Source: Picosynechococcus sp. PCC 7003 (GTDB taxonomy: Bacteria; Cyanobacteriota; Cyanobacteriia; Cyanobacteriales; MRBY01). Taken from it: a stretch of DNA of 64,000 nucleotides. The stretch spans positions 1,630,661-1,694,660 of the forward strand of contig NZ_CP016474.1 in assembly GCF_001693255.1 (NCBI RefSeq), written 5' to 3'. This document shows, piece by piece, positions 1 to 64,000 of the stretch. The position numbers and the translations under genes were made by a program. The notes beneath the pieces were generated by a model, which did no database searches, had not been told where the DNA came from, and was given only the letters and a program-made list of their open reading frames with translations. The stretch's first letter is position 1, and every line of letters starts with the position of its first letter.

Positions 1-107
1 AAATGGCGACTGCCTCGGATCTCGCCCAACGTTATATTGCAGGCAAAGACATTAAAAAAGTGATCGTTGTCCCCAATAAATTGGTGAACTTTGTGGTGAC
101 ACCCTAG
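1..107 (+). CDS. leuS: Leucyl-tRNA synthetase, C-terminal end (partial)
   Basis: Only the last 35 codons are inside the window, read from base 3 to a TAG at 105-107. The tail KKVIVVPNKLVNFVV matches the C-terminal end of bacterial leucyl-tRNA synthetase, which charges tRNA-Leu in the cytoplasm. The catalytic and editing domains lie outside. The call rests on this short peptide, so it is a recognition rather than a proof. Confidence 0.7.
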   Translation, partial: MATASDLAQRYIAGKDIKKVIVVPNKLVNFVVTP

Positions 108-225
108 ATAAAAGACGCGCGCGCATCTATTGGGGGGGGGTGATTTTTAACCCAGGCTTCCCCCTTTTCTTTTCGTCCGCTAAAAACAAGCTCTACAATA
201 GCAAGGACTCCACCAGCCGCCGCCC

Positions 226-759
226 ATGACCCAGACCGTTATCGAAATTTTGTCTGCCGAAGAGATGCGCCGCACCATCACCCGGCTCGCTTCTCAAATT
301 GTCGAAAAAGCCGGAAACTTAGGAGATTTAGCACTCCTGGGCATCCATACCCGTGGCGTCCCTTTGGCAGAAAATATTGCCAAGCAGATTGAAACCCTCG
401 AAGGTATTGCGGTGCCCGTCGGTGCCCTCGATATCACGTTTTATCGCGATGACCTCGACCAAATTCGGGTACGGACGCCCTCAAAAACAGATATTCCCTT
501 TGATCTCAATGGCAAGAATCTCGTCCTAATCGATGATGTGATTTACAAAGGTCGCACCATCCGCGCTGCCCTCAATGCGGTGAATGATTATGGTCGCCCA
601 GAAGTGATTCGTCTAGCCGTTCTTGTAGACCGGGGCCACCGCCAACTGCCAATCCAGCCGGATTTTACCGGGAAAAAGCTCCCCACCGCCAAAGAGGAAA
701 AAGTCAAAGTCTATCTCCAGGATTTAGATGGCCGCGATGCCGTGGAACTGATCAAATAA
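226..759 (+). CDS. pyrR: Bifunctional pyr operon regulator / uracil phosphoribosyltransferase PyrR
   Basis: A 177-residue protein of normal PyrR length. The type I phosphoribosyltransferase PRPP loop is at about residues 100-111 ([12 protein letters not shown]), and the N-terminal TRGVPLA segment is also typical. In Gram-positive bacteria PyrR binds pyr mRNA and attenuates transcription; it also converts uracil and PRPP to UMP. No pyrimidine biosynthesis gene or attenuator-like leader is visible here, so in this organism it may act mainly as an enzyme. A separate upp gene lies about 2.2 kb away. The only good start is the ATG at 226; a clear Shine-Dalgarno at the usual distance is lacking. 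Confidence 0.9.
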
Positions 760-823
760 ACAGCAAAAAAGGTGCATCGCAATTTCTACAACACACCTTC
801 TAAATTCATTTTAAAAAGAAATC

Positions 824-2374
824 CTAGTGGAGGAAATGGCGGGAACCGGTGAACATCATGATTAGGCCCAATTCATTGGCGGCCTTGATCGAATCTTCAT
901 CGCGGATGGAACCACCCGGCTGGACGATCGCCTTGATCCCGGCCGCTGCCGCACTACGCACAGAATCATCAAAGGGGAAGAAGGCATCGCTCGCCAGATA
1001 AGCCCCTTGAGCTTTTTCGCCCGCCTGTTCAAAGGCAATTTTTGCGGCGCCGACCCGGTTCATCTGACCAGCACCCACACCGACGGTGGCCCGATCCTTG
1101 GAAACAAGAATCGCATTGGATTTCACGTGCTTACAGAGCTTCCAAGCGAAGAACAATTCCGCTAGATCGGCCTCGCTGGGTTGCTTCTCGGTGACGCACT
1201 GCCAATTTGCAGGATCTTCAATTTGAACATCAGCATCCTGGGCCAAAAAGCCACCGGCGATCGCCTTTAGGGTTTGGGTGGGGCCAGTGAGCAGATCAGG
1301 AAGGGTCAAGACCCGCAAATTCTTCTTCTTCGCAATGATTTCCCGCGCTTCTGGGGTACAGTCAGGGGCAACCACACATTCTAAAAAGACTTTCCCCATT
1401 GCCTCAGCCGTCGGGCCATCGAGGGGTTTATTTAGGGCGACAATGCCCCCAAAGGCAGACACAGAATCAGCGGCAAAGGCTTTTTCGTAGGCTTCTTGTA
1501 ACGTTGAACCCAGGGCGACACCACAGGGATTGGTGTGCTTGAGAATGGCTACAGCAGGATCCCCATCGGGAAATTCCGCAATGATCCGTCGCGCCGCTTC
1601 GAGATCTACGAGGTTGTTGTAGCTGAGTTCTTTCCCCTGGAGTTTTTCGGCGGCAGCCCAACCACTGGCCTGGGTGCCGGTCTTGTACCAAGTGGCTTTT
1701 TGGTGGGGGTTTTCGCCGTAACGGAGGGTTTGCACTGCTTCGCCACTGATCCCTAGCCGTTGGGGTAAGTCGGCATCTGCATTGACGGTGCTGGCAAAAT
1801 AGCTGGAAATTGCCTGGTCATAGGCATAGGTGAGAGCAAAAGTTTCCCCGGCCATGCGCTGCCGGAATTCAAGGGTTGCGGTGCCGCTGTTATTGCGCAG
1901 TTCCGTTAAATATTCGTCGTAATAGCGGGGGTTGGAAATCACCGTGAGGCTACCAAAGTTTTTCGCCGCTGCCCGGAGCATCGCGGGGCCACCAATATCA
2001 ATTTGCTCAACGGCTTCGGGAACGGTCACACCTGCTTTGGCGATGGTCTGCTCGAAGGGATAAAGGTTGACGGCGACGAGGCTGAGGGGTCGAATGTCGT
2101 TGTCCGTTAAATCCTGGAGGTGTTCGGGAAAGTCCTGACGCGCGAGGATGCCGCCGTGGATTTTGGGGTGGAGAGTTTTCACACGGCCACCGAGGATTTC
2201 TGGGGAACCGGTGTAATCGCTGACCTTGGTGACGGGAACGCCCGCATCCTTGAGGGCTTTGGCGGTGCCACCACTACTAATGATGTCAAATTCAAATTCT
2301 TCTACGAGTTGCCGGGCAAATTCGACGATGCCAGCTTTGTCTGAGACGCTCAATAGTGCTAAACGACGTGCCAT
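824..2374 (-). CDS. purH: Bifunctional AICAR transformylase / IMP cyclohydrolase
   Basis: 516 residues, the standard PurH length. The N-terminal 200 residues form the MGS-like IMP cyclohydrolase domain (LSVSDKAGIVEFA near the start, SGGTAKAL near residue 35). The rest is the AICAR transformylase domain, with the conserved KHTNPCG motif near residue 280. Together they catalyse the last two steps of purine synthesis, AICAR to FAICAR to IMP, in the cytosol. It converges with pyrR across a 64-base gap that contains a weak inverted repeat (AAGGTG/CACCTT). No anomaly is seen. Confidence 0.97.
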   Translation of the reverse strand: MARRLALLSVSDKAGIVEFARQLVEEFEFDIISSGGTAKALKDAGVPVTKVSDYTGSPEILGGRVKTLHPKIHGGILARQDFPEHLQDLTDNDIRPLSLVAVNLYPFEQTIAKAGVTVPEAVEQIDIGGPAMLRAAAKNFGSLTVISNPRYYDEYLTELRNNSGTATLEFRQRMAGETFALTYAYDQAISSYFASTVNADADLPQRLGISGEAVQTLRYGENPHQKATWYKTGTQASGWAAAEKLQGKELSYNNLVDLEAARRIIAEFPDGDPAVAILKHTNPCGVALGSTLQEAYEKAFAADSVSAFGGIVALNKPLDGPTAEAMGKVFLECVVAPDCTPEAREIIAKKKNLRVLTLPDLLTGPTQTLKAIAGGFLAQDADVQIEDPANWQCVTEKQPSEADLAELFFAWKLCKHVKSNAILVSKDRATVGVGAGQMNRVGAAKIAFEQAGEKAQGAYLASDAFFPFDDSVRSAAAAGIKAIVQPGGSIRDEDSIKAANELGLIMMFTGSRHFLH

Positions 2375-2465
2375 ATCCGCGATTTCCTTATGTGAACCAG
2401 CGTCCCATCATACGCGATCACCTTTACCTTCTTCAAACGATTACAGGGGCATCTGTCAGGAAGGA

Positions 2466-2924
2466 TTAACAGCTCTCAGCGGTGCGACAACCCTGCACCC
2501 ATTCGCTCATCCCCCCGGCAAAAAATTCCTTTTTCCAGATCGGGGCATTGTGTTTAATCGTGTCGATGCCATAGCGACAGGCAGCAAAGGCTTCGGCCCG
2601 GTGGGGACAACTGGCGGCGACGAGGACGCTAATTTCACCAATTTCTAGCTTGCCGATGCGGTGGTGAATCACGACTCGATTTGTGTCGGGCCACTGTTGG
2701 CGGATGTCGTGGGCGATCTGCTGAAAAATGGCGATCGCCATCGGTTCGTAGGCTTGGTATTCAAGATAATGGACGGCCTTGCCATCACTGCGATTCCGGA
2801 CGGTACCGCTCATCACCACCACGGCCCCACTGCCAGGATCTTCGGCGAGACGGTACACCGTATCAAAGGAGAGGGGAGCAAAGGCGATCGCAAACTGATC
2901 GTGGGGATAGGTGGGGACGCGCAT
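2466..2924 (-). CDS. moaE: Molybdopterin synthase catalytic subunit MoaE
   Basis: 152 residues with typical MoaE blocks: GAVVVMSGTVRN in the N-terminal half, HRIGKLEIGE in the middle and the catalytic-lysine region APIWKKE near the C-terminus. MoaE joins with thiocarboxylated MoaD to insert two sulfurs into precursor Z during molybdenum cofactor synthesis, as needed for nitrate reductase. No other moa gene is adjacent. It is divergent from upp, with only about 60 bases between the starts, so the two promoters share that gap. Confidence 0.93.
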   Translation of the reverse strand: MRVPTYPHDQFAIAFAPLSFDTVYRLAEDPGSGAVVVMSGTVRNRSDGKAVHYLEYQAYEPMAIAIFQQIAHDIRQQWPDTNRVVIHHRIGKLEIGEISVLVAASCPHRAEAFAACRYGIDTIKHNAPIWKKEFFAGGMSEWVQGCRTAESC

Positions 2925-2986
2925 CGGGTTTCATCTAAAAGCTTATGCTAGTCTAAAGGACGGTTCTTTCTTGATGCAAAACGTCT

Positions 2987-3643
2987 ATGGCTTCGCAACT
3001 CCGGGTTTTTGTGCCTGATCATCCCCTCCTCAAGCATTGGTTGGCGATCGCCAGGGAAACCAATACCCCCACACCCTTGTTTAAAACCGCCATGAAAGAA
3101 CTGGGGAAATGGCTCACTTATGAAGCCTGTCGCTATTGGCTGCCCACCCTCGATGCCGCCGTTGAAACTCCCCTTGCCCAGGCCCCAGCCACCTTAATCC
3201 ATCCCCAAACGCCGCTTATTGCAATTCCCATTCTGCGGGCCGGACTGAGTCTGATGGAAGGAGTCCAGGAGGTAATCCCCAACATTGCGGCCACCTACCA
3301 CCTCGGTTATCGGCGGGACGAACAAACCCTTGAAGTAGGCTGTTATTTAAATAATCTACCAGAGCAATTTGACCCAGAAACTCGCCTGCTGCTCCTCGAT
3401 CCAATGTTAGCCACGGGGGGAACAATCACGGCGGCCATGGCTGAAGTGACAAAACGCGGGGTTGCCATGGAGAATGTGCGCATTGTTTCCGTAGTTGCTG
3501 CTCCCCCAGCCCTCCAGAAACTGAGCCTAGACTATCCTTCCCTGCAAATTTATACGGCGATGATTGACCAAGAACTTAATGATCAAGGCTTTATCGTGCC
3601 TGGTCTAGGGGATGCAGGCGATCGCACCTTTGGCACCCACTAA
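2987..3643 (+). CDS. upp: Uracil phosphoribosyltransferase
   Basis: 218 residues, close to the usual 205-215. The PRPP-binding loop LLLDPMLATGGTITAAM is intact at about residues 133-149, and the uracil-binding C-terminal GLGDAGDRTFGT is also present. It salvages uracil to UMP. Start at the ATG at 2987 gives the expected SQLRVFVPDHPLLKHWL N-terminus. It is divergent from moaE. Together with pyrR the window encodes two enzymes able to make UMP from uracil. Confidence 0.94.
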   Translation: MASQLRVFVPDHPLLKHWLAIARETNTPTPLFKTAMKELGKWLTYEACRYWLPTLDAAVETPLAQAPATLIHPQTPLIAIPILRAGLSLMEGVQEVIPNIAATYHLGYRRDEQTLEVGCYLNNLPEQFDPETRLLLLDPMLATGGTITAAMAEVTKRGVAMENVRIVSVVAAPPALQKLSLDYPSLQIYTAMIDQELNDQGFIVPGLGDAGDRTFGTH

Positions 3644-3798
3644 ATCTCTGACGTTGGTTTGCCAGGGGACAAAAAAATCAATCTTCCGGCAGCGGTCATT
3701 CCCGTGCAAAAATCTTTGCAAATGTACCCTAGTCAAGAGCGATCCCCAACCGTTAAGCTTAAGGTAGCACTGAGAAGAATCAAGGATTTTGGTTTCCT

Positions 3799-4101
3799 AT
3801 GAGTCAACGCGATGGATTTGGAACGGGGTTCCTGTTGGGCACTATTTTTGGTGGTGTTGTGGGGGGCATTGCCGGGGCGATCGCCGCTTCGAAAGTCAAG
3901 GACAATAATGCCCCGCGTCAGGCTCAGTGGTCAGAGGAAGAAGAACCCCTCAGCTTTGATACCGAAGAAGGAATGGAAATGGCCCGTCGCAGTTTAGAGA
4001 ATAAAATTGCTCAATTAAACGGTGCCATTGACGATGTCCGCCAACAAATGACGGTGTTGCATCCCCACAATGGCCAAGAACCCTTGAACCCCAATTCTTG
4101 A
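3799..4101 (+). CDS. Small glycine-zipper membrane protein, conserved in cyanobacteria
   Basis: 100 residues. A single Gly-rich hydrophobic segment at about 10-32 (FLLGTIFGGVVGGIAGAIAA) resembles YtxH/glycine-zipper helices that pack in membranes. It is followed by an acidic stretch and a short amphipathic region (about 60-90) that may form a coiled coil. The N-terminus is short and soluble, so it is probably a single-pass protein with a cytoplasmic tail. It precedes the YggT gene by 92 bases in the same direction. Function unknown. Confidence 0.75.
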   Translation: MSQRDGFGTGFLLGTIFGGVVGGIAGAIAASKVKDNNAPRQAQWSEEEEPLSFDTEEGMEMARRSLENKIAQLNGAIDDVRQQMTVLHPHNGQEPLNPNS

Positions 4102-4193
4102 TATCCGCACCCAAGCAATTTTGCAACATCGGTTAAGATGAACGACAAAGGCCCCATTGTCAGGTCTTCAGTTTTTTATACGGTAACAGGAAT

Positions 4194-4460
4194 ATGGCAG
4201 CCGAATTATTACGAGTCAGCCTCGGAAACTTTATCCAGATTTATCTTCTGCTTCTCATTGTCCGCATTCTTCTCAGTTGGTTTCAGACCGCAGATTGGGC
4301 AATGCAAGTGATGGGTTTTCTGAGCCCTGTGACCGACCCCTACCTTAACCTGTTCCGTTCGTTTATTCCGCCCCTAGGCGGGTTGGATCTGTCTCCCATT
4401 GTGGCGATTTTCTTGCTCCAGGCTGTTGGTGGTGTCCTGGGTGGTGGCGCTTTGTTCTAA
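4194..4460 (+). CDS. YggT family (Ycf19-like) integral membrane protein
   Basis: 88 residues with two hydrophobic helices (about 10-30 and 62-84) and the family motif RILLSWFQ between them, followed by P-rich NLFRSFIPPLGGLDLSPI. This is the YggT/Ycf19 pattern. Homologues are implicated in membrane organisation, division and, in plastids, thylakoid or nucleoid arrangement. The reading ends with the TAA at 4458-4460. It is the last core gene before the accessory island. Confidence 0.85.
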   Translation: MAAELLRVSLGNFIQIYLLLLIVRILLSWFQTADWAMQVMGFLSPVTDPYLNLFRSFIPPLGGLDLSPIVAIFLLQAVGGVLGGGALF

Positions 4461-4739
4461 AGGCCCTAAGTTTTTGGCGATCGCCCCCCATTGTGATTTT
4501 TCAGTTGGGGGCATCAGTTCTAGGAAATTTTTCAAGTTTTTTCCACAAAAACAGTTCTTTTTCCACAAAAATTTGGAAGTTTTCCACAAGAAACCCGGCC
4601 AAATCTTAAGGAAACGTAAAAAACTACTTTGGCGATCGCCATCGTCATTGAGAAAAAATTGGCTGAAGCGTGATGAAAATTGAGATATTTTTCGTACTAC
4701 AAAAAGCAGTGGGTCTTTAAGAGCGTTCTTCGCTTCAGA
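4461..4739. other. Non-coding AT-rich stretch downstream of the YggT gene
   Basis: No convincing gene. An overlapping plus-strand frame exists, but its translation is low-complexity and K/F-rich. The stretch holds one HIP1 site near 4630 and the cluster of three TTTTCCACA 9-mers described separately, followed by A/T-rich sequence. Confidence 0.6.
4539..4588 (+). repeat. Three evenly spaced DnaA-box-like 9-mers
   Basis: TTTTCCACA occurs exactly at 4539-4547, 4559-4567 and 4580-4588, all on the plus strand and spaced 20 and 21 bases apart, about two helical turns. From memory this 9-mer is the DnaA box consensus used in Synechococcus origins. The same-face spacing suggests cooperative binding. 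Whether this is an origin, a DnaA-titration site or part of a mobile element cannot be told from sequence. No dnaA or dnaN gene is present in the window. Confidence 0.55.
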
Positions 4740-5003
4740 TTAATCTGACAAACTCTGCAACTCATCAGTAATAAGATTTTGCCATTCTTCATCACAGTGA
4801 GTATTTAAGTGAATCGATGAAACGAGGAGTTCCGATAGGATTTTTCCCCGTTGGCGATCGCTCAAATCAGTGAGCTGTAATTGATGAATGAGAGAAATTA
4901 CTTGTTGACATTCCTCTTGAAGTTCTAAGAGCAATGCATTTAAGGTTTCATTTTGAGTGTTGATTTTTTTTTCAACAATCTGCATTAGTTTTTCCCTAAT
5001 CAT
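4740..5003 (-). CDS. Small predicted helical protein of unknown function
   Basis: 87 residues, apparently almost all helical, with a heptad-like N-terminal half (MIREKLMQIVEKKINTQN onward) and an acidic end. I recognise no domain. It starts 14 bases after the PIN toxin stop and reads in the same direction, so it is probably the last gene of the accessory minus-strand run. It could be a third toxin-antitoxin component or an unrelated passenger. Confidence 0.5.
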   Translation of the reverse strand: MIREKLMQIVEKKINTQNETLNALLLELQEECQQVISLIHQLQLTDLSDRQRGKILSELLVSSIHLNTHCDEEWQNLITDELQSLSD

Positions 5004-5017
5004 TCACTGTCGGAATT

Positions 5018-5431
5018 TTATCGAGGGACACAAACGATGCCCAAGCCTGCCATCTGTCGAATATGCTCATCAAAGGCAAAAATCTCTGGTATTTGAAGCC
5101 GCTGAGACATAATTAACAAGGAGCAGTCTGTGTAGCTCCATTTTTTATCATCGTATTTTCTGAAGGTTTCCCAAATGGCATCATCATCACTGTCAGATAG
5201 ATGGCAATATTGATGTTCTGTACGCAAAATTTCACCCAGTTGTACGGAAGCTTTACTAGAAACTCTTGTACGAAACCATGTCACAGTTTCATCAAAGACC
5301 GTTTTTAGTATTACCCATTCTTTTTCTGGATGACTCACTACATATTTTCTGGCGGTTTGGTTATGAGTTTCTGTTTTGACGAAGAACGCAATTAATGCAG
5401 AGGTATCTACGAGAATTTTCGATGTAGACAT
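5018..5431 (-). CDS. PIN-domain protein, VapC-like toxin
   Basis: 137 residues when started at the ATG at 5431 (MSTSKILVDTSALIAFF). An in-frame extension to 5500 would overlap the antitoxin and is unlikely. PIN-domain acidic residues are visible: D in ILVDTSAL, E in VFDETVTW, D in SYTDCSLL and D in FAFDEHIRQ. PIN proteins of this kind are Mg-dependent ribonucleases, usually held inactive by an antitoxin. The start is 2 bases after the stop of the upstream small gene, which fits a translationally coupled toxin-antitoxin pair. Confidence 0.82.
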   Translation of the reverse strand: MSTSKILVDTSALIAFFVKTETHNQTARKYVVSHPEKEWVILKTVFDETVTWFRTRVSSKASVQLGEILRTEHQYCHLSDSDDDAIWETFRKYDDKKWSYTDCSLLIMSQRLQIPEIFAFDEHIRQMAGLGIVCVPR

Positions 5432-5433
5432 TG

Positions 5434-5673
5434 TTAGTATAAGTCTCGATCCAGATTTTCTGCGTAGTTTGTAGTACCTGTTTGATCTGCCAATTCCCAA
5501 GAATTTGGGTTTGTGACCTCAAATGTTCCACATAGCTCCCATGTCTTTGTCGTTGTAGGAGATCTTTTTTCTAAATATTCATTCAGTGCTTGTAAAAGAA
5601 GAGTTTGTAAAGGCTGGTTTTGTGCCTCTAGTTTCTGGATCACATCGTCTGGAATATTGACAATAACATTCAT
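5434..5673 (-). CDS. Putative antitoxin paired with the PIN toxin
   Basis: 79 residues. The N-terminal part (MNVIVNIPDDVIQKLEAQNQ) looks like a short strand plus helices, as in antitoxins with ribbon-type DNA-binding ends. The C-terminal tail is polar and ends ENLDRDLY, a form common in toxin-wrapping antitoxin tails. Position immediately before the PIN gene with a 2-base gap supports the role. I do not recognise the exact antitoxin family. AT-rich flanks and lack of HIP1 suggest transfer. Confidence 0.65.
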   Translation of the reverse strand: MNVIVNIPDDVIQKLEAQNQPLQTLLLQALNEYLEKRSPTTTKTWELCGTFEVTNPNSWELADQTGTTNYAENLDRDLY

Positions 5674-5774
5674 AAATTATCTAAAGATAAAACATTTATT
5701 ATTTAAGTATTCCTTTGAGTGGTTAATATTACATTTAGAAAAACTCAAAATTAGTAGACTTTTAATATTCAAAT

Positions 5775-6470
5775 CTAAGTAAACAATTTTAAGAAATTCT
5801 TGATATCCTCCAGCAAAGTATGTTCAAAGTCAAAAATATCTTTATGCTTCAAAATGTATTCTAATTCACTAACTGAGCATTTACGTCCAGCCTGTTTAGA
5901 GTCTTTTTTTGAGCGTGTATCATACCGCAGATAAATACTTAGCCAAAACTTATCGAATTCTTTGAGAGATAGTTTTCCCTCTTCTCCCATGCATTCTTTT
6001 AAACAATTTTGCCATGAGCTTAAACAATCTGCATAAGTAGAGTCGGATTTTTTAATAGCTTTTAATAGAGTTTCTAATTCTCCCGAGTTATTGACATTGG
6101 TAAAATAAGTACCTATTTCTAGATCAATATCCTGCACAGATAAAGAATACAGATTTCCGACTTCTTGAATTATACTTATGTCTCCAAAAACTGTGCTTAG
6201 ACAATCATTGACTAGCTTTAATTTTTCTTCTTGAGAATCATAATCCTGATCGATAATAATCCCTATCTTAGATATATTTCTTTTGAATAAGCTATCGGAT
6301 AGACTTTTGATGGCTTTCGTCAATTTATCTGAATTCAATCCACTCAGACATTCATAATTATCAATGTTAATAGGAGAATCAACTATCAATTCATTAATTT
6401 GCATTTTTTCTATAAGAGCCTCGAAGAAAGCCTTATCATTTTTGCTTTCAACAATCAAAATATTTGCCAT
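5775..6470 (-). CDS. TOPRIM-like (DUF3226-type) protein, partner of AAA ATPase
   Basis: 231 residues. The N-terminus has ILIVESKNDKAFFEALI, with the glutamate expected of a TOPRIM fold, and near residue 70 to 80 the sequence IGIIIDQDYDS supplies the DxD acidic motif. This is the arrangement of DUF3226/DUF4435-like nucleases. It starts 8 bases after the stop of the ATPase gene, so the two are co-transcribed. In the known PARIS defence system an AAA ATPase (AriA) sequesters a TOPRIM effector (AriB), and OLD-family nucleases fuse similar parts. Defence is inferred, not shown. Confidence 0.7.
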   Translation of the reverse strand: MANILIVESKNDKAFFEALIEKMQINELIVDSPINIDNYECLSGLNSDKLTKAIKSLSDSLFKRNISKIGIIIDQDYDSQEEKLKLVNDCLSTVFGDISIIQEVGNLYSLSVQDIDLEIGTYFTNVNNSGELETLLKAIKKSDSTYADCLSSWQNCLKECMGEEGKLSLKEFDKFWLSIYLRYDTRSKKDSKQAGRKCSVSELEYILKHKDIFDFEHTLLEDIKNFLKLFT

Positions 6471-6478
6471 ATAAATAA

Positions 6479-7564
6479 CTACTCTCCCCGAACAGGCTTG
6501 TGATGCTCCAGTTCGTATTGTAAATCATCAATACTTCTGGTAATAGCGATTGTTTTTTGAGTGCGAGGATTTTCTGCTAATTCGATATATGCTCCTTGTT
6601 CAGAATATTTTTTTCCTGCTAAAGCAAATGCTTTGATCATTTCTAGGCTGTGTGTTGTTGCAAATATTGTCACATCAAATTCCTTAGAAAGTCGAAATAA
6701 TAGCTCCCAAAATTCTTTTTGATTAGTATGGTGAATACCATTCTCTATTTCATCTACAAAAATGACTTTGTTATCCTCACTTAAAATCTCTAGTGCAATA
6801 GATGAACATCTATATGTTGCATCACCAAACAAAGAAATTGGGAAGCCTCTTTTCTGATTGTCTTTTCTTAAAAATAGAGTTGGTTCAACAAATGAATATG
6901 TCTCAGCTTCTACAATGGAAGGATCTAAAATTTGAATCATTTTCAAGAAGTCATCACTTTTTCCTTCATATTTTACTCTGTCATACTTTTTTGCAATTTC
7001 CTGACCTGATATAGGCACAGATGATGGAATCACAGGTATGTCAATCTCATCGGGAAAATCTGGAGAATAAAAGCCGCGAGAATGAGCTACTAAATTTTTC
7101 TTGATAATTTCTTCTGTATTGATCTGTTGTTGTATTTGTAAGATTGATATCGAAGAATTGTCTTCAGAAATAATTCCCAATAAGTCTTTTATGTTTTCAT
7201 CTTCATTAAATATTTCAGACTTTAAAGATTGGGCAACTAATAATTTGATCTTTTTACATTGACTGTCAAATTCCCCTTGCAGGCAAATCTTCTTCGTTAT
7301 ATCTTGATTGTAAAAAAGACTATTCCATGCTTCTTTGGGCTGCTTTTTTAAGGAATCAGAGGATTGTTTTCTTGCCTTTTTTATGCCAAGAGTGCTATTG
7401 GGGTGAGGATAAAAAAAGAGTAACAATGCTTCTAGGAGAGAAGTTTTTCCGATATTGTTTTTGCCTCCAATTAAATTAACTTTTTTGAAGCCATCTACTT
7501 TTAAAGATTGGAAACTACGAAAATTTTTGATTTCTATAGTATTTTTCATTCTTTTGATTCTCAT
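6479..7564 (-). CDS. OLD/RecF-type AAA ATPase (AAA_15/AAA_21-like)
   Basis: 361 residues (356 if started at the ATG at 7549). It opens with IEIKNFRSFQSLKVDGF and a Walker A GGKNNIGKTS, the classic SMC/RecF/OLD beginning. The Walker B is KVIFVDEIENGIHH, followed by the switch histidine in FATTHSLEMI. Before the Walker B, LFGDATYRCSSIALEIL stands where an ABC-type signature would be. There is no fused nuclease; the TOPRIM protein is the next gene. Codon use is AT-rich, unlike the flanking acnB gene, and HIP1 is absent. Probable role: sensor or regulator in an anti-phage system. Confidence 0.8.
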   Translation of the reverse strand: MRIKRMKNTIEIKNFRSFQSLKVDGFKKVNLIGGKNNIGKTSLLEALLLFFYPHPNSTLGIKKARKQSSDSLKKQPKEAWNSLFYNQDITKKICLQGEFDSQCKKIKLLVAQSLKSEIFNEDENIKDLLGIISEDNSSISILQIQQQINTEEIIKKNLVAHSRGFYSPDFPDEIDIPVIPSSVPISGQEIAKKYDRVKYEGKSDDFLKMIQILDPSIVEAETYSFVEPTLFLRKDNQKRGFPISLFGDATYRCSSIALEILSEDNKVIFVDEIENGIHHTNQKEFWELLFRLSKEFDVTIFATTHSLEMIKAFALAGKKYSEQGAYIELAENPRTQKTIAITRSIDDLQYELEHHKPVRGE

Positions 7565-7570
7565 ACTAAA

Positions 7571-7606
7571 AATGAGATTTTACATGGAGGAATGCAAAAT
7601 CTCATT
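7571..7606 (-). terminator. Perfect 11-bp inverted repeat between acnB and the ATPase gene
   Basis: AATGAGATTTT at 7571-7581 and its exact complement AAAATCTCATT at 7596-7606, with a 14-base loop. On the minus strand it lies just after the acnB stop and is followed by TTTTAG, so it may terminate acnB transcription. It also sits 7 bases upstream of the ATPase start, so it could instead be an operator for the ATPase-TOPRIM operon. Confidence 0.55.
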
Positions 7607-7631
7607 ATAGGTGAAGTTTGAATATATTTTC

Positions 7632-10238
7632 CTATTTTGCGCCAACGGGCATACCGAGGAGATCCTCAATCTTCGGCATATCTTCCAGGGCAATTACGCG
7701 ACCCTCATCCTCAAAACCATCAATCTCATTGAAATTGAGGTAACGGTACAGATCACCCTTAAACGGATCAATCTTCTCAGAGACGATCGCCTGATATTCT
7801 TCCACCGTGGGAATCTTGCCGAGGAGCGCACAAACTGCCGCCAATTCCGCAGAACCGAGGTACACTTGCGCCCCCTTACCCATGCGGTTGTTGAAGTTCC
7901 GGGTCGAAGTGGAGAAGACCGTTGCATTATCTTCCACACGGGCTTGGTTCCCCATACAAAGAGAACAACCAGGCATTTCTGTCCGTGCCCCTGCCGCCGC
8001 AAAGACACCGTAAACCCCTTCATCCCGGAGTTGCTTTTCATCCATACGGGTGGGCGGACAAATCCAGAGACGACCTTTGACAACACCAGCCCCTTCAAGG
8101 ATTTTCGCTGCGGCGCGATAGTGACCAATATTCGTCATACAGGAACCGATAAAGACCTCATCCACTTTGTCCCCTGCACATTCAGACATCAGTTTGACGT
8201 TGTCAGGGTCATTGGGAGCCGCCACGATAGGTTCCTTGATCTCGTTGAGGTTCACCTCGATCACATCGGCATATTCCGCATCAGGATCGGCAGACATCAG
8301 AGAAGGATTCGCGAGCCATTCCTCCATCTTTGCAATGCGGCGCAGCAGAGTCCGGGCATCGGAATATCCTCGCGCAATCATGTTCTTCATCAGCACGACA
8401 TTAGACCGCAGATATTCCGCCACGGTTTCTTCACTGAGTTTAATCGTCGAACCAGAACAGGAACGCTCGGCAGTGGCATCGGTCAATTCAAAAGCTTGCT
8501 CCACCTTGAGATCCGGCAGACCTTCCATTTCCATGATCCGGCCATTGAAAACATTGATTTTGTTCTCTTTGCCGACGGTCAGTTTGCCCTGTTGCATCGC
8601 CACCCAAGGAATCGCATTGACGATATCGCGGAGGGTGACACCGGGTTGCAGTTCGCCCGTAAATTTCACGAGGACAGACTCAGGCATATCGAGGGGCATC
8701 ACACCTAATGCCGCCGCAAAAGCCACCAAACCGGAACCTGCGGGGAAGGAAATCCCTAACGGAAAACGAGTATGGGAGTCGCCACCGGTCCCAACGGTAT
8801 CGGGCATCAACATCCGATTCAGCCAAGAGTGAATAATGCCATCGCCCGGCTTGAGGGCAACACCGCCACGGGTCGAGAAAAAGTCCGGTAACTGTTTGTG
8901 GGTTTTAATGTCTACGGGCTTCGGATAGGCTGCGGTATGACAGAAAGTTTGCAGGGTCAAGTCTGCGTTGAAACCGAGACAGGCCAATTCTTTCAACTCG
9001 TCACGGGTCATGGGGCCAGTGGTATCTTGGGAACCCACAGTGGTCATGATCGGCTCGCAGGATGTCCCTGGACGCACGCCGGGGAGACCGCAGGCTTTCC
9101 CGACCATTTTCTGGGCGAGGGTAAAACCTTTACCAGTATCTTCTGGCATCGAAGGACGCACAAACAATGTTGTTGGCTCAAGTCCGAGGGCTTCACGGGT
9201 TTTGTCGGTGAGGGCACGGCCAATGAGAAGGGGGATCCGACCGCCTGCGCGAACTTCATCAAGAATCGTTTCGGGCTTCAGTTCAAAAGTCGAAACGGTT
9301 TCGCCTGCTTCGTTGGTAATTTTGCCTTCATAAGGATGGATGGTAATGACGTCGCCAGTTTTGAGTTTGCTGACGTCACATTCAATGGGTAGTGCGCCGG
9401 AGTCTTCAGCGGTATTGAAGAAAATCGGGGCAATTTTCCCACCGAGGATATAGCCCCCTGCTTTTTTGTTGGGGACAAAGGGAATTTCGTGGCCGAGGTG
9501 CCATAGTACGGAGTTGATCGCTGATTTCCGGGAGGAACCGGTACCGACCACATCACCAACATAGGCAACGGGATGGCCTTTTTGCTTCAGTTCAGCAATG
9601 GTTTCTAAGCCCTCTGGCATTTTGGACTCTAGCATTGCGAGGGCATGGAGGGGAATGTCGGGGCGCGTCGTGGCGTGGGGCGCGGGGGAAAGGTCGTCGG
9701 TGTTGGTTTCACCGGGCACCTTAAAGACAGTAACGGCGATCGCCTCGGGAACTTTGGGCTTGCCAATAAACCAAGCGGCCTCAGCCCAGGCATCAATGAC
9801 TTGTTTGGCGTAGGGGTTGGTAGCGGCGAGCTCGAGGACATCGTTAAAGGCGTCGAAGACCAACAGGGTTTTGCTCAGGGCAGTGGCGGCGGCACTGGCA
9901 ATATTGCTGTCGTTGGCTTTGAGCAATTCCACCAAAGATTGGACGTTGTAGCCACCGACCATCGTGCCCAGGAGATCTACTGCGCCTTGGGGACTGATCA
10001 GGGGACAGGTAATTTCTTTTTTAGCAATGCCTGTGAGGAATCCGGCTTTGACATAGGCAGCTTCATCAACGCCGGGGGGCACGCGATCGCGCAGTAAACT
10101 CAGCAGTTCTTCTTGTTCTGCTGTGGGGGGATTTTTGAGGCGATCGCAGAGTTCGGAAGTTTGTTCTGCGGTGAGAGGTAAGGGGGGAATTCCTAATTGG
10201 GCGCGTTCAGCGGCGTGTTTGCGGTAGGCTTCTAGCAT
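7632..10238 (-). CDS. acnB: Aconitate hydratase B
   Basis: 868 residues, full AcnB length. The domain order is that of AcnB: N-terminal HEAT-like domain, swivel domain (about 165-380, with [17 protein letters not shown]), then the catalytic part. Iron-sulfur cluster cysteines are seen in [11 protein letters not shown] and [11 protein letters not shown] near residues 700 to 770. It interconverts citrate and isocitrate in the TCA cycle, supplying 2-oxoglutarate for nitrogen assimilation in cyanobacteria. A long antisense frame over its 3' half is a shadow. Confidence 0.97.
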
Positions 10239-10359
10239 AGGGAGATCTATCGGTTATCTAACGTTTTAGATACTCTATTGTAATGCCCGCTGTAATGGCG
10301 CTATGGGTGAACAATCTGGGTCTTGGATTGTCCACAAGGGTAAGGAAGTATTGATGGGT

Positions 10360-11793
10360 TTAAAGAATTTTTTGGAGCAAACGATAAATCAGGGTAAACA
10401 GGGCGATCGCCGCCACCAAGCCCGCCCCAACTAAAACGGCGATAATTGCGAGGGTGGTGAATTCCACGGTTTGCACCAGGAAAAAAGCCGCACCCAGGGT
10501 AATCGCGCCGAGGATCACCATTTCTTTCAGTTCGAGGATTCTCAGGGCGATCGCCAAAATGATTAACCCCATGGCCGCCCCCCAAACGCCCATACCCACA
10601 TTACCCGCCAGGAAAGTCCCCACAAGGGGCATCAAGAATACTCCCTGAAAGCCCGTAAACCCCGCCCCAATTAGAAGTGGCACCACAGAACCAGTCGGTG
10701 CTTTCGTCGGTGGCGGTGTTTTTTTGGGTGGAGCAAGCGGTGCCTGTTTTTGTTGTTTAGGGGGTTTCGCTGGAGCCGGCGGCTGAACCCGTGTGCTTGA
10801 GGCGGCGGGTTGTGCAGGGGCTTGTTGCTGGGCAGGCAACTCTAAAAGTTTGAGGGCCACCTGGGCAGATTTTGGGCGATCGCCTGGGGTGGGTTCCAAC
10901 ATCAAATCCAAGAGTGCGCCAAATCGGGGTTCAATGTTTTGGATAAATTTGCGCCACTGCCATTTATTTTGATACCCATCAAATAGCGTTTCCGGCTTTT
11001 CCCCCGTGAGCAACACAATACAGGTCACCGCCAATGCATAGAGATCCGTGGCCGGATAAACCTGCGCCCCTCGCATCTGTTCCGGTGGTGCATAGCCCGG
11101 TGAATAAATCCCCGTCGAACGTTGGGATGCACTGGCCACTCCCGCTCCCGCCGTGACCTCTTTTACTGCCCCAAAGTCCAAAAGATAAAGTTCACCGTCC
11201 ACATGGCGCATAATATTTGACGGTTTAATATCTCGGTGGATTGTCCCCTGGTCATGGACAAAGGCCAAAACCTTTAACATCGACACGAAAATTTCTTTGA
11301 CTTCTCTCTCCGGCAACTTGCCCCGCTCCGCTAATTCCTGCTCCAGATCTTTCCCCTCAATGTACTCTTGCACCAGATAGAAATATTGCGCCGTTCCCTG
11401 GCCCTGGGGTTGCGGCACAATTAACGGAAAAAACGCAAACAAATCCGGGATTTGGGGGTGACGGTTGCCGATTCGTTCTAAAACATGGGCTTCCCGTTCA
11501 AACAATTCCTGGGCCATGGCCAACTGCTGATCGTCTAAATTTCCCATCGGTTGGAACTGTTTCACCACGCACAAGCGCATAGTCGGTGTGTAGCGATCTC
11601 GCGCCAAAAAAGCTGTCCCAAAGCCCCCTTGGCCGAGAAGTTTCTGCGGGAGGTAGCGGCCACCCAAAATTAAATGCATCCCGCAACTGGTGCAATATTT
11701 CTGCTGGGCCGTTTTTAGGTGGGTTGGATCATCGAGATCACTAAAATGATTTTGGGGATGGTGACATCCGGGACGGGTGCAGAGGATCTCCAT
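10360..11793 (-). CDS. Membrane-anchored serine/threonine protein kinase with N-terminal zinc ribbon
   Basis: 477 residues. An N-terminal zinc-ribbon-like segment carries Cys pairs (CTRPGC and YCTSCG within the first 40). The kinase domain spans about 48-320: glycine loop LGQGGFGTAFLA, catalytic loop HRDIKPSNIM and DFGAVK as the DFG. A Pro/Ala/Lys-rich linker (about 325-370) leads to three or four hydrophobic helices at the C-terminus, so the kinase should face the cytoplasm. This Hanks-type architecture is common in cyanobacteria. Substrate unknown. It reads away from acnB's start with about 120 bases between. Confidence 0.9.
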   Translation of the reverse strand: MEILCTRPGCHHPQNHFSDLDDPTHLKTAQQKYCTSCGMHLILGGRYLPQKLLGQGGFGTAFLARDRYTPTMRLCVVKQFQPMGNLDDQQLAMAQELFEREAHVLERIGNRHPQIPDLFAFFPLIVPQPQGQGTAQYFYLVQEYIEGKDLEQELAERGKLPEREVKEIFVSMLKVLAFVHDQGTIHRDIKPSNIMRHVDGELYLLDFGAVKEVTAGAGVASASQRSTGIYSPGYAPPEQMRGAQVYPATDLYALAVTCIVLLTGEKPETLFDGYQNKWQWRKFIQNIEPRFGALLDLMLEPTPGDRPKSAQVALKLLELPAQQQAPAQPAASSTRVQPPAPAKPPKQQKQAPLAPPKKTPPPTKAPTGSVVPLLIGAGFTGFQGVFLMPLVGTFLAGNVGMGVWGAAMGLIILAIALRILELKEMVILGAITLGAAFFLVQTVEFTTLAIIAVLVGAGLVAAIALFTLIYRLLQKIL

Positions 11794-11858
11794 GCCAAGG
11801 TTTAAAAATGAGGTAAAAAAAGAGCATCAATTTGCCCCCCATCCTAACAGAGAACCTT

Positions 11859-12983
11859 TTAGTAGAGTTCGTATTTCAGCAGGCGACATTCCAAGCCACC
11901 GTTATAGACCACAAAGCGCCGTGATGCCCGCAGCCCGACCCGTTTCGCCAGTTCTGCATTGCCCGTGAGAATATAGCCTGTCCAGCCTTTAAACCGCTGT
12001 TTAAAAATATCGCCAATACGTTTGTAAAGGAGTTCCAAATCTTCATCGGCACCGAGGCGATGGCCATAGGGCGGGTTACAGATAATCACACCATGGTCGG
12101 CGGGCGCTTCCACCTGTTCCAATTCCCGACAAGCCAGTTGAATGTGCTCCGCAACCCCACAATTTTCCGCATTCGTCCAGGCCTGTTGAATCACGTTTTG
12201 ATCCCGGTCTTGGCCAATGATCGGCTGTTGCAGTTGATCCTTGGTGGCGTATTCGGCGTCGTTGAGGAGGGTTTGCCAAAGGTCTGCGTCAAAATCCTGC
12301 CAATGCTGAAACCCAAAATCCCCTTGGAACAGACCCGGCGCAAAATTCAAACTCTTCAGGGCCGCTTCAATGACAAAGGTGCCAGAACCGCAGAGGGGAT
12401 CGACGAGGGGCAGATCCGGTGTCCATTCTGCGAGATCGAGGAGGCCAGCGGCAAAATTTTCCTTGAGGGGGGCTTTCCCCATGGCAGGTCGATAACCCCG
12501 ACGGTGCAAGCTGTGGCCAGAACTATCGAGGCTGAGGGTACAGCGATTGTCCCGAATGTGAGCATTGATCAGCACATCCGGATCCTCGACATTGACGCTG
12601 GAGCGATCGCCAAATTGATCCCGCTGTTGATCGATGATTGCATTTTTCACCTGGAGGGCCGTGAAATGGCTGTGATTGAGGTTTTTATTTTTACCGGTGC
12701 AGGTCACCGCAATGGTTTGGTTGGGGACGAGGTATTCAGACCAGTCAATGCTTTGCACGCCGCGATAGAGTTCCTTCGCCGTAAATGCCTTCACTTTTTT
12801 GATTTGCACCAGCACCCGAAATGCTAACCGTGACCAGAGATTCACTTTGTATAACAATCGGCGATCGCCTTGGAAAGACACCCCGCAATATTCTGTTTTC
12901 ACCGCCTGGGCACCGAGGTTTGTCAGTTCCTGGGCCGCGAGGTCTTCGATGCCCTGGGCTACCGTTGCAAAATAGGTTTGCAT
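11859..12983 (-). CDS. THUMP-domain RNA methyltransferase, RlmL N-domain-like
   Basis: 374 residues. A THUMP RNA-binding region occupies roughly residues 40-155 and a Rossmann methyltransferase the rest. SAM-binding and catalytic motifs are DPLCGSGTFVIEAAL (near 197) and NPPYGHRLG (near 310), the NPPY type that methylates an exocyclic amino group. It resembles the N-terminal half of E. coli RlmL (m2G2445 of 23S rRNA) but lacks the second methyltransferase half. This stand-alone form is usual in cyanobacteria and Firmicutes. Exact target base not proven. Confidence 0.88.
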   Translation of the reverse strand: MQTYFATVAQGIEDLAAQELTNLGAQAVKTEYCGVSFQGDRRLLYKVNLWSRLAFRVLVQIKKVKAFTAKELYRGVQSIDWSEYLVPNQTIAVTCTGKNKNLNHSHFTALQVKNAIIDQQRDQFGDRSSVNVEDPDVLINAHIRDNRCTLSLDSSGHSLHRRGYRPAMGKAPLKENFAAGLLDLAEWTPDLPLVDPLCGSGTFVIEAALKSLNFAPGLFQGDFGFQHWQDFDADLWQTLLNDAEYATKDQLQQPIIGQDRDQNVIQQAWTNAENCGVAEHIQLACRELEQVEAPADHGVIICNPPYGHRLGADEDLELLYKRIGDIFKQRFKGWTGYILTGNAELAKRVGLRASRRFVVYNGGLECRLLKYELY

Positions 12984-13113
12984 TCTATATTTATCGCCTG
13001 AAATTGTTTGCTGGAAAGATTACCCCCCAGTGTAAGGGATGGGGCGATCGCCTTTTCCCTTTGCTAAATTCGGTAGGATAGAACGTACATCATCCAGCAC
13101 GAGGGACGATTCC

Positions 13114-13707
13114 ATGACCGTTGCCACGAGCCGACCCGTCCTCACCGAAACCCAAAGCTTAACCCTGCCTGGCCGCTACAACTGGGAAGAATTCCAGGCG
13201 ATCCAAACGGCGCTGGGGCAAACTGTCAGCCTGCGGATCACTTACCTAGACGGAGTAATTGAACTGATGACCCTGGGGGAATACCACGAATCTATTAAGA
13301 CGATCATCGGCTTTCTCGTAGAACTGCATTTGTTCAATCAAGGGATCGAATTTTATCCCGTTGGGAGTGCGACCCGGGCTTCGCGAGAAAAATCCGTTTC
13401 CTTCGAACCAGACGAATCCTATTATCTCGGTGAACAAAAAGAGCAGCCCGATCTCGCCATTGAGGTCAATGTCACCAGCGGTAGTCCCCAGAAACTTGAA
13501 AAATATCAACGCCTCGGCATTCAGGAAGTTTGGATGTGGCAAGCGGAAAAATTTTCAATTTATGTCCTCGAAGAAAACACTTACCAAGCTTTTCCCAAAA
13601 GTAAATTGCTGCCAGATCTTGACTTTGAACTGTTGGCGAAATGTGTGTTGATGCCGTCGCGATTAGAAGCAATTCAGACCTTTACGGCCCAATATCCCCA
13701 AAAATAA
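13114..13707 (+). CDS. Uma2 family (DUF820) putative endonuclease
   Basis: 197 residues from the ATG at 13114, chosen because GAGGGACG lies 6-13 bases upstream; the longer frame to 13039 has no such site. The PD-(D/E)XK-like core shows EPDESYYLG and PDLAIEVNVTSG, the pattern of Uma2 proteins, which are heavily expanded in cyanobacteria. Function unknown despite the endonuclease label. Its stop abuts the stop of the next, convergent Uma2 gene with no base between them. Confidence 0.85.
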   Translation: MTVATSRPVLTETQSLTLPGRYNWEEFQAIQTALGQTVSLRITYLDGVIELMTLGEYHESIKTIIGFLVELHLFNQGIEFYPVGSATRASREKSVSFEPDESYYLGEQKEQPDLAIEVNVTSGSPQKLEKYQRLGIQEVWMWQAEKFSIYVLEENTYQAFPKSKLLPDLDFELLAKCVLMPSRLEAIQTFTAQYPQK

Positions 13708-14307
13708 TCAATCCAGATGCCAAATGGGGTTTAAATCTAGCTCAAAGCCGGATAAAACTTGTTCTCCAGTAAGGTAACTGGGTTGTTCTAAAGTTTCGAG
13801 AGCTTGATTTTCGCGATAAATTTCTACTCGCTGCGTCGTCGGATCAATCAGCCAACCTAATTTTGCGCCATTGTCTCGATATTCCTGCATTTTTTCTTGG
13901 AGCGTTTGGAGGCGATCGCTCGGAGAACGAATTTCCACAACAAAATTTGGACAGAGGGGCGGAAACTTCGCTTTTTCGGCAGCGGTGAGGGCATCCCAAC
14001 GGTGACGGCTTACCCAGGCCGCGTCTGGAGAACGGTGAGCACCATTGGGCAACTTAAAGCAAGTGGAAGAATCAAATGCAACACCAAGAGTTTGATGATT
14101 GCGTTCCCAAGCTCGCACCTGAAACGATAAATCCATATTGCGTCGCCCGGTTTCGCCGCCCGTTGGTGGCATGATAATCAATTCTCCTTGGGTACTGAGT
14201 TCAAAGCGGCAGTCCGGATTGTTTTGACACAACTCGAAAAATTGTTCGCTACTGAGCCGCCATGTATCGGGAAGACTGAGGGTGAAATTCATCGCACTAG
14301 ACCCCAT
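13708..14307 (-). CDS. Uma2 family (DUF820) putative endonuclease, second copy
   Basis: 199 residues, or 194 from the internal ATG at 14292 (MNFTLSLPDTW). Core acidic residues are in RSPDAAWVSR and PNFVVEIRSPSD, followed by KLGWLIDP, which is typical of the family. It differs clearly from the neighbouring Uma2 protein, so the pair is not a recent tandem duplication. The two genes are tail to tail. Confidence 0.85.
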   Translation of the reverse strand: MGSSAMNFTLSLPDTWRLSSEQFFELCQNNPDCRFELSTQGELIIMPPTGGETGRRNMDLSFQVRAWERNHQTLGVAFDSSTCFKLPNGAHRSPDAAWVSRHRWDALTAAEKAKFPPLCPNFVVEIRSPSDRLQTLQEKMQEYRDNGAKLGWLIDPTTQRVEIYRENQALETLEQPSYLTGEQVLSGFELDLNPIWHLD

Positions 14308-14439
14308 CGCCAGAAAGTTTTGTCTGCATCCAGCTTAGCTTGCCTGTTTCAAAAAAAAGGCGATCGCCTACATCATGTTAGTTAGGGAAAATAAAATATT
14401 GTGAGAGGAGGGGCGCAGTTTTTATACCAACACCGCATT

Positions 14440-14703
14440 TTAGTTTAGATAAAGTTTTAAGATCCTTCCAAGAAGGCGTTCGAGCTGCACAATAGTTTTT
14501 GCTACTTTTATAGAATCTAGCTTTTTCAATTTTGGTTCTTTTTCTTTAGCAAAATTTAGAATCTCAAGAATTTCTTTTTCAGATGAATCGAGTAGTGATA
14601 TTTGAAGCAGATTTCCTGTTTCCGCTAGTAATTGAGACTCCATCTTCTCATTAACAGCAATACAAAAAACGAAGTCAAGCTTTGCCTTTTTTGCTGCTTC
14701 TAA
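14440..14703 (-). pseudogene. Fragment of an unknown gene cut by the IS element
   Basis: The reading frame ending at 14440 stays open upstream past the internal ATG at 14643 to the IS boundary at 14703 (87 residues; it begins LEAAKKAKLDFVF). Removing the IS and one copy of the target duplication extends the frame by about a dozen codons on the far side to a stop, without an ATG. So the original start was either the ATG at 14643 or has been lost. The residues are helical and Lys/Glu-rich; no family is recognised. Confidence 0.5.
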
Positions 14704-14731
14704 GAGGATGTCTGAGAAAATATTGTAAAGA

Positions 14732-15244
14732 TTACGCCAAGCGCCTCAGAAGGATGCGAATGGATGCTAGATATATCCACGCTTCCGCACTCCTCGTATT
14801 ACATTCATAGTCTCGACTCAAACGGCGGCACCAGTAAAACCAGCCAAAGGTTCTCTCCACTACCCATCGCCTTGGTAATGCTGTGAATCCTTTGCACTCC
14901 TCCGGACGTAATACTTTCTCCAATATCCAGCCAAACTTGTCCATTACCCAGCGCACAAGACTTTCTCCGTGATACCCCCCATCCACATACAACAGGTAAA
15001 AACACTCTAGATTCAGTCCCATCCTTTGGATTCGTGCCAACAATAGCTTTAATCCTTGACCTTCCGCGGTGTTGGCGGCAGTTACCACTACGGCCATCAA
15101 AATGCCCAAGCTATCCACCATGATGTGTCGTTTGCGACCTTTAACTTTCTTATTTCCATCAACTCCAACATCCTGATGAATCATTGTTGCTGTATCCACC
15201 GATTGAGAATCCACCACCCCATAGCTCGGTGAGGAGGGTGGTCA
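14732..15244 (-). CDS. IS5-family transposase, C-terminal catalytic part (OrfB)
   Basis: The frame is open from 15244 and reads through [24 protein letters not shown] and DGGYHGES to [12 protein letters not shown], then a stop at 14732. These supply the DDE residues: D in VDSQSV, D in YVDGGYHG and E in VVERTFGW. No ATG precedes the first motif; only a GTG at 15217 could start it independently. Expression therefore probably needs -1 frameshifting from OrfA, unless a one-base indel has inactivated the element. Confidence 0.85.
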
Positions 15245-15525
15245 TGACCTGTGGTGCGTTCCCACTGATGGAGAGTTTGGTTAATACGTTCGAGGGTGCC
15301 ATCGTCACGCCATTGGCGGAAGTAGTGATAGACGGTTTGCCATTTGGGGAAATCATGGGGCAGTAAGCGCCAGGCGATACCACCCATGAGGATATAGAGG
15401 AGAGCATTAACGACTTGACGCAGGTCAGTGGAGCGGGGACGACCACCCGATTTAGCTGAGGGAAGTAGGGGTTTAAGGAGAGACCATTGGTCATCGGTGA
15501 GGTCTGTCGGATAGGATGTAGACAT
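15181..15525 (-). CDS. IS5-family transposase, N-terminal part (OrfA)
   Basis: 114 residues. It begins [19 protein letters not shown] and continues with the family block [16 protein letters not shown] and [18 protein letters not shown], the DNA-binding N-terminal domain of IS5 transposases (DUF4096-like). After ERTTGHDH the frame runs into non-family sequence and stops at 15183. The correct continuation lies in the -1 frame. That frame is open from 15244 onward, so the frames overlap by 64 bases. A frameshift there would give the full protein. Confidence 0.85.
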
Positions 15526-15689
15526 GATTTTTGAGATTAGAGATTTATGTACTTCTACAGGCTAAATCTCTATTTTTTTATCCGCCATACCCTTCTCAGA
15601 CATCCTCTAAAAAACAAGCAATAAAAAAGGCGATCGCCTGACCGCCTCATTACTTTCACAAAGGATTTTTTAAAATCTAGAAATTTTAA

Positions 15690-16148
15690 TTAACTTGCTT
15701 CAGCATCACTCGGGATCAACCGTAAGAAAGCATCAAAATCAGCAATGGCATTGTTATATTCCGTTGATGTTGCTGCCTCATTTTTATTTTGGGCCGCGAC
15801 ATCAAGACGTTCTAGGTGGGCAAAGATTTCATCAATAAAGTTCTTCGCCGCTTTTTGATCACTCGGCAGCAAAGTATTTGCTAAGTAGGTGAGGTCACGG
15901 CGTAGGAATCCCAGAGGCCCGTGGATATAGGTACGGGTATCAATCCAGTTATTTTCCTGGACAAATTTACCAAGAGTTTCCATCCCTTGGCGCGCCTCAT
16001 CGACCGGGGTGGCATACAGTTGAATTTGGGCAAGCCGATCAGGGGTATAGGTATCGGGGACTTTGGCCGCGGGGCCAGAGCAGCTAACGAGAAAAGTGGT
16101 GATGACCACCAACAGCAAGGACAAAACTGACCGCAAACGTAGCATCAT
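15690..16148 (-). CDS. psbQ: Photosystem II extrinsic lipoprotein PsbQ (CyanoQ)
   Basis: 152 residues. The N-terminal signal peptide ends in a lipobox (FLVSCSG, Cys near residue 23), so the protein is lipid-anchored on the thylakoid lumen side. The mature part is a four-helix bundle with the CyanoQ pattern YTPDRLAQIQ, NWIDTRTYIHGPLG, RRDLTYLANTLLP and HLERLDVAA. PsbQ stabilises the oxygen-evolving complex of PSII. The stop lies about 80 bases from the IS5 insertion; an AGGCG-rich stretch followed by TTTTTT near 15622-15645 may serve as its terminator. Confidence 0.88.
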   Translation of the reverse strand: MMLRLRSVLSLLLVVITTFLVSCSGPAAKVPDTYTPDRLAQIQLYATPVDEARQGMETLGKFVQENNWIDTRTYIHGPLGFLRRDLTYLANTLLPSDQKAAKNFIDEIFAHLERLDVAAQNKNEAATSTEYNNAIADFDAFLRLIPSDAEAS

Positions 16149-16271
16149 GGTTATGTATTAAAGCTTAATGACGTTATCAGGTTTTCAATTGCCAACATCA
16201 TCTCACAAATGGGACTGAGATCAGGTTTTCGACTAGCGCCATTCATATTTTTTTATGGCTCCCCTGGTTCC

Positions 16272-17123
16272 CTAGCCGAGAAATTCACTCAGTACAGGGG
16301 CGATCGCCTCCGGAAAATGCTCCTGGGGATAATGCTTGGCTTCGGGCAGGGCTTCCCAACGGTGGGCGGTTTCTGTTTTGACCCAGTTTTTGATCTGGTC
16401 ATTGTCTAACCAAGGATCTTGAGTCCCCCAAAGAAACAGGGTCGGTTCCGGGCGATTTTTGAGGCGATCGCCCAAGTCCGGCAACACCTTCGGCAAATCA
16501 AAGCGACGCACGGTGGTCATCAGGGCGCGGCCCACAGCGGAACTCGTTTTGTAGGGTTTACGGTAGGTGGCAAGATCAGGATCACCAATCACGAAGCCAC
16601 TGCCTTTTTCGAGGGTGCGGTCTACTAATAGCGGATCCTGGGTGAGCATATCACCGGCGAGGGGTAGGCCCCACTGCTGCATCACCCAGGGCAGTTTACT
16701 CCCCGGCAGGATCGGGCTATTGAGAATGACCAGGCGATCGCATAGTTCTGGTTCGTTGAGGGCAAATAAAACGCCCACATGACCGAGAAATCCCTGGGTG
16801 ACAATGTGACAACGCTCAATTTCTAAAGCGGCGAGAAAGTCCTTTAACGCCCCTTGAAAAGCCTCGGCTCGGTAGGAAAATTCCCGACTGCTGGGGTAAC
16901 TCGAAAAACCAGATCCGGGCCAATCCGGGGCAATACAGTAAAAATTTGCAGCGGCCAAGCGTTTCATGACACCACGCCAACCGTAACTGTGGGATGGCAG
17001 TCCGTGGAGAAAAAGGATCGGCAGGCGGCCATTGTCTAATTTTTCAGTCTCGCGGTAGAACCAAGTGAGGTCTCTGACGGTAATTTTTTGTTCGGCGATC
17101 GCCATGATTTCATTAGCCCCCAT
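16272..17123 (-). CDS. Alpha/beta-hydrolase fold protein without canonical nucleophile
   Basis: 283 residues, or 277 from MAIAEQKITVRD. The fold is clear: LFLHGLPSHSYGWRGV (oxyanion HG), PDWPGSGFS, then the nucleophile elbow region, and a C-terminal LFLWGTQDPWLD plus the late His in AKHYPQEH. At the elbow the sequence is VTQGFLGHVG: where haloalkane dehalogenases have QDWGG and serine hydrolases GxSxG, there is QGFLG, with no Asp, Ser or Cys. It may be a binding protein or use another mechanism; similar Gly-elbow sequences occur in a cyanobacterial/plastid family from memory. Confidence 0.8.
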   Translation of the reverse strand: MGANEIMAIAEQKITVRDLTWFYRETEKLDNGRLPILFLHGLPSHSYGWRGVMKRLAAANFYCIAPDWPGSGFSSYPSSREFSYRAEAFQGALKDFLAALEIERCHIVTQGFLGHVGVLFALNEPELCDRLVILNSPILPGSKLPWVMQQWGLPLAGDMLTQDPLLVDRTLEKGSGFVIGDPDLATYRKPYKTSSAVGRALMTTVRRFDLPKVLPDLGDRLKNRPEPTLFLWGTQDPWLDNDQIKNWVKTETAHRWEALPEAKHYPQEHFPEAIAPVLSEFLG

Positions 17124-17247
17124 AACAGTGAAGTGAAATTTTCACTGTGGCACACTCCTCGACCAAAACAAAGTCCCCTGGGTGAAGCGAGATAGAGCCA
17201 GGGAGATGCTATCTTTTTGGGAAGTTTGATCAACGCCAAATAACCCC

Positions 17248-18342
17248 GTGGAAAGTAAATCGTCACTCCCTCTCTTTTTTCAGAAACCTTCTGGCACCCA
17301 ACTGTTGGGTCTTTTAAGCGCCTTACTGGTGGGCCTCGCTGTACTGATTAGCCATCAGCCCCAACTGAACCCTAGCAATGTTTTGCCCCTATGGATTCCG
17401 GTCTTGGTCTCAGCGATTATGGCGGGGATCTCTGGGGTGTGGATCGTGCCCCTGTTGCGACGGCTCAAAACGGGTCAAATTATTCGCGAAGAAGGTCCCC
17501 AGGCTCACCTCAAAAAAGCGGGAACTCCCACCATGGGTGGCCTCATTTTCCTGCCTGTTGGCCTGGTAGCTGGGGTGATCTTTACGGGGTTTGATCCAGA
17601 GGCGATCGCCGTGGCCCTCGTGACCCTCGCCTACGGTGTGATCGGTTGGGTAGATGATTGGCAAGTGCTGCGCCTCAAATCCAATAAAGGCATTTCCCCC
17701 CGGATGAAGCTGATCCTCCAAATTGCGATCGCCGTGGTGTTTTGTATCTGGCTCGCCGTCACCGCTCCGGAACTGACCACAATTACCTTCTTTGCAGGGC
17801 TGAGTTTACCCCTCGGCATTTTCTTTTGGGCCTTGGCCGGATTTGCGATGGTCGCCGAAAGTAATGCCACGAACCTCACCGATGGTGTTGATGGTTTAGC
17901 CGGGGGCACAGGGGCGATCGCCTTCCTGGGTGTGGGTGCCCTCGCTTTACCTGAACATCCGGGCTTGAGCTTACTCTGTGCTTGCCTAAGTGGAGCTTGT
18001 CTGGGCTTCATTTACCACAACCGTAATCCCGCAAAAGTTTTCATGGGAGATACTGGTTCCCTGGCCCTGGGGGGCGGCTTGGCCGCAGCGGGAATTCTCA
18101 GCGGTAACATTTGGGGCCTGCTGATTATCAGTGGCATTTTTTGCATTGAGGCCGTTTCTGTCATTGCCCAAGTCAGTTATTACAAAGCCACCAAAGACGA
18201 AACAGGTCAGGGAAAAAGATTGCTTAAAATGGCGCCCATTCACCACCACCTAGAACTCAGTGGTTGGCCCGAAACCCAGATTGTCGGCGCTTTTTATCTG
18301 ATTAACCTGGGCTTAGTCCTGCTCAGTTTTGTCCTGACCTAA
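17248..18342 (+). CDS. mraY: Phospho-N-acetylmuramoyl-pentapeptide transferase
   Basis: 364 residues and about ten transmembrane helices. MraY signatures are intact: TPTMGGL, the catalytic Asp pair in GWVDDWQV, NLTDGVDGLAGG and FMGDTGSLALGG, with HHHLELSGW near the end. It moves phospho-MurNAc-pentapeptide from UDP onto undecaprenyl phosphate at the cytoplasmic face of the plasma membrane, forming lipid I. It is followed 57 bases later by a PBP2-like gene, a logical cell-wall pairing. It is divergent from the alpha/beta hydrolase gene. Confidence 0.97.
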   Translation: MESKSSLPLFFQKPSGTQLLGLLSALLVGLAVLISHQPQLNPSNVLPLWIPVLVSAIMAGISGVWIVPLLRRLKTGQIIREEGPQAHLKKAGTPTMGGLIFLPVGLVAGVIFTGFDPEAIAVALVTLAYGVIGWVDDWQVLRLKSNKGISPRMKLILQIAIAVVFCIWLAVTAPELTTITFFAGLSLPLGIFFWALAGFAMVAESNATNLTDGVDGLAGGTGAIAFLGVGALALPEHPGLSLLCACLSGACLGFIYHNRNPAKVFMGDTGSLALGGGLAAAGILSGNIWGLLIISGIFCIEAVSVIAQVSYYKATKDETGQGKRLLKMAPIHHHLELSGWPETQIVGAFYLINLGLVLLSFVLT

Positions 18343-18399
18343 AAAGCCAATTGAGCACGCTAAAATTAGAATCAATTTTCCTTTTTTTCCTAGGCATCC

Positions 18400-20205
18400 A
18401 TGACCCTTATTTCTCCCCTTGCAAAAGCCTCACGCAAAGAATCGGGTCGCACCGTTGGCCGGGGTGTTCGTCCCTGGGGAATTATGTTTGCCGCTAGCTT
18501 GGCACTCCTGGGCGGCATTGGCTCTCGCTTGGCTTTTTTGCAACTCGTTAAGGGAGAGGAACTACGGCAAACGGCCCGCAGCAATAGTGTCCGCATTGCG
18601 CCCAAACCACCGATCCGGGGCAATATGTTCGACCGTCATGGCAAGGTATTGGCGACAACAAAACTCGCCCATGCCGTCTATGTGTGGCCCGTAGCTCGCA
18701 CAAGACCCGATTGGCCAAAAACAAAACAATTGCTCTCTCAGTTGGTGGGCATTGCCCCCAACGAAATTGAAAAGCGCCTAGAATCCCAAGATATCTACGC
18801 TACTGAACCTTTGGCGATCGCCCGTAATCTGACCCTTGCCCAAGTCACCGCCATCGAAGAACATCACCAGACCCTCGCCGGGGTAGAGGTGATCATCGAA
18901 CCCGTTCGTTACTACCCTGAAGGCGATACGGCCTCCCATATTCTCGGTTATACCCGTGAATTAACCCCCGAAGAATTCGAGGCCCGCCGCACCGAGGGCT
19001 ATCGTCTCCAAGATTACATCGGTAAATTAGGTCTAGAAGCATCCCTAGAATCGCGTCTGCGTGGGGAATGGGGCGGTCAAGAAATTCAAGTAGACCGCGA
19101 TGGCCGGTTTGTAAAAATGCTCGGGGAAAAACCAGCCCAAGCCGGAGAAGATCTCCGCCTGACCCTTGATGCCGAACTCCAAAAGGTTGCCCAGAGGGTT
19201 TTGGGACGGCGCAAAGGGGCGATCGTGGCCCTCGATCCGCGCAATGGCGATGTCTTAGCGATGGCGAGCTACCCAAGCTTTGATCCCAATATTTTTTCTG
19301 ACCGCATTTCCCCTGAAAAATGGGCCGCCGTCACAGCCCAGGGCGATCCCTTCATTAACCGGGCCATTCGTGGGTTTCCCCCAGCGTCGACCTTCAAAAT
19401 CGTTACCGCCGCTGCCGGGATGGAATCTGGCAAATACCCAGCCAATACAGTGTTGAGTACTAGCCCTTACCTTGCCGCTGCCGGGGTTCGTTTCTACGAG
19501 TGGAACCGGGCTGGCTTTGGCGCCGCCGGCTACGTGAAAGCGATGGCCTGGAGTAGTAATACCTTTTTTGGCCAAGTGGGACGGGGTGTTGGCGGCGAAA
19601 CGCTCATTGATTGGTCGCGCCGCTTTGGGTTTGGTTCACCCACTGGCATTGAACTCAACGAAGAAACCAGTGGCCTAATTCCGGATAATGATTGGACCCA
19701 AGCGCGCCTCGATCGGCCTTGGAATGTGGGGGACACTGTGAATATGTCCATCGGTCAAGGTTTAACTTTGGCCACCCCCCTACAAGTGGCCCAGATGTTT
19801 GCAGTGACAGCCAATGGAGGCTATTTGGTCAAACCCCACCTCGTCCAAACCGATACCCCGGTAAAAACCTCCCTCAACATGGCCCCTAGTACCCTAGAAA
19901 CCATTCGTAAAGGCCTGCGGGCTGTGGTTACTAATGGTACCGGCACAGTGCTAAATGTCCCTGGCATTCCGACGGCAGCGGGTAAAAGTGGTACCGCCGA
20001 GGCACCCCCCCGGGAAAACCATGCTTGGTTCGGTGCCTTTGCTCCCTACGACGATGCCGAAATCGTTGTCGTGGCCTTTGCGGAACACTCCGGCGGTGGT
20101 GGTGGTTCTGTGGCCGGGCCAATGGTGCGGGATGTGATGGCTGCTTATTTTGAACTCAAGGGAAAGGCCGAAACTCCGGAATCTACATCAGCAATGCCAG
20201 AATAG
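18400..20205 (+). CDS. Class B penicillin-binding protein, PBP2/MrdA-like transpeptidase
   Basis: 601 residues. A short basic N-terminus leads to one membrane helix (about 28-48), then the dimerisation domain (PPIRGNMFDRHGKVLA), then the transpeptidase. Active-site motifs are STFK near residue 330, SSN near 384 and KSGTAE near 528. It cross-links peptidoglycan in the periplasm; the elongation-type PBP2 is more likely than FtsI from the IRGNMFDRHG region and the GxxTPLQ-type segment TLATPLQVAQ. It probably forms an operon with mraY. Confidence 0.92.
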   Translation: MTLISPLAKASRKESGRTVGRGVRPWGIMFAASLALLGGIGSRLAFLQLVKGEELRQTARSNSVRIAPKPPIRGNMFDRHGKVLATTKLAHAVYVWPVARTRPDWPKTKQLLSQLVGIAPNEIEKRLESQDIYATEPLAIARNLTLAQVTAIEEHHQTLAGVEVIIEPVRYYPEGDTASHILGYTRELTPEEFEARRTEGYRLQDYIGKLGLEASLESRLRGEWGGQEIQVDRDGRFVKMLGEKPAQAGEDLRLTLDAELQKVAQRVLGRRKGAIVALDPRNGDVLAMASYPSFDPNIFSDRISPEKWAAVTAQGDPFINRAIRGFPPASTFKIVTAAAGMESGKYPANTVLSTSPYLAAAGVRFYEWNRAGFGAAGYVKAMAWSSNTFFGQVGRGVGGETLIDWSRRFGFGSPTGIELNEETSGLIPDNDWTQARLDRPWNVGDTVNMSIGQGLTLATPLQVAQMFAVTANGGYLVKPHLVQTDTPVKTSLNMAPSTLETIRKGLRAVVTNGTGTVLNVPGIPTAAGKSGTAEAPPRENHAWFGAFAPYDDAEIVVVAFAEHSGGGGGSVAGPMVRDVMAAYFELKGKAETPESTSAMPE

Positions 20206-20313
20206 CCAGAATGGATAGCTTGTCGTTGAGCTGCGTTCAATAATTTCAGCAGAATATGGCACAATGGGCAGGTTCAAATTTCCACAACTGAGTTAACAAA
20301 ATCCCCTGTGAAT

Positions 20314-21489
20314 ATGTCTGCGAATCTTGAGTGGCTAACCCGTGGCACCAGCGAAATTTTTCCGGATAATCCTGAAGAAAATTTAGCCCAGGTTCTCCAG
20401 ACAGGCGATCGCCCCTTGAGGGTCAAATTAGGGATTGATCCGACAGGCTCTGATTTGCACCTCGGCCACAGTATCCCGTTCCGTAAACTGCGCGCCTTTC
20501 AAGACGCCGGCCACACCGCCGTAGTAATTATCGGTGACTTTACCGCCCAGATTGGCGACCCCACCGGCAAATCAGAAGTGCGCAAACAACTCAGTGCCGC
20601 CGATGTTCAACAAAATGCCGAAACCTACCTTGAGCAACTGCGGCCGATCCTCGATTTTGAGACCCCAGACCGCCTCGAAATTCGCTACAACTCCGAATGG
20701 CTTAAGGATTTAGATTTAGCCAAGATCCAAGAGCTGCTGGCGACGATGACGGTGCAGCAAATGTTGGCCAAAGAAGGCTTCGCCAAACGTTACCAAAGCG
20801 AAAACCCGATTTATATCCATGAATTTCTCTATCCCCTGATGCAGGGGTATGACTCGGTGGCTGTGGATGCGGATGTAGAACTTGGGGGCACTGACCAAAA
20901 GTTTAATATTGCGGTAGGGCGAGATCTCCAGCGGCACTTTGGGAAAAAGCCCCAATTTGGTCTATTACTCCCCATCTTGATTGGTACCGATGGCAAAGAA
21001 AAAATGTCCAAAAGCCTCAATAACTATGTGGGCCTCCAGGACAACCACCACACCATGTACCAAAAGTTGCAAAATACCCCCGATAGCCTACTGAAGGACT
21101 ATTTTGAACTCCTGACCAAACAAGATCTCCAGACCTTACCTGCAAACCCCCGTGACCAACAAAAACTCCTGGCCCGGGACATTGTCACCCAATTCCATGG
21201 GGCTGCAGCGGCGGTCGATGCCGAGAAAGCCGTGCAGGATGTGGCCGCCGCCAATATTCCAGAATTTTCCCTGAAGGTAGTGGAATTTCCCTCACCCCTG
21301 TTTTATATTTTGGGTGCTTCTGGCTTGTGTTCCAGTGGCGGCGATGGTCGTCGGCAAATTAAAGGGGGCGCAGTTCGTCTCGATGATGAGCGGATCACGG
21401 ATATGAATCTTACCTTTGAGAAGCCTGAGCAATTGGTAGATAAGGTGCTCCGGGTGGGGAAAAAGAAATTTGTCCGCCTCGTGCCCTAG
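20314..21489 (+). CDS. tyrS: Tyrosyl-tRNA synthetase
   Basis: 391 residues from ATG 20314; a GTG at 20308 is two codons upstream and possible. Class I motifs are present: HLGHS (HIGH equivalent) near residue 50 and KMSKS near 232. A C-terminal S4-like RNA-binding domain contains [20 protein letters not shown]. It charges tRNA-Tyr in the cytoplasm. The longer form with HLGH and KMSKS is the TyrZ-like bacterial type. No leader with T-box features is visible in the roughly 100 bases upstream. Confidence 0.96.
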
Positions 21490-21635
21490 GATTAGGACTC
21501 TGATTTCTAAGGATTTCATGAACAGTTGTAACATTTCCGGCTGTTCTCAGAAAAAATTCTGCGATTAGGGACGGACAACGCGATACCCTAGTTTGAGTCA
21601 AAATTTTAAGATCATTTTTATAAATCCGAATTGAT

Positions 21636-22601
21636 ATGACCGCTGAGACCCCCTCGAAACGCACTGTGCGGATTGGCTCCCGCAAAAGCCAACTTGCTTT
21701 AGTCCAAACCTATTGGGTACGGGATGAGCTGCAAAAAGCCTATCCAGAGATCACCTTTGAAGTACAAACCATGGAAACCCAAGGGGATAAAGTGCTGGAT
21801 GTGGCCCTGTCAAAAATTGGCGATAAGGGATTATTTACCCAGGAACTCGAAGACGGCATGTTGAAGGGGGAGACAGATTTTGCGGTGCATTCCCTGAAGG
21901 ATTTACCGACGAATTTGCCTGAGGGGTTGATGCTTGGCTGTGTCACGGAACGGGTTGACCCGGCGGATGCCCTGGTGGTTAACGAAAAACATCGGGATAA
22001 AAAGCTAGAAACCCTCCCACCAGGCTCGATAATTGGCACTTCTTCACTGCGGCGTTTGGCCCAACTGCGGCACCATTTCCCCCATTTGGAGTTTAAAGAT
22101 ATTCGTGGCAACGTGAATACACGTCTGGCGAAGTTAGACCGGGGCGAGTATGACGCAATTATCCTAGCGGCGGCAGGTCTGCAACGGCTTGATTTTGGCG
22201 ATCGCATCCACCAGATTATTTCCAGTGATATTTCTCTCCATGCGGTGGGGCAGGGGGCCTTGGGCATCGAATGCCGGGATGGGGATGAAGAGATTTTGGG
22301 TCTGCTGCGGCCTGTGCTCGAACATGCCGAGAGCCGCGATCGCTGTTATGCGGAACGCTCTTTCCTGCGTCAGTTAGAAGGAGGCTGCCAAGTGCCGATT
22401 GGGGTCAACACGATCATTGAAGGCGATCGCCTGACTCTGGTGGGAATGGTTGCGAGCTTAGATGGGCAAACCCTCATCCGGGATGAAGTCAGTGGTAGCC
22501 GCGCTGATGCAGAACAACTCGGTATTGAATTAGCCCAAAAGGCGATCGCCCAAGGGGCAGACAAGATTTTGGCCGAAATTAACGAAGCGAACCGTGCCTA
22601 A
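21636..22601 (+). CDS. hemC: Porphobilinogen deaminase (hydroxymethylbilane synthase)
   Basis: 321 residues. Motifs include [14 protein letters not shown] at the start, the PRPP-free [22 protein letters not shown] and the dipyrromethane-cofactor cysteine in [10 protein letters not shown] near residue 250. It polymerises four porphobilinogens to hydroxymethylbilane on the way to haem, chlorophyll and phycobilins. A GC-rich hairpin about 25 bases after the stop is a likely terminator. Confidence 0.97.
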
Positions 22602-22626
22602 TTCCGTAGTTGAGTGATGGATTGCA

Positions 22627-22653
22627 CCCTCCTCCAAGGGAGGGGGGATTTTC
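22627..22653 (+). terminator. Probable Rho-independent terminator of hemC
   Basis: CCCTCC at 22627-22632 pairs with GGAGGG at 22639-22644, loop 6 bases, followed by GGGATTTTC. The stem is GC-rich and the T-run short. Confidence 0.5.
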
Positions 22654-22662
22654 ATAGCAACT

Positions 22663-22839
22663 TTATAACTGGGGTTCTGGTCGGTCTGTAGGAATCTCTG
22701 GCGATCGCAGTCGATTGTGTTCGCCATAGCCAAGCCGATTCAAGGTCTCGATATCTCCCTTAGGCGATGGAGACGTTGTGGTTGGTGAGTTTTGAGACTC
22801 CGCTTTACGTTGTTTTTTAAGTTTAGATTTTCGTCCCAT
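22663..22839 (-). CDS. Small basic protein, 58 residues, unknown function
   Basis: An ATG at 22839 is preceded by an excellent Shine-Dalgarno (GAGGAG, 7-12 bases upstream). It encodes MGRKSKLKKQRK, a Ser/Thr/Pro-rich middle, and a conserved-looking end containing LNRLGYGEHN, stopping at 22665-22663. The very basic start resembles RNA- or ribosome-associated small proteins. It converges with hemC. I recall similar short MGRKxKLK proteins in cyanobacteria but cannot name a function. Confidence 0.65.
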   Translation of the reverse strand: MGRKSKLKKQRKAESQNSPTTTSPSPKGDIETLNRLGYGEHNRLRSPEIPTDRPEPQL

Positions 22840-23105
22840 GGTGAAGATCTCCTCACAATGCGCAGTGCCGCTTTCAGGCGTGCATTTGGAATGTTATCGG
22901 CTTGCCTAAGTGCCTCAACAGTCTTTCATTCAAGACGTTTCTGCCAACTTTGGGTGAGCGTCATGAAAGAACAGCGACCCACAAATTTAGAGACTCGTAA
23001 ACTATTGGCAAAATCTATCCCTCGACAAGCCATTCATAAAATTGGCACAATGGTTTGTGGTTTCAAGTTTTCCTAGAAAATTTTACCCTTGTTTCCGGAG
23101 GCTTG
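22840..23105. other. Intergenic stretch between divergent genes
   Basis: About 265 bases. A plus-strand frame starting at 22792 runs through it, but it overlaps the small basic gene and its translation has no coding character. I see nothing else definite; it should hold the promoters of the flanking divergent genes. Confidence 0.5.
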
Positions 23106-23711
23106 GTGAATCCTCGTCTTTCTTCTGTTTGGAATATCCCGCAACTGTCGTCAGCCGATGCGACCCTCAGCCAGAGTACCTTGAGTATTCGGCCTGCTAC
23201 CCTAGAGGATGCCCGCGCCCTGGCAACGGTCTTGACCCATAGTTTCCATCACTACCAAGGCACTTGGGGATGGTTAACTCCCCTCCTGCGCCTGGGGGTC
23301 TATGAAGATTTACATCACCGTCTCAAACAGACTAAAGAGCACCATGCTTGTTTTGTGGCAGCAATGCAGACGACAACAACTGAGGAAATTGTCGGCACAG
23401 TAGAAATTTCGGTGCGCTATCTCAATGCCCTGGCGATCGCCCCTGCCAAGGCCCCCTATATTTCCAATTTGGCAGTCAATCCCGAATACCGTCGCCTGGG
23501 CATCGCCCGAAAACTTTTGGCCCGGTGTGAAACCCAAGTGCGTTACTGGAATTATGGCAGTGTGGCCCTCCATGTCTTGGAAAATAATCAAGCCGCCAAA
23601 CAACTCTATCTCAGTTGTGGGTATGATATTAAATATGCAGAACGTCCCCTAAGTGCTTGGGTACTCCGTCGGCCGCGCCGTCTCTTTGTCCAAAAGAGTT
23701 TATCTCCCTAA
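23106..23711 (+). CDS. GNAT family N-acetyltransferase
   Basis: About 201 residues from the GTG at 23106, which has GGAGG 5-9 bases upstream; an ATG at 23055 in frame lacks such a site. The GNAT acetyl-CoA motif appears as ISNLAVNPEYRRLGIARKLL, and LHVLENNQAAKQLYLSCGY is the classical motif B. Substrate unknown; ribosomal-protein or small-molecule acetylation are both possible. The next gene begins a few dozen bases later in the same direction. Confidence 0.87.
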   Translation: MNPRLSSVWNIPQLSSADATLSQSTLSIRPATLEDARALATVLTHSFHHYQGTWGWLTPLLRLGVYEDLHHRLKQTKEHHACFVAAMQTTTTEEIVGTVEISVRYLNALAIAPAKAPYISNLAVNPEYRRLGIARKLLARCETQVRYWNYGSVALHVLENNQAAKQLYLSCGYDIKYAERPLSAWVLRRPRRLFVQKSLSP

Positions 23712-23771
23712 GCAGGTTTGTTTGTTCACCGCCGCTGGTTTGGCGATCGCCACTGTTCTTTATCCTTTGCC

Positions 23772-24245
23772 ATGGGCTCTACCTCCCGCTCAACCACAAA
23801 TTCTCCCATCGACCATCGTCAAATTTTGACCCAATTGAAGCAGGGAGAACTTTTGATGGTAAACCCCCGCCGTAAAAATGGCTTGATTTTACGCAAAGCC
23901 TATCACGGCGATTTTGCTGGCCCGGGAGCAATCATTGGTGGCGTTTTTGATCAAGATGTAGAATCGGTAATTGCCGTGGGTGCCCTGTCCTTGTTAGTGC
24001 CAGCGCCCGGTACCGAGCGGGAAAAGGCCTATCTCATTCGGCGGCAATGGGTCAGACTTCTGAAGCAAATCACCGACAAACCCGTTCCAGAACAGCGGGC
24101 CCAAGTTATCTTAAATCAGTTTGAAAATTGGTTTGACCTCGACACGGCTGCCCAACTGTCCGATGATGTCTTTGCTGAGTTGGTGGGAGTACTCCCCCAA
24201 ACCATCGCTAAGGTGCGTAACCGTGTCAACCGCTCAGAAATCTAA
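23772..24245 (+). CDS. Conserved cyanobacterial protein of unknown function
   Basis: 157 residues from the ATG at 23772; an ATG at 23718 would add 18 residues of less natural sequence. The middle has the beta-rich LILRKAYHGDFAGPGAIIGG, and the C-terminal half is helical (VWLL-type, ending PQTIAKVRNRVNRSEI). I do not recognise a domain. It lies between a GNAT gene and another unknown gene in the same direction, so the three may form one transcript. Confidence 0.65.
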   Translation: MGSTSRSTTNSPIDHRQILTQLKQGELLMVNPRRKNGLILRKAYHGDFAGPGAIIGGVFDQDVESVIAVGALSLLVPAPGTEREKAYLIRRQWVRLLKQITDKPVPEQRAQVILNQFENWFDLDTAAQLSDDVFAELVGVLPQTIAKVRNRVNRSEI

Positions 24246-24329
24246 CGGCAAAATGTTCACCTTTGGATTGTTGTAAACCTCACCTTTAGGGGATGATAGA
24301 AATCAGTCACCAAGAGGAGAACAGTTGGC

Positions 24330-24779
24330 ATGGGGGAGAGCATCCCAGAACAGCAGGCGATCGCCGAAACGATTGCCCTCTTAGAATATTATGGCTTTGA
24401 ACTCAATGGTCAGACCGCTGCCGCCACCATTGAGCAATGGTGTTCCCATAGTTCTATTGCCTGGATTCGCCTTGCTGTCCTCGAAGCTCTGTATCGGGGC
24501 CGCTATAAAAAAATTTCTGTCACGGCAATTCTGCGGGTTTGGCAACGCTGGGGAAAGCCCCAAGTCCAATTTAATCGGGACTTTGAAAGCCTCATTTGTG
24601 CTGAACTTCCTACCAAGACGACCCTTGCTCAGCCTGGTCAACCCAATCGTGTATCCCCACAACTACCCTCCCCAAGCCTTGAAATTGCCGCCTTCTCGCC
24701 GCCACCAGAGTTGGCAAATTCCGATGCTTATCAAAAACTAAAGGCGATCGCCACCCAGCCAGACACCAAAAAACCCTAG
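24330..24779 (+). CDS. Conserved cyanobacterial protein of unknown function
   Basis: 149 residues. AAGAGGAG 11-18 bases upstream supports the ATG at 24330. The N-terminal 90 residues are helical (EQQAIAETIALLEYYGFEL, then WIRLAVLEALYRGRYKKIS) and look like a compact HTH or HEAT-like unit, followed by a Pro-rich low-complexity tail. The pattern resembles cyanobacterial proteins of unknown function. Its stop lies inside a perfect hairpin. Confidence 0.65.
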   Translation: MGESIPEQQAIAETIALLEYYGFELNGQTAAATIEQWCSHSSIAWIRLAVLEALYRGRYKKISVTAILRVWQRWGKPQVQFNRDFESLICAELPTKTTLAQPGQPNRVSPQLPSPSLEIAAFSPPPELANSDAYQKLKAIATQPDTKKP

Positions 24780-24794
24780 GAAGACACTAGGGTT
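24772..24794 (+). terminator. Perfect 8-bp hairpin at the end of the unknown gene
   Basis: AACCCTAG at 24772-24779 and CTAGGGTT at 24787-24794, loop of 7. The TAG of the left arm is the stop codon of the preceding gene. No T-run follows, so it is either a weak terminator or an RNA stabiliser. Confidence 0.5.
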
Positions 24795-24850
24795 AAAGAC
24801 GAAAGCCAGATGTAGAATAATGCCGTTGCTGGCTAATGGTGCGTTGAAGT

Positions 24851-25075
24851 TAGTGAACTACCCCGCCGCAAGCAGCGGGACTGCCTGCCCAAAGAACAGC
24901 TTTCTATTCCGAGGAATAGCGAGTCTTATATTCTGGCGATAGGCGGACTCCCCGGTTCCCGAGGACAAAAATCACGGTCACCAAAAATACTTTGTATGTG
25001 TCTAGCTTGGTTTTCGCTATCCGTTGCCGTGTCAACGATATGATCATAGAGTATTACGCCCCAAGGGGCGGGGAT
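24851..25075. mobile_element. Possible decayed IS200/IS605-type element (two end-like hairpins)
   Basis: No gene fits the roughly 310 bases between 24780 and 25090. Near one side, GAACTACCCCGCC is followed by an imperfect hairpin at 24862-24879 (CCCGC.../...GCGGG). Near the other, CGCCCC at 25057-25062 pairs with GGGGCG at 25065-25070, followed by GGGATTTCAACCC. Both are like the subterminal hairpins of cyanobacterial IS200/IS605 elements as I remember them. Any transposase is gone. The 25057-25070 hairpin also sits directly downstream of trxA, so it may simply act as a terminator. Confidence 0.35.
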
Positions 25076-25090
25076 TTCAACCCTTTGCCG

Positions 25091-25414
25091 TTAAAGTTCT
25101 TTATCAATCGCAGCAGCGAGGGTTGTTTTGGGCACAGCACCGACTACCATGCTGACCTTTTTGCCCCCTTTGAAAATCATCAAGGTGGGGATGCTCCGAA
25201 TACCATATTCGCTGGCGACACCAGGGTTTTCGTCGGTATTGAGCTTAAACACCTTGATTTGATCTTGGTATTGTTCGGCGATCTCCTCCACGACGGGAGC
25301 AACCATACGACAGGGACCACACCAAGGAGCCCAGAAGTCGACGAGTACAGGGACGTCACTTTCGAGGACTTCTTCTTGAAAGGTTGCGTCTGTGACTGCG
25401 GCAGTTTTTGACAT
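25091..25414 (-). CDS. trxA: Thioredoxin, m-type
   Basis: 107 residues with the active site [11 protein letters not shown] at about 28-38 and the cis-Pro in [10 protein letters not shown]. This is the cyanobacterial/plastid m-type thioredoxin, reduced by ferredoxin-thioredoxin reductase, which activates Calvin cycle and other enzymes in the light. Start [13 protein letters not shown] is unambiguous. The Yfr1 small RNA gene lies upstream in the same orientation, an arrangement known in cyanobacteria. Confidence 0.96.
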
Positions 25415-25690
25415 GCCTCTAAATTCCTAATTTATACAAGATTTTTCTAAGGATACCTACGGATTCTAGCATAAAGGTCCCGACCCATTTGGAACTTTGG
25501 GCAAAATGATAGAAAATTTTGCGTTTGTTGCTTTCCTGAAAACTGAAGGAAAACCAATGCTAGGATATAGCGAGCTTTTTTTATCCTCCATCGCTCAGGG
25601 GGATACGACAAGCAAACCTTTTCAAGAAAGGTGATTGATCCCAGGGGGAGTCGGCAACTTTGCGCGCAACAATCCTGTTAAATTACTGAC

Positions 25691-25784
25691 AAAAAAAACG
25701 CCCGAATACTATGGCGATTCGGACGAAGTATGGTGTGAGGAGTGAACAAAAACTTTCATTCTTTATCGCAAAAGTTTTTGCCCA
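25691..25784 (-). ncRNA. yfr1: Yfr1 small regulatory RNA
   Basis: On the minus strand the Yfr1 hallmark ACTCCTCACAC (25743-25733) lies unpaired between two hairpins. The 5' hairpin is a perfect 10-bp stem (CAAAAACTTT/AAAGTTTTTG, 25780-25747). The 3' hairpin is CCGAAT/ATTCGG (25722-25702), followed by eight T, a Rho-independent terminator. A TACAAT -10 box (25795-25790) gives a start near 25784. Yfr1 is a cyanobacterial trans-acting RNA whose CU-rich loop binds mRNAs, including outer-membrane porin messages. Location upstream of trxA is the known synteny. Confidence 0.88.
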
Positions 25785-25909
25785 TCTCTATTGTAAAGGA
25801 AAAAAGAGCGTTTGTTCAGACCCGCTCGGCGAGCTGTGAAATTTCTTTAAGAGGTTAAATGCATGGGGAAAGAAAGGGTATTTTTGCAAGCGGTGAGGGA
25901 GATGGGACA

Positions 25910-27100
25910 ATGCGCATCTTAGTACTCAGTTGGGAGTTTCCCCCCCGGGTTGTGGGCGGAATTGCTCGCCATGTGGGGGAATTGTATCCAGAAATTGTCC
26001 GCCTGGGCCATGAAGTTCATATGTTGACCTTGGCCACGGGGTTAGCGCCAGCCTATGAAATTGTCGAAGGGATCCATGTGCATCGGGTCGTGGTGCCGGA
26101 TCACCCTGATTTTTTCGAGTGGGTGGGGGCGATGAACCAAGAAATGCTGGCCTATGGTGCGGCTTTTTTAGAAAAAACGGGCCTCTGTGAGTTAATCCAT
26201 AGCCATGACTGGTTAGTTGCTGATGCGGCGATCGCCTTAAAAAATCAGTTTAAAATTCCACTTTTGGCTACCATTCACGCCACGGAATATGGTCGCCATA
26301 ATGGCATTCACACCGATACTCACCGCTACATTGCCCGCAAGGAAAAAATGCTCTCCCATGAGGCTTGGCGGGTGATCGTTTGTAGTCAATACATGCGCCA
26401 TGAACTGGAGCGGGCCTTGCAAACCCCCTGGCCAAAAATGGATGTGATTTTTAATGGGATTCGGCCGGAAAAAAAACAACATGCGGGCAGTTTTGACCGT
26501 CAGTCTTTTCGCCGTCAGTTTGCCCCCGATGACCATCGAATTGTTTATTATGTGGGGCGTTTGACCTACGAAAAAGGGATTAACGTGCTCCTGAGTGCCG
26601 CGCCCCGAATTCTGGAGGTGATGCGGGGGAAAGTCCGGTTTGTGATTATCGGGGGCGGTAATAGCGATCGCCTCAAGGAACAGGCCTGGAATTTGGGCAT
26701 CTGGGAACAGTGCAATTTCACGGGGTTTATGTCTGACGAAGATTTGGATAAATTCCAAACCATCGCCGATTGCGCCGTGTTCCCGAGTTTATATGAGCCC
26801 TTTGGGATTGTGGCCCTCGAAAGTTTTGCGGCGAAAGTCCCGGTGGTCGTTTCCAATACGGGCGGCTTACCGGAGGTGGTTATCCATGGGGAAACGGGCA
26901 TTGTCACCTATGCGAATGTGGCCAGCTCCCTTGCCTGGGGGATTTTAGAGGTCTTACAACACCCAGACTATGCCAAAATCCTCGTGGAAAATGCCTATGC
27001 GGATCTGCCCCGGCGCTTTAATTGGGCAAAATTGGCGATCGCCACGGAGCAGGTTTACCAACGTATTGTCCAGGAGCGGGCCGCCGTGGTCTGGGAATAA
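25910..27100 (+). CDS. GT4 glycosyltransferase, glycogen-synthase-like
   Basis: 396 residues from the ATG at 25910, preceded by GAGGGAGATGGG; an in-frame ATG at 25859 adds an unlikely tail. The protein starts MRILVLSWEFPPRVVGGIAR, has the GGNSDRL nucleotide-binding region and the EX7E-type site in SLYEPFGIVALESF, so it is a retaining GT-B enzyme. The VGGIARHVGELYPEI start is shared by glycogen/starch-synthase-like and sucrose- or trehalose-related enzymes. Donor and acceptor are not determined by sequence. Convergent with ilvA. Confidence 0.85.
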   Translation: MRILVLSWEFPPRVVGGIARHVGELYPEIVRLGHEVHMLTLATGLAPAYEIVEGIHVHRVVVPDHPDFFEWVGAMNQEMLAYGAAFLEKTGLCELIHSHDWLVADAAIALKNQFKIPLLATIHATEYGRHNGIHTDTHRYIARKEKMLSHEAWRVIVCSQYMRHELERALQTPWPKMDVIFNGIRPEKKQHAGSFDRQSFRRQFAPDDHRIVYYVGRLTYEKGINVLLSAAPRILEVMRGKVRFVIIGGGNSDRLKEQAWNLGIWEQCNFTGFMSDEDLDKFQTIADCAVFPSLYEPFGIVALESFAAKVPVVVSNTGGLPEVVIHGETGIVTYANVASSLAWGILEVLQHPDYAKILVENAYADLPRRFNWAKLAIATEQVYQRIVQERAAVVWE

Positions 27101-27111
27101 AAGCGATTTAT

Positions 27112-28623
27112 CTAGCCTAAAAAGAGTTTGTAGGCAGGATTTTGATTTTCGTCCCAGTAGCGGTAGCCGAGTTGGTCGAGGAACGTTTGCCAATCGTCCA
27201 TTTCGGCGGGGGGAACCTGGACGGCGATCGCAATCCGTCCGTAATCAGCACCATTATTACGATAGTGGAACCCACTAATATTCCAATGGGGGCTCATGGT
27301 ATCGACAAATTTCATCAAAGCCCCTGGATATTCGGGAAACTCAAAGCGATAGAACAACTCATGGGTTGCCTTGGGACTACGGCCACCGACCATGTGACGC
27401 AGGTGCAATTTTGTGAGTTCATCATCGGTGAGATTGAGGGTTTTAAAGCCATGCGCTTCAAAGGTTTCGGCGAGGGTCTTAATTTCACTGCGGTCAGAAA
27501 TTTGTACCCCCACAAAAATATGGGCTTCCTGCTCATCGGCAATGCGATAGTTGAATTCGGTTAAATTGCGGCTCCCCATACAACGGCAAAATCTCCGCAA
27601 ACTGCCTGGTTGTTCTGGGATTGTCACCGCAAAAATCGCTTCTCGACCCTCCCCAAGTTCGGCCCGCTCGGCCACAAACCGCAGGCGATCAAAGTTCATA
27701 TTCGCCCCACAGGCAACGGCCACTAAGGTTTCGTCCTTAATACCTTCCCGTTCTACATAGGCTTTCATCCCGGCGATCGCCAACGCCCCGGCCGGTTCCA
27801 AAATAGAGCGGGTATCCTCAAACACATCTTTAATCGCCGCACAGGTATCATCGGTGGAAACCAGAATCACTTCATCGACATATTCCTGGCACAGGCGAAA
27901 CGTTTCTTCCCCGACGTAGCGCACCGCTACCCCATCGGCAAATAAGCCCACCTGGGATAATTGCACCCGTTCCCCTGTTTCGAGGGATTGTTTCATGGCA
28001 TCGGCATCGACGGGTTCGACACCAATAATTTTGATCTCAGGCCGTACCCGCTTCACATAGGCCGCAATCCCCGCAATCAGTCCGCCACCACCGATCGCCA
28101 CAAAAATTGCGTGGATCGGCTGTTGGCACTGGCGCAAAATTTCCATACCAATGGTGCCCTGCCCGGCGATCACGTAGGGATCATCAAAGGGATGGATCAA
28201 CGTTAACCCCTGTTCATCGGCGAGTTTACGGGCATGGGCATAGGCATCATCATAGGCATTCCCATGCAAGATTACCTCGCCCCCCCTGGCTTTAACCGCA
28301 TTGATCTTCACCTGGGGGGTCACCACGGGCATCACAATCACCGCCCGAGTCCCCAATTTCGTTGCGGCCAAGGCGACCCCCTGGGCATGGTTCCCGGCGG
28401 AGGCAGCGATCACACCACATTGCAATTGCTCTGGGGTCAGGTGTGCCATCTTGTTGTAGGCGCCCCGCAGCTTGAAAGAAAATACTGACTGCATATCCTC
28501 CCGCTTAAGCAACACGTGGTTGTGGAGGCGGCGCGAAAGATTGGGGGCCACTTCGAGGGGGGTTTCTTGGGCTACGTCGTAGACGCGGGCATTTAAAATT
28601 TGGATCAAATAATCGCAGTGCAT
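27112..28623 (-). CDS. ilvA: Biosynthetic threonine ammonia-lyase (threonine deaminase)
   Basis: 503 residues. The PLP-dependent catalytic domain (about 1-320) has the lysine in SFKLRGAYNKM, SAGNHAQGVA and the GGGGLIAG phosphate-binding loop. Two ACT-like regulatory domains follow (about 335-415 and 430-503), as in the isoleucine-sensitive biosynthetic enzyme. It converts threonine to 2-oxobutyrate, the first step to isoleucine. Full length with no anomalies. Confidence 0.96.
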   Translation of the reverse strand: MHCDYLIQILNARVYDVAQETPLEVAPNLSRRLHNHVLLKREDMQSVFSFKLRGAYNKMAHLTPEQLQCGVIAASAGNHAQGVALAATKLGTRAVIVMPVVTPQVKINAVKARGGEVILHGNAYDDAYAHARKLADEQGLTLIHPFDDPYVIAGQGTIGMEILRQCQQPIHAIFVAIGGGGLIAGIAAYVKRVRPEIKIIGVEPVDADAMKQSLETGERVQLSQVGLFADGVAVRYVGEETFRLCQEYVDEVILVSTDDTCAAIKDVFEDTRSILEPAGALAIAGMKAYVEREGIKDETLVAVACGANMNFDRLRFVAERAELGEGREAIFAVTIPEQPGSLRRFCRCMGSRNLTEFNYRIADEQEAHIFVGVQISDRSEIKTLAETFEAHGFKTLNLTDDELTKLHLRHMVGGRSPKATHELFYRFEFPEYPGALMKFVDTMSPHWNISGFHYRNNGADYGRIAIAVQVPPAEMDDWQTFLDQLGYRYWDENQNPAYKLFLG

Positions 28624-28707
28624 AGGGCGATCGCCAACGGGAATTTTTTAAGACAGATAAAAGTGTGAGGATTTTACTGTACCCCCATCCCGTCAATCCA
28701 CGAAAGC

Positions 28708-29031
28708 CTAGTTCAACGAAAAGGTCAATTTCTTGAGGGGCGATCGCCAATCTCGCGTTGTTTTTTTGGGGAGAGGTGGGGCTTGGCATTCCGGTTGTAC
28801 CACAGGGACTAGGTGCTGCTCTTCAACCACCAGTTGCCCATTATCTAAAGCTTGTCGCCATTGCTTCCCCTGTTTCCAAGCCTGATACTTTCGGACATTC
28901 CAACGGGGATTACTGGGATAACCCGCAAAGCCAGACCGTAGGGCAGGATGACTTTCCCTCGGGATCGCAGTTTCGATGTAAATGCCTTCGGCCAATTCCA
29001 CCAACCGTTGTACAGCATGGTTTGTCATCAT
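28708..29031 (-). CDS. Small conserved protein of unknown function
   Basis: 107 residues from the ATG at 29031 (MMTNHAVQRL); an in-frame start at 29055 is possible. The block RESHPALRSGFAGYPSNPRW followed by YQAWKQGKQWRQAL looks like real, conserved protein. The C-terminal part is polar and Pro-rich. I know of no function. It lies between ilvA and an AT-rich gap of about 300 bases in which I see no gene. Confidence 0.6.
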   Translation of the reverse strand: MMTNHAVQRLVELAEGIYIETAIPRESHPALRSGFAGYPSNPRWNVRKYQAWKQGKQWRQALDNGQLVVEEQHLVPVVQPECQAPPLPKKTTRDWRSPLKKLTFSLN

Positions 29032-29326
29032 CTGACTCTGCCTCCCTAACGTCAACGAATATTACAAGATCACATTACCCTTTACTAAATGCACCAAAAA
29101 ACAAGACTAGCTTTTGGTATCAATGGGGGGAAAACGCCAGGCGAAACTTCCCACATATACAATGGTGAACTGCCATAAAAAACAAGCCCAGCCATCTGAC
29201 TAATGAAAAAATACTATTTCGGTATCTTCCCTTTAGTCTAGACTGAAAACTTTGTTTTTACAAATTTTTAAGATTGTGATCGATAAAAAGATTTAGATGA
29301 CAATCATTGATGTGATTATTGAAATT

Positions 29327-30391
29327 TTAAGAGGCTATTTTTGCCCCTAAATCAGCCTTGAGGGCCATGAGGGTTTCTTGCAATTTTCCGGTTTTGAGCC
29401 AAGTTTGGGCTAAATCTAAGCCACTTTGGAGATCCTTGACTTTGCCGCAATGCCACAAATAAAAGCCCCCATTCCACACAGCAGAATCAGTTAAGGGTGA
29501 GGGCTGTCCCTGGAGCAGTGCGGCGAGATCTTTATAGTATTGATCCGGGCTCTCTAGATGAATGTCTTCGCCCCCTAAACCATAGTCATAGGGATTGGGT
29601 TTGAGATAGACAAATTCATCGGCGGATTCGGTTTGATTGGTGACAACAATGGTGGTCTGGGAAATGCGCAGATCGCCACTGCCTTCTAAGCCTTTGATCA
29701 GGGTATAGGGAGGGTTACCCCGCTCTGTAAACGTATCGCGGATAATTGCTTCGGTGGGGGGATGTACGTAACCGGCGATGGTGTGGGCTTGGCGATCGCC
29801 ATAGGGAGACCAGACCAATTCGAGGGTTGCCAGGGAAGGACGTTTGCCTAATTCTTCGCGGTAGGGAATCAGGGTTTGGCTAGCGGGCAGGAGGGTGGGG
29901 GTATAGCAGCAAGCAAAATGGGTGCGCTGGAAGTAGCTTTGCAATTGGGCAAAACTGAGGGCTTTGAAATCCAGGCCCAGGGCTTGCCAAATTTCTCCGA
30001 GGGGGAGGCCATATTTCGTCGGGAGGCGATCGCCACCGTGCAGGAGCACCGGCACCCCAGCCGTTTTCAAGATCAAAGCCGTGATCGGTGCAATGGGGGC
30101 TGTTTTGGTGCGGCCATCGTAGGGAATCCCCAAGATAAAAACTTTTTCACCATCGGGGAGGGGGTCTAATTTTTGACTGCGGCGGTCATAGGTATCGAGC
30201 ATCCCTGCCAGTTCTACCCCAGTGGGTCGTTTGATCCGTTGGGAAATGAGGAAGGCCCCGATTTGGGCTGGGGTCGCAGTACCATCGAGCATCATGTCTA
30301 AGGCGATCGCCGCTTCGGCGCGGGTCAAACTTTTGCTGGTGTGTTTACCGCTGCCAACTTTCTTCAGTAGCTCACGAAATTCGGTACTCAT
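29327..30391 (-). CDS. Anthranilate phosphoribosyltransferase-like protein (TrpD2/YbiB type)
   Basis: 354 residues with the TrpD fold: helical N-terminal domain (SLTRAEAAIALDMMLDG, ATPAQIGAFLISQRIK) and a nucleoside-transferase domain. The phosphate loop expected of TrpD (GTGGDG) is replaced by GIPYDGRTKTAP, and LLHGGDRLPTKYGLP stands for the usual SxCGSAD region. So it probably does not make phosphoribosyl-anthranilate. YbiB-type relatives bind nucleic acid. No tryptophan gene is adjacent. Confidence 0.82.
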   Translation of the reverse strand: MSTEFRELLKKVGSGKHTSKSLTRAEAAIALDMMLDGTATPAQIGAFLISQRIKRPTGVELAGMLDTYDRRSQKLDPLPDGEKVFILGIPYDGRTKTAPIAPITALILKTAGVPVLLHGGDRLPTKYGLPLGEIWQALGLDFKALSFAQLQSYFQRTHFACCYTPTLLPASQTLIPYREELGKRPSLATLELVWSPYGDRQAHTIAGYVHPPTEAIIRDTFTERGNPPYTLIKGLEGSGDLRISQTTIVVTNQTESADEFVYLKPNPYDYGLGGEDIHLESPDQYYKDLAALLQGQPSPLTDSAVWNGGFYLWHCGKVKDLQSGLDLAQTWLKTGKLQETLMALKADLGAKIAS

Positions 30392-30467
30392 GGGGCCTTG
30401 CTGTGGGTGGGGAAATGGATTTTCTCAGATTAAGAAATAATTAGCTTAACTGATTGGCTTCTAAAAA

Positions 30468-31649
30468 TCAGCCAAGTTCGGAACTTGTGGCGCTACCAAT
30501 TTTTTTCAGGGCGGCGATCGCGTGGAGTTGGATCGGCTTTTCGGGGCTTTGGCTAAAGGCAGTTAGTAAGGTTTGGGCGCGGAGATCCTGGAGCTGGCCG
30601 AGGGCATAAACAAACGCTTGTTGAATCGGCAAGGGTTGGGGCTGGGAAACTTTTTGCCAAAACTGAAGCAAGATCGCTGTGCCCTGTCCCCGGAGACTGG
30701 GTTCGGTGATCCGGCCAAGGGCCTTGAGCGTTTCTAGGACAATCGTGTCAGCCTCGTGGTAGAGCAAGGATTCGAGCTGGGTTAGACTTTCTGGGATTGC
30801 TAACCAACCAAGGGCTTGGATCAGACTACATTGCAACGGTTCGGGAGTATGGGGAGATTGCAGTACAGTGGCGATCGCCTTGGCTGCTTGGGGAATTGGG
30901 AAACGACTGAGGGTAAACCCGGCCTGGGCACAAACCTCCAGGTTGAAATCGTAGAGCAATGGCTGGACTTTTTCGCACAACACAACCGGATCAACGGACT
31001 GGCCCCAAAAGCCCAAACCCTTGACCGCCTCCCGACGCACCTGGGCGACGGTATCTGTTAGGGCAGACAGCAGGGCAGTAAAAATTTGCGGCTGGCGAAA
31101 TTGACTGAGGGTTTCGATGGCTAAACACCGTATTTGGGGATCTGGGTCATCAATGACCGTCAGCAAGGGATCAATAATTTGCGGATAGCGCAGTTTACAC
31201 AGAGCTTTGACGGCGAGGCTGCGACTTTCTGGTTTGGCCAAAAGCGGCACCAAATAATCAACGGCTTTTCCTTCTAGCTGCACTAAAGTTCTTATGATTT
31301 CCTCGAGGAGGAATTCTTCTGAGCAATGGTCAATGAGTAAAATCAAGCGGGCGATCGCCTCAGGATCTTGGTACTGCCCTAAAATGCGAATCGCAAACCA
31401 ACGTAATTCAGTTTCGGCGGTGTGGTCTTCGGCGATGGTCAAAAGAGGGGCGATCGCCGTTGGGCCTAGTTTTGCAAAAACCTTAACCAGTCGCCAGCGT
31501 TCTTGAAATGTCCCTTCCCGGAGTAACTGAAAGGCCCAGGCTTGGGCGGTGGGTTCCTGACGAATATCCGCCGTCATATATAACTGCAAAAATTCCTGGA
31601 GTGTTGGCTGTTGGGCAACATCAGACAGTGCTGTATTTCTTCGCCCCAT
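30468..31649 (-). CDS. HEAT-repeat protein, PBS-lyase-like
   Basis: 393 residues from the ATG at 31649, which has AAGGGGAG 6-13 bases upstream. The sequence is a chain of about nine HEAT-like repeats of roughly 31 residues, with recurring patterns such as DPDPQIRCLAIETLSQF and DTVAQVRREAVKGLGFW. Repeats of this type occur in phycobilin lyases (CpcE/F) and in scaffold proteins. No lyase partner is adjacent, so it is called only as a HEAT protein. Confidence 0.82.
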   Translation of the reverse strand: MGRRNTALSDVAQQPTLQEFLQLYMTADIRQEPTAQAWAFQLLREGTFQERWRLVKVFAKLGPTAIAPLLTIAEDHTAETELRWFAIRILGQYQDPEAIARLILLIDHCSEEFLLEEIIRTLVQLEGKAVDYLVPLLAKPESRSLAVKALCKLRYPQIIDPLLTVIDDPDPQIRCLAIETLSQFRQPQIFTALLSALTDTVAQVRREAVKGLGFWGQSVDPVVLCEKVQPLLYDFNLEVCAQAGFTLSRFPIPQAAKAIATVLQSPHTPEPLQCSLIQALGWLAIPESLTQLESLLYHEADTIVLETLKALGRITEPSLRGQGTAILLQFWQKVSQPQPLPIQQAFVYALGQLQDLRAQTLLTAFSQSPEKPIQLHAIAALKKIGSATSSELG

Positions 31650-31771
31650 GAATTCACTCCCCTTACTGCGACACAAAATGTTGACAGACCTTCAAGGTAA
31701 GTCTCTCTCTCCGGAAAACTGGTATCACAATTTACAGGATGCCTGAGGGAATTGCATAAATTGCATAATTT

Positions 31772-32584
31772 TCATGTATTCAATAAATCTTTTGCTGCCA
31801 AATTACGGAAAGCGAGCATTTCTTGGGCAGGGGTGCGATCGCCGTTGCAGGCAATGCGTCGTGGGGCGCTCAAAGTTGTCACAGTGAAACCCAAACTTTG
31901 ATAAAGATCTAAAATTCTGGGTGTGGCTTGGTTCGAAGCAATCGTTGGCACCGTTTGCTGTGCCAGCCAGGTGGCTAATCGTTCTTGATCGGCCCAACTA
32001 AATCCCCCGGCGGCATACTGACGAAACTCCACATCATAGGGCGGATCAGCATAAACAAAACTGTGGTCATCAACTGGCATTTTTTCAAAATCTCCCCATT
32101 GAAAATGCCAAGCTTGAAATAAATTTTTGTAGGCTAAAAAATCATCTCTGTAGTTAATTGAACGATATCGACCGAAAGGAACATTGAATTTTCCCTGAGA
32201 ATTAAATCGACATAGGCCGTTAAAACCAGTCCGATTCAGATAATAAAATAAGCTTGCTGCCTCTTGGGTCTCACTCTGATTATTTTCAATTAACTTATTA
32301 AACCGTTCTCGGTATTGATAATAGAGATCAGCATCATTTTTCATTAAAATGTCACTTTTCAAGCCTTTTTTAAGTTGCTTATAAAAATTAACAAGGTGGG
32401 GATTAATGTCATTTAAAATTGCTTTTTCGGGAGCCAACCCCAAGGCGATCGCCAACCCACCACAAAACGGCTCAATCAATTGAAAATCCTGATAATCCTC
32501 CCAAATTGTTTTTAGAGTCGGCACAAGCCAACGTTTACCACCAGCCCACTTTAATGGTGGTGTTAAATTTTCAGGATTAACCAT
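31772..32584 (-). CDS. DNA adenine methyltransferase, Dam (D12 class)
   Basis: 270 residues from the ATG at 32584 (MVNPENLTPPLKWAGGKRWL). D12-class motifs are ordered as in Dam: PLKWAGGKR (SAM), IEPFCGGLAIALG, and catalytic YADPPYD near residue 180. The family makes N6-methyladenine, most often in GATC. GATC is the centre of HIP1 (GCGATCGC), so a solitary Dam here is meaningful. No restriction endonuclease gene is adjacent. Confidence 0.88.
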   Translation of the reverse strand: MVNPENLTPPLKWAGGKRWLVPTLKTIWEDYQDFQLIEPFCGGLAIALGLAPEKAILNDINPHLVNFYKQLKKGLKSDILMKNDADLYYQYRERFNKLIENNQSETQEAASLFYYLNRTGFNGLCRFNSQGKFNVPFGRYRSINYRDDFLAYKNLFQAWHFQWGDFEKMPVDDHSFVYADPPYDVEFRQYAAGGFSWADQERLATWLAQQTVPTIASNQATPRILDLYQSLGFTVTTLSAPRRIACNGDRTPAQEMLAFRNLAAKDLLNT

Positions 32585-32668
32585 AGACACAAAAAAACGA
32601 CAGGATTTTATAATACCAACCCCATCGTATAATTCCTTCACTTTAGTTCAACATATAAGCATTAAATG

Positions 32669-33043
32669 CTAGCGATTCAGAACATCATTGCGGTGCTGCA
32701 CTGAACCCACAATGGTGACGACTTCGTCGATTAAATCTTGGGACACATTCAATTCCTGGAGGGTCAACACCAAATTTTCGGCGATCGCATCAAAATGGAT
32801 ATCCGTTAGGCCAGCATTTTCAACCAATTCCTTATGGGCCGACCGCATCGAACGACCCGGAAAGCGATCCGTTCCCCCAAAAACATAGGTCATGAAATCC
32901 TTTTGGTGCTGCTTTTGTTTGGCCATGTCAGTGTCGACAAAAAAACGATTGACCCGTTCGTCAGCCAGAACCTTACCGTAGAACTTCTCCACCGCAAGAT
33001 CCACTGCCGCTGCGCCACCTAACTTTTCGTACAAACTAGCCAT
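32669..33043 (-). CDS. glbN: Truncated haemoglobin GlbN (cyanoglobin)
   Basis: 124 residues from MASLYEKLGGAAAVD at 33043. The two axial histidines H46 (QKQH) and H70 (RSAH) are present, as is H117 (SVQHRND), the residue known to bond covalently to the haem vinyl group in Synechococcus GlbN. It is a group 1 truncated globin, implicated in protection from reactive nitrogen species. From memory the protein is a near match to PCC 7002 GlbN with several substitutions (for example D37, V54). Confidence 0.95.
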   Translation of the reverse strand: MASLYEKLGGAAAVDLAVEKFYGKVLADERVNRFFVDTDMAKQKQHQKDFMTYVFGGTDRFPGRSMRSAHKELVENAGLTDIHFDAIAENLVLTLQELNVSQDLIDEVVTIVGSVQHRNDVLNR

Positions 33044-33095
33044 AGGCGAACCTCCGTTTATTTGGCACCATCCCATTCATCGTAACAACGAAAAC

Positions 33096-34532
33096 CTAGA
33101 GGTCAGCAAAACCTTTTTTCTTTTTCGCCTTTTTCTTTTTCTTCGGTGTACCACCACGGCCAGGACGTCCCCCCATACCAGGCATCCCCCCACCGAACAT
33201 GTCACCGAGTCCACCCATGCCGGGTAAGCCACCCCCTTGGCCCATTTGCTGCATCATCTTCCGCATCCGGGTAAAGTCAGCAATGAGTTTCGAGACATCT
33301 TTTTCTGATAATCCAGAACCCTTAGCGATGCGGGTACGGCGTTTGGGGGTTTGGGCTAAGACATCCGGATTTTTGCGCTCCTCTTTAGTCATGGAGTTAA
33401 TCATGGTCTCCACACGCTTCAGTTGCACTTCTCCCTGTTCGAGCATATTTTTATCAATTTTGTTACCCATGCCAGGGATGAGCTTAAGCATGCCGCCAAG
33501 GGAGCCCATATTTTTTAACAGGCGCATCTGTTTGAGAAAGTCATCAAAGTCAAAGCGAGCTTCCAGTAACTTGGCCTGCATCTCCTCGACGTCGGACAGA
33601 TCGACGGCTTCTTGAGCTTTCTCGACAAGGGTGAGAATATCGCCCATGTTGAGGATACGCGACGCTAAACGGTCTGGGTAGAACGGCTCCAGAGCTTCTA
33701 CTTTTTCGCCAACCCCAATAAATTTAATCGGTTGACCAGAGATCATCCGCACTGATAGGGCCGCCCCACCTCTGGTATCACCGTCCATCTTGGTGAGAAT
33801 GGCCCCGGTAACGCCAATTTCCTCGTGGAAGGTGCGGGTTAAACTGGCGGCTTCCTGACCTGTCATCGAGTCAACGACCAACAAAGTATCGTCAGGGTTA
33901 ATCGTGTCTTTAATTTGCTTGAGTTCGGCCATCATGTCGGCATCGATCTGCAAGCGACCCGCTGTATCCACAAGGACGACATCAACACCGAGTTCCTTGG
34001 CTTTTTCGACTCCCTGTTTGGCAATGTCAACGGGATTTGCATCACTCCCCAGGTCAAACACAGGCACATCAATTTGTTCACCGAGAGTTTTGAGCTGATC
34101 GATCGCCGCTGGACGGTAAACGTCGGTTGCGACCATCAGAGCGGTTTTATTTTGCTTACGGAGATAGAGAGAAAGCTTGGCTGTGGCAGTGGTTTTCCCG
34201 GTCCCCTGCAGCCCGGCCATAAGAATCACGGAGGGCTTATTTTCTGCTTCGGCGAGGGGAACGTTGCTCTCCCCCATGATTTTGACGAGTTCGTCGTAGA
34301 CAATTTTGATGAACTGTTGCCCTGGATTCACGCCAGAAATCACTTCTGCACCGACTGCCGCTTTTTCTACATCAGAGATAAAGCCCTTGACCACCTGGAG
34401 GTTGACGTCGGCTTCGAGGAGGGCACGACGGACTTCTTTTAGGGCTTCTTTGATGTTAGATTCGCTGATTTTGTCCTGGCCCCGGAGGGATTTCCAGGCA
34501 TCTTCTAGGCGTTCGGCTAGGGCGTCAAACAT
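33096..34532 (-). CDS. ffh: Signal recognition particle protein Ffh
   Basis: 478 residues. Order is N domain, G domain (GLQGTGKTTATAKL, DTAGRLQID, TKMDGDTRGG) and a methionine-rich M domain with MGSLGGMLKLIPGMG. The C-terminus is a Gly/Met-rich run that ends in lysines. SRP54 with 4.5S RNA brings membrane and thylakoid proteins to translocons as they are made. The tail being G/M/K-rich is usual in cyanobacteria. No 4.5S RNA was seen nearby. Confidence 0.97.
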   Translation of the reverse strand: MFDALAERLEDAWKSLRGQDKISESNIKEALKEVRRALLEADVNLQVVKGFISDVEKAAVGAEVISGVNPGQQFIKIVYDELVKIMGESNVPLAEAENKPSVILMAGLQGTGKTTATAKLSLYLRKQNKTALMVATDVYRPAAIDQLKTLGEQIDVPVFDLGSDANPVDIAKQGVEKAKELGVDVVLVDTAGRLQIDADMMAELKQIKDTINPDDTLLVVDSMTGQEAASLTRTFHEEIGVTGAILTKMDGDTRGGAALSVRMISGQPIKFIGVGEKVEALEPFYPDRLASRILNMGDILTLVEKAQEAVDLSDVEEMQAKLLEARFDFDDFLKQMRLLKNMGSLGGMLKLIPGMGNKIDKNMLEQGEVQLKRVETMINSMTKEERKNPDVLAQTPKRRTRIAKGSGLSEKDVSKLIADFTRMRKMMQQMGQGGGLPGMGGLGDMFGGGMPGMGGRPGRGGTPKKKKKAKKKKGFADL

Positions 34533-34702
34533 AGGTCTTTTCTCTGGGTGGGCTGTTTAGTGACTGTCTAAATACTTTACCAAGTTGCGGACTGTCGCAG
34601 GTTCGGCAGTCTCTCTTTATCAGGGGCGATCGCCTTTTTGTCAAGAAAGGCCAAATTTCGGACAATAGGAAAAGGTAAAGAATTGTAACGGACATTTTAG
34701 GG

Positions 34703-36202
34703 ATGAGTAAGGGCAAGGTTGCGGTTATTGGGGCGGGCATTGGTGGCTTAACGGCGGGGGCTCTGTTGGCGAAACGGGGCTACGATGTCACGGTTTATGA
34801 GCAGGCGGCGATCGCCGGGGGCTGTGCGTCCACTTTTAAGCGTCGGGGCTTTACCTTCGATGTGGGGGCAACCCAGGTGGCAGGCCTAGAAACAGGGGGC
34901 ATCCACCAGCGCATTTTTCAAGAGTTGGGCGTAGATTTACCCGCAGCGACGGTTTGCGATCCGGCCTGTGCGGTGTTTTTACCGGGTGAAACAGAACCGA
35001 TCAATGTCTGGCGTGATGCCGAAAAATGGGAAGCTGAACGGCTCCAACAATTTCCCAAGAGCGAAAAATTCTGGCATTTATTAAAGGTTTTATTTGCGGC
35101 GAGTTGGCAATTTCAAGGCCGTGATCCGGTGGTGCCGCCCCGTAATTCTTGGGATATTGTGCAGTTGATTAAGGCATTTCGGCTAGATACTTTGGTGACA
35201 GTTCCCTTTGCTTTGCTGACGGTTTTAGACGCGCTGAAATTATGTGGTGTTGCGGCAGATCAAAGATTGAAAACTTTTTTGGATTTGCAGTTAAAACTGT
35301 ATTCCCAGGTGGATACTTCCGAAACAGCGTTGCTCTATGGTGCGACGGCCCTTGCGGTTTCCCAAACGCCCCAAGGCTTATTTCATCTCCAGGGTAGTAT
35401 GCAAGTCTTAAGCGATCGCCTCATCGAAGCCTTAGAAAAACATGGGGGAACTCTCCTTACCCGCCACCGAATTAAGGAAATTGACTTGGGTCAAACTATG
35501 CCTCAATTAACAGTCTTTGATCAGCGCAAAAATGAAATTTCAACCCAAGCCTTTGATCACATAGTCGCTAATACCATCGTCCAAGATTTAATCAAAATTT
35601 CAGAAAATCCACCCCCATCAATTTTCAAGAAAATCTATCAAAAACGCATTGAAAATTTACCAGATCCATCAGGAGCATTTGTTGTTTACTTGGGTGTAAA
35701 AGAGGTTGCCATTCCCGAAAACTGCCCCCCCCACCTGCAATTTCTCTATGATTATGACCAAGAAATTGGCGAAAATAATTCCCTTTTTGTTTCGGTGAGT
35801 AAACCCAATGATGGTCGCGCCCCAGAGGGTCATCGGACGATTATTGCTTCTTCTTTCGTCGATCCGGATCCCTGGTTTGGCGAAGGTTATGCAGAACGCA
35901 AAGAACGTTACACCCAAGAGGCGATCGCCAAATTAGGCCGTTATTTTGACCTTTCCCCAGAAAATATCATTGTCCAAGAAGCCGGAACCCCACGCACTTT
36001 TGCGTTCTATACGGCCCGACATAAAGGCTTTGTCGGTGGGGTGGGGCAGCGGATTTCAACCTTTGCGCCCTTTGGATTCGCCACCAGAACCCCTTTTAAA
36101 AATGTGTGGCTTGTGGGGGATTCCGTCCACCCAGGAGAAGGCACGGCTGGGGTAAGTTATTCTGCCTTGACTGCTGTGCGCCAAATTGAACAGGCAACTT
36201 AA
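34703..36202 (+). CDS. Carotenoid desaturase-like flavoprotein, probably CrtD
   Basis: 499 residues. N-terminal FAD-binding motif VIGAGIGGLTAGALLAKRGY, followed by GGCASTFKRRGFTFDVGATQ, and a C-terminal NVWLVGDSVHPGEGTAG, the arrangement of phytoene-desaturase-type oxidoreductases. It resembles the cyanobacterial C-3',4' desaturase CrtD, which acts in myxoxanthophyll synthesis. CrtO ketolase and CruE-type enzymes belong to the same family and cannot be excluded. It is divergent from ffh. Confidence 0.72.
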   Translation: MSKGKVAVIGAGIGGLTAGALLAKRGYDVTVYEQAAIAGGCASTFKRRGFTFDVGATQVAGLETGGIHQRIFQELGVDLPAATVCDPACAVFLPGETEPINVWRDAEKWEAERLQQFPKSEKFWHLLKVLFAASWQFQGRDPVVPPRNSWDIVQLIKAFRLDTLVTVPFALLTVLDALKLCGVAADQRLKTFLDLQLKLYSQVDTSETALLYGATALAVSQTPQGLFHLQGSMQVLSDRLIEALEKHGGTLLTRHRIKEIDLGQTMPQLTVFDQRKNEISTQAFDHIVANTIVQDLIKISENPPPSIFKKIYQKRIENLPDPSGAFVVYLGVKEVAIPENCPPHLQFLYDYDQEIGENNSLFVSVSKPNDGRAPEGHRTIIASSFVDPDPWFGEGYAERKERYTQEAIAKLGRYFDLSPENIIVQEAGTPRTFAFYTARHKGFVGGVGQRISTFAPFGFATRTPFKNVWLVGDSVHPGEGTAGVSYSALTAVRQIEQAT

Positions 36203-36744
36203 ACAGTCAATAAACGAGCTTCAATTTTTTTCATTCGTTGATTGAATTCTAACCAATGATCTCGATGAAAAAGATATTGATTTATATCTGCAATTTCTTG
36301 GGCGATCGCCACCTGTTCTTCTGAAACTAAATCATGTTTAAATAGCCATTGAGAAACCCTTGACCAGCTCCAGATCATTGATTTTTGACTCATCCCAGAA
36401 ATAGGCAATGGAAAATTGCCAGTACCTCTTTCACCATTGATTAACAAACGCACATATTCACGACTTTTTTGGATACGACGTGCTATTTCAGAAACTGTCA
36501 CTAGATCATCTGGCTGAATACTATCAACACGAATCTTAGGTTGAGCAATGCTTTCAACTTGACGAATCGCTGACCAAACGGCTTCACTGAAAGAAGCTGC
36601 TTCACGATCAAAATCTAAATAAACCACACCATTACGGGTTAATAATGAAGCATCGTCACAACCTACTTCAAAAATACGATCAACAAGCTGTTCATCAAAG
36701 TCATGAATATTTGCTAAAACCAACGTAAATTCATAATTATTCAT
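36199..36744 (-). CDS. HTH DNA-binding protein, antitoxin-like partner
   Basis: 181 residues from the ATG at 36744 (MNNYEFTLVLANI); the longer in-frame start at 36882 would run far into the upstream gene. An N-terminal alpha/beta part resembles HicB-like folds (YEFTLVLAN..., NGVVYLDFDREA). A helix-turn-helix segment at about 90-120 (LVTVSEIARRIQKSREYVRL) should bind DNA. Its start overlaps the end of the upstream small gene by 8 bases. Together they look like a toxin-antitoxin pair. Confidence 0.6.
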   Translation of the reverse strand: MNNYEFTLVLANIHDFDEQLVDRIFEVGCDDASLLTRNGVVYLDFDREAASFSEAVWSAIRQVESIAQPKIRVDSIQPDDLVTVSEIARRIQKSREYVRLLINGERGTGNFPLPISGMSQKSMIWSWSRVSQWLFKHDLVSEEQVAIAQEIADINQYLFHRDHWLEFNQRMKKIEARLLTV

Positions 36745-36976
36745 TGTCTTCTGAATGGGAGCATTGTTTAATGGCTTTTCTGATTTGCTTAGCATGATTC
36801 TCAGGATTACGGGGTGTAGACAGAACGGATTTTTTACAACCCAACCAACTATGTTCTGGACAAAGTAAAACCCCAAAAGCATGGGCAGAACCGCTAGATT
36901 TTTTGAATATCCAACCTTGTTCTAATGCTTCTTGTATGGCGGCTGCAATTTCTTTGTTGTGGTGTAGCTTGCCCAT
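36737..36976 (-). CDS. HicA-like small putative toxin
   Basis: 79 residues from the ATG at 36976. A helix-strand pattern ending in KKSSGSAHAFGVLLCP, then a Cys-containing stretch, then TPRNPENHAKQIRKAIKQC, is like HicA/YcfA mRNA interferases: amphipathic helix, a His on a strand, then a C-terminal helix. The usual GSH motif is GSAH here. It precedes the HTH gene with an 8-base overlap. HicA assignment is by pattern only. Confidence 0.45.
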   Translation of the reverse strand: MGKLHHNKEIAAAIQEALEQGWIFKKSSGSAHAFGVLLCPEHSWLGCKKSVLSTPRNPENHAKQIRKAIKQCSHSEDNE

Positions 36977-37172
36977 TGACATCCCATGCTACTGGTCATT
37001 TGTACTTTGATTGGAATAACAACTATTAACCTATCCTTGCTGTTGCCGTATGTCAACTAACAATGAAGTCCTAAATGAACGTATTTCTTGATTTCTCCGC
37101 AGGCGATCGCCTCAGGCCACCCTTGCAGTACCATTTGGTTAAAGAGACGACATTTTTTAGGACAAGTACATC

Positions 37173-37697
37173 GTGAGCGAACAGCCCAACCCCAAAGTAT
37201 TTTTCGACATCACCATCGGCGGCGAAAGTGCCGGACGCATTGTTTTTGAACTCCGAGCCGACGTTGCCCCCAAAACTGCTGAAAATTTCCGCGCCCTCTG
37301 CACTGGCGAAAAAGGCATCGGCAAGCGGGGCAAACCCCTCCATTTCAAAGGTTCTAAATTTCACCGGGTGATCCCTGAATTCATGTGCCAGGGGGGAGAC
37401 TTTACCAACGGCAACGGCACCGGCGGCGAATCCATTTATGGAGACACTTTTGAAGACGAAAGCTTTGAACTACGCCACAACGTACCTGGGTTGCTGAGTA
37501 TGGCCAACCGTGGCCCCAATACCAATGGCTCCCAGTTCTTTATCACCACGACCCTGACTCCTTGGCTCAACGGTAAGCACGTAGTCTTCGGCAAGGTGAT
37601 CGAAGGGATGGATGTGGTCAAAGCGATGGAGGCCCAAGGTTCTGGTAGCGGTGCCCCGAAACAGGAAATTGCGATCGCCGATTGTGGCGAGCTTTAG
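37173..37697 (+). CDS. Cyclophilin-type peptidyl-prolyl isomerase
   Basis: 174 residues starting at a GTG at 37173 ([17 protein letters not shown]). Full cyclophilin core: [15 protein letters not shown] (Arg and Phe of the active site), [27 protein letters not shown] and the [14 protein letters not shown] end. There is no signal peptide, so it is cytoplasmic. It catalyses proline cis-trans isomerisation. A hairpin follows the stop. Confidence 0.95.
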
Positions 37698-37703
37698 GTT
37701 CGA

Positions 37704-37740
37704 CAGTATTTAACACTGCAAAAAAAATACTGCTGTTTTT
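37704..37740 (+). terminator. Terminator-like hairpin after the cyclophilin gene
   Basis: CAGTATTT at 37704-37711 pairs with AAATACTG at 37725-37732, then CTGTTTTTG. The stem is AT-rich with a 13-base loop. Confidence 0.5.
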
Positions 37741-37815
37741 GTTACGAAACGGGGGGAGAATTCCTGTCTATGATGAGGAAGCCAAATATTCCCCCTTTTT
37801 TGTTTTTTTGAAACC

Positions 37816-38541
37816 ATGACCCAAGCTAACGATGCCCCAATTCTGAATGTTTCTGATCTCAATGTTTATTACGGTGAGAGCCACATTTTACGGAATGTAG
37901 ATTTGAATGTGCCCCAAGGGGAGATGGTGTGTCTAATTGGTCGCAATGGCGTCGGGAAAACAACGCTCCTAAAAACCATCATGGGATTATTGCCCCCCCG
38001 CACCGGGAAACTGCGTTTTTTGGGCCAAGAAATTAATTCCCTCGCGACGGATCGCCGTGCCCGGTCTGGGATTGGCTATGTTCCCCAAGGAAGAGAAATT
38101 ATTCCCCGGGTCACAGTCAAAGAAAATTTACTCCTCGGCTTAGAGGCATTACCCAAGGGCCGCCGCAATAAGAGCAATATCCCCTCAGAAATTTTAAATT
38201 TATTCCCAATGCTCAAGGAAATGCTGCACCGGATGGGGGGCGACCTCAGTGGGGGTCAGCAACAACAATTGGCGATCGCCAGAGCTTTGATGGGCCGACC
38301 GAAATTACTGATCCTGGATGAACCCACCGAAGGGATTCAGCCGTCGATCATTTTAGAAATTGAAGCAGCCGTGAAACAGATTATTGCCGAAACAGGAATT
38401 TCTGTGCTTTTAGTGGAACAACATTTACACTTTGTGCGCCAGGCAGACCGTTACTACGCGATGCAGAAAGGGGGCATTGTCGCTTCCGGGAGTACCCACG
38501 AGTTAAGCCAGGCTGTAATCCAGGAATTTTTGGCCGTTTAA
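37816..38541 (+). CDS. urtE: Urea ABC transporter ATP-binding subunit UrtE
   Basis: 241 residues, a branched-chain-amino-acid-type ABC ATPase with Walker A GRNGVGKTT, signature LSGGQQQQLAIARAL and Walker B LLILDEPTEGIQP. The GVGKTTLLKTIMGLLPPRTG block and the NVYYGESHILR start are characteristic of UrtE. UrtE works with UrtD and membrane subunits UrtB and UrtC to import urea. It is an orphan here: no urtABCD gene is next to it. No clear NtcA box is seen in the 78-base gap upstream. Confidence 0.85.
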   Translation: MTQANDAPILNVSDLNVYYGESHILRNVDLNVPQGEMVCLIGRNGVGKTTLLKTIMGLLPPRTGKLRFLGQEINSLATDRRARSGIGYVPQGREIIPRVTVKENLLLGLEALPKGRRNKSNIPSEILNLFPMLKEMLHRMGGDLSGGQQQQLAIARALMGRPKLLILDEPTEGIQPSIILEIEAAVKQIIAETGISVLLVEQHLHFVRQADRYYAMQKGGIVASGSTHELSQAVIQEFLAV

Positions 38542-39440
38542 TAAACATCCCGCGCCGCCCGATGGAGCAGGGAATGGCGGTACACAAGGTCATGGATATT
38601 TTTCGCATAGCCCCCACCAATCACACAGGCCACTGGATAGCCCGCCGCCAGACAAGTACTCAGTACCATGCGCTCCCGTCGGTACAAACCGGAGTTCGTC
38701 ATTGCTAATTTGCCGAGGCGATCGCCCACATGGGTATCCACTCCCGCATCATAAAACACCAAATCCGGCTTCACCTGACTCAGGAGATCTTCTAGATGCT
38801 TGGCCAAAATTTGCAGATAGCCATCATCATCTAATCCTGCTGGCAAGCCAATGTCGAAGTCACTGCGCTGCTTTTGGCTGGGAAAATTCACCTCACAATG
38901 CATCGAAAAGGTAAATACCGTCGGGTCATCTTGAAAAATAAACGCCGTGCCGTCCCCCTGGTGGACATCTAAATCCACGATTAAAATCCGCTTCGCCAAG
39001 CCCCGTTGCTGAATTGTCCGGGTGGCGATCGCCAAATCATTCAAAATACAAAATCCCGACCCATAGCCCGGAAAAGCATGGTGCGTTCCCCCTGCCGTAT
39101 TACAAGCCAGTCCATGCTCTAGGGCCAACTGCGCCGTCAAAATCGTCCCTCCCACCGCCGTCAAAGTCCGTTGCACAACTCCCGCACTCCAGGGCAGACC
39201 GATGCGCCGCTGTGCCTTTGGGGTCAATGTTCCCTGGCAATAGGCCGTCACATAGTCCGGCTCATGGACAAGTTCTAGCCACCTTCGATCTGGCAATTGC
39301 GGTTGATAAACTTGCTCCGGTTGAATCACCTCATCCCCCAACAGCAACTCATGCAATAACCGAAACTTCGGCATCGGGAAACGATGCTCCTCTGGAATCG
39401 GCGTCACATAATCAGGATGATAAACAACCGGAAACCCCAT
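38538..39440 (-). CDS. Histone deacetylase-like amidohydrolase
   Basis: 300 residues. Active-site features of class II HDAC-like enzymes are seen: GGTHHAFPGYGSGFCILND (tandem His), VDLDVHQGDGTA and FYDAGVDTHVGDRLG (zinc-binding Asp and His). Bacterial members deacetylate acetyl-lysine, acetoin-related or polyamine substrates. Its stop overlaps the urtE stop by 4 bases on opposite strands, so the two genes converge directly. Confidence 0.9.
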   Translation of the reverse strand: MGFPVVYHPDYVTPIPEEHRFPMPKFRLLHELLLGDEVIQPEQVYQPQLPDRRWLELVHEPDYVTAYCQGTLTPKAQRRIGLPWSAGVVQRTLTAVGGTILTAQLALEHGLACNTAGGTHHAFPGYGSGFCILNDLAIATRTIQQRGLAKRILIVDLDVHQGDGTAFIFQDDPTVFTFSMHCEVNFPSQKQRSDFDIGLPAGLDDDGYLQILAKHLEDLLSQVKPDLVFYDAGVDTHVGDRLGKLAMTNSGLYRRERMVLSTCLAAGYPVACVIGGGYAKNIHDLVYRHSLLHRAARDVY

Positions 39441-39601
39441 ACCATGCCCCTAAATTAGCAATTTATCCTCCCAGGATTGTAAAGAATTTTTGCAGTAAGG
39501 GCAGTAAGATTAGCTTTTAGCTGCCTAAGACCATTAAAAATTTAGACATCTGATTCAAAATCCAATAGAGCAGCTATAATCAAACGTAACAAGATAAGGA
39601 T

Positions 39602-39629
39602 TTGATCCAGTTAAGTGAGATTGTCTAAT
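39602..39629 (+). promoter_or_regulatory. Probable sigma70-type promoter of rbpA
   Basis: TTGATC (39602-39607) and TCTAAT (39624-39629), 16-base spacing. The transcript would carry a leader of about 70 bases with a small inverted repeat (ATTCT...AGAAT around 39670-39692), consistent with the long, structured leaders of cyanobacterial cold-induced rbp mRNAs. Confidence 0.4.
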
Positions 39630-39703
39630 AGTTTTCCTGACTGCGTAGCTTTCCGAATCTCTGCCCTCTACGATTCTCCGATTCGGAAGAATATTCGTTA
39701 ATT

Positions 39704-39991
39704 ATGTCGATTTATATTGGAAATTTGTCCTATCAGGTCACTGATGAGGATCTAAAAGAAACCTTCGCCGAATATGGCAAGGTAAACCGCGTCCAAGTTC
39801 CCACTGACCGGGAAACTGGCAGACCGAGAGGATTCGCCTTTGTAGAAATGTCTAGCGAAGACGAAGAAAATGCGGCCATTGAAGCCCTAGATGGTGCTGA
39901 ATGGATGGGTCGTGACCTCAAGGTTAATAAGGCAAAACCCCGTGAAGACCGTCGTCCCGCTTCCCGTGGCGGTGGCCGTAGCCGCTACTAA
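39704..39991 (+). CDS. rbpA: RRM-type RNA-binding protein Rbp
   Basis: 95 residues. One RRM with RNP2 IYIGNLSY and RNP1 RGFAFVEM, followed by a short Arg/Gly-rich tail (GGGRSRY). This is the cyanobacterial Rbp family, often cold-induced and recently linked to mRNA localisation near thylakoid membranes. The next gene, glnA, converges with it. A strong terminator lies about 70 bases downstream. Confidence 0.93.
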   Translation: MSIYIGNLSYQVTDEDLKETFAEYGKVNRVQVPTDRETGRPRGFAFVEMSSEDEENAAIEALDGAEWMGRDLKVNKAKPREDRRPASRGGGRSRY

Positions 39992-40063
39992 AGCTTTTTT
40001 GTAGCATTACCACCCGATACAGCTACTTAGTCTAGCTGTCGTCAAAAGTAAATTGGTTTGTTT

Positions 40064-40091
40064 CCCACTACCATCGGCAGTGGGATTTTTT
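40064..40091 (+). terminator. Rho-independent terminator of rbpA
   Basis: CCCACT at 40064-40069 pairs with AGTGGG at 40079-40084, loop 9, followed by ATTTTTT. It lies between the convergent genes rbpA and glnA. Confidence 0.8.
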
Positions 40092-40109
40092 ATGGGGCTG
40101 TGTTGCCGT

Positions 40110-41531
40110 TTAGCAATCGTAGTAAAGGGAAAATTCGTAGGGATGAGGCCGCAACCGGAGAGGATTCACTTCAGCGTCCAATTTGTACTCAATCCAATTT
40201 TCAATGAAATCTGCCGTAAAGACACCGCCGACCGTTAAAAAGTCGTGATCTTGTTGGAGGGCTTCGAGGGCTGCTTCCAAGGAGGCGGGGGTCGAAGGAA
40301 TTTTGCTCAGTTCCTCAGGGGTCAAATCATAGATATCGACATCTAGGGGATCGCCTGGGTCAATGGCATTTTTAATCCCGTCAATGCCCGCACAGAGCAT
40401 CGCCGCAAAGGCAAGATAAGGGTTAGCGGTGGCATCGGGACAACGGAATTCGAGACGTTTTGCTTTGGGATTTGGCCCAGATAGGGGAATACGCACCGAC
40501 GCCGAGCGGTTCCCTTGGGAATAGGCCAAATTAACCGGGGCTTCAAAGCCAGGGACAAGGCGCTTGTAGGAGTTGGTACTGGGGTTAGAAAAGGCGAGTA
40601 TGGCCGGGGCGTGCTTGAGGATCCCGCCAATGTAATGAAGCGCTAGTTGACTCAGGTTGGCATAGCGATCGCCCCAAAAAAGTGGTTGACCCTCTTTCCA
40701 GAGGGATTGGTGAGTGTGCATTCCGGAGCCATTATCGTTAAATAGCGGTTTCGGCATAAATGTCACAGTGCGCCCATACTTGCGGGCAACATTTTTGATC
40801 ACATACTTATAGGTCATCAAATAATCCGCCGCCTTGAGGAGCGTCGCAAAGCGAAAACCCAATTCATTTTGGCCCCCGGTGGCTACTTCGTGGTGGTGTT
40901 TTTCAATGGGGACACCACATTTCGCCATGGTCAGTAGCATTTCTGTGCGCATATCCTGGAGGGTGTCCGTCGGTGGCACAGGAAAATAACCCTGTTTGTA
41001 GCCTGGCTTGTGGGCGAGATTGCCCCCCGGTTCTTTGCGGCCCGAATTCCAGCGACCCTCGACGCTATCAACGTAATAAAATCCTTTATTCTCCGTCTGG
41101 TCAAAACGCACATCGTCAAACACAAAAAATTCTGCTTCGGGGCCAAAATAGGCGGTATCACCCAGGCCGGAGGCCGCGAGATAATCCACTGCTTTTTGGG
41201 CAATGCTCCGGGGATCACGGCTGTACCACTCCCCCGTGCGGGGCTCTTTGATGGAACAAATGAGGCTGAGGGTTTTTTCTTTACAAAATGGGTCGATCCA
41301 GGCAGTTGTGGGATCAGGCACCATCGCCATGTCAGATTCATTAATGGCTTTCCAACCGCGGATACTCGAACCGTCAAAGGGCACCCCATCAACAAAGGAG
41401 GCTTCGTCCAGTTGATCTTGGTAAAACGAGCAATGTTGCCAAATGCCTGGTAGATCAACAAACTTGAGGTCGATAATTTGAATATTTTCCTCTTGGATCA
41501 GCCGTAAAACGTCGGTTGCTGTCTGGGTCAT
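40110..41531 (-). CDS. glnA: Glutamine synthetase type I
   Basis: 473 residues from the ATG at 41531 ([16 protein letters not shown]), the standard GSI length; an upstream in-frame start adds only five residues. Blocks include [38 protein letters not shown] and, near the C-terminus, the Tyr-containing region around [15 protein letters not shown]. It assimilates ammonium into glutamine and is the main entry of nitrogen in cyanobacteria, normally activated by NtcA. The upstream NtcA-like site is described separately. Confidence 0.97.
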
Positions 41532-42100
41532 GGTGGGGCGCCTCACAAACGATTCTCAATTTTCACTGGTGGATCCGGCAAGCGATGGGATTAGCTTCGA
41601 CACAGTTCGCTTGATCCTAAAAAGAGTTATGGCAGTTCGTTGTAGCCTGGGTCACATCTTCACAGGTTGCGGCCCATGAACCGCCATTGTCAGGGTAAGG
41701 TAGATTTAAAACTTCGGGTCAGGCGATCGCCAAAATTTCACCAAAATATTTACAGAAAGTCACCCCACCTTGCGTTGATGGTCACAGCCTCGGTTTTGCT
41801 TGGGAAAAACAAAAATCGCCTTTTCACTCTCAGATTTAGAGCAGTTTTATTATTTTTTTTAAAGAAATGTAATCAATACGGCCCGAAACCTGGGATTATA
41901 AATGCCGTATAAAATTACGGAAAAAGGCATCCTCCACTCCTTTGGGGGACGTAAAACAGGCTCGTCCTGGGGTCTCTACCCAAAGGAAAAACCATGTACT
42001 TCAGTCATGGGAGTATGTCAATATAAAACGAAGCTTCTCATCCCCCTGGGATGATCTTTTCTAAACGCGCTTAATAAAACTGCTGTTCGGAGAAAATTTA
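41532..42100. other. Long regulatory gap between glnA and apcF
   Basis: About 570 bases with no convincing gene; a short plus-strand frame starting at 41667 has no coding character. It should hold two divergent promoters. Visible elements: the NtcA-like box at 41642-41655, an A/T-rich tract near 41830-41870, and on the apcF side a hairpin CCTCCA/TGGGGG at 41931-41948, suggesting a structured leader for apcF. I looked for the cyanobacterial glnA glutamine riboswitch motif and did not find it. Confidence 0.5.
41642..41655 (-). promoter_or_regulatory. Near-consensus NtcA box upstream of glnA
   Basis: On the minus strand GTGACCCAGGCTAC: GTG, eight bases, TAC, one mismatch from the NtcA consensus GTAN8TAC. 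It lies about 110 bases upstream of the glnA start, a distance and orientation seen in NtcA-activated glnA genes. No perfect -10 box at the usual 22 bases was identified, so this is provisional. Confidence 0.45.
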
Positions 42101-42610
42101 ATGCGGGACGCTGTTACAAGTCTGATCAGAAATTACGATACCACCGGGCGTTACTTTGACCGTGATGCCATCGAGAGCCTTAAAGATTACTTTGCTTCGG
42201 GGAATGACCGAATCGCCGTTGCCGCGATGATCAATAGTCAATCTGCGGAGCTTGTTAAGGCCGCCGCTAATAACCTCTTTGAAGCGGTGCCTGAGCTGCT
42301 CTTAGCCGGGGGCAACGCCTATACAACCCGTCGCTTTTCTGCTTGTTTGCGGGATATGGACTACTACCTCCGCTATGGCACCTATGCCTTGATTGCTGGG
42401 GATATGGACGTTCTCAACGAGCGGGTACTGCAGGGTTTAAGAGAAACCTACAATTCCCTAGGGGTGCCCATTGCGCCGACGGTCCGGGGGATTCAATTCC
42501 TCAAGGATGCCATTAAGGAAATGGCGGCGGCGGCTGGCATTGCAAATACAGCTTTTGTCGATGAACCGTTTGACCACATGACCCGTGAACTGAGCGAAAT
42601 AGATCTCTAG
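42101..42610 (+). CDS. apcF: Allophycocyanin beta-18 subunit ApcF
   Basis: 169 residues of phycobiliprotein fold. The phycocyanobilin-binding cysteine is in RRFSACLRDMDYYLRY near residue 80. The start MRDAVTSLIRNYDTTGRYFD and end LKDAIKEMAAA are ApcF-like rather than ApcB. It belongs to the phycobilisome core together with ApcE and passes energy to PSII. It is solitary, as apcF usually is. Confidence 0.92.
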   Translation: MRDAVTSLIRNYDTTGRYFDRDAIESLKDYFASGNDRIAVAAMINSQSAELVKAAANNLFEAVPELLLAGGNAYTTRRFSACLRDMDYYLRYGTYALIAGDMDVLNERVLQGLRETYNSLGVPIAPTVRGIQFLKDAIKEMAAAAGIANTAFVDEPFDHMTRELSEIDL

Positions 42611-42664
42611 ATTATTTGACGGCAACTAACTTATCCCAATGGTGGGCTGTCACCTCAGTTCCTT

Positions 42665-42693
42665 GCTCTGACCCTGGTCGGGGCAATTTTTTT
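42665..42693 (+). terminator. Rho-independent terminator downstream of apcF
   Basis: GCTCTGAC (42665-42672) pairs with GTCGGGGC (42677-42684), with two G-U pairs and a CCTG loop, followed by AATTTTTTT. Good intrinsic terminator between apcF and the convergent LysR gene. Confidence 0.75.
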
Positions 42694-42717
42694 ATGGATC
42701 TTTTTCTAAACCTAGAC

Positions 42718-43635
42718 CTAGGCACTGAGGGTATCGAGGCGCGGTTGAGAAAGAAGTTGGGTAATGAGGCTACAAAAGTATTGAATTGGCGGAATCTCTA
42801 GGCGATCGCTGGTCGTGACGAGCACGACTTCCCGCATATCCATCGCATCGGGTAACGCTTTGACCACCAGGGCAGAATCAGTGCGAGCTTCAACAAGGGC
42901 AGATTGGGGCAAGAGGGCAATCATATCGCCTTGGCGTACCAGTCCACGGAACGCATCGAGGCTATTGAGTTCAACGGTGGCCGTGGGGGCGAGGCCGTGG
43001 TTAGCCAATTGATCTTGTACGTAGCGTTGCATGCCATAGCCATCTTTGAAAACAACTTGGGGGTAGCTCGCGATGTCGATCCAGCTTAATTTTTCCTTTT
43101 GGACGAGGGGATGATGTTTGCTGAGGAGGACTTCAACGCTTTCTTTGTAGAGGGGCATCACGACCATATCGGGGCTGGCGGTAAGAAAGCGATTGTTCAT
43201 GACAATGGCCACATCCACGAGGCTATCCCGCAATACTTTCAGGGCGCGATCGCTGCCGAGGGCGGTGACCCGCAGTTGGGTTTGGGGATACATCCGACAG
43301 AATTGTTGGAGCACAGGCGGCAGGTGATAGGCACAGACGGAGTGAATCGCGGCGACACAAAGCTCCGATTGGTTGCCAGCGAGGAGATCATTGATTTCAG
43401 CACGGGCATTATCCCAACTGCTGCAAATTTTGCGGGCATAGGGCAAAAACCGTTCCCCCGCCAGGGTAAGTTTGACCTGGGCACTGCGGTGAAAAAGGGG
43501 CATGCCGACGGCGGCCTCAAGGCTTTGAATTTGGCGACTGACGGTGGATTGGGTGACGCCACATTGCTGGGCTGCTTGACCAAAATTTCCGGTGGCGGCG
43601 ATCGCCAAAAATGCTTGCAATTGCTCCAGGCGCAT
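42718..43635 (-). CDS. LysR-type transcriptional regulator, NtcB-like
   Basis: 305 residues. N-terminal winged HTH (MRLEQLQAFLAIAATGNFGQAAQQCGV..., STVSRQIQSLE) and a C-terminal inducer-binding domain (ALGSDRALKVLRDSLVDVAI, QVVFKDGYGMQRYV, ALLPQSALVEA). These segments resemble NtcB, the LysR activator of nitrate and nitrite assimilation genes in cyanobacteria. Proximity to glnA and urtE supports this. CmpR/RbcR-type regulators are an alternative, but their N-termini differ. Confidence 0.68.
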   Translation of the reverse strand: MRLEQLQAFLAIAATGNFGQAAQQCGVTQSTVSRQIQSLEAAVGMPLFHRSAQVKLTLAGERFLPYARKICSSWDNARAEINDLLAGNQSELCVAAIHSVCAYHLPPVLQQFCRMYPQTQLRVTALGSDRALKVLRDSLVDVAIVMNNRFLTASPDMVVMPLYKESVEVLLSKHHPLVQKEKLSWIDIASYPQVVFKDGYGMQRYVQDQLANHGLAPTATVELNSLDAFRGLVRQGDMIALLPQSALVEARTDSALVVKALPDAMDMREVVLVTTSDRLEIPPIQYFCSLITQLLSQPRLDTLSA

Positions 43636-43736
43636 GGGTCATCCCCTTGGTTAAATGTTTTCCTGTCATGTGCCCAATGAGTTTACTGCATTGATTTTGG
43701 GGCTTTTTGTTCCGGATGTTACAAACGTGACATACT

Positions 43737-43769
43737 CCCGACGCTCATGCTGACGCATAGAGCGCGGGG
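43737..43769 (+). repeat. Isolated hairpin resembling an IS200/IS605 end
   Basis: In the gap upstream of the SLH gene, CATACTCCCGACGCTC is followed after 13 bases by GAGCGCGGGG. The two arms form a stem with two mismatches. Sequences of the form GTGACATACTCCCGACGCT are familiar near the ends of cyanobacterial IS200/IS605 elements. No transposase remains. Low certainty. Confidence 0.35.
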
Positions 43770-43898
43770 CTGCTTGCGGGAATAGCTCAATAATTTGACA
43801 AAAGTCCAGCAAGTTTTGCAGAAGAATCTATGATGGGGACAATTTGCACCTGTGCTCAATCTATGGCCGAGTGATTTGCCTCGGTTGCATCGCTAGAT

Positions 43899-45068
43899 AT
43901 GCCCAATATGAATCACTCAAATCCGGCTCCCTTGGTTCCCTCCCTTGACCATTGGGCCATGCCGTTTAGTAATCAGCTTGTCACCGTCAAAGGTTTAGGA
44001 GCTTGGTTTGGGTCTGGGTTTAATCCGACTCAACCAGTGACTCGGCGTGAATTTGCCACGGTGCTGGCCCAATGTTTTGATCTGCCACGGCCCTGGGGCA
44101 CTTTTGTGCCGGAATTCTCGGATGTTTCTCACCCAGACCAGCTGGCGATCGCCAAAGCAGTATCCATGGGATTTTTGACGGGTTATCCCGATGGTCCTTT
44201 TCGCCCCCAAACTGTCCTAAAACGCTTTGAAGTGCTAGAAGCATTGGTACGGGGTTTGGGCCTAAGTCCGGGCAATCCGGCGGTCTTACGGGCGTTTCGG
44301 GACTACGCCCAGATTCCCTCGGCGGCGATGGGGGAGATCGCCGCTGCCACCCAACATCACTTTGTCGTGACCCAGCCCCAAGTTGATCTCCGGCCCCTCC
44401 AACGCATTACCTGGGGAGAAATGGTGGCTTTTTTGCACCAAGCTTTGGTTTTACAGGGAGAATTGCCCGTCTTGGCTGCGCCTGGGTTGGTCGATCCGCT
44501 GCCCTATCTGCCGACTTTTACCGATGTGCAAAATCATTGGGCCAAGCCCTTTATTCAGGCGATCGCCAATCTTGGCTACATTCACGGTTCAGCCCAGGGC
44601 GAATTTTCCCCAGATCAGCCCCTCAGTCGCGGCCAGTTTGCCCTGTGGATCCAGGCCCTGTTTCACCCCAGTCCCCGGCGGCCCCGGCAGCAATTTCTCG
44701 ATGTGCCGCCCCATTCCCCTGCGGCTGAGGCGATTCAACAGGGCTATCGGGGCTGCTTTTTTTCAGGGTTTCCTGATCAAACTTTTCAGCCCCAGCAACC
44801 TTTGCGGCGCGTCCATCTTCTCGTGGCGATCGCCCAGGGCCTCCGTTTACCCCCAGGGGACATTGCCCTAGCAGAACATTACACAGATTATGAGGAGATC
44901 CCCCCCTATGCCCAGGCAGCGATGGCGGCGGCCCTCCAAGCAAAGATTGGTGTGCTCCCCCAGGAAAAATCGAGACTCAAACCCGGAGCGATCGCCACCC
45001 GAGCTGAAGGCCTCGTTTATTGTCACCAAGCCTTGGTTTATCGTCGACGGTTATTGCCGCAAACCTAG
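43899..45068 (+). CDS. SLH-domain protein
   Basis: 389 residues composed of several S-layer-homology-like repeats, each with a pattern such as FSDV...A...[14 protein letters not shown] or FTDVQNHWA...GYIHGS...[12 protein letters not shown]. At least four units are visible (about 20-75, 60-120, 200-255 and 265-325). There is no clear signal peptide, although such proteins usually bind the cell wall; a start further upstream or a cytoplasmic role are possible. It converges with hisF by a 4-base overlap. Confidence 0.8.
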
Positions 45069-45850
45069 GGACTGACAGGATTTACGGGGCGCACGGGCAC
45101 CTGATGCTGTTGGAGATAGGTCTTAATTTCGGCGACGGTCAGTTGACCATAGTGGAGTAACGAGGCGAGGAGGGCGGCCTCTGCTTTCCCGGTCGTCAAG
45201 GCTTCGTAAATATGCTGGGTATTCCCCGCGCCCCCAGAGGCAATGACCGGAATTTCAACGGCATTGGCGATCGCCTTTGTCAGTTCGAGGTCATAACCCG
45301 CCTGGGTACCATCGGCATCCATACTCGTCACGAGCAATTCCCCAGCCCCCCGTTGGGCCATTTCCTTCGCCCAGCCCAGGGCATCAATCCCGGTATTTTC
45401 CCGGCCTCCTCGCACATACACATCCCAACCCGGATTTGCTGGATCTGGTCGTCGCCGGGCATCGATCGCCACCACAATGCACTGATTACCAAATCGTTCC
45501 GCCGCTTCATTGATGAAATTGGGGTTCCGCACCGCTGAAGAATTGATACTGACCTTATCGGCCCCGGCCCGCAGGAGATTTTTAATCTGGGCTGTGGTGC
45601 TGATGCCACCGCCGACGGTAAGGGGAATAAAGACCTGTTCTGCGGTTTGGTAGACCACATCGATAATGGTGTCGCGGTCTTCGTGGGTGGCAGTGATGTC
45701 TAGAAAAACCAATTCGTCGGCCCCCGCATCGTTATAGACTTTCGCCAGCTCCACCGGATCACCAGCATCCTTAAGATCGACAAAATTCACACCTTTGACA
45801 ACCCGGCCAGCATTTACATCGAGGCAAGGCAAAATTCGTTTGGCGAGCAT
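45065..45850 (-). CDS. hisF: Imidazole glycerol phosphate synthase, cyclase subunit
   Basis: 261 residues, a (beta/alpha)8 barrel. Catalytic aspartates are in [14 protein letters not shown] (near 11) and [12 protein letters not shown] (near 176-183). The phosphate-binding motifs GGGI and ASGGAG are intact. With HisH it converts PRFAR and ammonia to IGP and AICAR in histidine synthesis, so it feeds AICAR to PurH. No hisH is adjacent. Confidence 0.97.
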
Positions 45851-46069
45851 TTTAAATGGGGTCTCCTAGGTCAGGGGGCAAGGTCATATTTTAAGCGGTT
45901 TCAGGTTCGATCAAAACAATAGCGATTCACTGTGGCGGCAGCGAGGGGGGTTCCTTTTATGGGCAACATCATGGTTGCAATGACCTTCAGAAACGTAAGC
46001 GCAAGCCAACTGATACTTGGGAATTTTGCGGTGATTTAGAATAGGCTTGTATTTCGCCGATCAGTTTTT

Positions 46070-46366
46070 ATGCGTGTTGTAGCTCTCCAGGATGACATTC
46101 TCTGTATTCACCAAGATGATCTGCCCCCCTACAAAAAAGGCGGCTCGGTGGTGCGCAATAGTTATTTTTGGGCGTTGAAATCCATTGCTTGCTATACGCC
46201 ACGCCAGGGAGATTGGGAATTTGATCGGGTGGTGTGGGTTGCTTTGGGGCGGATGTTGATGGCATTTACCACCTCCGGTTACCTCGGCAGTTCGGAGACG
46301 ACTTTAGAATTTCCGGAGGCGATCGCCATCCCCGAATCTTTACGTTCCGTTGCCACCTATCTCTAG
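46070..46366 (+). CDS. Small conserved protein of unknown function
   Basis: 98 residues. It begins MRVVALQDDILCIHQDDLPPYKKG and ends with a hydrophobic/acidic end (LEFPEAIAIPESLR). A short weakly hydrophobic segment is at about 52-66. I do not recognise a domain. It converges with the SpoIID gene, which ends 7 bases after it. Codon use looks native and a HIP1 site is inside. Confidence 0.55.
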   Translation: MRVVALQDDILCIHQDDLPPYKKGGSVVRNSYFWALKSIACYTPRQGDWEFDRVVWVALGRMLMAFTTSGYLGSSETTLEFPEAIAIPESLRSVATYL

Positions 46367-46372
46367 GGTTTC

Positions 46373-47965
46373 TTAAGGAGTCTCCCGCCAAAAGACGATG
46401 GATTCATCCAAGGGCTGGAGGGTAGTACCAGGATAATAAAACTGGAGAATCCGCGCCGCTGACCAGCCTAAATTAGCAAGATTGTAGGAACCGTATTGAC
46501 TCATGCCAACTCCATGGCCGAACCCGCCCCCCACAAAGGTATAGCCCGTGAGTTGATTCTGGGGATTGAGGTTGGGCTGTAGGTAAAACAGGGTGCTGCG
46601 GGGCGGCCCTAGGGCACTGCGAATTTCATTTTTGAGGAGTTTGACAATGCCCCGGTCGGTGGTGACATCCAATTCTAGGACGCGACCCGAAGGCGATCGC
46701 CGCTTAATTTCAAGTTTTTGCACTGTCTGAATGCCCGCGAGGGGATTTTGGGTGCGTTCTAAATAAGTTTGTAGGGTTGTGGCCAATTCCTGGAGGGTGG
46801 CGGATCTTTCCCAACGGAACACAGTACGCCCCGTTTCGTTAAAGCCTTGGTTGAGGGCGATAAATTTCCGAAAGGCTTGTTCGTCAGCGAGGGAGTTACC
46901 CTTAAGATCCCAGACTGGGTTCGGGGAATCAATCACGGCTTTGAGGTAGGGCCGCTCTGCCCCGTCCCACACATCGCTAAAGGAGGCTGTCACCCCCCCG
47001 GTGGTGGAAGAATACAGGGCATCGACCAATTCGTTGTTATAGGTGAGCACTAAACCTTTGGTGCGGGCGATCGCCTGGTCAATGCGGGGACTGGTGCCCT
47101 GGAGACCTTTGTAAACCTGACAATGGATCGTGGCACAAAGTTCGTAATCATCTGCCTGGAAGCGCCGTAAATTACGCAGGGCATAGGTGCGGGCAATGAT
47201 CGTCTGGGCTTCGACGGCATTATCGGGGGCATTGGGGCCAATTTCGTAGGGAACGACCCCCCGTAAATACACCTCAATATCCACATCACTGACGAGGGTA
47301 AAGGTGCCATAGGCATTGGGTTGTAGCCTGAGTTCTCCAGCAAAACGACTTTTTGTGCCGCCATCTTCTTGAATATCAAACAAACCGTTGCGCGAACGGA
47401 TCGTCACATTTGCTCGATTGTAGCGATATCCCCCCACCACAAAGGAGGCGATCGCCTTTTCGGTGCGCACCGTCGAGCTTAGATAAGGGGTCGTGTAACC
47501 CTTCGCCTTTAATTCCTGGAGCAACAACCGCCGGAGGAGGGGCGTTTGATAAACATCCCGTTTTGCCCAGACTTGCCAGCGACCGGGTTGGGTAATTTCT
47601 ACTTCAATGCCGAGGGAACGCCAAAATTTGGCGCTGTCTTCCGCCGTCTCGAAGGTGCCCTGGTCACTGAGGACAACGTATTCTGCCAATTCCGCCTGGG
47701 GCAAGGGTTGCTGGGCGACTTCTAGGGTGACTTGATCGGTCTGGAGCGTTTGTTTTTGACCGCCGCTGAGAATGTCCACCTCAAGGCGATCGCCCGGCAG
47801 ACTAGAGATCGTCAAAGTATCGTTTTGCTCTTCCCCGAACCGTTGGACGATGCCCACTTCGATCTCAACGGCATTTCCGGGTAACGCCCCCGGCCCCCAT
47901 AGCCCAAGTCCGATCCATAACCCTAATCCGAGCCACTGCCCCTGAAATTTAGCACTGCGCACCAT
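46373..47965 (-). CDS. SpoIID/LytB-domain protein, probable cell-wall enzyme
   Basis: 530 residues from the ATG at 47965 (MVRSAKFQGQWLGLG), with a signal-peptide-like N-terminus; an in-frame start at 48025 gives a longer leader. The C-terminal SpoIID domain shows YLRGVVPYEIGPNAP, EAQTIIARTYALR and GGGFGHGVGMSQYG. SpoIID/LytB proteins are amidase activators or lytic transglycosylases acting on peptidoglycan. The middle is beta-rich. Likely periplasmic. Confidence 0.88.
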   Translation of the reverse strand: MVRSAKFQGQWLGLGLWIGLGLWGPGALPGNAVEIEVGIVQRFGEEQNDTLTISSLPGDRLEVDILSGGQKQTLQTDQVTLEVAQQPLPQAELAEYVVLSDQGTFETAEDSAKFWRSLGIEVEITQPGRWQVWAKRDVYQTPLLRRLLLQELKAKGYTTPYLSSTVRTEKAIASFVVGGYRYNRANVTIRSRNGLFDIQEDGGTKSRFAGELRLQPNAYGTFTLVSDVDIEVYLRGVVPYEIGPNAPDNAVEAQTIIARTYALRNLRRFQADDYELCATIHCQVYKGLQGTSPRIDQAIARTKGLVLTYNNELVDALYSSTTGGVTASFSDVWDGAERPYLKAVIDSPNPVWDLKGNSLADEQAFRKFIALNQGFNETGRTVFRWERSATLQELATTLQTYLERTQNPLAGIQTVQKLEIKRRSPSGRVLELDVTTDRGIVKLLKNEIRSALGPPRSTLFYLQPNLNPQNQLTGYTFVGGGFGHGVGMSQYGSYNLANLGWSAARILQFYYPGTTLQPLDESIVFWRETP

Positions 47966-48027
47966 GGCGAGTCCCCTAACACCTAAAACAATTGATGGAA
48001 GTATAGACGGCGATCGCCATCCCAAAG

Positions 48028-51000
48028 TTACGCCACCACCTTACCATTTTCATCTAGCAAAATTTCCCCAGCCATTAACCGGGCCGCTGCCCCCAGCAAC
48101 TGATCTTCCACATAGGGTTTGGTGAAATAGGCCTTTGCTCCCCGGGCCGCTGCGATTTGTCGGTGTCGTCCGGCCCCGCGTGAGGTCAACATGGCGATGG
48201 GAATGTGAGTCAACTCAGGATACTTTTGAATTTCTTCGAGCAACGCTAAACCATCCAAACGCGGCATCTCAATATCGCAGAACACCAAACTAAAATCTGG
48301 ATTTTTCAATAACTGCTCCAATGCATCCTCTCCATCCCGGGCCCGTTCCACATGGTAGCCCGCCTTTTGGAAGGTAATGGCCAGCAATTCCCGCACCGTC
48401 ACCGAATCATCCACAATCAAAATCCTTGGGGCCGTCACTTTCACCGACGCATCATCTAGGGGTTCAAAATCCCCCATCTCGTCTTCAGGTTCCAAGACCG
48501 TGGGCTGTCGCGTACTGCCGGGCAGCAATACATCCCCTTGGCGCATTTTTTGGGCCGCATCTAAAAGCACTTCCTCAAGATAGGGTTTCGTGAAATAGGC
48601 ACTCGCTCCCAGTTCAGCGGCCATTTGTCGGTGGCGATCCGCTCCCCTGGATGTGAGCATTGCCACCGGAATTTTTTCTAAATTGGGGTCTTTTTGAATC
48701 CGCGATAATAGCTCCAAGCCATCCATGCGCGGCATCTCAATGTCGCAAAAGACCAGTTCACAGGGTAATCCTCCCCGGAGTTTTTCCCAAGCTTCCTGGC
48801 CATCCCGGGCCTGCTCAACCCGATAGCCAGCCTTGGTGAAACTCATCGAGAGGAGTTCGCGCACCGTGATCGAATCATCTACAATCAACACAATGGGCTC
48901 TGTTTGCACCATCTCTGGCACGAGTAGATGTAAGGCCGGGTTATCTTGCCAGGTGGTAGCCTTGGCCCTGACCCGTCCCTGGGCCGCAAGTTCAATCAGC
49001 TCTAGCACATCGACCACAGGCATAACCGTGCCATCCCCCAGGACTGTCGCCCCGGCGATCGCCGCTGGTTTTGGGATCGGCCCTTCGATCTGTTTAATCA
49101 CAATTTCCTGTTCCCCCAGCACCTGATCCACTTGAATCGCCAGGAGATTCCCCGCACTGCGCAGGATCACAACGGGAATTTGGTCAGGATCGCTAACTCC
49201 ACCATAGATTGAGCCCCGCCCAATTTGCCGTTGGAGCGTCAACAAATTATTGAGAGGATAAACCCGCAATCGAGAATCTCGCCAGCGAATATAACGTCTG
49301 CGACCTTGCTGTTCCACTTGGTCTAGGGTGTAAGTCTGCATATCTTCAACCCCATCCATGGGCAGGGCAATGCGGGCATGGCGGTTGAGACAAAATAAAG
49401 CACGACAGATATTGAGGGTGAGGGGCAGTCGAATGGTAAATGTTGTGCCTTTACCCAGAACGGAGTCAATGGTAATCGTGCCTCGAATACTACCCAGGGC
49501 AGTGCGGACCACATCCATGCCAACCCCGCGACCCGAAAAGTCATCGGCCTGGGCCTTGGTGGTAAAGCCAGGATGGAAAATAAAGTCATAAATATCCTGC
49601 TGACTGAGATCCGGCAGTTGCTCAGGGGTGATCAGGTTCTTTTCGAGGGCTTTGTGGACAAGGGCTTCAGAATCCATCCCTGCGCCATCATCAGCAATAG
49701 AAATGACAATTTGATTCCCCTGAATGTAAGCCTTGAGGGAGACAACCCCTGCCGCAGGCTTACCCTTACTGAGGCGTACTTCCGGGGCTTCGATCCCATG
49801 GGTAATGGCGTTGTTGATCAGGTGAGTTAGGGGGTCGTAGAGTTGCTCCAGGATCATTTTGTCAATGAGCACTTCTCGACCTTCAACATTGAGGGAGGCT
49901 CGCTTATTAAGTTTGAGCGAAATTTCCCGGACGGGGCGCACCAGGCGATCGGCCGCTTGGGCAAAGGGAATCATCCGTGATTTGGTCAAACCTTCCTGGA
50001 GCTGCGTACTGACCTGCCGGAGGTTACGGGCAATTTGTTCATTATCATCAACTAAAAATTCGATGTCAGAGGAAGATTCACGCACCCGCACGATCAGCTC
50101 AATCATCTCCTGGGAGAGGAGATGGAAGCCAGTGAACTGATCCATTTCGAGGGGATCGTATTCTTGGGCATTGCTGCGGTTGGGGGCGGCAGGTTTGTCA
50201 GTAAAGCCTGAAGGAAAGTGATATTCAGTATTCTGGCCGCGACTGGCAAGCAGAGAACGCTCTAGGAGGGAGCGCTCGTAAAGATCTTGCATCTGGCCAC
50301 CAATGTCATTGAGCCGTTGAACTTGGCCCGTGAGATTGTCGAGGAATTGCCGGAGCTTTTCTTGGCTTTGTTCGAGGGTATTGCGGTTGACAACAAGTTC
50401 TCCCATCAAGTTGCTCAGGTTATCGAGTTGCTTGACGGGAATCCGCATGGTCTGCTCAAAGCTGTTGACCTTTTGGGAGCGTTGACGAGTTGTGTTGGGG
50501 CCACTGGTGGTGGTAATAGGAGGCCCGCCCATGGTGTCTGCCTGTTGGAGCAGGGCTTCTAATTCGCCGAAGTCTGTCTGTTTGGAAATGGTGATTTGGG
50601 GACGTTTTTGAGGGGAGGGACTAGGGCTAGAGCTAGAGGCGCTAGGGGCTTGTTGAATGAGTTGGGTGAGGGCGTTCCAGTTTACAGGGTTGGCCGACGA
50701 ACTGGGCGTCACTTCTAGGTACTGACTGAGATCTTCTAGGGGAGAGTAATAGCTGATCTGACCATTGGTTACCGGGGAGATCTTGGTGGCAATGGCCTTG
50801 GGGCGCTTGAGGGGCGGGGAAACGGGGTCTTCGAGGGGGAAATAAGGTTCGCTCTCGACAGCGTAAGTTTCTATTTCGGGGGGTTGGTTGGGGTTAGTAT
50901 CTTGGAGGAGAGCTTCTAAATCGGCTTCGAGGTCGGCTTCGTTTTGGGGCGAAGCTTGTTGAGACATTTGCGACTGGGAAGATGTCGCTTCCTCAAAGGC

Positions 51001-51195
51001 TAAAAGTTCTTCAAAGTTGTTCGCAAAGCTGATAAATGAAACTTTCGGATCGATTTCCTTGGGAAAGTCGACCGTTGGTGGAGGCGGAGGGTCTGCTTCG
51101 AGGTCTTCAAATAGTTCTAGGAGTTCGTCCTCAAACTCAGAGTCTTGATAGTTATGCGCTTCATCATGACTGTTGTTGTTCACTGGTGCCCCCAT
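48028..51195 (-). CDS. CheA/PilL-C-like hybrid histidine kinase with two receiver domains
   Basis: 1055 residues from the ATG at 51195; an upstream TTG is possible. Order: acidic, low-complexity N-terminus; dimerisation P3 helices (about 250-400); HATPase (NNAITHGIE, ADDGAGMD, GRGVGMDVV); CheW-like domain; then two receivers, VDDSITVRELL and VDDSVTVRELL, each with CDIEMPR (phospho-Asp). I see no HPt domain with a phosphorylatable His, so it resembles PilL-C from split PilL systems of Synechocystis, which control pili and phototaxis. The two receivers are alike, which suggests duplication. Confidence 0.82.
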   Translation of the reverse strand: MGAPVNNNSHDEAHNYQDSEFEDELLELFEDLEADPPPPPTVDFPKEIDPKVSFISFANNFEELLAFEEATSSQSQMSQQASPQNEADLEADLEALLQDTNPNQPPEIETYAVESEPYFPLEDPVSPPLKRPKAIATKISPVTNGQISYYSPLEDLSQYLEVTPSSSANPVNWNALTQLIQQAPSASSSSPSPSPQKRPQITISKQTDFGELEALLQQADTMGGPPITTTSGPNTTRQRSQKVNSFEQTMRIPVKQLDNLSNLMGELVVNRNTLEQSQEKLRQFLDNLTGQVQRLNDIGGQMQDLYERSLLERSLLASRGQNTEYHFPSGFTDKPAAPNRSNAQEYDPLEMDQFTGFHLLSQEMIELIVRVRESSSDIEFLVDDNEQIARNLRQVSTQLQEGLTKSRMIPFAQAADRLVRPVREISLKLNKRASLNVEGREVLIDKMILEQLYDPLTHLINNAITHGIEAPEVRLSKGKPAAGVVSLKAYIQGNQIVISIADDGAGMDSEALVHKALEKNLITPEQLPDLSQQDIYDFIFHPGFTTKAQADDFSGRGVGMDVVRTALGSIRGTITIDSVLGKGTTFTIRLPLTLNICRALFCLNRHARIALPMDGVEDMQTYTLDQVEQQGRRRYIRWRDSRLRVYPLNNLLTLQRQIGRGSIYGGVSDPDQIPVVILRSAGNLLAIQVDQVLGEQEIVIKQIEGPIPKPAAIAGATVLGDGTVMPVVDVLELIELAAQGRVRAKATTWQDNPALHLLVPEMVQTEPIVLIVDDSITVRELLSMSFTKAGYRVEQARDGQEAWEKLRGGLPCELVFCDIEMPRMDGLELLSRIQKDPNLEKIPVAMLTSRGADRHRQMAAELGASAYFTKPYLEEVLLDAAQKMRQGDVLLPGSTRQPTVLEPEDEMGDFEPLDDASVKVTAPRILIVDDSVTVRELLAITFQKAGYHVERARDGEDALEQLLKNPDFSLVFCDIEMPRLDGLALLEEIQKYPELTHIPIAMLTSRGAGRHRQIAAARGAKAYFTKPYVEDQLLGAAARLMAGEILLDENGKVVA

Positions 51196-51365
51196 CCAAC
51201 GCAGGTCAAAAAATACAGAAAATGTCAATTACAATCAGGATAACCTAATCTTTCGGGTGGATTACCCAAGGTAAAGTTTTACTGACAGGTTCAAAATCTG
51301 TTGTGTATTGGCGGCCTGTTATGGTTTAAAAGCGCAATAGTAATGATTTGATTTGAGCATTCGCA

Positions 51366-52118
51366 ATGGCTGGACATAGTAAGTGGGCAAATATTAAACG
51401 ACAAAAGGCACGGGTTGATGCGAAGAAAGGGAAAACGTTTACCCAGTTATCGCGGGCAATCATTGTTGCGGCTCGCCATGGCATTCCTGATCCGGCGGGC
51501 AATTTTCAACTCCGCACTGCCATTGAGAAAGCAAAGGCCGCTGGCATCCCCAATGACAATATTGAACGGGCGATCGCCAAGGGGGCGGGTACCTACAATG
51601 ATGGCGAGGCTAATTACGAAGAAATTCGCTACGAAGGCTATGGGGCCGGGGGCGTGGCCATTTTGATCGAAGCCCTCACCGATAACCGTAACCGTACAGC
51701 GGCGGATTTACGGGCTGCCTTTAGTAAAAATGGTGGCAATTTGGGAGAAACGGGTTGTGTGAGCTGGATGTTTAGCCACAAAGGGGTGGTGACACTCACG
51801 GGGGAGATCGACGAAGAAGCCCTACTAGAAGCGTCTTTAATCGGCGAAGCGGAAGGCTACAGTGCCATTGAAGATAGTGATGAGGTGGAAGTGCTCAGCG
51901 CCGTCGAGAACCTCGAACACCTCAACCAGACCTTGCAAGATGCAGGTTTTACGGTAAAAGAGGCGGAGTTACGGTGGTTTCCAGAGACGGAAATGAACCT
52001 CACCGACGAGGCCCAGATCGAAACGATCCTCAGGATGATTGAAATGATCGAAGCCCTCGATGATGTGCAAACGGTCACCAGTAATTTGGCGATCGCCCCG
52101 GCCTTGGCGACCCTTTAA
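51366..52118 (+). CDS. YebC/PmpR family protein
   Basis: 250 residues, beginning MAGHSKWANIKRQKARVDAKKGKTF, the strongly conserved YebC N-terminus. The middle has GGNLGETGCVSWMFSHKGVV, also conserved. Family members bind DNA as transcription regulators in some bacteria, and more recent work links YebC to translation at proline-rich stretches. Full length. It is divergent from the CheA-like gene. Confidence 0.95.
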   Translation: MAGHSKWANIKRQKARVDAKKGKTFTQLSRAIIVAARHGIPDPAGNFQLRTAIEKAKAAGIPNDNIERAIAKGAGTYNDGEANYEEIRYEGYGAGGVAILIEALTDNRNRTAADLRAAFSKNGGNLGETGCVSWMFSHKGVVTLTGEIDEEALLEASLIGEAEGYSAIEDSDEVEVLSAVENLEHLNQTLQDAGFTVKEAELRWFPETEMNLTDEAQIETILRMIEMIEALDDVQTVTSNLAIAPALATL

Positions 52119-52225
52119 CCGTACCTAGAAAATCTAGCCAATGTGATCTCCCCACGACAGAGAGACCCTGAGACGTCTCAAGACCGCGCAAAATATTTCT
52201 AGTTTGGGTACCTTGAAAAGAGAAA

Positions 52226-53500
52226 ATGATCTTTTCACCGCAGCAAGGAAATCCTGAAGTGATGCGTACCCCCGAACCTTTGCCCCACGAAGCAGAACGT
52301 CTCAAATCATTGTTCCAACAGGAGCTTTTAGATACTCCCCAGGAGCCTGAACTTGATCGTATTGTCAACCTCGCGGCGCGATTGTTTCAGGTCAAGATTG
52401 TCCTGATTTCCCTCGTGGACGATTGTCGGCAGTGGTTTAAGGCGAAGGTCGGTTTAGGGGCGAACGAAACCCCCCGGAATATTTCTTTTTGTGGCCACGC
52501 CATTCGAGAAGTCGATATTTTTGAAATTCCGGATACCTTGGCTGATGAGCGCTTTTGCGACAATCCCCTCGTTACGGGAGCACCCTACATTCGTTTCTAT
52601 GCTGGTTATCCCATCCGCTCTGGGGACGGCTATCCCCTCGGCACCCTATGTTTAATCGATGAACAACCCCGCACATTGACCGCCACAGAACGGGAACTGC
52701 TGCAAATGCTGGCGCACCAGGTGGAAGATGTACTCCGTTTACGCCGTAGTCTGAAGCAAAAGCAGAACAAAATTAAATTGCTTACGGTGCAAGTGCAATC
52801 CCTCGACCAAAGCAATCGCCTCAAGGATCAGCTATTAGCGGTGTTGTCCCATGATCTGCGCAGTCCCCTGATTAGTTTTCGGTCGGTGATGGAACTCTTA
52901 GCGGCCCAGGATCTGGAACCGGAGGAGCTAAAAATTTTAATTCCCGAAGTCTGCAAAAAGTTTGATCAAACAGAAATAAAAGTGATGCAGATGTTGCAAT
53001 GGGCCCAACAGCAACTCCAGACCCAAACAGTACCCATTGAGCCGATCAGAGTAGAGGCGATCGCCGACCATGTGTTGCCCTGGTGCCAAGACTGCGCCCA
53101 ACAAAAAGACGTGACCTTGGAGGTTGAGATGGAACCCCAATTACAAGTCCTGGGTAATTTGGAACTCATCGGGGTTGTGCTCCGCAATTTGTTGGGCAAT
53201 GCGGTGAAATATTCGCGCCATGGTGAAACGATCACCTTGTTTGCACGCCAGAGTGACCAATATGTGGAATTGGGAGTCAGGGATACGGGACTAGGGATGA
53301 AACCCGAAACCCTCAAGAAAATTCGCAGCCATAGCTATCAACTGTCAGCCCCAGGCACCGACAATGAGAAAGGGACTGGCCTGGGGCTATTGCTCTGTCA
53401 GACCTACCTCAACCAGATGGGCACCGCCCTAGAGATTGAAAGCCGCTGGACAGAGGGATCGACGTTTTCGTTTCCCTTGGCGATCGCCCCCAGTGTCTAA
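52226..53500 (+). CDS. GAF-domain sensor histidine kinase
   Basis: 424 residues (412 if started at the ATG at 52262). A GAF domain occupies about 30-165 ([43 protein letters not shown]). A coiled coil leads to HisKA with the phospho-acceptor in [10 protein letters not shown], then HATPase with N box [16 protein letters not shown] and GTGLGLLL. It is cytoplasmic and no response regulator is adjacent. The stop overlaps dapF by 4 bases. Confidence 0.9.
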
Positions 53501-54342
53501 AGCGTAACTTGCCCCTGGAAGCTAATGGCCGCTGGCCCCGTCATATAAATGTGATTGTCCGCCACTGACCATTCGATTTGGAGACAGCCCCCCGGTAGTT
53601 CTACAGTACAAAGGCGATCGCAATGGCCCGTTAAGACCCCGGCGACCACCGAGGCACAGGCCCCCGTCCCGCAAGCGAGGGTAATCCCAGCACCCCGTTC
53701 CCAAACCCGCATTTTGATATAGTCGGGACGAACCACTTCAATAAACTCGGTATTGATCCTTTGGGGAAAGGCCGGATGGTGTTCAAAGTCTTTCCCAATC
53801 GCCTCTAGGGGGATTGTCACCACATCTTCGACAAAGGTAATGCAGTGGGGATTGCCCATGCTCACACAGGTCACAGTCCAGGTTTTCCCAGCCACTTCGA
53901 GGGACTGATTGACGGCTTGGCCATTACTGTCTTTTAGGGTGGTGGGAATGTCCGTTGCCGTGAGGATCGGTTCACCCATATCGACCCGTACCAATTCATC
54001 GGCTTCTAAACGGGGTCGAATCATCCCTGCTAGGGTATGGATGCTGTAGGTTTTGCCGGGTGGATTTCCCCCCTCTAGGTGGTCAATGAAGCGGGCTAAA
54101 CAGCGAATCCCATTGCCGCACATTTCCGGTTCAGAGCCATCGGAGTTGAAAATGCGCATGGTATAGTCGGCACCAGCCTGGCCTGGCAGAGCAAAAATAA
54201 CACCGTCGGCACCGATGCCAAAGTGGCGATCGCACAGTTGAATGGCTTGCTCCGGGGTGACGAGGGGCGTTCCTTGCTGGCGATTATCCAGCAGAATAAA
54301 ATCATTACCCAGACCTTGATATTTCGTAAATTCCAGCACCAT
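53497..54342 (-). CDS. dapF: Diaminopimelate epimerase
   Basis: 281 residues. The two catalytic cysteines sit in MCGNGIRC and in ACGTGACAS, as expected. It converts LL- to meso-diaminopimelate for lysine and peptidoglycan. It is divergent from hfq with about 40 bases between the starts; this dapF-hfq neighbourhood is one I remember as conserved in cyanobacteria. Confidence 0.97.
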
Positions 54343-54382
54343 ACTTGTCGGTTAAGCTATCAATAAAAGTTAATTCGCCATT

Positions 54383-54592
54383 ATGACAGAATTTAATACG
54401 GGCTATCCGAGTGTGCGTCGAATCCAGAGCTTCGTCAAAGTAAAGGGGGAAGTGGAGATTAAACTGATCACCAACGATGTCATTATTGGCCGAATTTTAT
54501 GGCAAGATCCCCACTGCCTTTGTGTCGTTGACCGCAGCTCTACTAAGGAATTTATGATTTCTCGCCAGGCGATCGCCTACGTCAAAGCGTGA
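54383..54592 (+). CDS. hfq: Cyanobacterial Hfq homologue
   Basis: 69 residues with an Sm fold: Sm1 VEIKLITNDVIIGRILWQD and Sm2 KEFMISRQAIAYVKA. Cyanobacterial Hfq lacks the usual KH motif, as here. In Synechocystis it binds the pilus motor and is needed for natural competence and phototaxis rather than classic RNA matching. This is relevant to the PilL-C-like kinase nearby. It is divergent from dapF. Confidence 0.9.
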   Translation: MTEFNTGYPSVRRIQSFVKVKGEVEIKLITNDVIIGRILWQDPHCLCVVDRSSTKEFMISRQAIAYVKA

Positions 54593-54656
54593 ACTATCGG
54601 TAAACTTTTTCGCCTGCTGTACGTCCCTTTAATCTATTGACCTAACGCAATTTATC

Positions 54657-55571
54657 ATGACTGTTTCTCTCCCCCGTTTTCTCCCCTTCTTCGCCAGCCT
54701 TGCCCTAGTTGTGGGGTTTTCAGAATCAGCCACCAGCGAACCGCAACTCCAAGTCACAGTCAATCCCAGCAGTCCCAAGCTTGGGGAGAGCATGGCCGTA
54801 ATTATTGATCCCCCCGGTACCCTCGATCCTCAACAGGCCGATACGTTAACGGTGCGCTTTACGAAAAGTGGCGCGACCCAGGCCGATACCTATCCCGTTT
54901 TTCCCCTCGATCCAGCCGGCGATCGCTACCGAGCTTTGATTCCCACTTCCCCCCTCGAACCCCACGGTAAAACCCTCCTCCAGGTGAGCGATGGTAACGA
55001 GACTCGCAACCTCGCCGTGTGGGTCCAAGACCGCCGTTTCCCGACCCAGCGTATTACCCTTTCTGGTCGTGGCTCCGGCCCAGCCACTCAATACGAACTT
55101 GACCGTGTTGCAGTCCTTAAAGCCCTCGTTACCCCTACCAAACATTGGAATGGCCCTTTCCTCAGGCCCAATAGCGGTCGCGTTTCAACGATTTTTGGGG
55201 TGCGACGCTACTACAACGGCGTTTTTGCCCAGGATTACTACCATCGCGGCGTTGACTATGCAGCGGGCTATGGTTCCCCTGTGGTCGCTCCCGCCCCTGG
55301 AAAAGTGGCCCTGATTGATTTCGAGAAAAATGGCTTTAAGGTGCACGGCAATACCGTCGGCATCGACCATGGCCAGGGCGTTATTAGCGTTTTTCTACAC
55401 CTCAACAGTATTCCCAGCAACCTCAAGGAAGGAGATTTTGTCCAGGCAGGTCAAACCATCGGCACTGTCGGCTCTAGTGGCGCTTCGACCGGGCCTCATC
55501 TCCACTGGGGACTTTATGTCAACGGAGTGGCGATCGATCCAGAGCTTTGGCGTAACCAAACGGTCCAATAA
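54657..55571 (+). CDS. M23 family peptidase with signal peptide
   Basis: 304 residues. The N-terminal signal peptide (about 1-28) implies export. A beta-rich middle follows. The C-terminal LytM/M23 domain contains the zinc ligands in HRGVDYAAGYGSPV and GPHLHWGLYVNG. Such peptidases cut peptidoglycan cross-bridges or activate amidases. It is 64 bases downstream of hfq. Confidence 0.9.
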   Translation: MTVSLPRFLPFFASLALVVGFSESATSEPQLQVTVNPSSPKLGESMAVIIDPPGTLDPQQADTLTVRFTKSGATQADTYPVFPLDPAGDRYRALIPTSPLEPHGKTLLQVSDGNETRNLAVWVQDRRFPTQRITLSGRGSGPATQYELDRVAVLKALVTPTKHWNGPFLRPNSGRVSTIFGVRRYYNGVFAQDYYHRGVDYAAGYGSPVVAPAPGKVALIDFEKNGFKVHGNTVGIDHGQGVISVFLHLNSIPSNLKEGDFVQAGQTIGTVGSSGASTGPHLHWGLYVNGVAIDPELWRNQTVQ

Positions 55572-55875
55572 CCCGACGGCGATCTACGCTATTTGGTTGA
55601 GGAAACTGAATTACCGCTCCATGACCCAGGCATTCCTGCCAACTAGTCACCCTCAAATCACCGGAAAACCAAGATAAATTAGGCCTTTGAGCTTTCTCTA
55701 GTTCAAGGGCTTGCTGCTGCAAATGTGGGCCTTCGCTAACTGAGATTTAGACGAATGCAGATCTGGTTACAAAAGATTTCATTGGTTTAGCGGTATGCAA
55801 AAATGTTATAAATTTATAACTGAGAATCTTTTTTATTATTTTCTCCAAAATCAATCCGCTTAGAGGATAGACAGC
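55572..55875. other. Gap between the M23 gene and feoA
   Basis: About 300 bases without a gene. The last 80 bases are AT-rich and contain the perfect palindrome at 55805-55820 and the Shine-Dalgarno of feoA (GAGGAT, about 10 bases upstream). I see nothing definite in the rest. Confidence 0.5.
55805..55820 (+). promoter_or_regulatory. Perfect 16-bp palindrome upstream of feoA
   Basis: GTTATAAATTTATAAC, exactly self-complementary, 55 bases before the feoA start. Just downstream, GAGAAT...ATTTTC (55822-55842) partly resembles a Fur box. The position between a likely promoter and feoA suits an iron-dependent operator, but it is not the textbook Fur sequence. Confidence 0.45.
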
Positions 55876-56118
55876 ATGACCCTTTTAGACTTAGCTGTTG
55901 GTCAAATCGCGCTAGTCCGTGAAATTTCTGATAGTAAATACGGTCAAAGTTTAATTACCCGCCTAGAGGCAATGGGAATTCTTCCTGATAAACCCATTCA
56001 AGTTTTACGGAAAGCAGCCCTCGGAGGGCCACTCCATTTGCGGATTGGCAGTACCACGGAGGTTGCCATGCGGCGGGATGAAGCGCGGCATATTTCCGTG
56101 ATCGTGGCAGAGGTCTAA
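55876..56118 (+). CDS. feoA: Ferrous iron transport accessory protein FeoA
   Basis: 80 residues with an SH3-like FeoA fold: LLDLAVGQIALVREI, RLEAMGILPDKPIQVLRKA, GGPLHLRIGSTTEVAMRRDEA. It works with FeoB in ferrous iron import at the plasma membrane. The feoB gene starts 3 bases later. The ATG at 55876 has a GAGGAT site. Confidence 0.95.
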   Translation: MTLLDLAVGQIALVREISDSKYGQSLITRLEAMGILPDKPIQVLRKAALGGPLHLRIGSTTEVAMRRDEARHISVIVAEV

Positions 56119-56121
56119 TCG

Positions 56122-57969
56122 ATGGCTAGCCATTGCCATGTAACCCAGATCAACTCGCAACGGAAGGATGTAACGCGGCGGATTGCCTTTGTGGGACATC
56201 CGAATACGGGGAAATCGACGTTTTTTAATCGGGTTACGAAAGCGAATGCGGCGATCGCCAACTGGCCGGGTTTGACGGTGGACTTATTTCGGGCGGTGAT
56301 CAAGCTCGATCAAGAGGTTGTTGAATGTGTCGATTTGCCGGGAATTTATGACCTTAATGGTTATTCCGATGACGAGCAGGTAGTGCGTCGATTTTTAGAG
56401 GAGTATGCGGTCAATTTGGTGGTGGTGGTGCTGAATGCAGCCCAGATCGATCGCCAGCTACGCTTACTCTTGCAAATTAAGTCCCTCGGTCTGCCGGCGA
56501 TCGCCGTATTCAATCTTGCCGACGAAGCCAAACGTTATGGGGTCAAATTTGATGCGATCGCTATCAGCGAACGGATTGGTGTGCCTGTCTATGCCATTAG
56601 TGCCAAATATGGCGAAGGTTGTCCCCGTGTTGTGCAAGGCATCACCCGCACCGTCCATGAACAGGTAGAAGCCTATCGTATTCAAAATTTAAGGCAATCA
56701 CTCCATGACCACCACGTCCACAGCGAGGAGGTGGATGCCATCCTTGAAGGGGTATTACAGATGCCCTCGCCCACCATCCGCACCTTTACCAATGTGTTGG
56801 ATGGTATTTTATTGCACTCCGTCTGGGGGTTACCGATCTTTTTCGCCTCAATGTTTGGGGTCTTTTGGCTCATCTGGACAGTCGGCTTACCCAGTGCTGA
56901 TCCGGTGGATGCGGTCACGGGTTGGTTTCAGGGAGCTGTTTTAGAACCGCTGCTGTCCCCCTTACCGCCGCTACTCCATGATTTACTGTTGGATGGGGTT
57001 TGGGCTGGCTTTGCGGCATTGTTATCATTTGTGCCGTTGGTAGCAATCTTTTTTATCGTGATGAGCTTCCTCGAAGGCAGTGGGTATCTGTCTAGGGCGG
57101 CTTATTTAATGGATTCTCTCATGGGGCGTTTGGGTCTCGATGGGCGCACCTTTGTGCTACAGATGATGGGCTTTGGCTGTAATGTGCCCGCGATTATGGG
57201 AACGAGGGTGATGCGGAGTCGGGGGATGCGCCTCTTGGCGATGTTGGTGATTCCTTTTTCTCTGTGTTCAGCGCGGTTACAGGTATTCGTCTTTATTCTC
57301 GCGGCGGTGATGCCGGGCTACCAAGGGGCGATCGCCTTATTTGTGTTGTACCTAATGAGTTTTGCCACCGCCTTTATCGTGGCTGCCATTTTGAGTCGTT
57401 TCAAATATTTTGCCGTGCGGGATCCCTTTGTTTTAGAACTGCCCCCCTATCGCCTCCCCACCCTCCCCCAAGTCGCCCTGAGGGTATGGGGAGAGATGAA
57501 AGAATTTGTGGTACGTCTCTCAACCTTCATGATTATCGGCAGTAGCCTGATTTGGTTGCTCACGAGTTTTCCAGAAGGTAGTGCCGGACTCGACACCTAC
57601 GCCGGACAAATTGGTGGCTTATTTCAGCCGTTGATGGCTCCCCTCGGCTTTAATCCATTTCTGACGATTTCTGTGTTGTTTGGCTTTGTTGCCAAAGAAG
57701 TTCAAGTTGCGGCCCTGGCTGTTCTCTATGGCCTTAGCGAAGCTGCAACGGCCCAAGAGTTGAACAATAGTATTACCTTTGCCCAGGGCTTTAGTTACTG
57801 CCTATTTAGCCTCATTTATATGCCCTGTTTGACGACCCTCGGTGCTATTTGGGGTGAGGCAAAGTCAGTACGTTATTTACTCATTTCGATCATCATTCCC
57901 TTTGTCACAGCTTGGATCTTTAGTTTTGTTGTTTACCAAAGTTTTTTGCTATTAAATATTGGCACTTAA
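56122..57969 (+). CDS. feoB: Ferrous iron transporter FeoB
   Basis: 615 residues. N-terminal GTPase domain: G1 GHPNTGKST (near 24-32), DLPG (G3) and NLADE (G4). The membrane part has two Gate regions, each with a conserved Cys-containing block (GFGCNVPAIMGTR, CSARLQVFV). It is shorter than E. coli FeoB (773) but close to other cyanobacterial FeoB proteins. It imports Fe2+, most likely the iron used by the P-type ATPase and ferritin-like genes downstream. An ATG a few codons later is possible. Confidence 0.95.
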   Translation: MASHCHVTQINSQRKDVTRRIAFVGHPNTGKSTFFNRVTKANAAIANWPGLTVDLFRAVIKLDQEVVECVDLPGIYDLNGYSDDEQVVRRFLEEYAVNLVVVVLNAAQIDRQLRLLLQIKSLGLPAIAVFNLADEAKRYGVKFDAIAISERIGVPVYAISAKYGEGCPRVVQGITRTVHEQVEAYRIQNLRQSLHDHHVHSEEVDAILEGVLQMPSPTIRTFTNVLDGILLHSVWGLPIFFASMFGVFWLIWTVGLPSADPVDAVTGWFQGAVLEPLLSPLPPLLHDLLLDGVWAGFAALLSFVPLVAIFFIVMSFLEGSGYLSRAAYLMDSLMGRLGLDGRTFVLQMMGFGCNVPAIMGTRVMRSRGMRLLAMLVIPFSLCSARLQVFVFILAAVMPGYQGAIALFVLYLMSFATAFIVAAILSRFKYFAVRDPFVLELPPYRLPTLPQVALRVWGEMKEFVVRLSTFMIIGSSLIWLLTSFPEGSAGLDTYAGQIGGLFQPLMAPLGFNPFLTISVLFGFVAKEVQVAALAVLYGLSEAATAQELNNSITFAQGFSYCLFSLIYMPCLTTLGAIWGEAKSVRYLLISIIIPFVTAWIFSFVVYQSFLLLNIGT

Positions 57970-57990
57970 AATATTTTTTTGCAAAATAAA

Positions 57991-58011
57991 ATCAACAAAT
58001 CAAGTGTTGAT
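57991..58011 (+). promoter_or_regulatory. Inverted repeat between feoB and the HMA2/ATPase operon
   Basis: ATCAACA (57991-57997), 7-base loop, TGTTGAT (58005-58011). There is no T-run after it, so an operator for the downstream operon is more likely than a terminator. An AT-rich stretch with a CATAAT box (about 58086-58091) follows. Confidence 0.4.
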
Positions 58012-58155
58012 AAATTCCTGTAAACAGCACTAAAAAACCTTTTTAATTCACAGTAAAAATTAATAAAGGTAAAACTTTAGCCATGCCATAATAAGGACAA
58101 GGGCATCAAGCCTCACTTTAGTTGGTAAAAAACGCGAAAATTCTGGAGAAAGTCA

Positions 58156-58458
58156 ATGTTAGAACAAGTCAAAAGTGCCTACAATCAAAGCTTAAATCGT
58201 AACGGTACCCTCAAAACCGTCGCGCTTGTTGCAGGAGCCGTGGTATTAGCGCCCGCCGTTGCGTCGATCCTGAAGCCAGTGGCGAAAGCCTCCATTAAAA
58301 CCGGGGTTGTCCTCTATCAAAAAACCAAAGGGGCGATCGCCGAAGCTGGCGAACAAGTTGGTGATCTTGTCGCCGAAGCCAAGGCAGAAGTCTTAGCGGA
58401 ACAGGCTGAGAAGCAAGAACTTCCCGCCATCGAAGCCGTACAAGATCACAATGCTTAA
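58156..58458 (+). CDS. DUF5132-like small hydrophobic protein
   Basis: 100 residues. A hydrophobic segment at about 22-46 (TVALVAGAVVLAPAVASILKP), then an amphipathic Lys-rich helix (ASIKTGVVLYQKTKGAIAEAG) and an acidic Ala/Glu-rich tail. This fits DUF5132, a family that I recall next to HMA2-domain proteins and P-type ATPases. By analogy with FezA in ferrosome clusters, it may be a membrane-vesicle or scaffold component. It is the first gene of an operon with the next two. Confidence 0.7.
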   Translation: MLEQVKSAYNQSLNRNGTLKTVALVAGAVVLAPAVASILKPVAKASIKTGVVLYQKTKGAIAEAGEQVGDLVAEAKAEVLAEQAEKQELPAIEAVQDHNA

Positions 58459-58509
58459 GGCTGAAATTTTAGTCTCAATGTCAATTATTGCCATGAAAAG
58501 GATAGTGCC

Positions 58510-59055
58510 ATGGTCAGTACAATTACCTCTGTAGAAAATACATCTCAAACCAGTCCCGAACCGGAAGTGACTCAACTGGCAAATTTTGTCAAAGAGCATG
58601 AAGAAATTGAAATGATTTTGCCTGTTTTGTTGGGGCTATTTATTACTAGTCGCCTCCAGTTACGGGGGGCAAATGCGCTGCTCGTCAATTTAGGTATTGC
58701 CACTGTTTTACGACAGATTTTTAAGGAGTTAAAACAGCCCACAACGACCCCAGAAAAGAAGGTAAAAACGTCAGAAATGGATCACAGTGATGTATTTGGG
58801 GAGGGGGTGACAATTGTTCATTCTGTGCCCGGTCGGATTCGCCTCCGGATTGATCAAATTGCGGGCGATCGCCTTTTTGCGAAACATCTAGAACGGCTGC
58901 TGCGGGATGATGACCACGTGCTGGGGGTGCGTTTCAATACCTCGGCGAGTTCGGTGGCAATCCAATACGATGCTGGCGCCCTCTCGGATATGGAACTGGG
59001 GCTACGTCTGATGGATATTCTCAATAAAGCCCGCCTCGGTGAGGCGATCGCCTAA
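58510..59055 (+). CDS. HMA2-domain protein
   Basis: 181 residues. A hydrophobic segment at about 35-70 (MILPVLLGLFITSRLQLRGA) may anchor it. The C-terminal HMA2 domain (about 98-180) starts VTIVHSVPGRIRLRIDQI. The usual CxxC of heavy-metal-associated domains is absent and replaced by PGRIRLR (107-113). The ATPase immediately downstream carries the same kind of motif near its start. Spacing is 51 bases from the gene before and 19 to the next. FezC-like role is inferred. Confidence 0.72.
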   Translation: MVSTITSVENTSQTSPEPEVTQLANFVKEHEEIEMILPVLLGLFITSRLQLRGANALLVNLGIATVLRQIFKELKQPTTTPEKKVKTSEMDHSDVFGEGVTIVHSVPGRIRLRIDQIAGDRLFAKHLERLLRDDDHVLGVRFNTSASSVAIQYDAGALSDMELGLRLMDILNKARLGEAIA

Positions 59056-59074
59056 GTCAATCAATTGAAAGTTA

Positions 59075-61216
59075 ATGACCTCACTCCAGCTTAGTTCGCA
59101 ATTTACCTGGGACTTTCCCTTTGACTATGAGATCGTTCACCAACTCGCAGGGCGGATTCGCTTAAAATTAGTCGCCTTTCCAGAGAACGGTTACAGTCGC
59201 TTATCGGCTTATTTCGCCACATTGCCTTGGGTCGAAACCTTTCGGATTAACCCTTGGGCGGCATCGGTGGTGATTCACTACAAACCCGCACAATTACGGG
59301 CCGCCCCTCTACCCCAAACAACGGTCAGCCCACCCCCAGAAAGCGAAACTCCCTCCCTCTGGACACAAGTGCAGCAATCTAGTTTAACGTTGCCCCTCTT
59401 GGCGACGGGATTGGGTCTAGCGAGTAATCAATGGGAAAATTTGTTGCTTAAAAGCTTGGCGCGGTTAACCCTCTTGGGGGCTGGTTTTCCGGTGGCTCAA
59501 CGGGCGATCGCCAGCCTTTGGCAAGACCACAAACTCAATATTGACTGTCTGGATTTCCTGGCCCTCATTTTTAGCGGCTTACAAGGCAAACTCGTCACCC
59601 CCGCCTTGGTAATTACCCTCCATGAACTGGGGGATTTAATTCGCGAACAAACCGCCCGCGCCACGGAACGCACCACCGCCAACTTAATGGAGACCATCGG
59701 GCGTTGGGCTTGGGTCGAACGGGAGGGGGAAATGATTCAAATTGAAAGCGATCGCGTTCAAGTCGGCGAAACAGTCATTGTCTATCCGGGGGAACGGATT
59801 CCCGTTGATGGCGTGGTCATTGGCGGTGAGGCGACGGTGGATCAACAGCAACTGACCGGTGAATCGATGCCCATCGTCGCCCAGGTGGATACAGAAGTTT
59901 ATGCCGCCACCCTGCTCCGTTCCGGAAAATTACGGATTCGCTGCGAACGGGTTGGTCACAATACCAGGGCCGCCCTCAGTGTGGAATTGCTAGAAAAAGC
60001 CCCCGTCCACGATACTCGCATGGCAAACTACGCCGCCCAGCTTGCCGATAAACTGATTTTGCCTTCCCTCGTCCTCGCCAGCGTCGTCTATTGCACAACC
60101 CAAGACCCAACCCGTGCCGCTTCCATCCTCACCCTTGATTTCGTTACGGGAGTCCGGGTGTCGATGCCGACAGCTTTTTTGGGGGCGTTAAACCATACCA
60201 CCCGCCACGGCATTCTTGTCCGCAGTGGGCGCACCCTCGAACTGTTGGCAGAAATTGACACGATTGTCTTTGACAAAACAGGCACCCTCACCCAAGGCAA
60301 AATCACCGTTGAATCAGTAACCCCCTGGGGTGCTTGGGGCGATCGCCTTTCCCCAGAGCGACTCTTGCAACTGGCTGCCTCTGCCGAACAGCGGATCACC
60401 CATCCCGTCGCCGAAGCCATTGTCCACCACGCCCAACAACAGGGCATTGAACTCCTCCCCCGCCAAGGTTGGGACTATCAGGTGGGATTTGGGATCAAAG
60501 CCACCATTGAGGGGCAAACCATTCTCGTCGGCAGTGCGACCTTCCTCGAACAGCAGGGCATTTGTCCCCTTGCCGATCAGCGAGAAATTGATAATTTTGC
60601 GGCATCAACTATTTACGTCGCCTCTGATCAAGCGTTACTCGGTTGGCTGACCTATACCGATCCGTTACGTCCCGAAAGTGCGTCTTTGATTGCCACGCTG
60701 CAACATGAGCGCCAAATGGCGGTGCACGTGTTGACCGGAGATAGCCACCAACGGGCGCATCAGGTGGCTCACGCCCTAAAAATTCCCGCGCACCATGTCC
60801 ATGCGGAGGCATTCCCAGAGGATAAGGCGCGGATTGTCCGCAACTTACGGCGGTCTGGTCGGGTGGTTGCCTTTGTGGGGGATGGTCTGAATGATTCGGT
60901 CGCCCTCGCCTATGCAGATGTATCTATTTCCTTTGCCGATGGTTCAGACATTGCTCGGGAAACGGCGGATGTGGTGCTGATGAATAATGATTTGAGTACG
61001 CTCCTCGAGGCGATCGCCATCGCGAAGGAAACCCAAAGTTTGATTGAACAAAATACCCTGTTGGTGGTCGCGCCCAACATGATCGGCTTGGGTCTGGCGG
61101 CAACGGTGGGACTAAATCCTCTCTGGGCAACGGTGATCCACAACGGTACGGCGATCGCCGCAGGTTTAAACAGTCTCCGTCCCCTACTCCAGCACCAATT
61201 GGAAACCCTGTCTTAA
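59075..61216 (+). CDS. P1B-type ATPase with HMA2-like N-terminus and no CPx motif
   Basis: 713 residues. N-terminal HMA-like domain (about 18-80) with AGRIRLK (25-31) in place of CxxC. P-type core: TGES (261-264), phosphorylated D400 in DKTGTLTQGK, and GDGLND (602-607). The membrane metal motif usually reads CPCALGLATPTA; here positions 355-367 read DFVTGVRVSMPTA, so CPC is replaced by FVT (356-358). Cu, Zn or Cd are therefore unlikely ligands. Iron is inferred from feoAB and the ferritin-like gene. This agrees with my memory of the FezB group. Confidence 0.85.
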   Translation: MTSLQLSSQFTWDFPFDYEIVHQLAGRIRLKLVAFPENGYSRLSAYFATLPWVETFRINPWAASVVIHYKPAQLRAAPLPQTTVSPPPESETPSLWTQVQQSSLTLPLLATGLGLASNQWENLLLKSLARLTLLGAGFPVAQRAIASLWQDHKLNIDCLDFLALIFSGLQGKLVTPALVITLHELGDLIREQTARATERTTANLMETIGRWAWVEREGEMIQIESDRVQVGETVIVYPGERIPVDGVVIGGEATVDQQQLTGESMPIVAQVDTEVYAATLLRSGKLRIRCERVGHNTRAALSVELLEKAPVHDTRMANYAAQLADKLILPSLVLASVVYCTTQDPTRAASILTLDFVTGVRVSMPTAFLGALNHTTRHGILVRSGRTLELLAEIDTIVFDKTGTLTQGKITVESVTPWGAWGDRLSPERLLQLAASAEQRITHPVAEAIVHHAQQQGIELLPRQGWDYQVGFGIKATIEGQTILVGSATFLEQQGICPLADQREIDNFAASTIYVASDQALLGWLTYTDPLRPESASLIATLQHERQMAVHVLTGDSHQRAHQVAHALKIPAHHVHAEAFPEDKARIVRNLRRSGRVVAFVGDGLNDSVALAYADVSISFADGSDIARETADVVLMNNDLSTLLEAIAIAKETQSLIEQNTLLVVAPNMIGLGLAATVGLNPLWATVIHNGTAIAAGLNSLRPLLQHQLETLS

Positions 61217-61307
61217 TTATTTCCAGCAGTGAGGTGGCACAACCCACGATTATGTTCTGACGCTAATTTGTCGTTTATTTTTCAACAATTTATTTTTGTT
61301 TTTGACA

Positions 61308-61844
61308 ATGCTAAAAAATTTAGAAATCGCCCTTAACGAAGCCCTCCAAGACGAATACAAAGCCGGCGAAACCTATCGCGTTGTCATCGAAAAATTTGGG
61401 GCAGTGCGTCCTTTTACGAATATTATCGAAGCCGAAAAACGCCATATTCGCGCCCTTTTGCCCCTTTTCCGTAAATATCAACTTCCCATCCCCATTAACC
61501 CTTGGATCAATAAAATTCCTGTCCCTGCCACCCTCCATAAAGCCTGTTTAGCGGGGGTAGAAGCAGAAATTGAAAATGGCGAAATGTATGAAAAACTTCT
61601 AGCTCTCAGCGCCGGCTATGGCGATGTGCAACAGGTTTTTCGCAATCTCCAGCGGGCTTCCCAACAAAATCACCTCCGCGCCTTTCAACGGGCAGCCGGG
61701 TTGCCGATCAATACCCCACCCCTCGACCCCGAACAGGCAGCATCCCATGGAGGACGAGGCACCGGGGGCAGGAAAGGGCGAGGCTTTCGGCATGGTCAAC
61801 GCAGCAGAACTACTTTCGGTCACTGTGGGACGGGCTGTCGTTAA
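61308..61844 (+). CDS. Ferritin-like (DUF2202-type) protein
   Basis: 178 residues from the ATG at 61308. The N-terminal 135 residues form a four-helix bundle with Glu/His metal-ligand patterns: ALQDEYKAGETY, IIEAEKRHIRAL, EAEIENGEMYEKLL and QNHLRAFQRA. This is the DUF2202 ferritin-like fold, normally a diiron site. The tail is Gly/Arg-rich and ends HCGTGCR, unlike the bundle. It lies 91 bases after the ATPase, same strand, so it may store or oxidise iron for the same system. Confidence 0.78.
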   Translation: MLKNLEIALNEALQDEYKAGETYRVVIEKFGAVRPFTNIIEAEKRHIRALLPLFRKYQLPIPINPWINKIPVPATLHKACLAGVEAEIENGEMYEKLLALSAGYGDVQQVFRNLQRASQQNHLRAFQRAAGLPINTPPLDPEQAASHGGRGTGGRKGRGFRHGQRSRTTFGHCGTGCR

Positions 61845-61869
61845 TGTTTCGGGTGGCGATCGCCTTTTG

Positions 61870-62298
61870 CTAGCAGTGGGATTCTGGAGCTTGAGCCTCT
61901 CCATTCACTGCCGCGAGGTCAACATCATTCATTTCCAAGGGCTGACCCCCACGGCAACGATTACCTTGACCCTGTCCCAGCATGCCCCGACGACCCATTC
62001 TGCCACGACCCCGGAGGGGCGCTTGGTCAAGTACTGTCTGAATTTCTGCAATCAGTTGACGGACAGGTTCCCACGCTTCATCGGGATTGGTGTCGCATTG
62101 GGCTTGATAATTTGCCAAGATGTCCTCGAGTTGGTGCAGGGTTTGCCCCGTGAGAACAGCCTGCCCGCGATCTAAATGCTTTCCCAAGGTTAATAGCTCC
62201 TCTTCAATCGCTGCGGGGACGCGAATCGTTTTTGTTGCGCCACTCTGCCATGCACTCTTACGACCTGCACCGGGACGCATTCCACCTCTACCTCTCAT
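61870..62298 (-). CDS. Putative RHH-like DNA-binding regulator
   Basis: 142 residues with a strong Shine-Dalgarno (AGGAGG) 8-13 bases before the ATG. The N-terminus is MRPGAGRKSAWQSGATKTIRVP, a basic arm followed by a short strand (TIRVP) and helix, like ribbon-helix-helix proteins and phage-type regulators with GRK arms. A helical middle and a Gly/Arg-rich tail follow. It converges with the ferritin-like gene. Palindromes at 62339-62353 and 62445-62457 lie upstream. Confidence 0.6.
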   Translation of the reverse strand: MRGRGGMRPGAGRKSAWQSGATKTIRVPAAIEEELLTLGKHLDRGQAVLTGQTLHQLEDILANYQAQCDTNPDEAWEPVRQLIAEIQTVLDQAPLRGRGRMGRRGMLGQGQGNRCRGGQPLEMNDVDLAAVNGEAQAPESHC

Positions 62299-62338
62299 TG
62301 TCTTTCCTCCTGAAAAATGTGGGGAATTTATTCCTTTT

Positions 62339-62353
62339 CTATCCTCAGGATAG
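62339..62353 (-). promoter_or_regulatory. Palindrome upstream of the regulator gene
   Basis: CTATCCTCAGGATAG: six-base arms with a 3-base centre, 41 bases upstream of the regulator start. Possible autoregulatory or metal-responsive operator. Confidence 0.45.
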
Positions 62354-62444
62354 CCCTCTTTTGATTTTGTGTCAATATCTAAAAGCTTTCATGGCATAAA
62401 TTCATAGATTTCGTCACGGAAATAAAAGCCGCTACTGTCACCAT

Positions 62445-62457
62445 CCCTAGCCTAGGG
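62445..62457 (+). promoter_or_regulatory. Palindrome upstream of the second DUF5132-like gene
   Basis: CCCTAGCCTAGGG, six-base arms with a 1-base centre, in the gap between the divergent regulator and DUF5132-like genes. Possible operator. Confidence 0.35.
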
Positions 62458-62556
62458 CATCAAATTTCTCCATAAAAGACGCTTCAATTGCAAGGATTAT
62501 GCAATAATAAACCCAGGTTTACCTTGCAAAACTTTCAATGAGGTTCAAGTTTAGCC

Positions 62557-62835
62557 ATGTCTTTGATTCACTGGAATAAGTCCGTCCTCAGTTTGCATCT
62601 CAGGGAAATTTTTGAGGATTATCATCGGGGTGATTCAAAGGCGCTCACTAGCCTCGGTACGGTGATGTTGGGGGCGATCGCCTTATCTACCACCTTCAAA
62701 TTAGGGAAACCCCTACTAAAACAAGCCATCAAGACAACTCTGACTCTCTCTACCAATCCCCCTTCTTCCCCCGTCTCACTCCGGGCCAATCTCGAATCAT
62801 CCCAGCGTCACCTCCCGAATACCCGTTCTGAATAG
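62557..62835 (+). CDS. Second DUF5132-like small protein
   Basis: 92 residues. After a soluble N-terminus (MSLIHWNKSVLSLHLREIF) comes a hydrophobic segment and then KLGKPLLKQAIKTTLTL, which parallels the KP...ASIKTGVVL arrangement of the 100-residue protein at 58156. The tail is polar and Ser/Pro-rich. It probably belongs to the same system and is divergent from the RHH-like regulator. Confidence 0.6.
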   Translation: MSLIHWNKSVLSLHLREIFEDYHRGDSKALTSLGTVMLGAIALSTTFKLGKPLLKQAIKTTLTLSTNPPSSPVSLRANLESSQRHLPNTRSE

Positions 62836-62945
62836 AGCGAGAATTTCCCCAAAGACGTTGTCAAAAAGCCTGCTTATTTTCAAATCATCTCCAAAAACAA
62901 TGGTTGCATCTCGTCCGTTTGTTTAAGAAAGATTTTTATTTATCC

Positions 62946-63611
62946 ATGATTACACTAGCCGTTCACCACCGATCCTTTGCCTTTGTCGGTACAGCCAGCA
63001 ACTTTAAACTGGGTAAACATCAGCGGATTCGACATTTCGACCTCCAGACTGACCATGGCTCCTACCGATTTAAGATTCCGAGCAAGCTCCACAAACGGCT
63101 CCATTTTCAGCTCGGACCCCACAGCAAGCTAGAGGTGCGGGGCATCATTTGGCGTCATCCCAAAAAATCCAAAGAGAAGTTAGAAATCCAACACATTGCT
63201 CTCTTATCAGAGCCTCAAGGTAAAACGCCTAGAAATTCCCCTGGCGATCGCCCTACAGGAGCTGCCGATTCGACAGGCAACAAAACCCCCAACATTGAAG
63301 AAAATCCCAGCCCAGCCGTTAATGGTTCCCAGAAAATTGTTTTGTGCAAAAAATCCACCTGCTGGAAACGGGGCGGCCAACTCATTTACGAACGCCTCCA
63401 AGAAGCTATCCGAGACCAAGGCATCGCTGACCAAGTCAGGATCGAAACCACTGGTTGCATGGGCCGCTGTAAAAAAGCACCGAACCTTGTGGTGATGCCC
63501 GACAAACAAAAGTACAGTAATTTTCCTCCCAATGCTGCCGCTGAACTCATTCACCAACACTTTCAAAAACATCTTGATCCCCAATTGATTGCTTCGGATC
63601 AAATTCTCTAA
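62946..63611 (+). CDS. Thioredoxin-like [2Fe-2S] ferredoxin-domain protein
   Basis: 221 residues from the ATG at 62946; an in-frame ATG at 62904 is possible. The N-terminal half is a beta-rich domain (FAFVGTASNFKLGKHQRIRH). After a Pro/Asn-rich linker, the C-terminal domain has cysteines in VLCKKSTCWKRGG and TTGCMGRCKKAPN, the four-cysteine pattern of thioredoxin-like [2Fe-2S] ferredoxins. It may donate electrons or sense iron-sulfur status. Adjacent to the iron cluster. Confidence 0.8.
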   Translation: MITLAVHHRSFAFVGTASNFKLGKHQRIRHFDLQTDHGSYRFKIPSKLHKRLHFQLGPHSKLEVRGIIWRHPKKSKEKLEIQHIALLSEPQGKTPRNSPGDRPTGAADSTGNKTPNIEENPSPAVNGSQKIVLCKKSTCWKRGGQLIYERLQEAIRDQGIADQVRIETTGCMGRCKKAPNLVVMPDKQKYSNFPPNAAAELIHQHFQKHLDPQLIASDQIL

Positions 63612-63613
63612 GC

Positions 63614-64000
63614 TTAGCCGAACAATAAAAGTTGTGGTCTCACAACCATAATGATCCCAAAGAAAATCATTAAAGTACCACTTACGAGCTTTAATACTTT
63701 TCCCTGGTCTTCCGTCAAGCGAGCCGATTTAAAGGAATAGATAAAGTTTCCTAAAATTGCTAGAAGCGGCACAATGTAGACTAGTGAATATAATCCAGTC
63801 CAAGCAGAAAAACAAAACCAACTGTTATTTGCTGGGCAATATTGGACCAAGCTCGTCAGATAAACGACCGGCAAAATCGCCGTACAACCTAATTCAATTA
63901 CATTTACAAAAATTGCTAGCACCATTGTGCCGCCCAGGGCTGCCAAAAAAACTTTGGGATTACGTTGGTGGAGTTGGAGCGTTCGGGATATTTTGCCTGC
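63614..64000 (-). CDS. Polytopic membrane protein, CcdA/DsbD-like (partial)
   Basis: The frame stays open to the window edge, so the N-terminus is outside; the visible 128 residues include three membrane helices. The first carries NVIELGCTAILPVVYLTSL, which resembles the ELPCT motif of CcdA/DsbD-type electron-transfer proteins, and a similar helix ends the protein (LKLVSGTLMIFFGIIMVV). Assignment is tentative because only one cysteine motif is visible. It converges with the [2Fe-2S] gene. Confidence 0.5.
   Translation of the reverse strand, partial: AGKISRTLQLHQRNPKVFLAALGGTMVLAIFVNVIELGCTAILPVVYLTSLVQYCPANNSWFCFSAWTGLYSLVYIVPLLAILGNFIYSFKSARLTEDQGKVLKLVSGTLMIFFGIIMVVRPQLLLFG

Follow-up and report, generated by a model that had tools for sequence, protein, structure and literature searches.

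In E. coli, datA, DARS1 and DARS2 are small non-coding loci that carry a few DnaA boxes, lie outside oriC and have long been kept in place (PMC4585315), and DnaA in vivo favors closely spaced boxes, at 2–3 bp spacing (PMC11317965). The DnaA-box clusters of B. subtilis and a cluster in Streptomyces coelicolor also lie outside oriC, are described as near it, and restrain initiation by binding DnaA (PMC5295017, PMC4585315). In cyanobacteria the published DnaA box is TTTTCCACA, the consensus at the oriC of S. elongatus (PMC4674748), and this oriC is bound by the DnaA of PCC 7002 in ChIP-qPCR (PMC7198777). PCC 7002 itself is reported to initiate replication at one site near dnaA and not to need DnaA for this; loss of dnaA leaves growth and replication unaffected, and the protein is scarce (PMC7198777). 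For DnaA-box loci outside oriC in cyanobacteria, or for DnaA boxes at guaA, we found no precedent in the open-licence literature, which is weak evidence of novelty.

The locus compared with these systems here lies in a 64,000-nucleotide stretch of the 3.06-Mb chromosome of Picosynechococcus sp. PCC 7003 (G000:C1:1630661-1694660), hereafter the window. An intergenic region between convergent genes (positions 4461–4739, delimited from the open reading frame table and by alignment with the relative G002) holds what we call element A: exact copies of TTTTCCACA on the + strand at 4539–4547 (box 1), 4559–4567 (box 2) and 4580–4588 (box 3), so that successive boxes start 20 and 21 bp apart. The initial annotation had reported these three same-strand 9-mers at this spacing and judged chance very unlikely, and both points stand. 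No other copies occur in the window, for which shuffling predicts ~1.1. The genome-wide scan proposed at that stage returned 51 copies (30 forward, 21 reverse; 26 for a reversed-pattern control), with no second triple and one further same-strand pair, with a step of 21, at C1:2371171. At the observed copy density, ~2e-6 same-strand triples with both steps ≤23 bp are expected, and in the 404 kb around the element no other 9-mer occurs three times without overlap on one strand inside 50 bp, except the one-base-shifted TTTCCACAA. A chance repeat was rejected on the basis of the genome scan, the 404-kb control and the expected number of triples. Rfam RNA elements gave zero matches in the window.

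Small, non-coding, outside oriC and long kept in place, element A resembles the E. coli loci. It differs from them in having three perfect tandem boxes two helical turns apart, in place of boxes separated by 2–3 bp. Nor does it keep a fixed distance from the origin: in the finished genomes for which this was read off, it lies ~0.15 to 0.48 of the chromosome away from dnaA. We know of no IHF or Fis in cyanobacteria. Location outside oriC is shared with the B. subtilis and S. coelicolor clusters, but element A is near guaA or, as here, 305 kb from dnaN (C1:1330244). With cyanobacterial oriC, the dnaN-linked cluster, it has the 9-mer in common, and the same initiator would be expected to bind; unlike that cluster, which in the relatives has boxes in both orientations at 9–12 bp steps beside dnaN, it has a single orientation, steps of 20 and 21, and no replication gene. 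Clustered boxes outside oriC at a conserved intergenic locus are what is found at loci of the datA, DARS or DnaA-box-cluster type, which by analogy appear to be the nearest described systems, as a functional parallel only.

Position and orientation of the boxes are kept in relatives. Among 46 non-redundant loci, the 11-bp spacer between boxes 1 and 2 (4548–4558) is conserved in length and little in sequence, and the 12-bp spacer between boxes 2 and 3 (4568–4579; AAAATTTGGAAG here) tends toward GA(A/T)TTTTGnnAG. The base before each box is usually G or C, and the sequence 3′ of box 3 is usually A/T-rich (61% A+T over 80 bp). A search for the exact geometry box-N11-box-N12-box in one genome per species, across 84,980 prokaryote species, returned 50 stretches, and 47 of these come from records titled cyanobacteria. 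The other three are from Spirochaetaceae, Ruminococcus and Blastocatellia MAGs; dnaA and dnaN were unmatched in the surrounding stretches retrieved for them. Box pairs with a gap of 9–14 occur in 94 of 120 relatives (one match for the reversed pattern), and three-box runs in 58 of the 120 order-level and 122 of 291 class-level genomes (none for the reversed pattern). When all gaps from 1 to 31 were counted by hand in 60 relatives, the ~150 same-strand pairs had steps of 11–12 bp (~26) or 20–23 bp (~120), with four others and none at 13–19. Since nearly all steps fall in these two classes, spacings of one and two helical turns are preferred. The element is not universal, as 44 of 100 relatives with dnaA lack the exact run. 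Within the Picosynechococcus group all three boxes are letter-perfect in 5 of 6 genomes, while spacers and neighbors have diverged; G003, a draft genome of the same genus, has only the second cluster described below. Element A is neither a product of chance nor peculiar to Picosynechococcus sp. PCC 7003.

Occurrence of the boxes follows that of dnaA. The DnaA box-binding domain (PF08299) was detected in 100 of the 120 genomes; 92 of these have box pairs, vs 2 of the 20 without it (Fisher p ~2e-13, ignoring shared ancestry), and 56 vs 2 have triples (p ~1e-4, with the same disregard of ancestry). Three families (f13, f17 and f26) hold both dnaA states, and the contrast within them fits the rule. 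Eight genomes with dnaA and no box pairs include G023, which has a dnaA fragment, and G034, which is 61% complete. The G023 fragment (C97:4576-4674) has an internal stop; this free-living relative lacks all box pairs, and its loss of dnaA is apparently recent. The two dnaA-less genomes with pairs are G027, a draft genome for which dnaA is present in a congener, and G045, which has 21-bp iterons. In genomes without dnaA, and in those with dnaA and no triple, the guaA 3′ region is free of boxes, apart from one in G027, and the usual cation-efflux neighbor is likewise gone, so that this comparison does not tell the two groups apart. The identification of the 9-mer in the initial annotation as the Synechococcus DnaA box is supported by the published cyanobacterial consensus, by the ChIP-qPCR results and by the disappearance of pairs from dnaA-less genomes. 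Element A belongs to a DnaA-box locus that is conserved in geometry and position, tracks dnaA and is separate from the dnaN-linked cluster, and DnaA very probably binds there.

How such a site might work is suggested by its layout. On three high-affinity boxes that share one helix face, two turns apart, DnaA would probably assemble into a short, ordered, phased oligomer. At a quiet site between convergent genes, DnaA could be sequestered or its ATP/ADP state changed, and by buffering or converting DnaA in this way the element would set the amount of free, active protein and so control DnaA activity. The best reading, by analogy with datA, DARS or the B. subtilis clusters, is of an extra-oriC DnaA-control locus acting by titration or on nucleotide state. 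Titration, one of the roles first proposed, is compatible and is the leading candidate among them. That element A is an extra-oriC locus dedicated to binding DnaA, sequestering it or changing its nucleotide state, seems to us somewhat better than an even proposition.

In the usual cyanobacterial context the element lies between a CDF-type cation-efflux gene on the + strand and guaA on the − strand, as we take these neighbors to be from their recognizable sequences. Both genes converge on the triple, whose orientation relative to them is never reversed, and the end of guaA is often 50–300 bp away. In Picosynechococcus the element has been relocated beside a gene of what is presumably the yggT family of membrane proteins, away from CDF and guaA. 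Here that gene (4194–4460, + strand) ends 78 bp before box 1; it is a neighbor also in G001 and G002, upstream of the element in G002 as in PCC 7003, while in G001 the element is flanked by yggT and a pentapeptide-repeat gene. G004 and G005 have glgA upstream, and in G004 the opposite flank again carries a pentapeptide-repeat gene. Bound DnaA could regulate adjacent transcription, or block converging transcription as an insulator or terminator, an idea favored by the siting, in most genomes, between genes whose 3′ ends converge; DnaA does regulate promoters in E. coli (PMC11317965). A second conserved cluster is placed as a promoter site might be. In PCC 7003 it consists of two exact boxes 21 bp apart (C1:2371171-2371200), ahead of a DUF2811 gene and then pth, and many relatives have equivalent pairs or triples on the same strand 200–550 bp upstream of DUF2811 genes, often with a near-box such as TTTCCCCA between both exact boxes. 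For element A, however, CDF and guaA both point inward and so leave no promoter site, and the triple is kept while its neighbors differ by lineage (guaA/CDF, yggT, glgA/pentapeptide). We therefore consider a transcriptional role unlikely.

PCC 7003 is close to Synechococcus sp. PCC 7002, a member of the same genus, whose behavior bears on what the element could do in this genus. Because loss of dnaA is harmless there, a role in replication control is hard to see in Picosynechococcus, and the element could be a former DnaA site that is now a mere relic where DnaA is dispensable, dnaA being deletable without phenotype and its product scarce (PMC7198777). The letter-perfect boxes in five of the six genomes of the group, despite diverged surroundings, argue against simple decay, and we find a mere relic quite unlikely. 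If element A is a DnaA-control locus, it may in Picosynechococcus support some task left to DnaA, for instance the coupling of replication state to gene expression; alternatively, selection may still be maintaining it as a relic.

The initial annotation had also raised the possibility of an unannotated origin. As it had noted, no replication genes are near: dnaN is at the distance given above, dnaA (C1:1) is about half a chromosome away, and the neighbors include no helicase gene; the guaA-linked triples of relatives are likewise not adjacent to dnaN or dnaA. A set of three cyanobacterial DnaA boxes followed by A/T-rich sequence is nonetheless what an origin might present, and three such boxes are also described for the oriC of the circular chromosome in Cyanothece 51142 (PMC4674748). 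Moreover, PCC 7003 has no box cluster within 20–40 kb of dnaA or beside dnaN: at most one box lies near dnaN in this genome and in G001, G002, G004 and G005, and a single exact box lies in the stretch from 40 kb ahead of the dnaA end of C1 to 20 kb past it. In PCC 7002 replication starts in the region homologous to this clusterless dnaA region. The dearth of boxes near dnaN and dnaA in the group fits the DnaA-independent initiation of PCC 7002, where marker frequency has a single peak, at dnaA, in the presence or absence of the gene (PMC7198777). Many other genomes (G007, G016, G036, G041, G043, G047, G063, G068, G076, G092 and others) carry the triple in addition to a separate dnaN-linked cluster, which matches the description of cyanobacterial oriC (PMC4674748). 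GC skew, computed over the 404-kb stretch and the dnaA region and irregular in this cyanobacterial group, showed no origin-type switch at the element within the 404 kb; local values go from slightly positive to about zero, and the cumulative maximum, at 1,682,655, is 47 kb away and terminus-like if anything. Of the features of a cyanobacterial oriC, then, the TTTTCCACA cluster is present, and an adjacent dnaN or dnaA and a skew switch are absent. Because it is extra to the dnaN-linked cluster, has no skew switch and belongs to a group in which PCC 7002 initiates near dnaA, element A is very probably not the chromosome origin, and an origin of any kind, main, secondary or dormant, is very unlikely.

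Scarcely credible is the last of the early proposals, an integrated plasmid that carried in the defence-like genes and had the element as its iteron origin. The AT-rich, variable island next to the element and the iterons of dnaA-less G045 might speak for this. It was rejected because a search of 72,556 plasmid records returned no match to the element, because G001 has the element without the island, and because across cyanobacteria the element is a vertically retained part of the chromosome, beside guaA. No rep gene was found among the neighboring open reading frames, and the spacers differ from one another, unlike those of G045, where exact 21-bp iterons containing TTTTCCACA occur on a 26.7-kb contig (C2) with replication-type genes close by. 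The island occupies a variable slot (4740–7564, − strand, defined by Pfam and by comparison with G001 and G002), which is AT-rich and lies between the element and an 868-aa aconitase-like gene at 7632. Its genes encode an unassigned 87-aa product, a PIN-domain protein with a small partner (perhaps toxin-antitoxin-like), a DUF3226 protein and an AAA_15/AAA_21 ATPase; in G002 the slot holds a 1507-aa sacsin-domain protein instead, and it appears to be a hotspot at which defence-type genes insert. As congener G001 has no defence-like genes at this place and G002 has a different gene, the island joined the element or replaced an adjacent gene and was not its carrier; the element was not brought by these genes or by a plasmid.

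We return, then, to element A as a DnaA-control locus outside the origin. It may represent an undescribed cyanobacterial class of such loci, with three same-strand boxes two turns apart, which Picosynechococcus keeps, together with the DUF2811-linked locus, as its sole DnaA-box clusters after its origin lost dependence on DnaA, the protein acting there as a non-initiator; we offer this fuller proposal tentatively, at somewhat less than even confidence. As far as our searches show, element A is the first cyanobacterial candidate for a control locus of the datA/DARS kind, and it provides a compact natural system for the effect of box spacing on DnaA assembly. Cyanobacteria of the PCC 7002 type keep an intact dnaA that can be lost without harm. 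Element A and the DUF2811-linked cluster are most probably the sites at which Picosynechococcus DnaA still acts, and as the likeliest DnaA sites they make the retention of dnaA directly testable.
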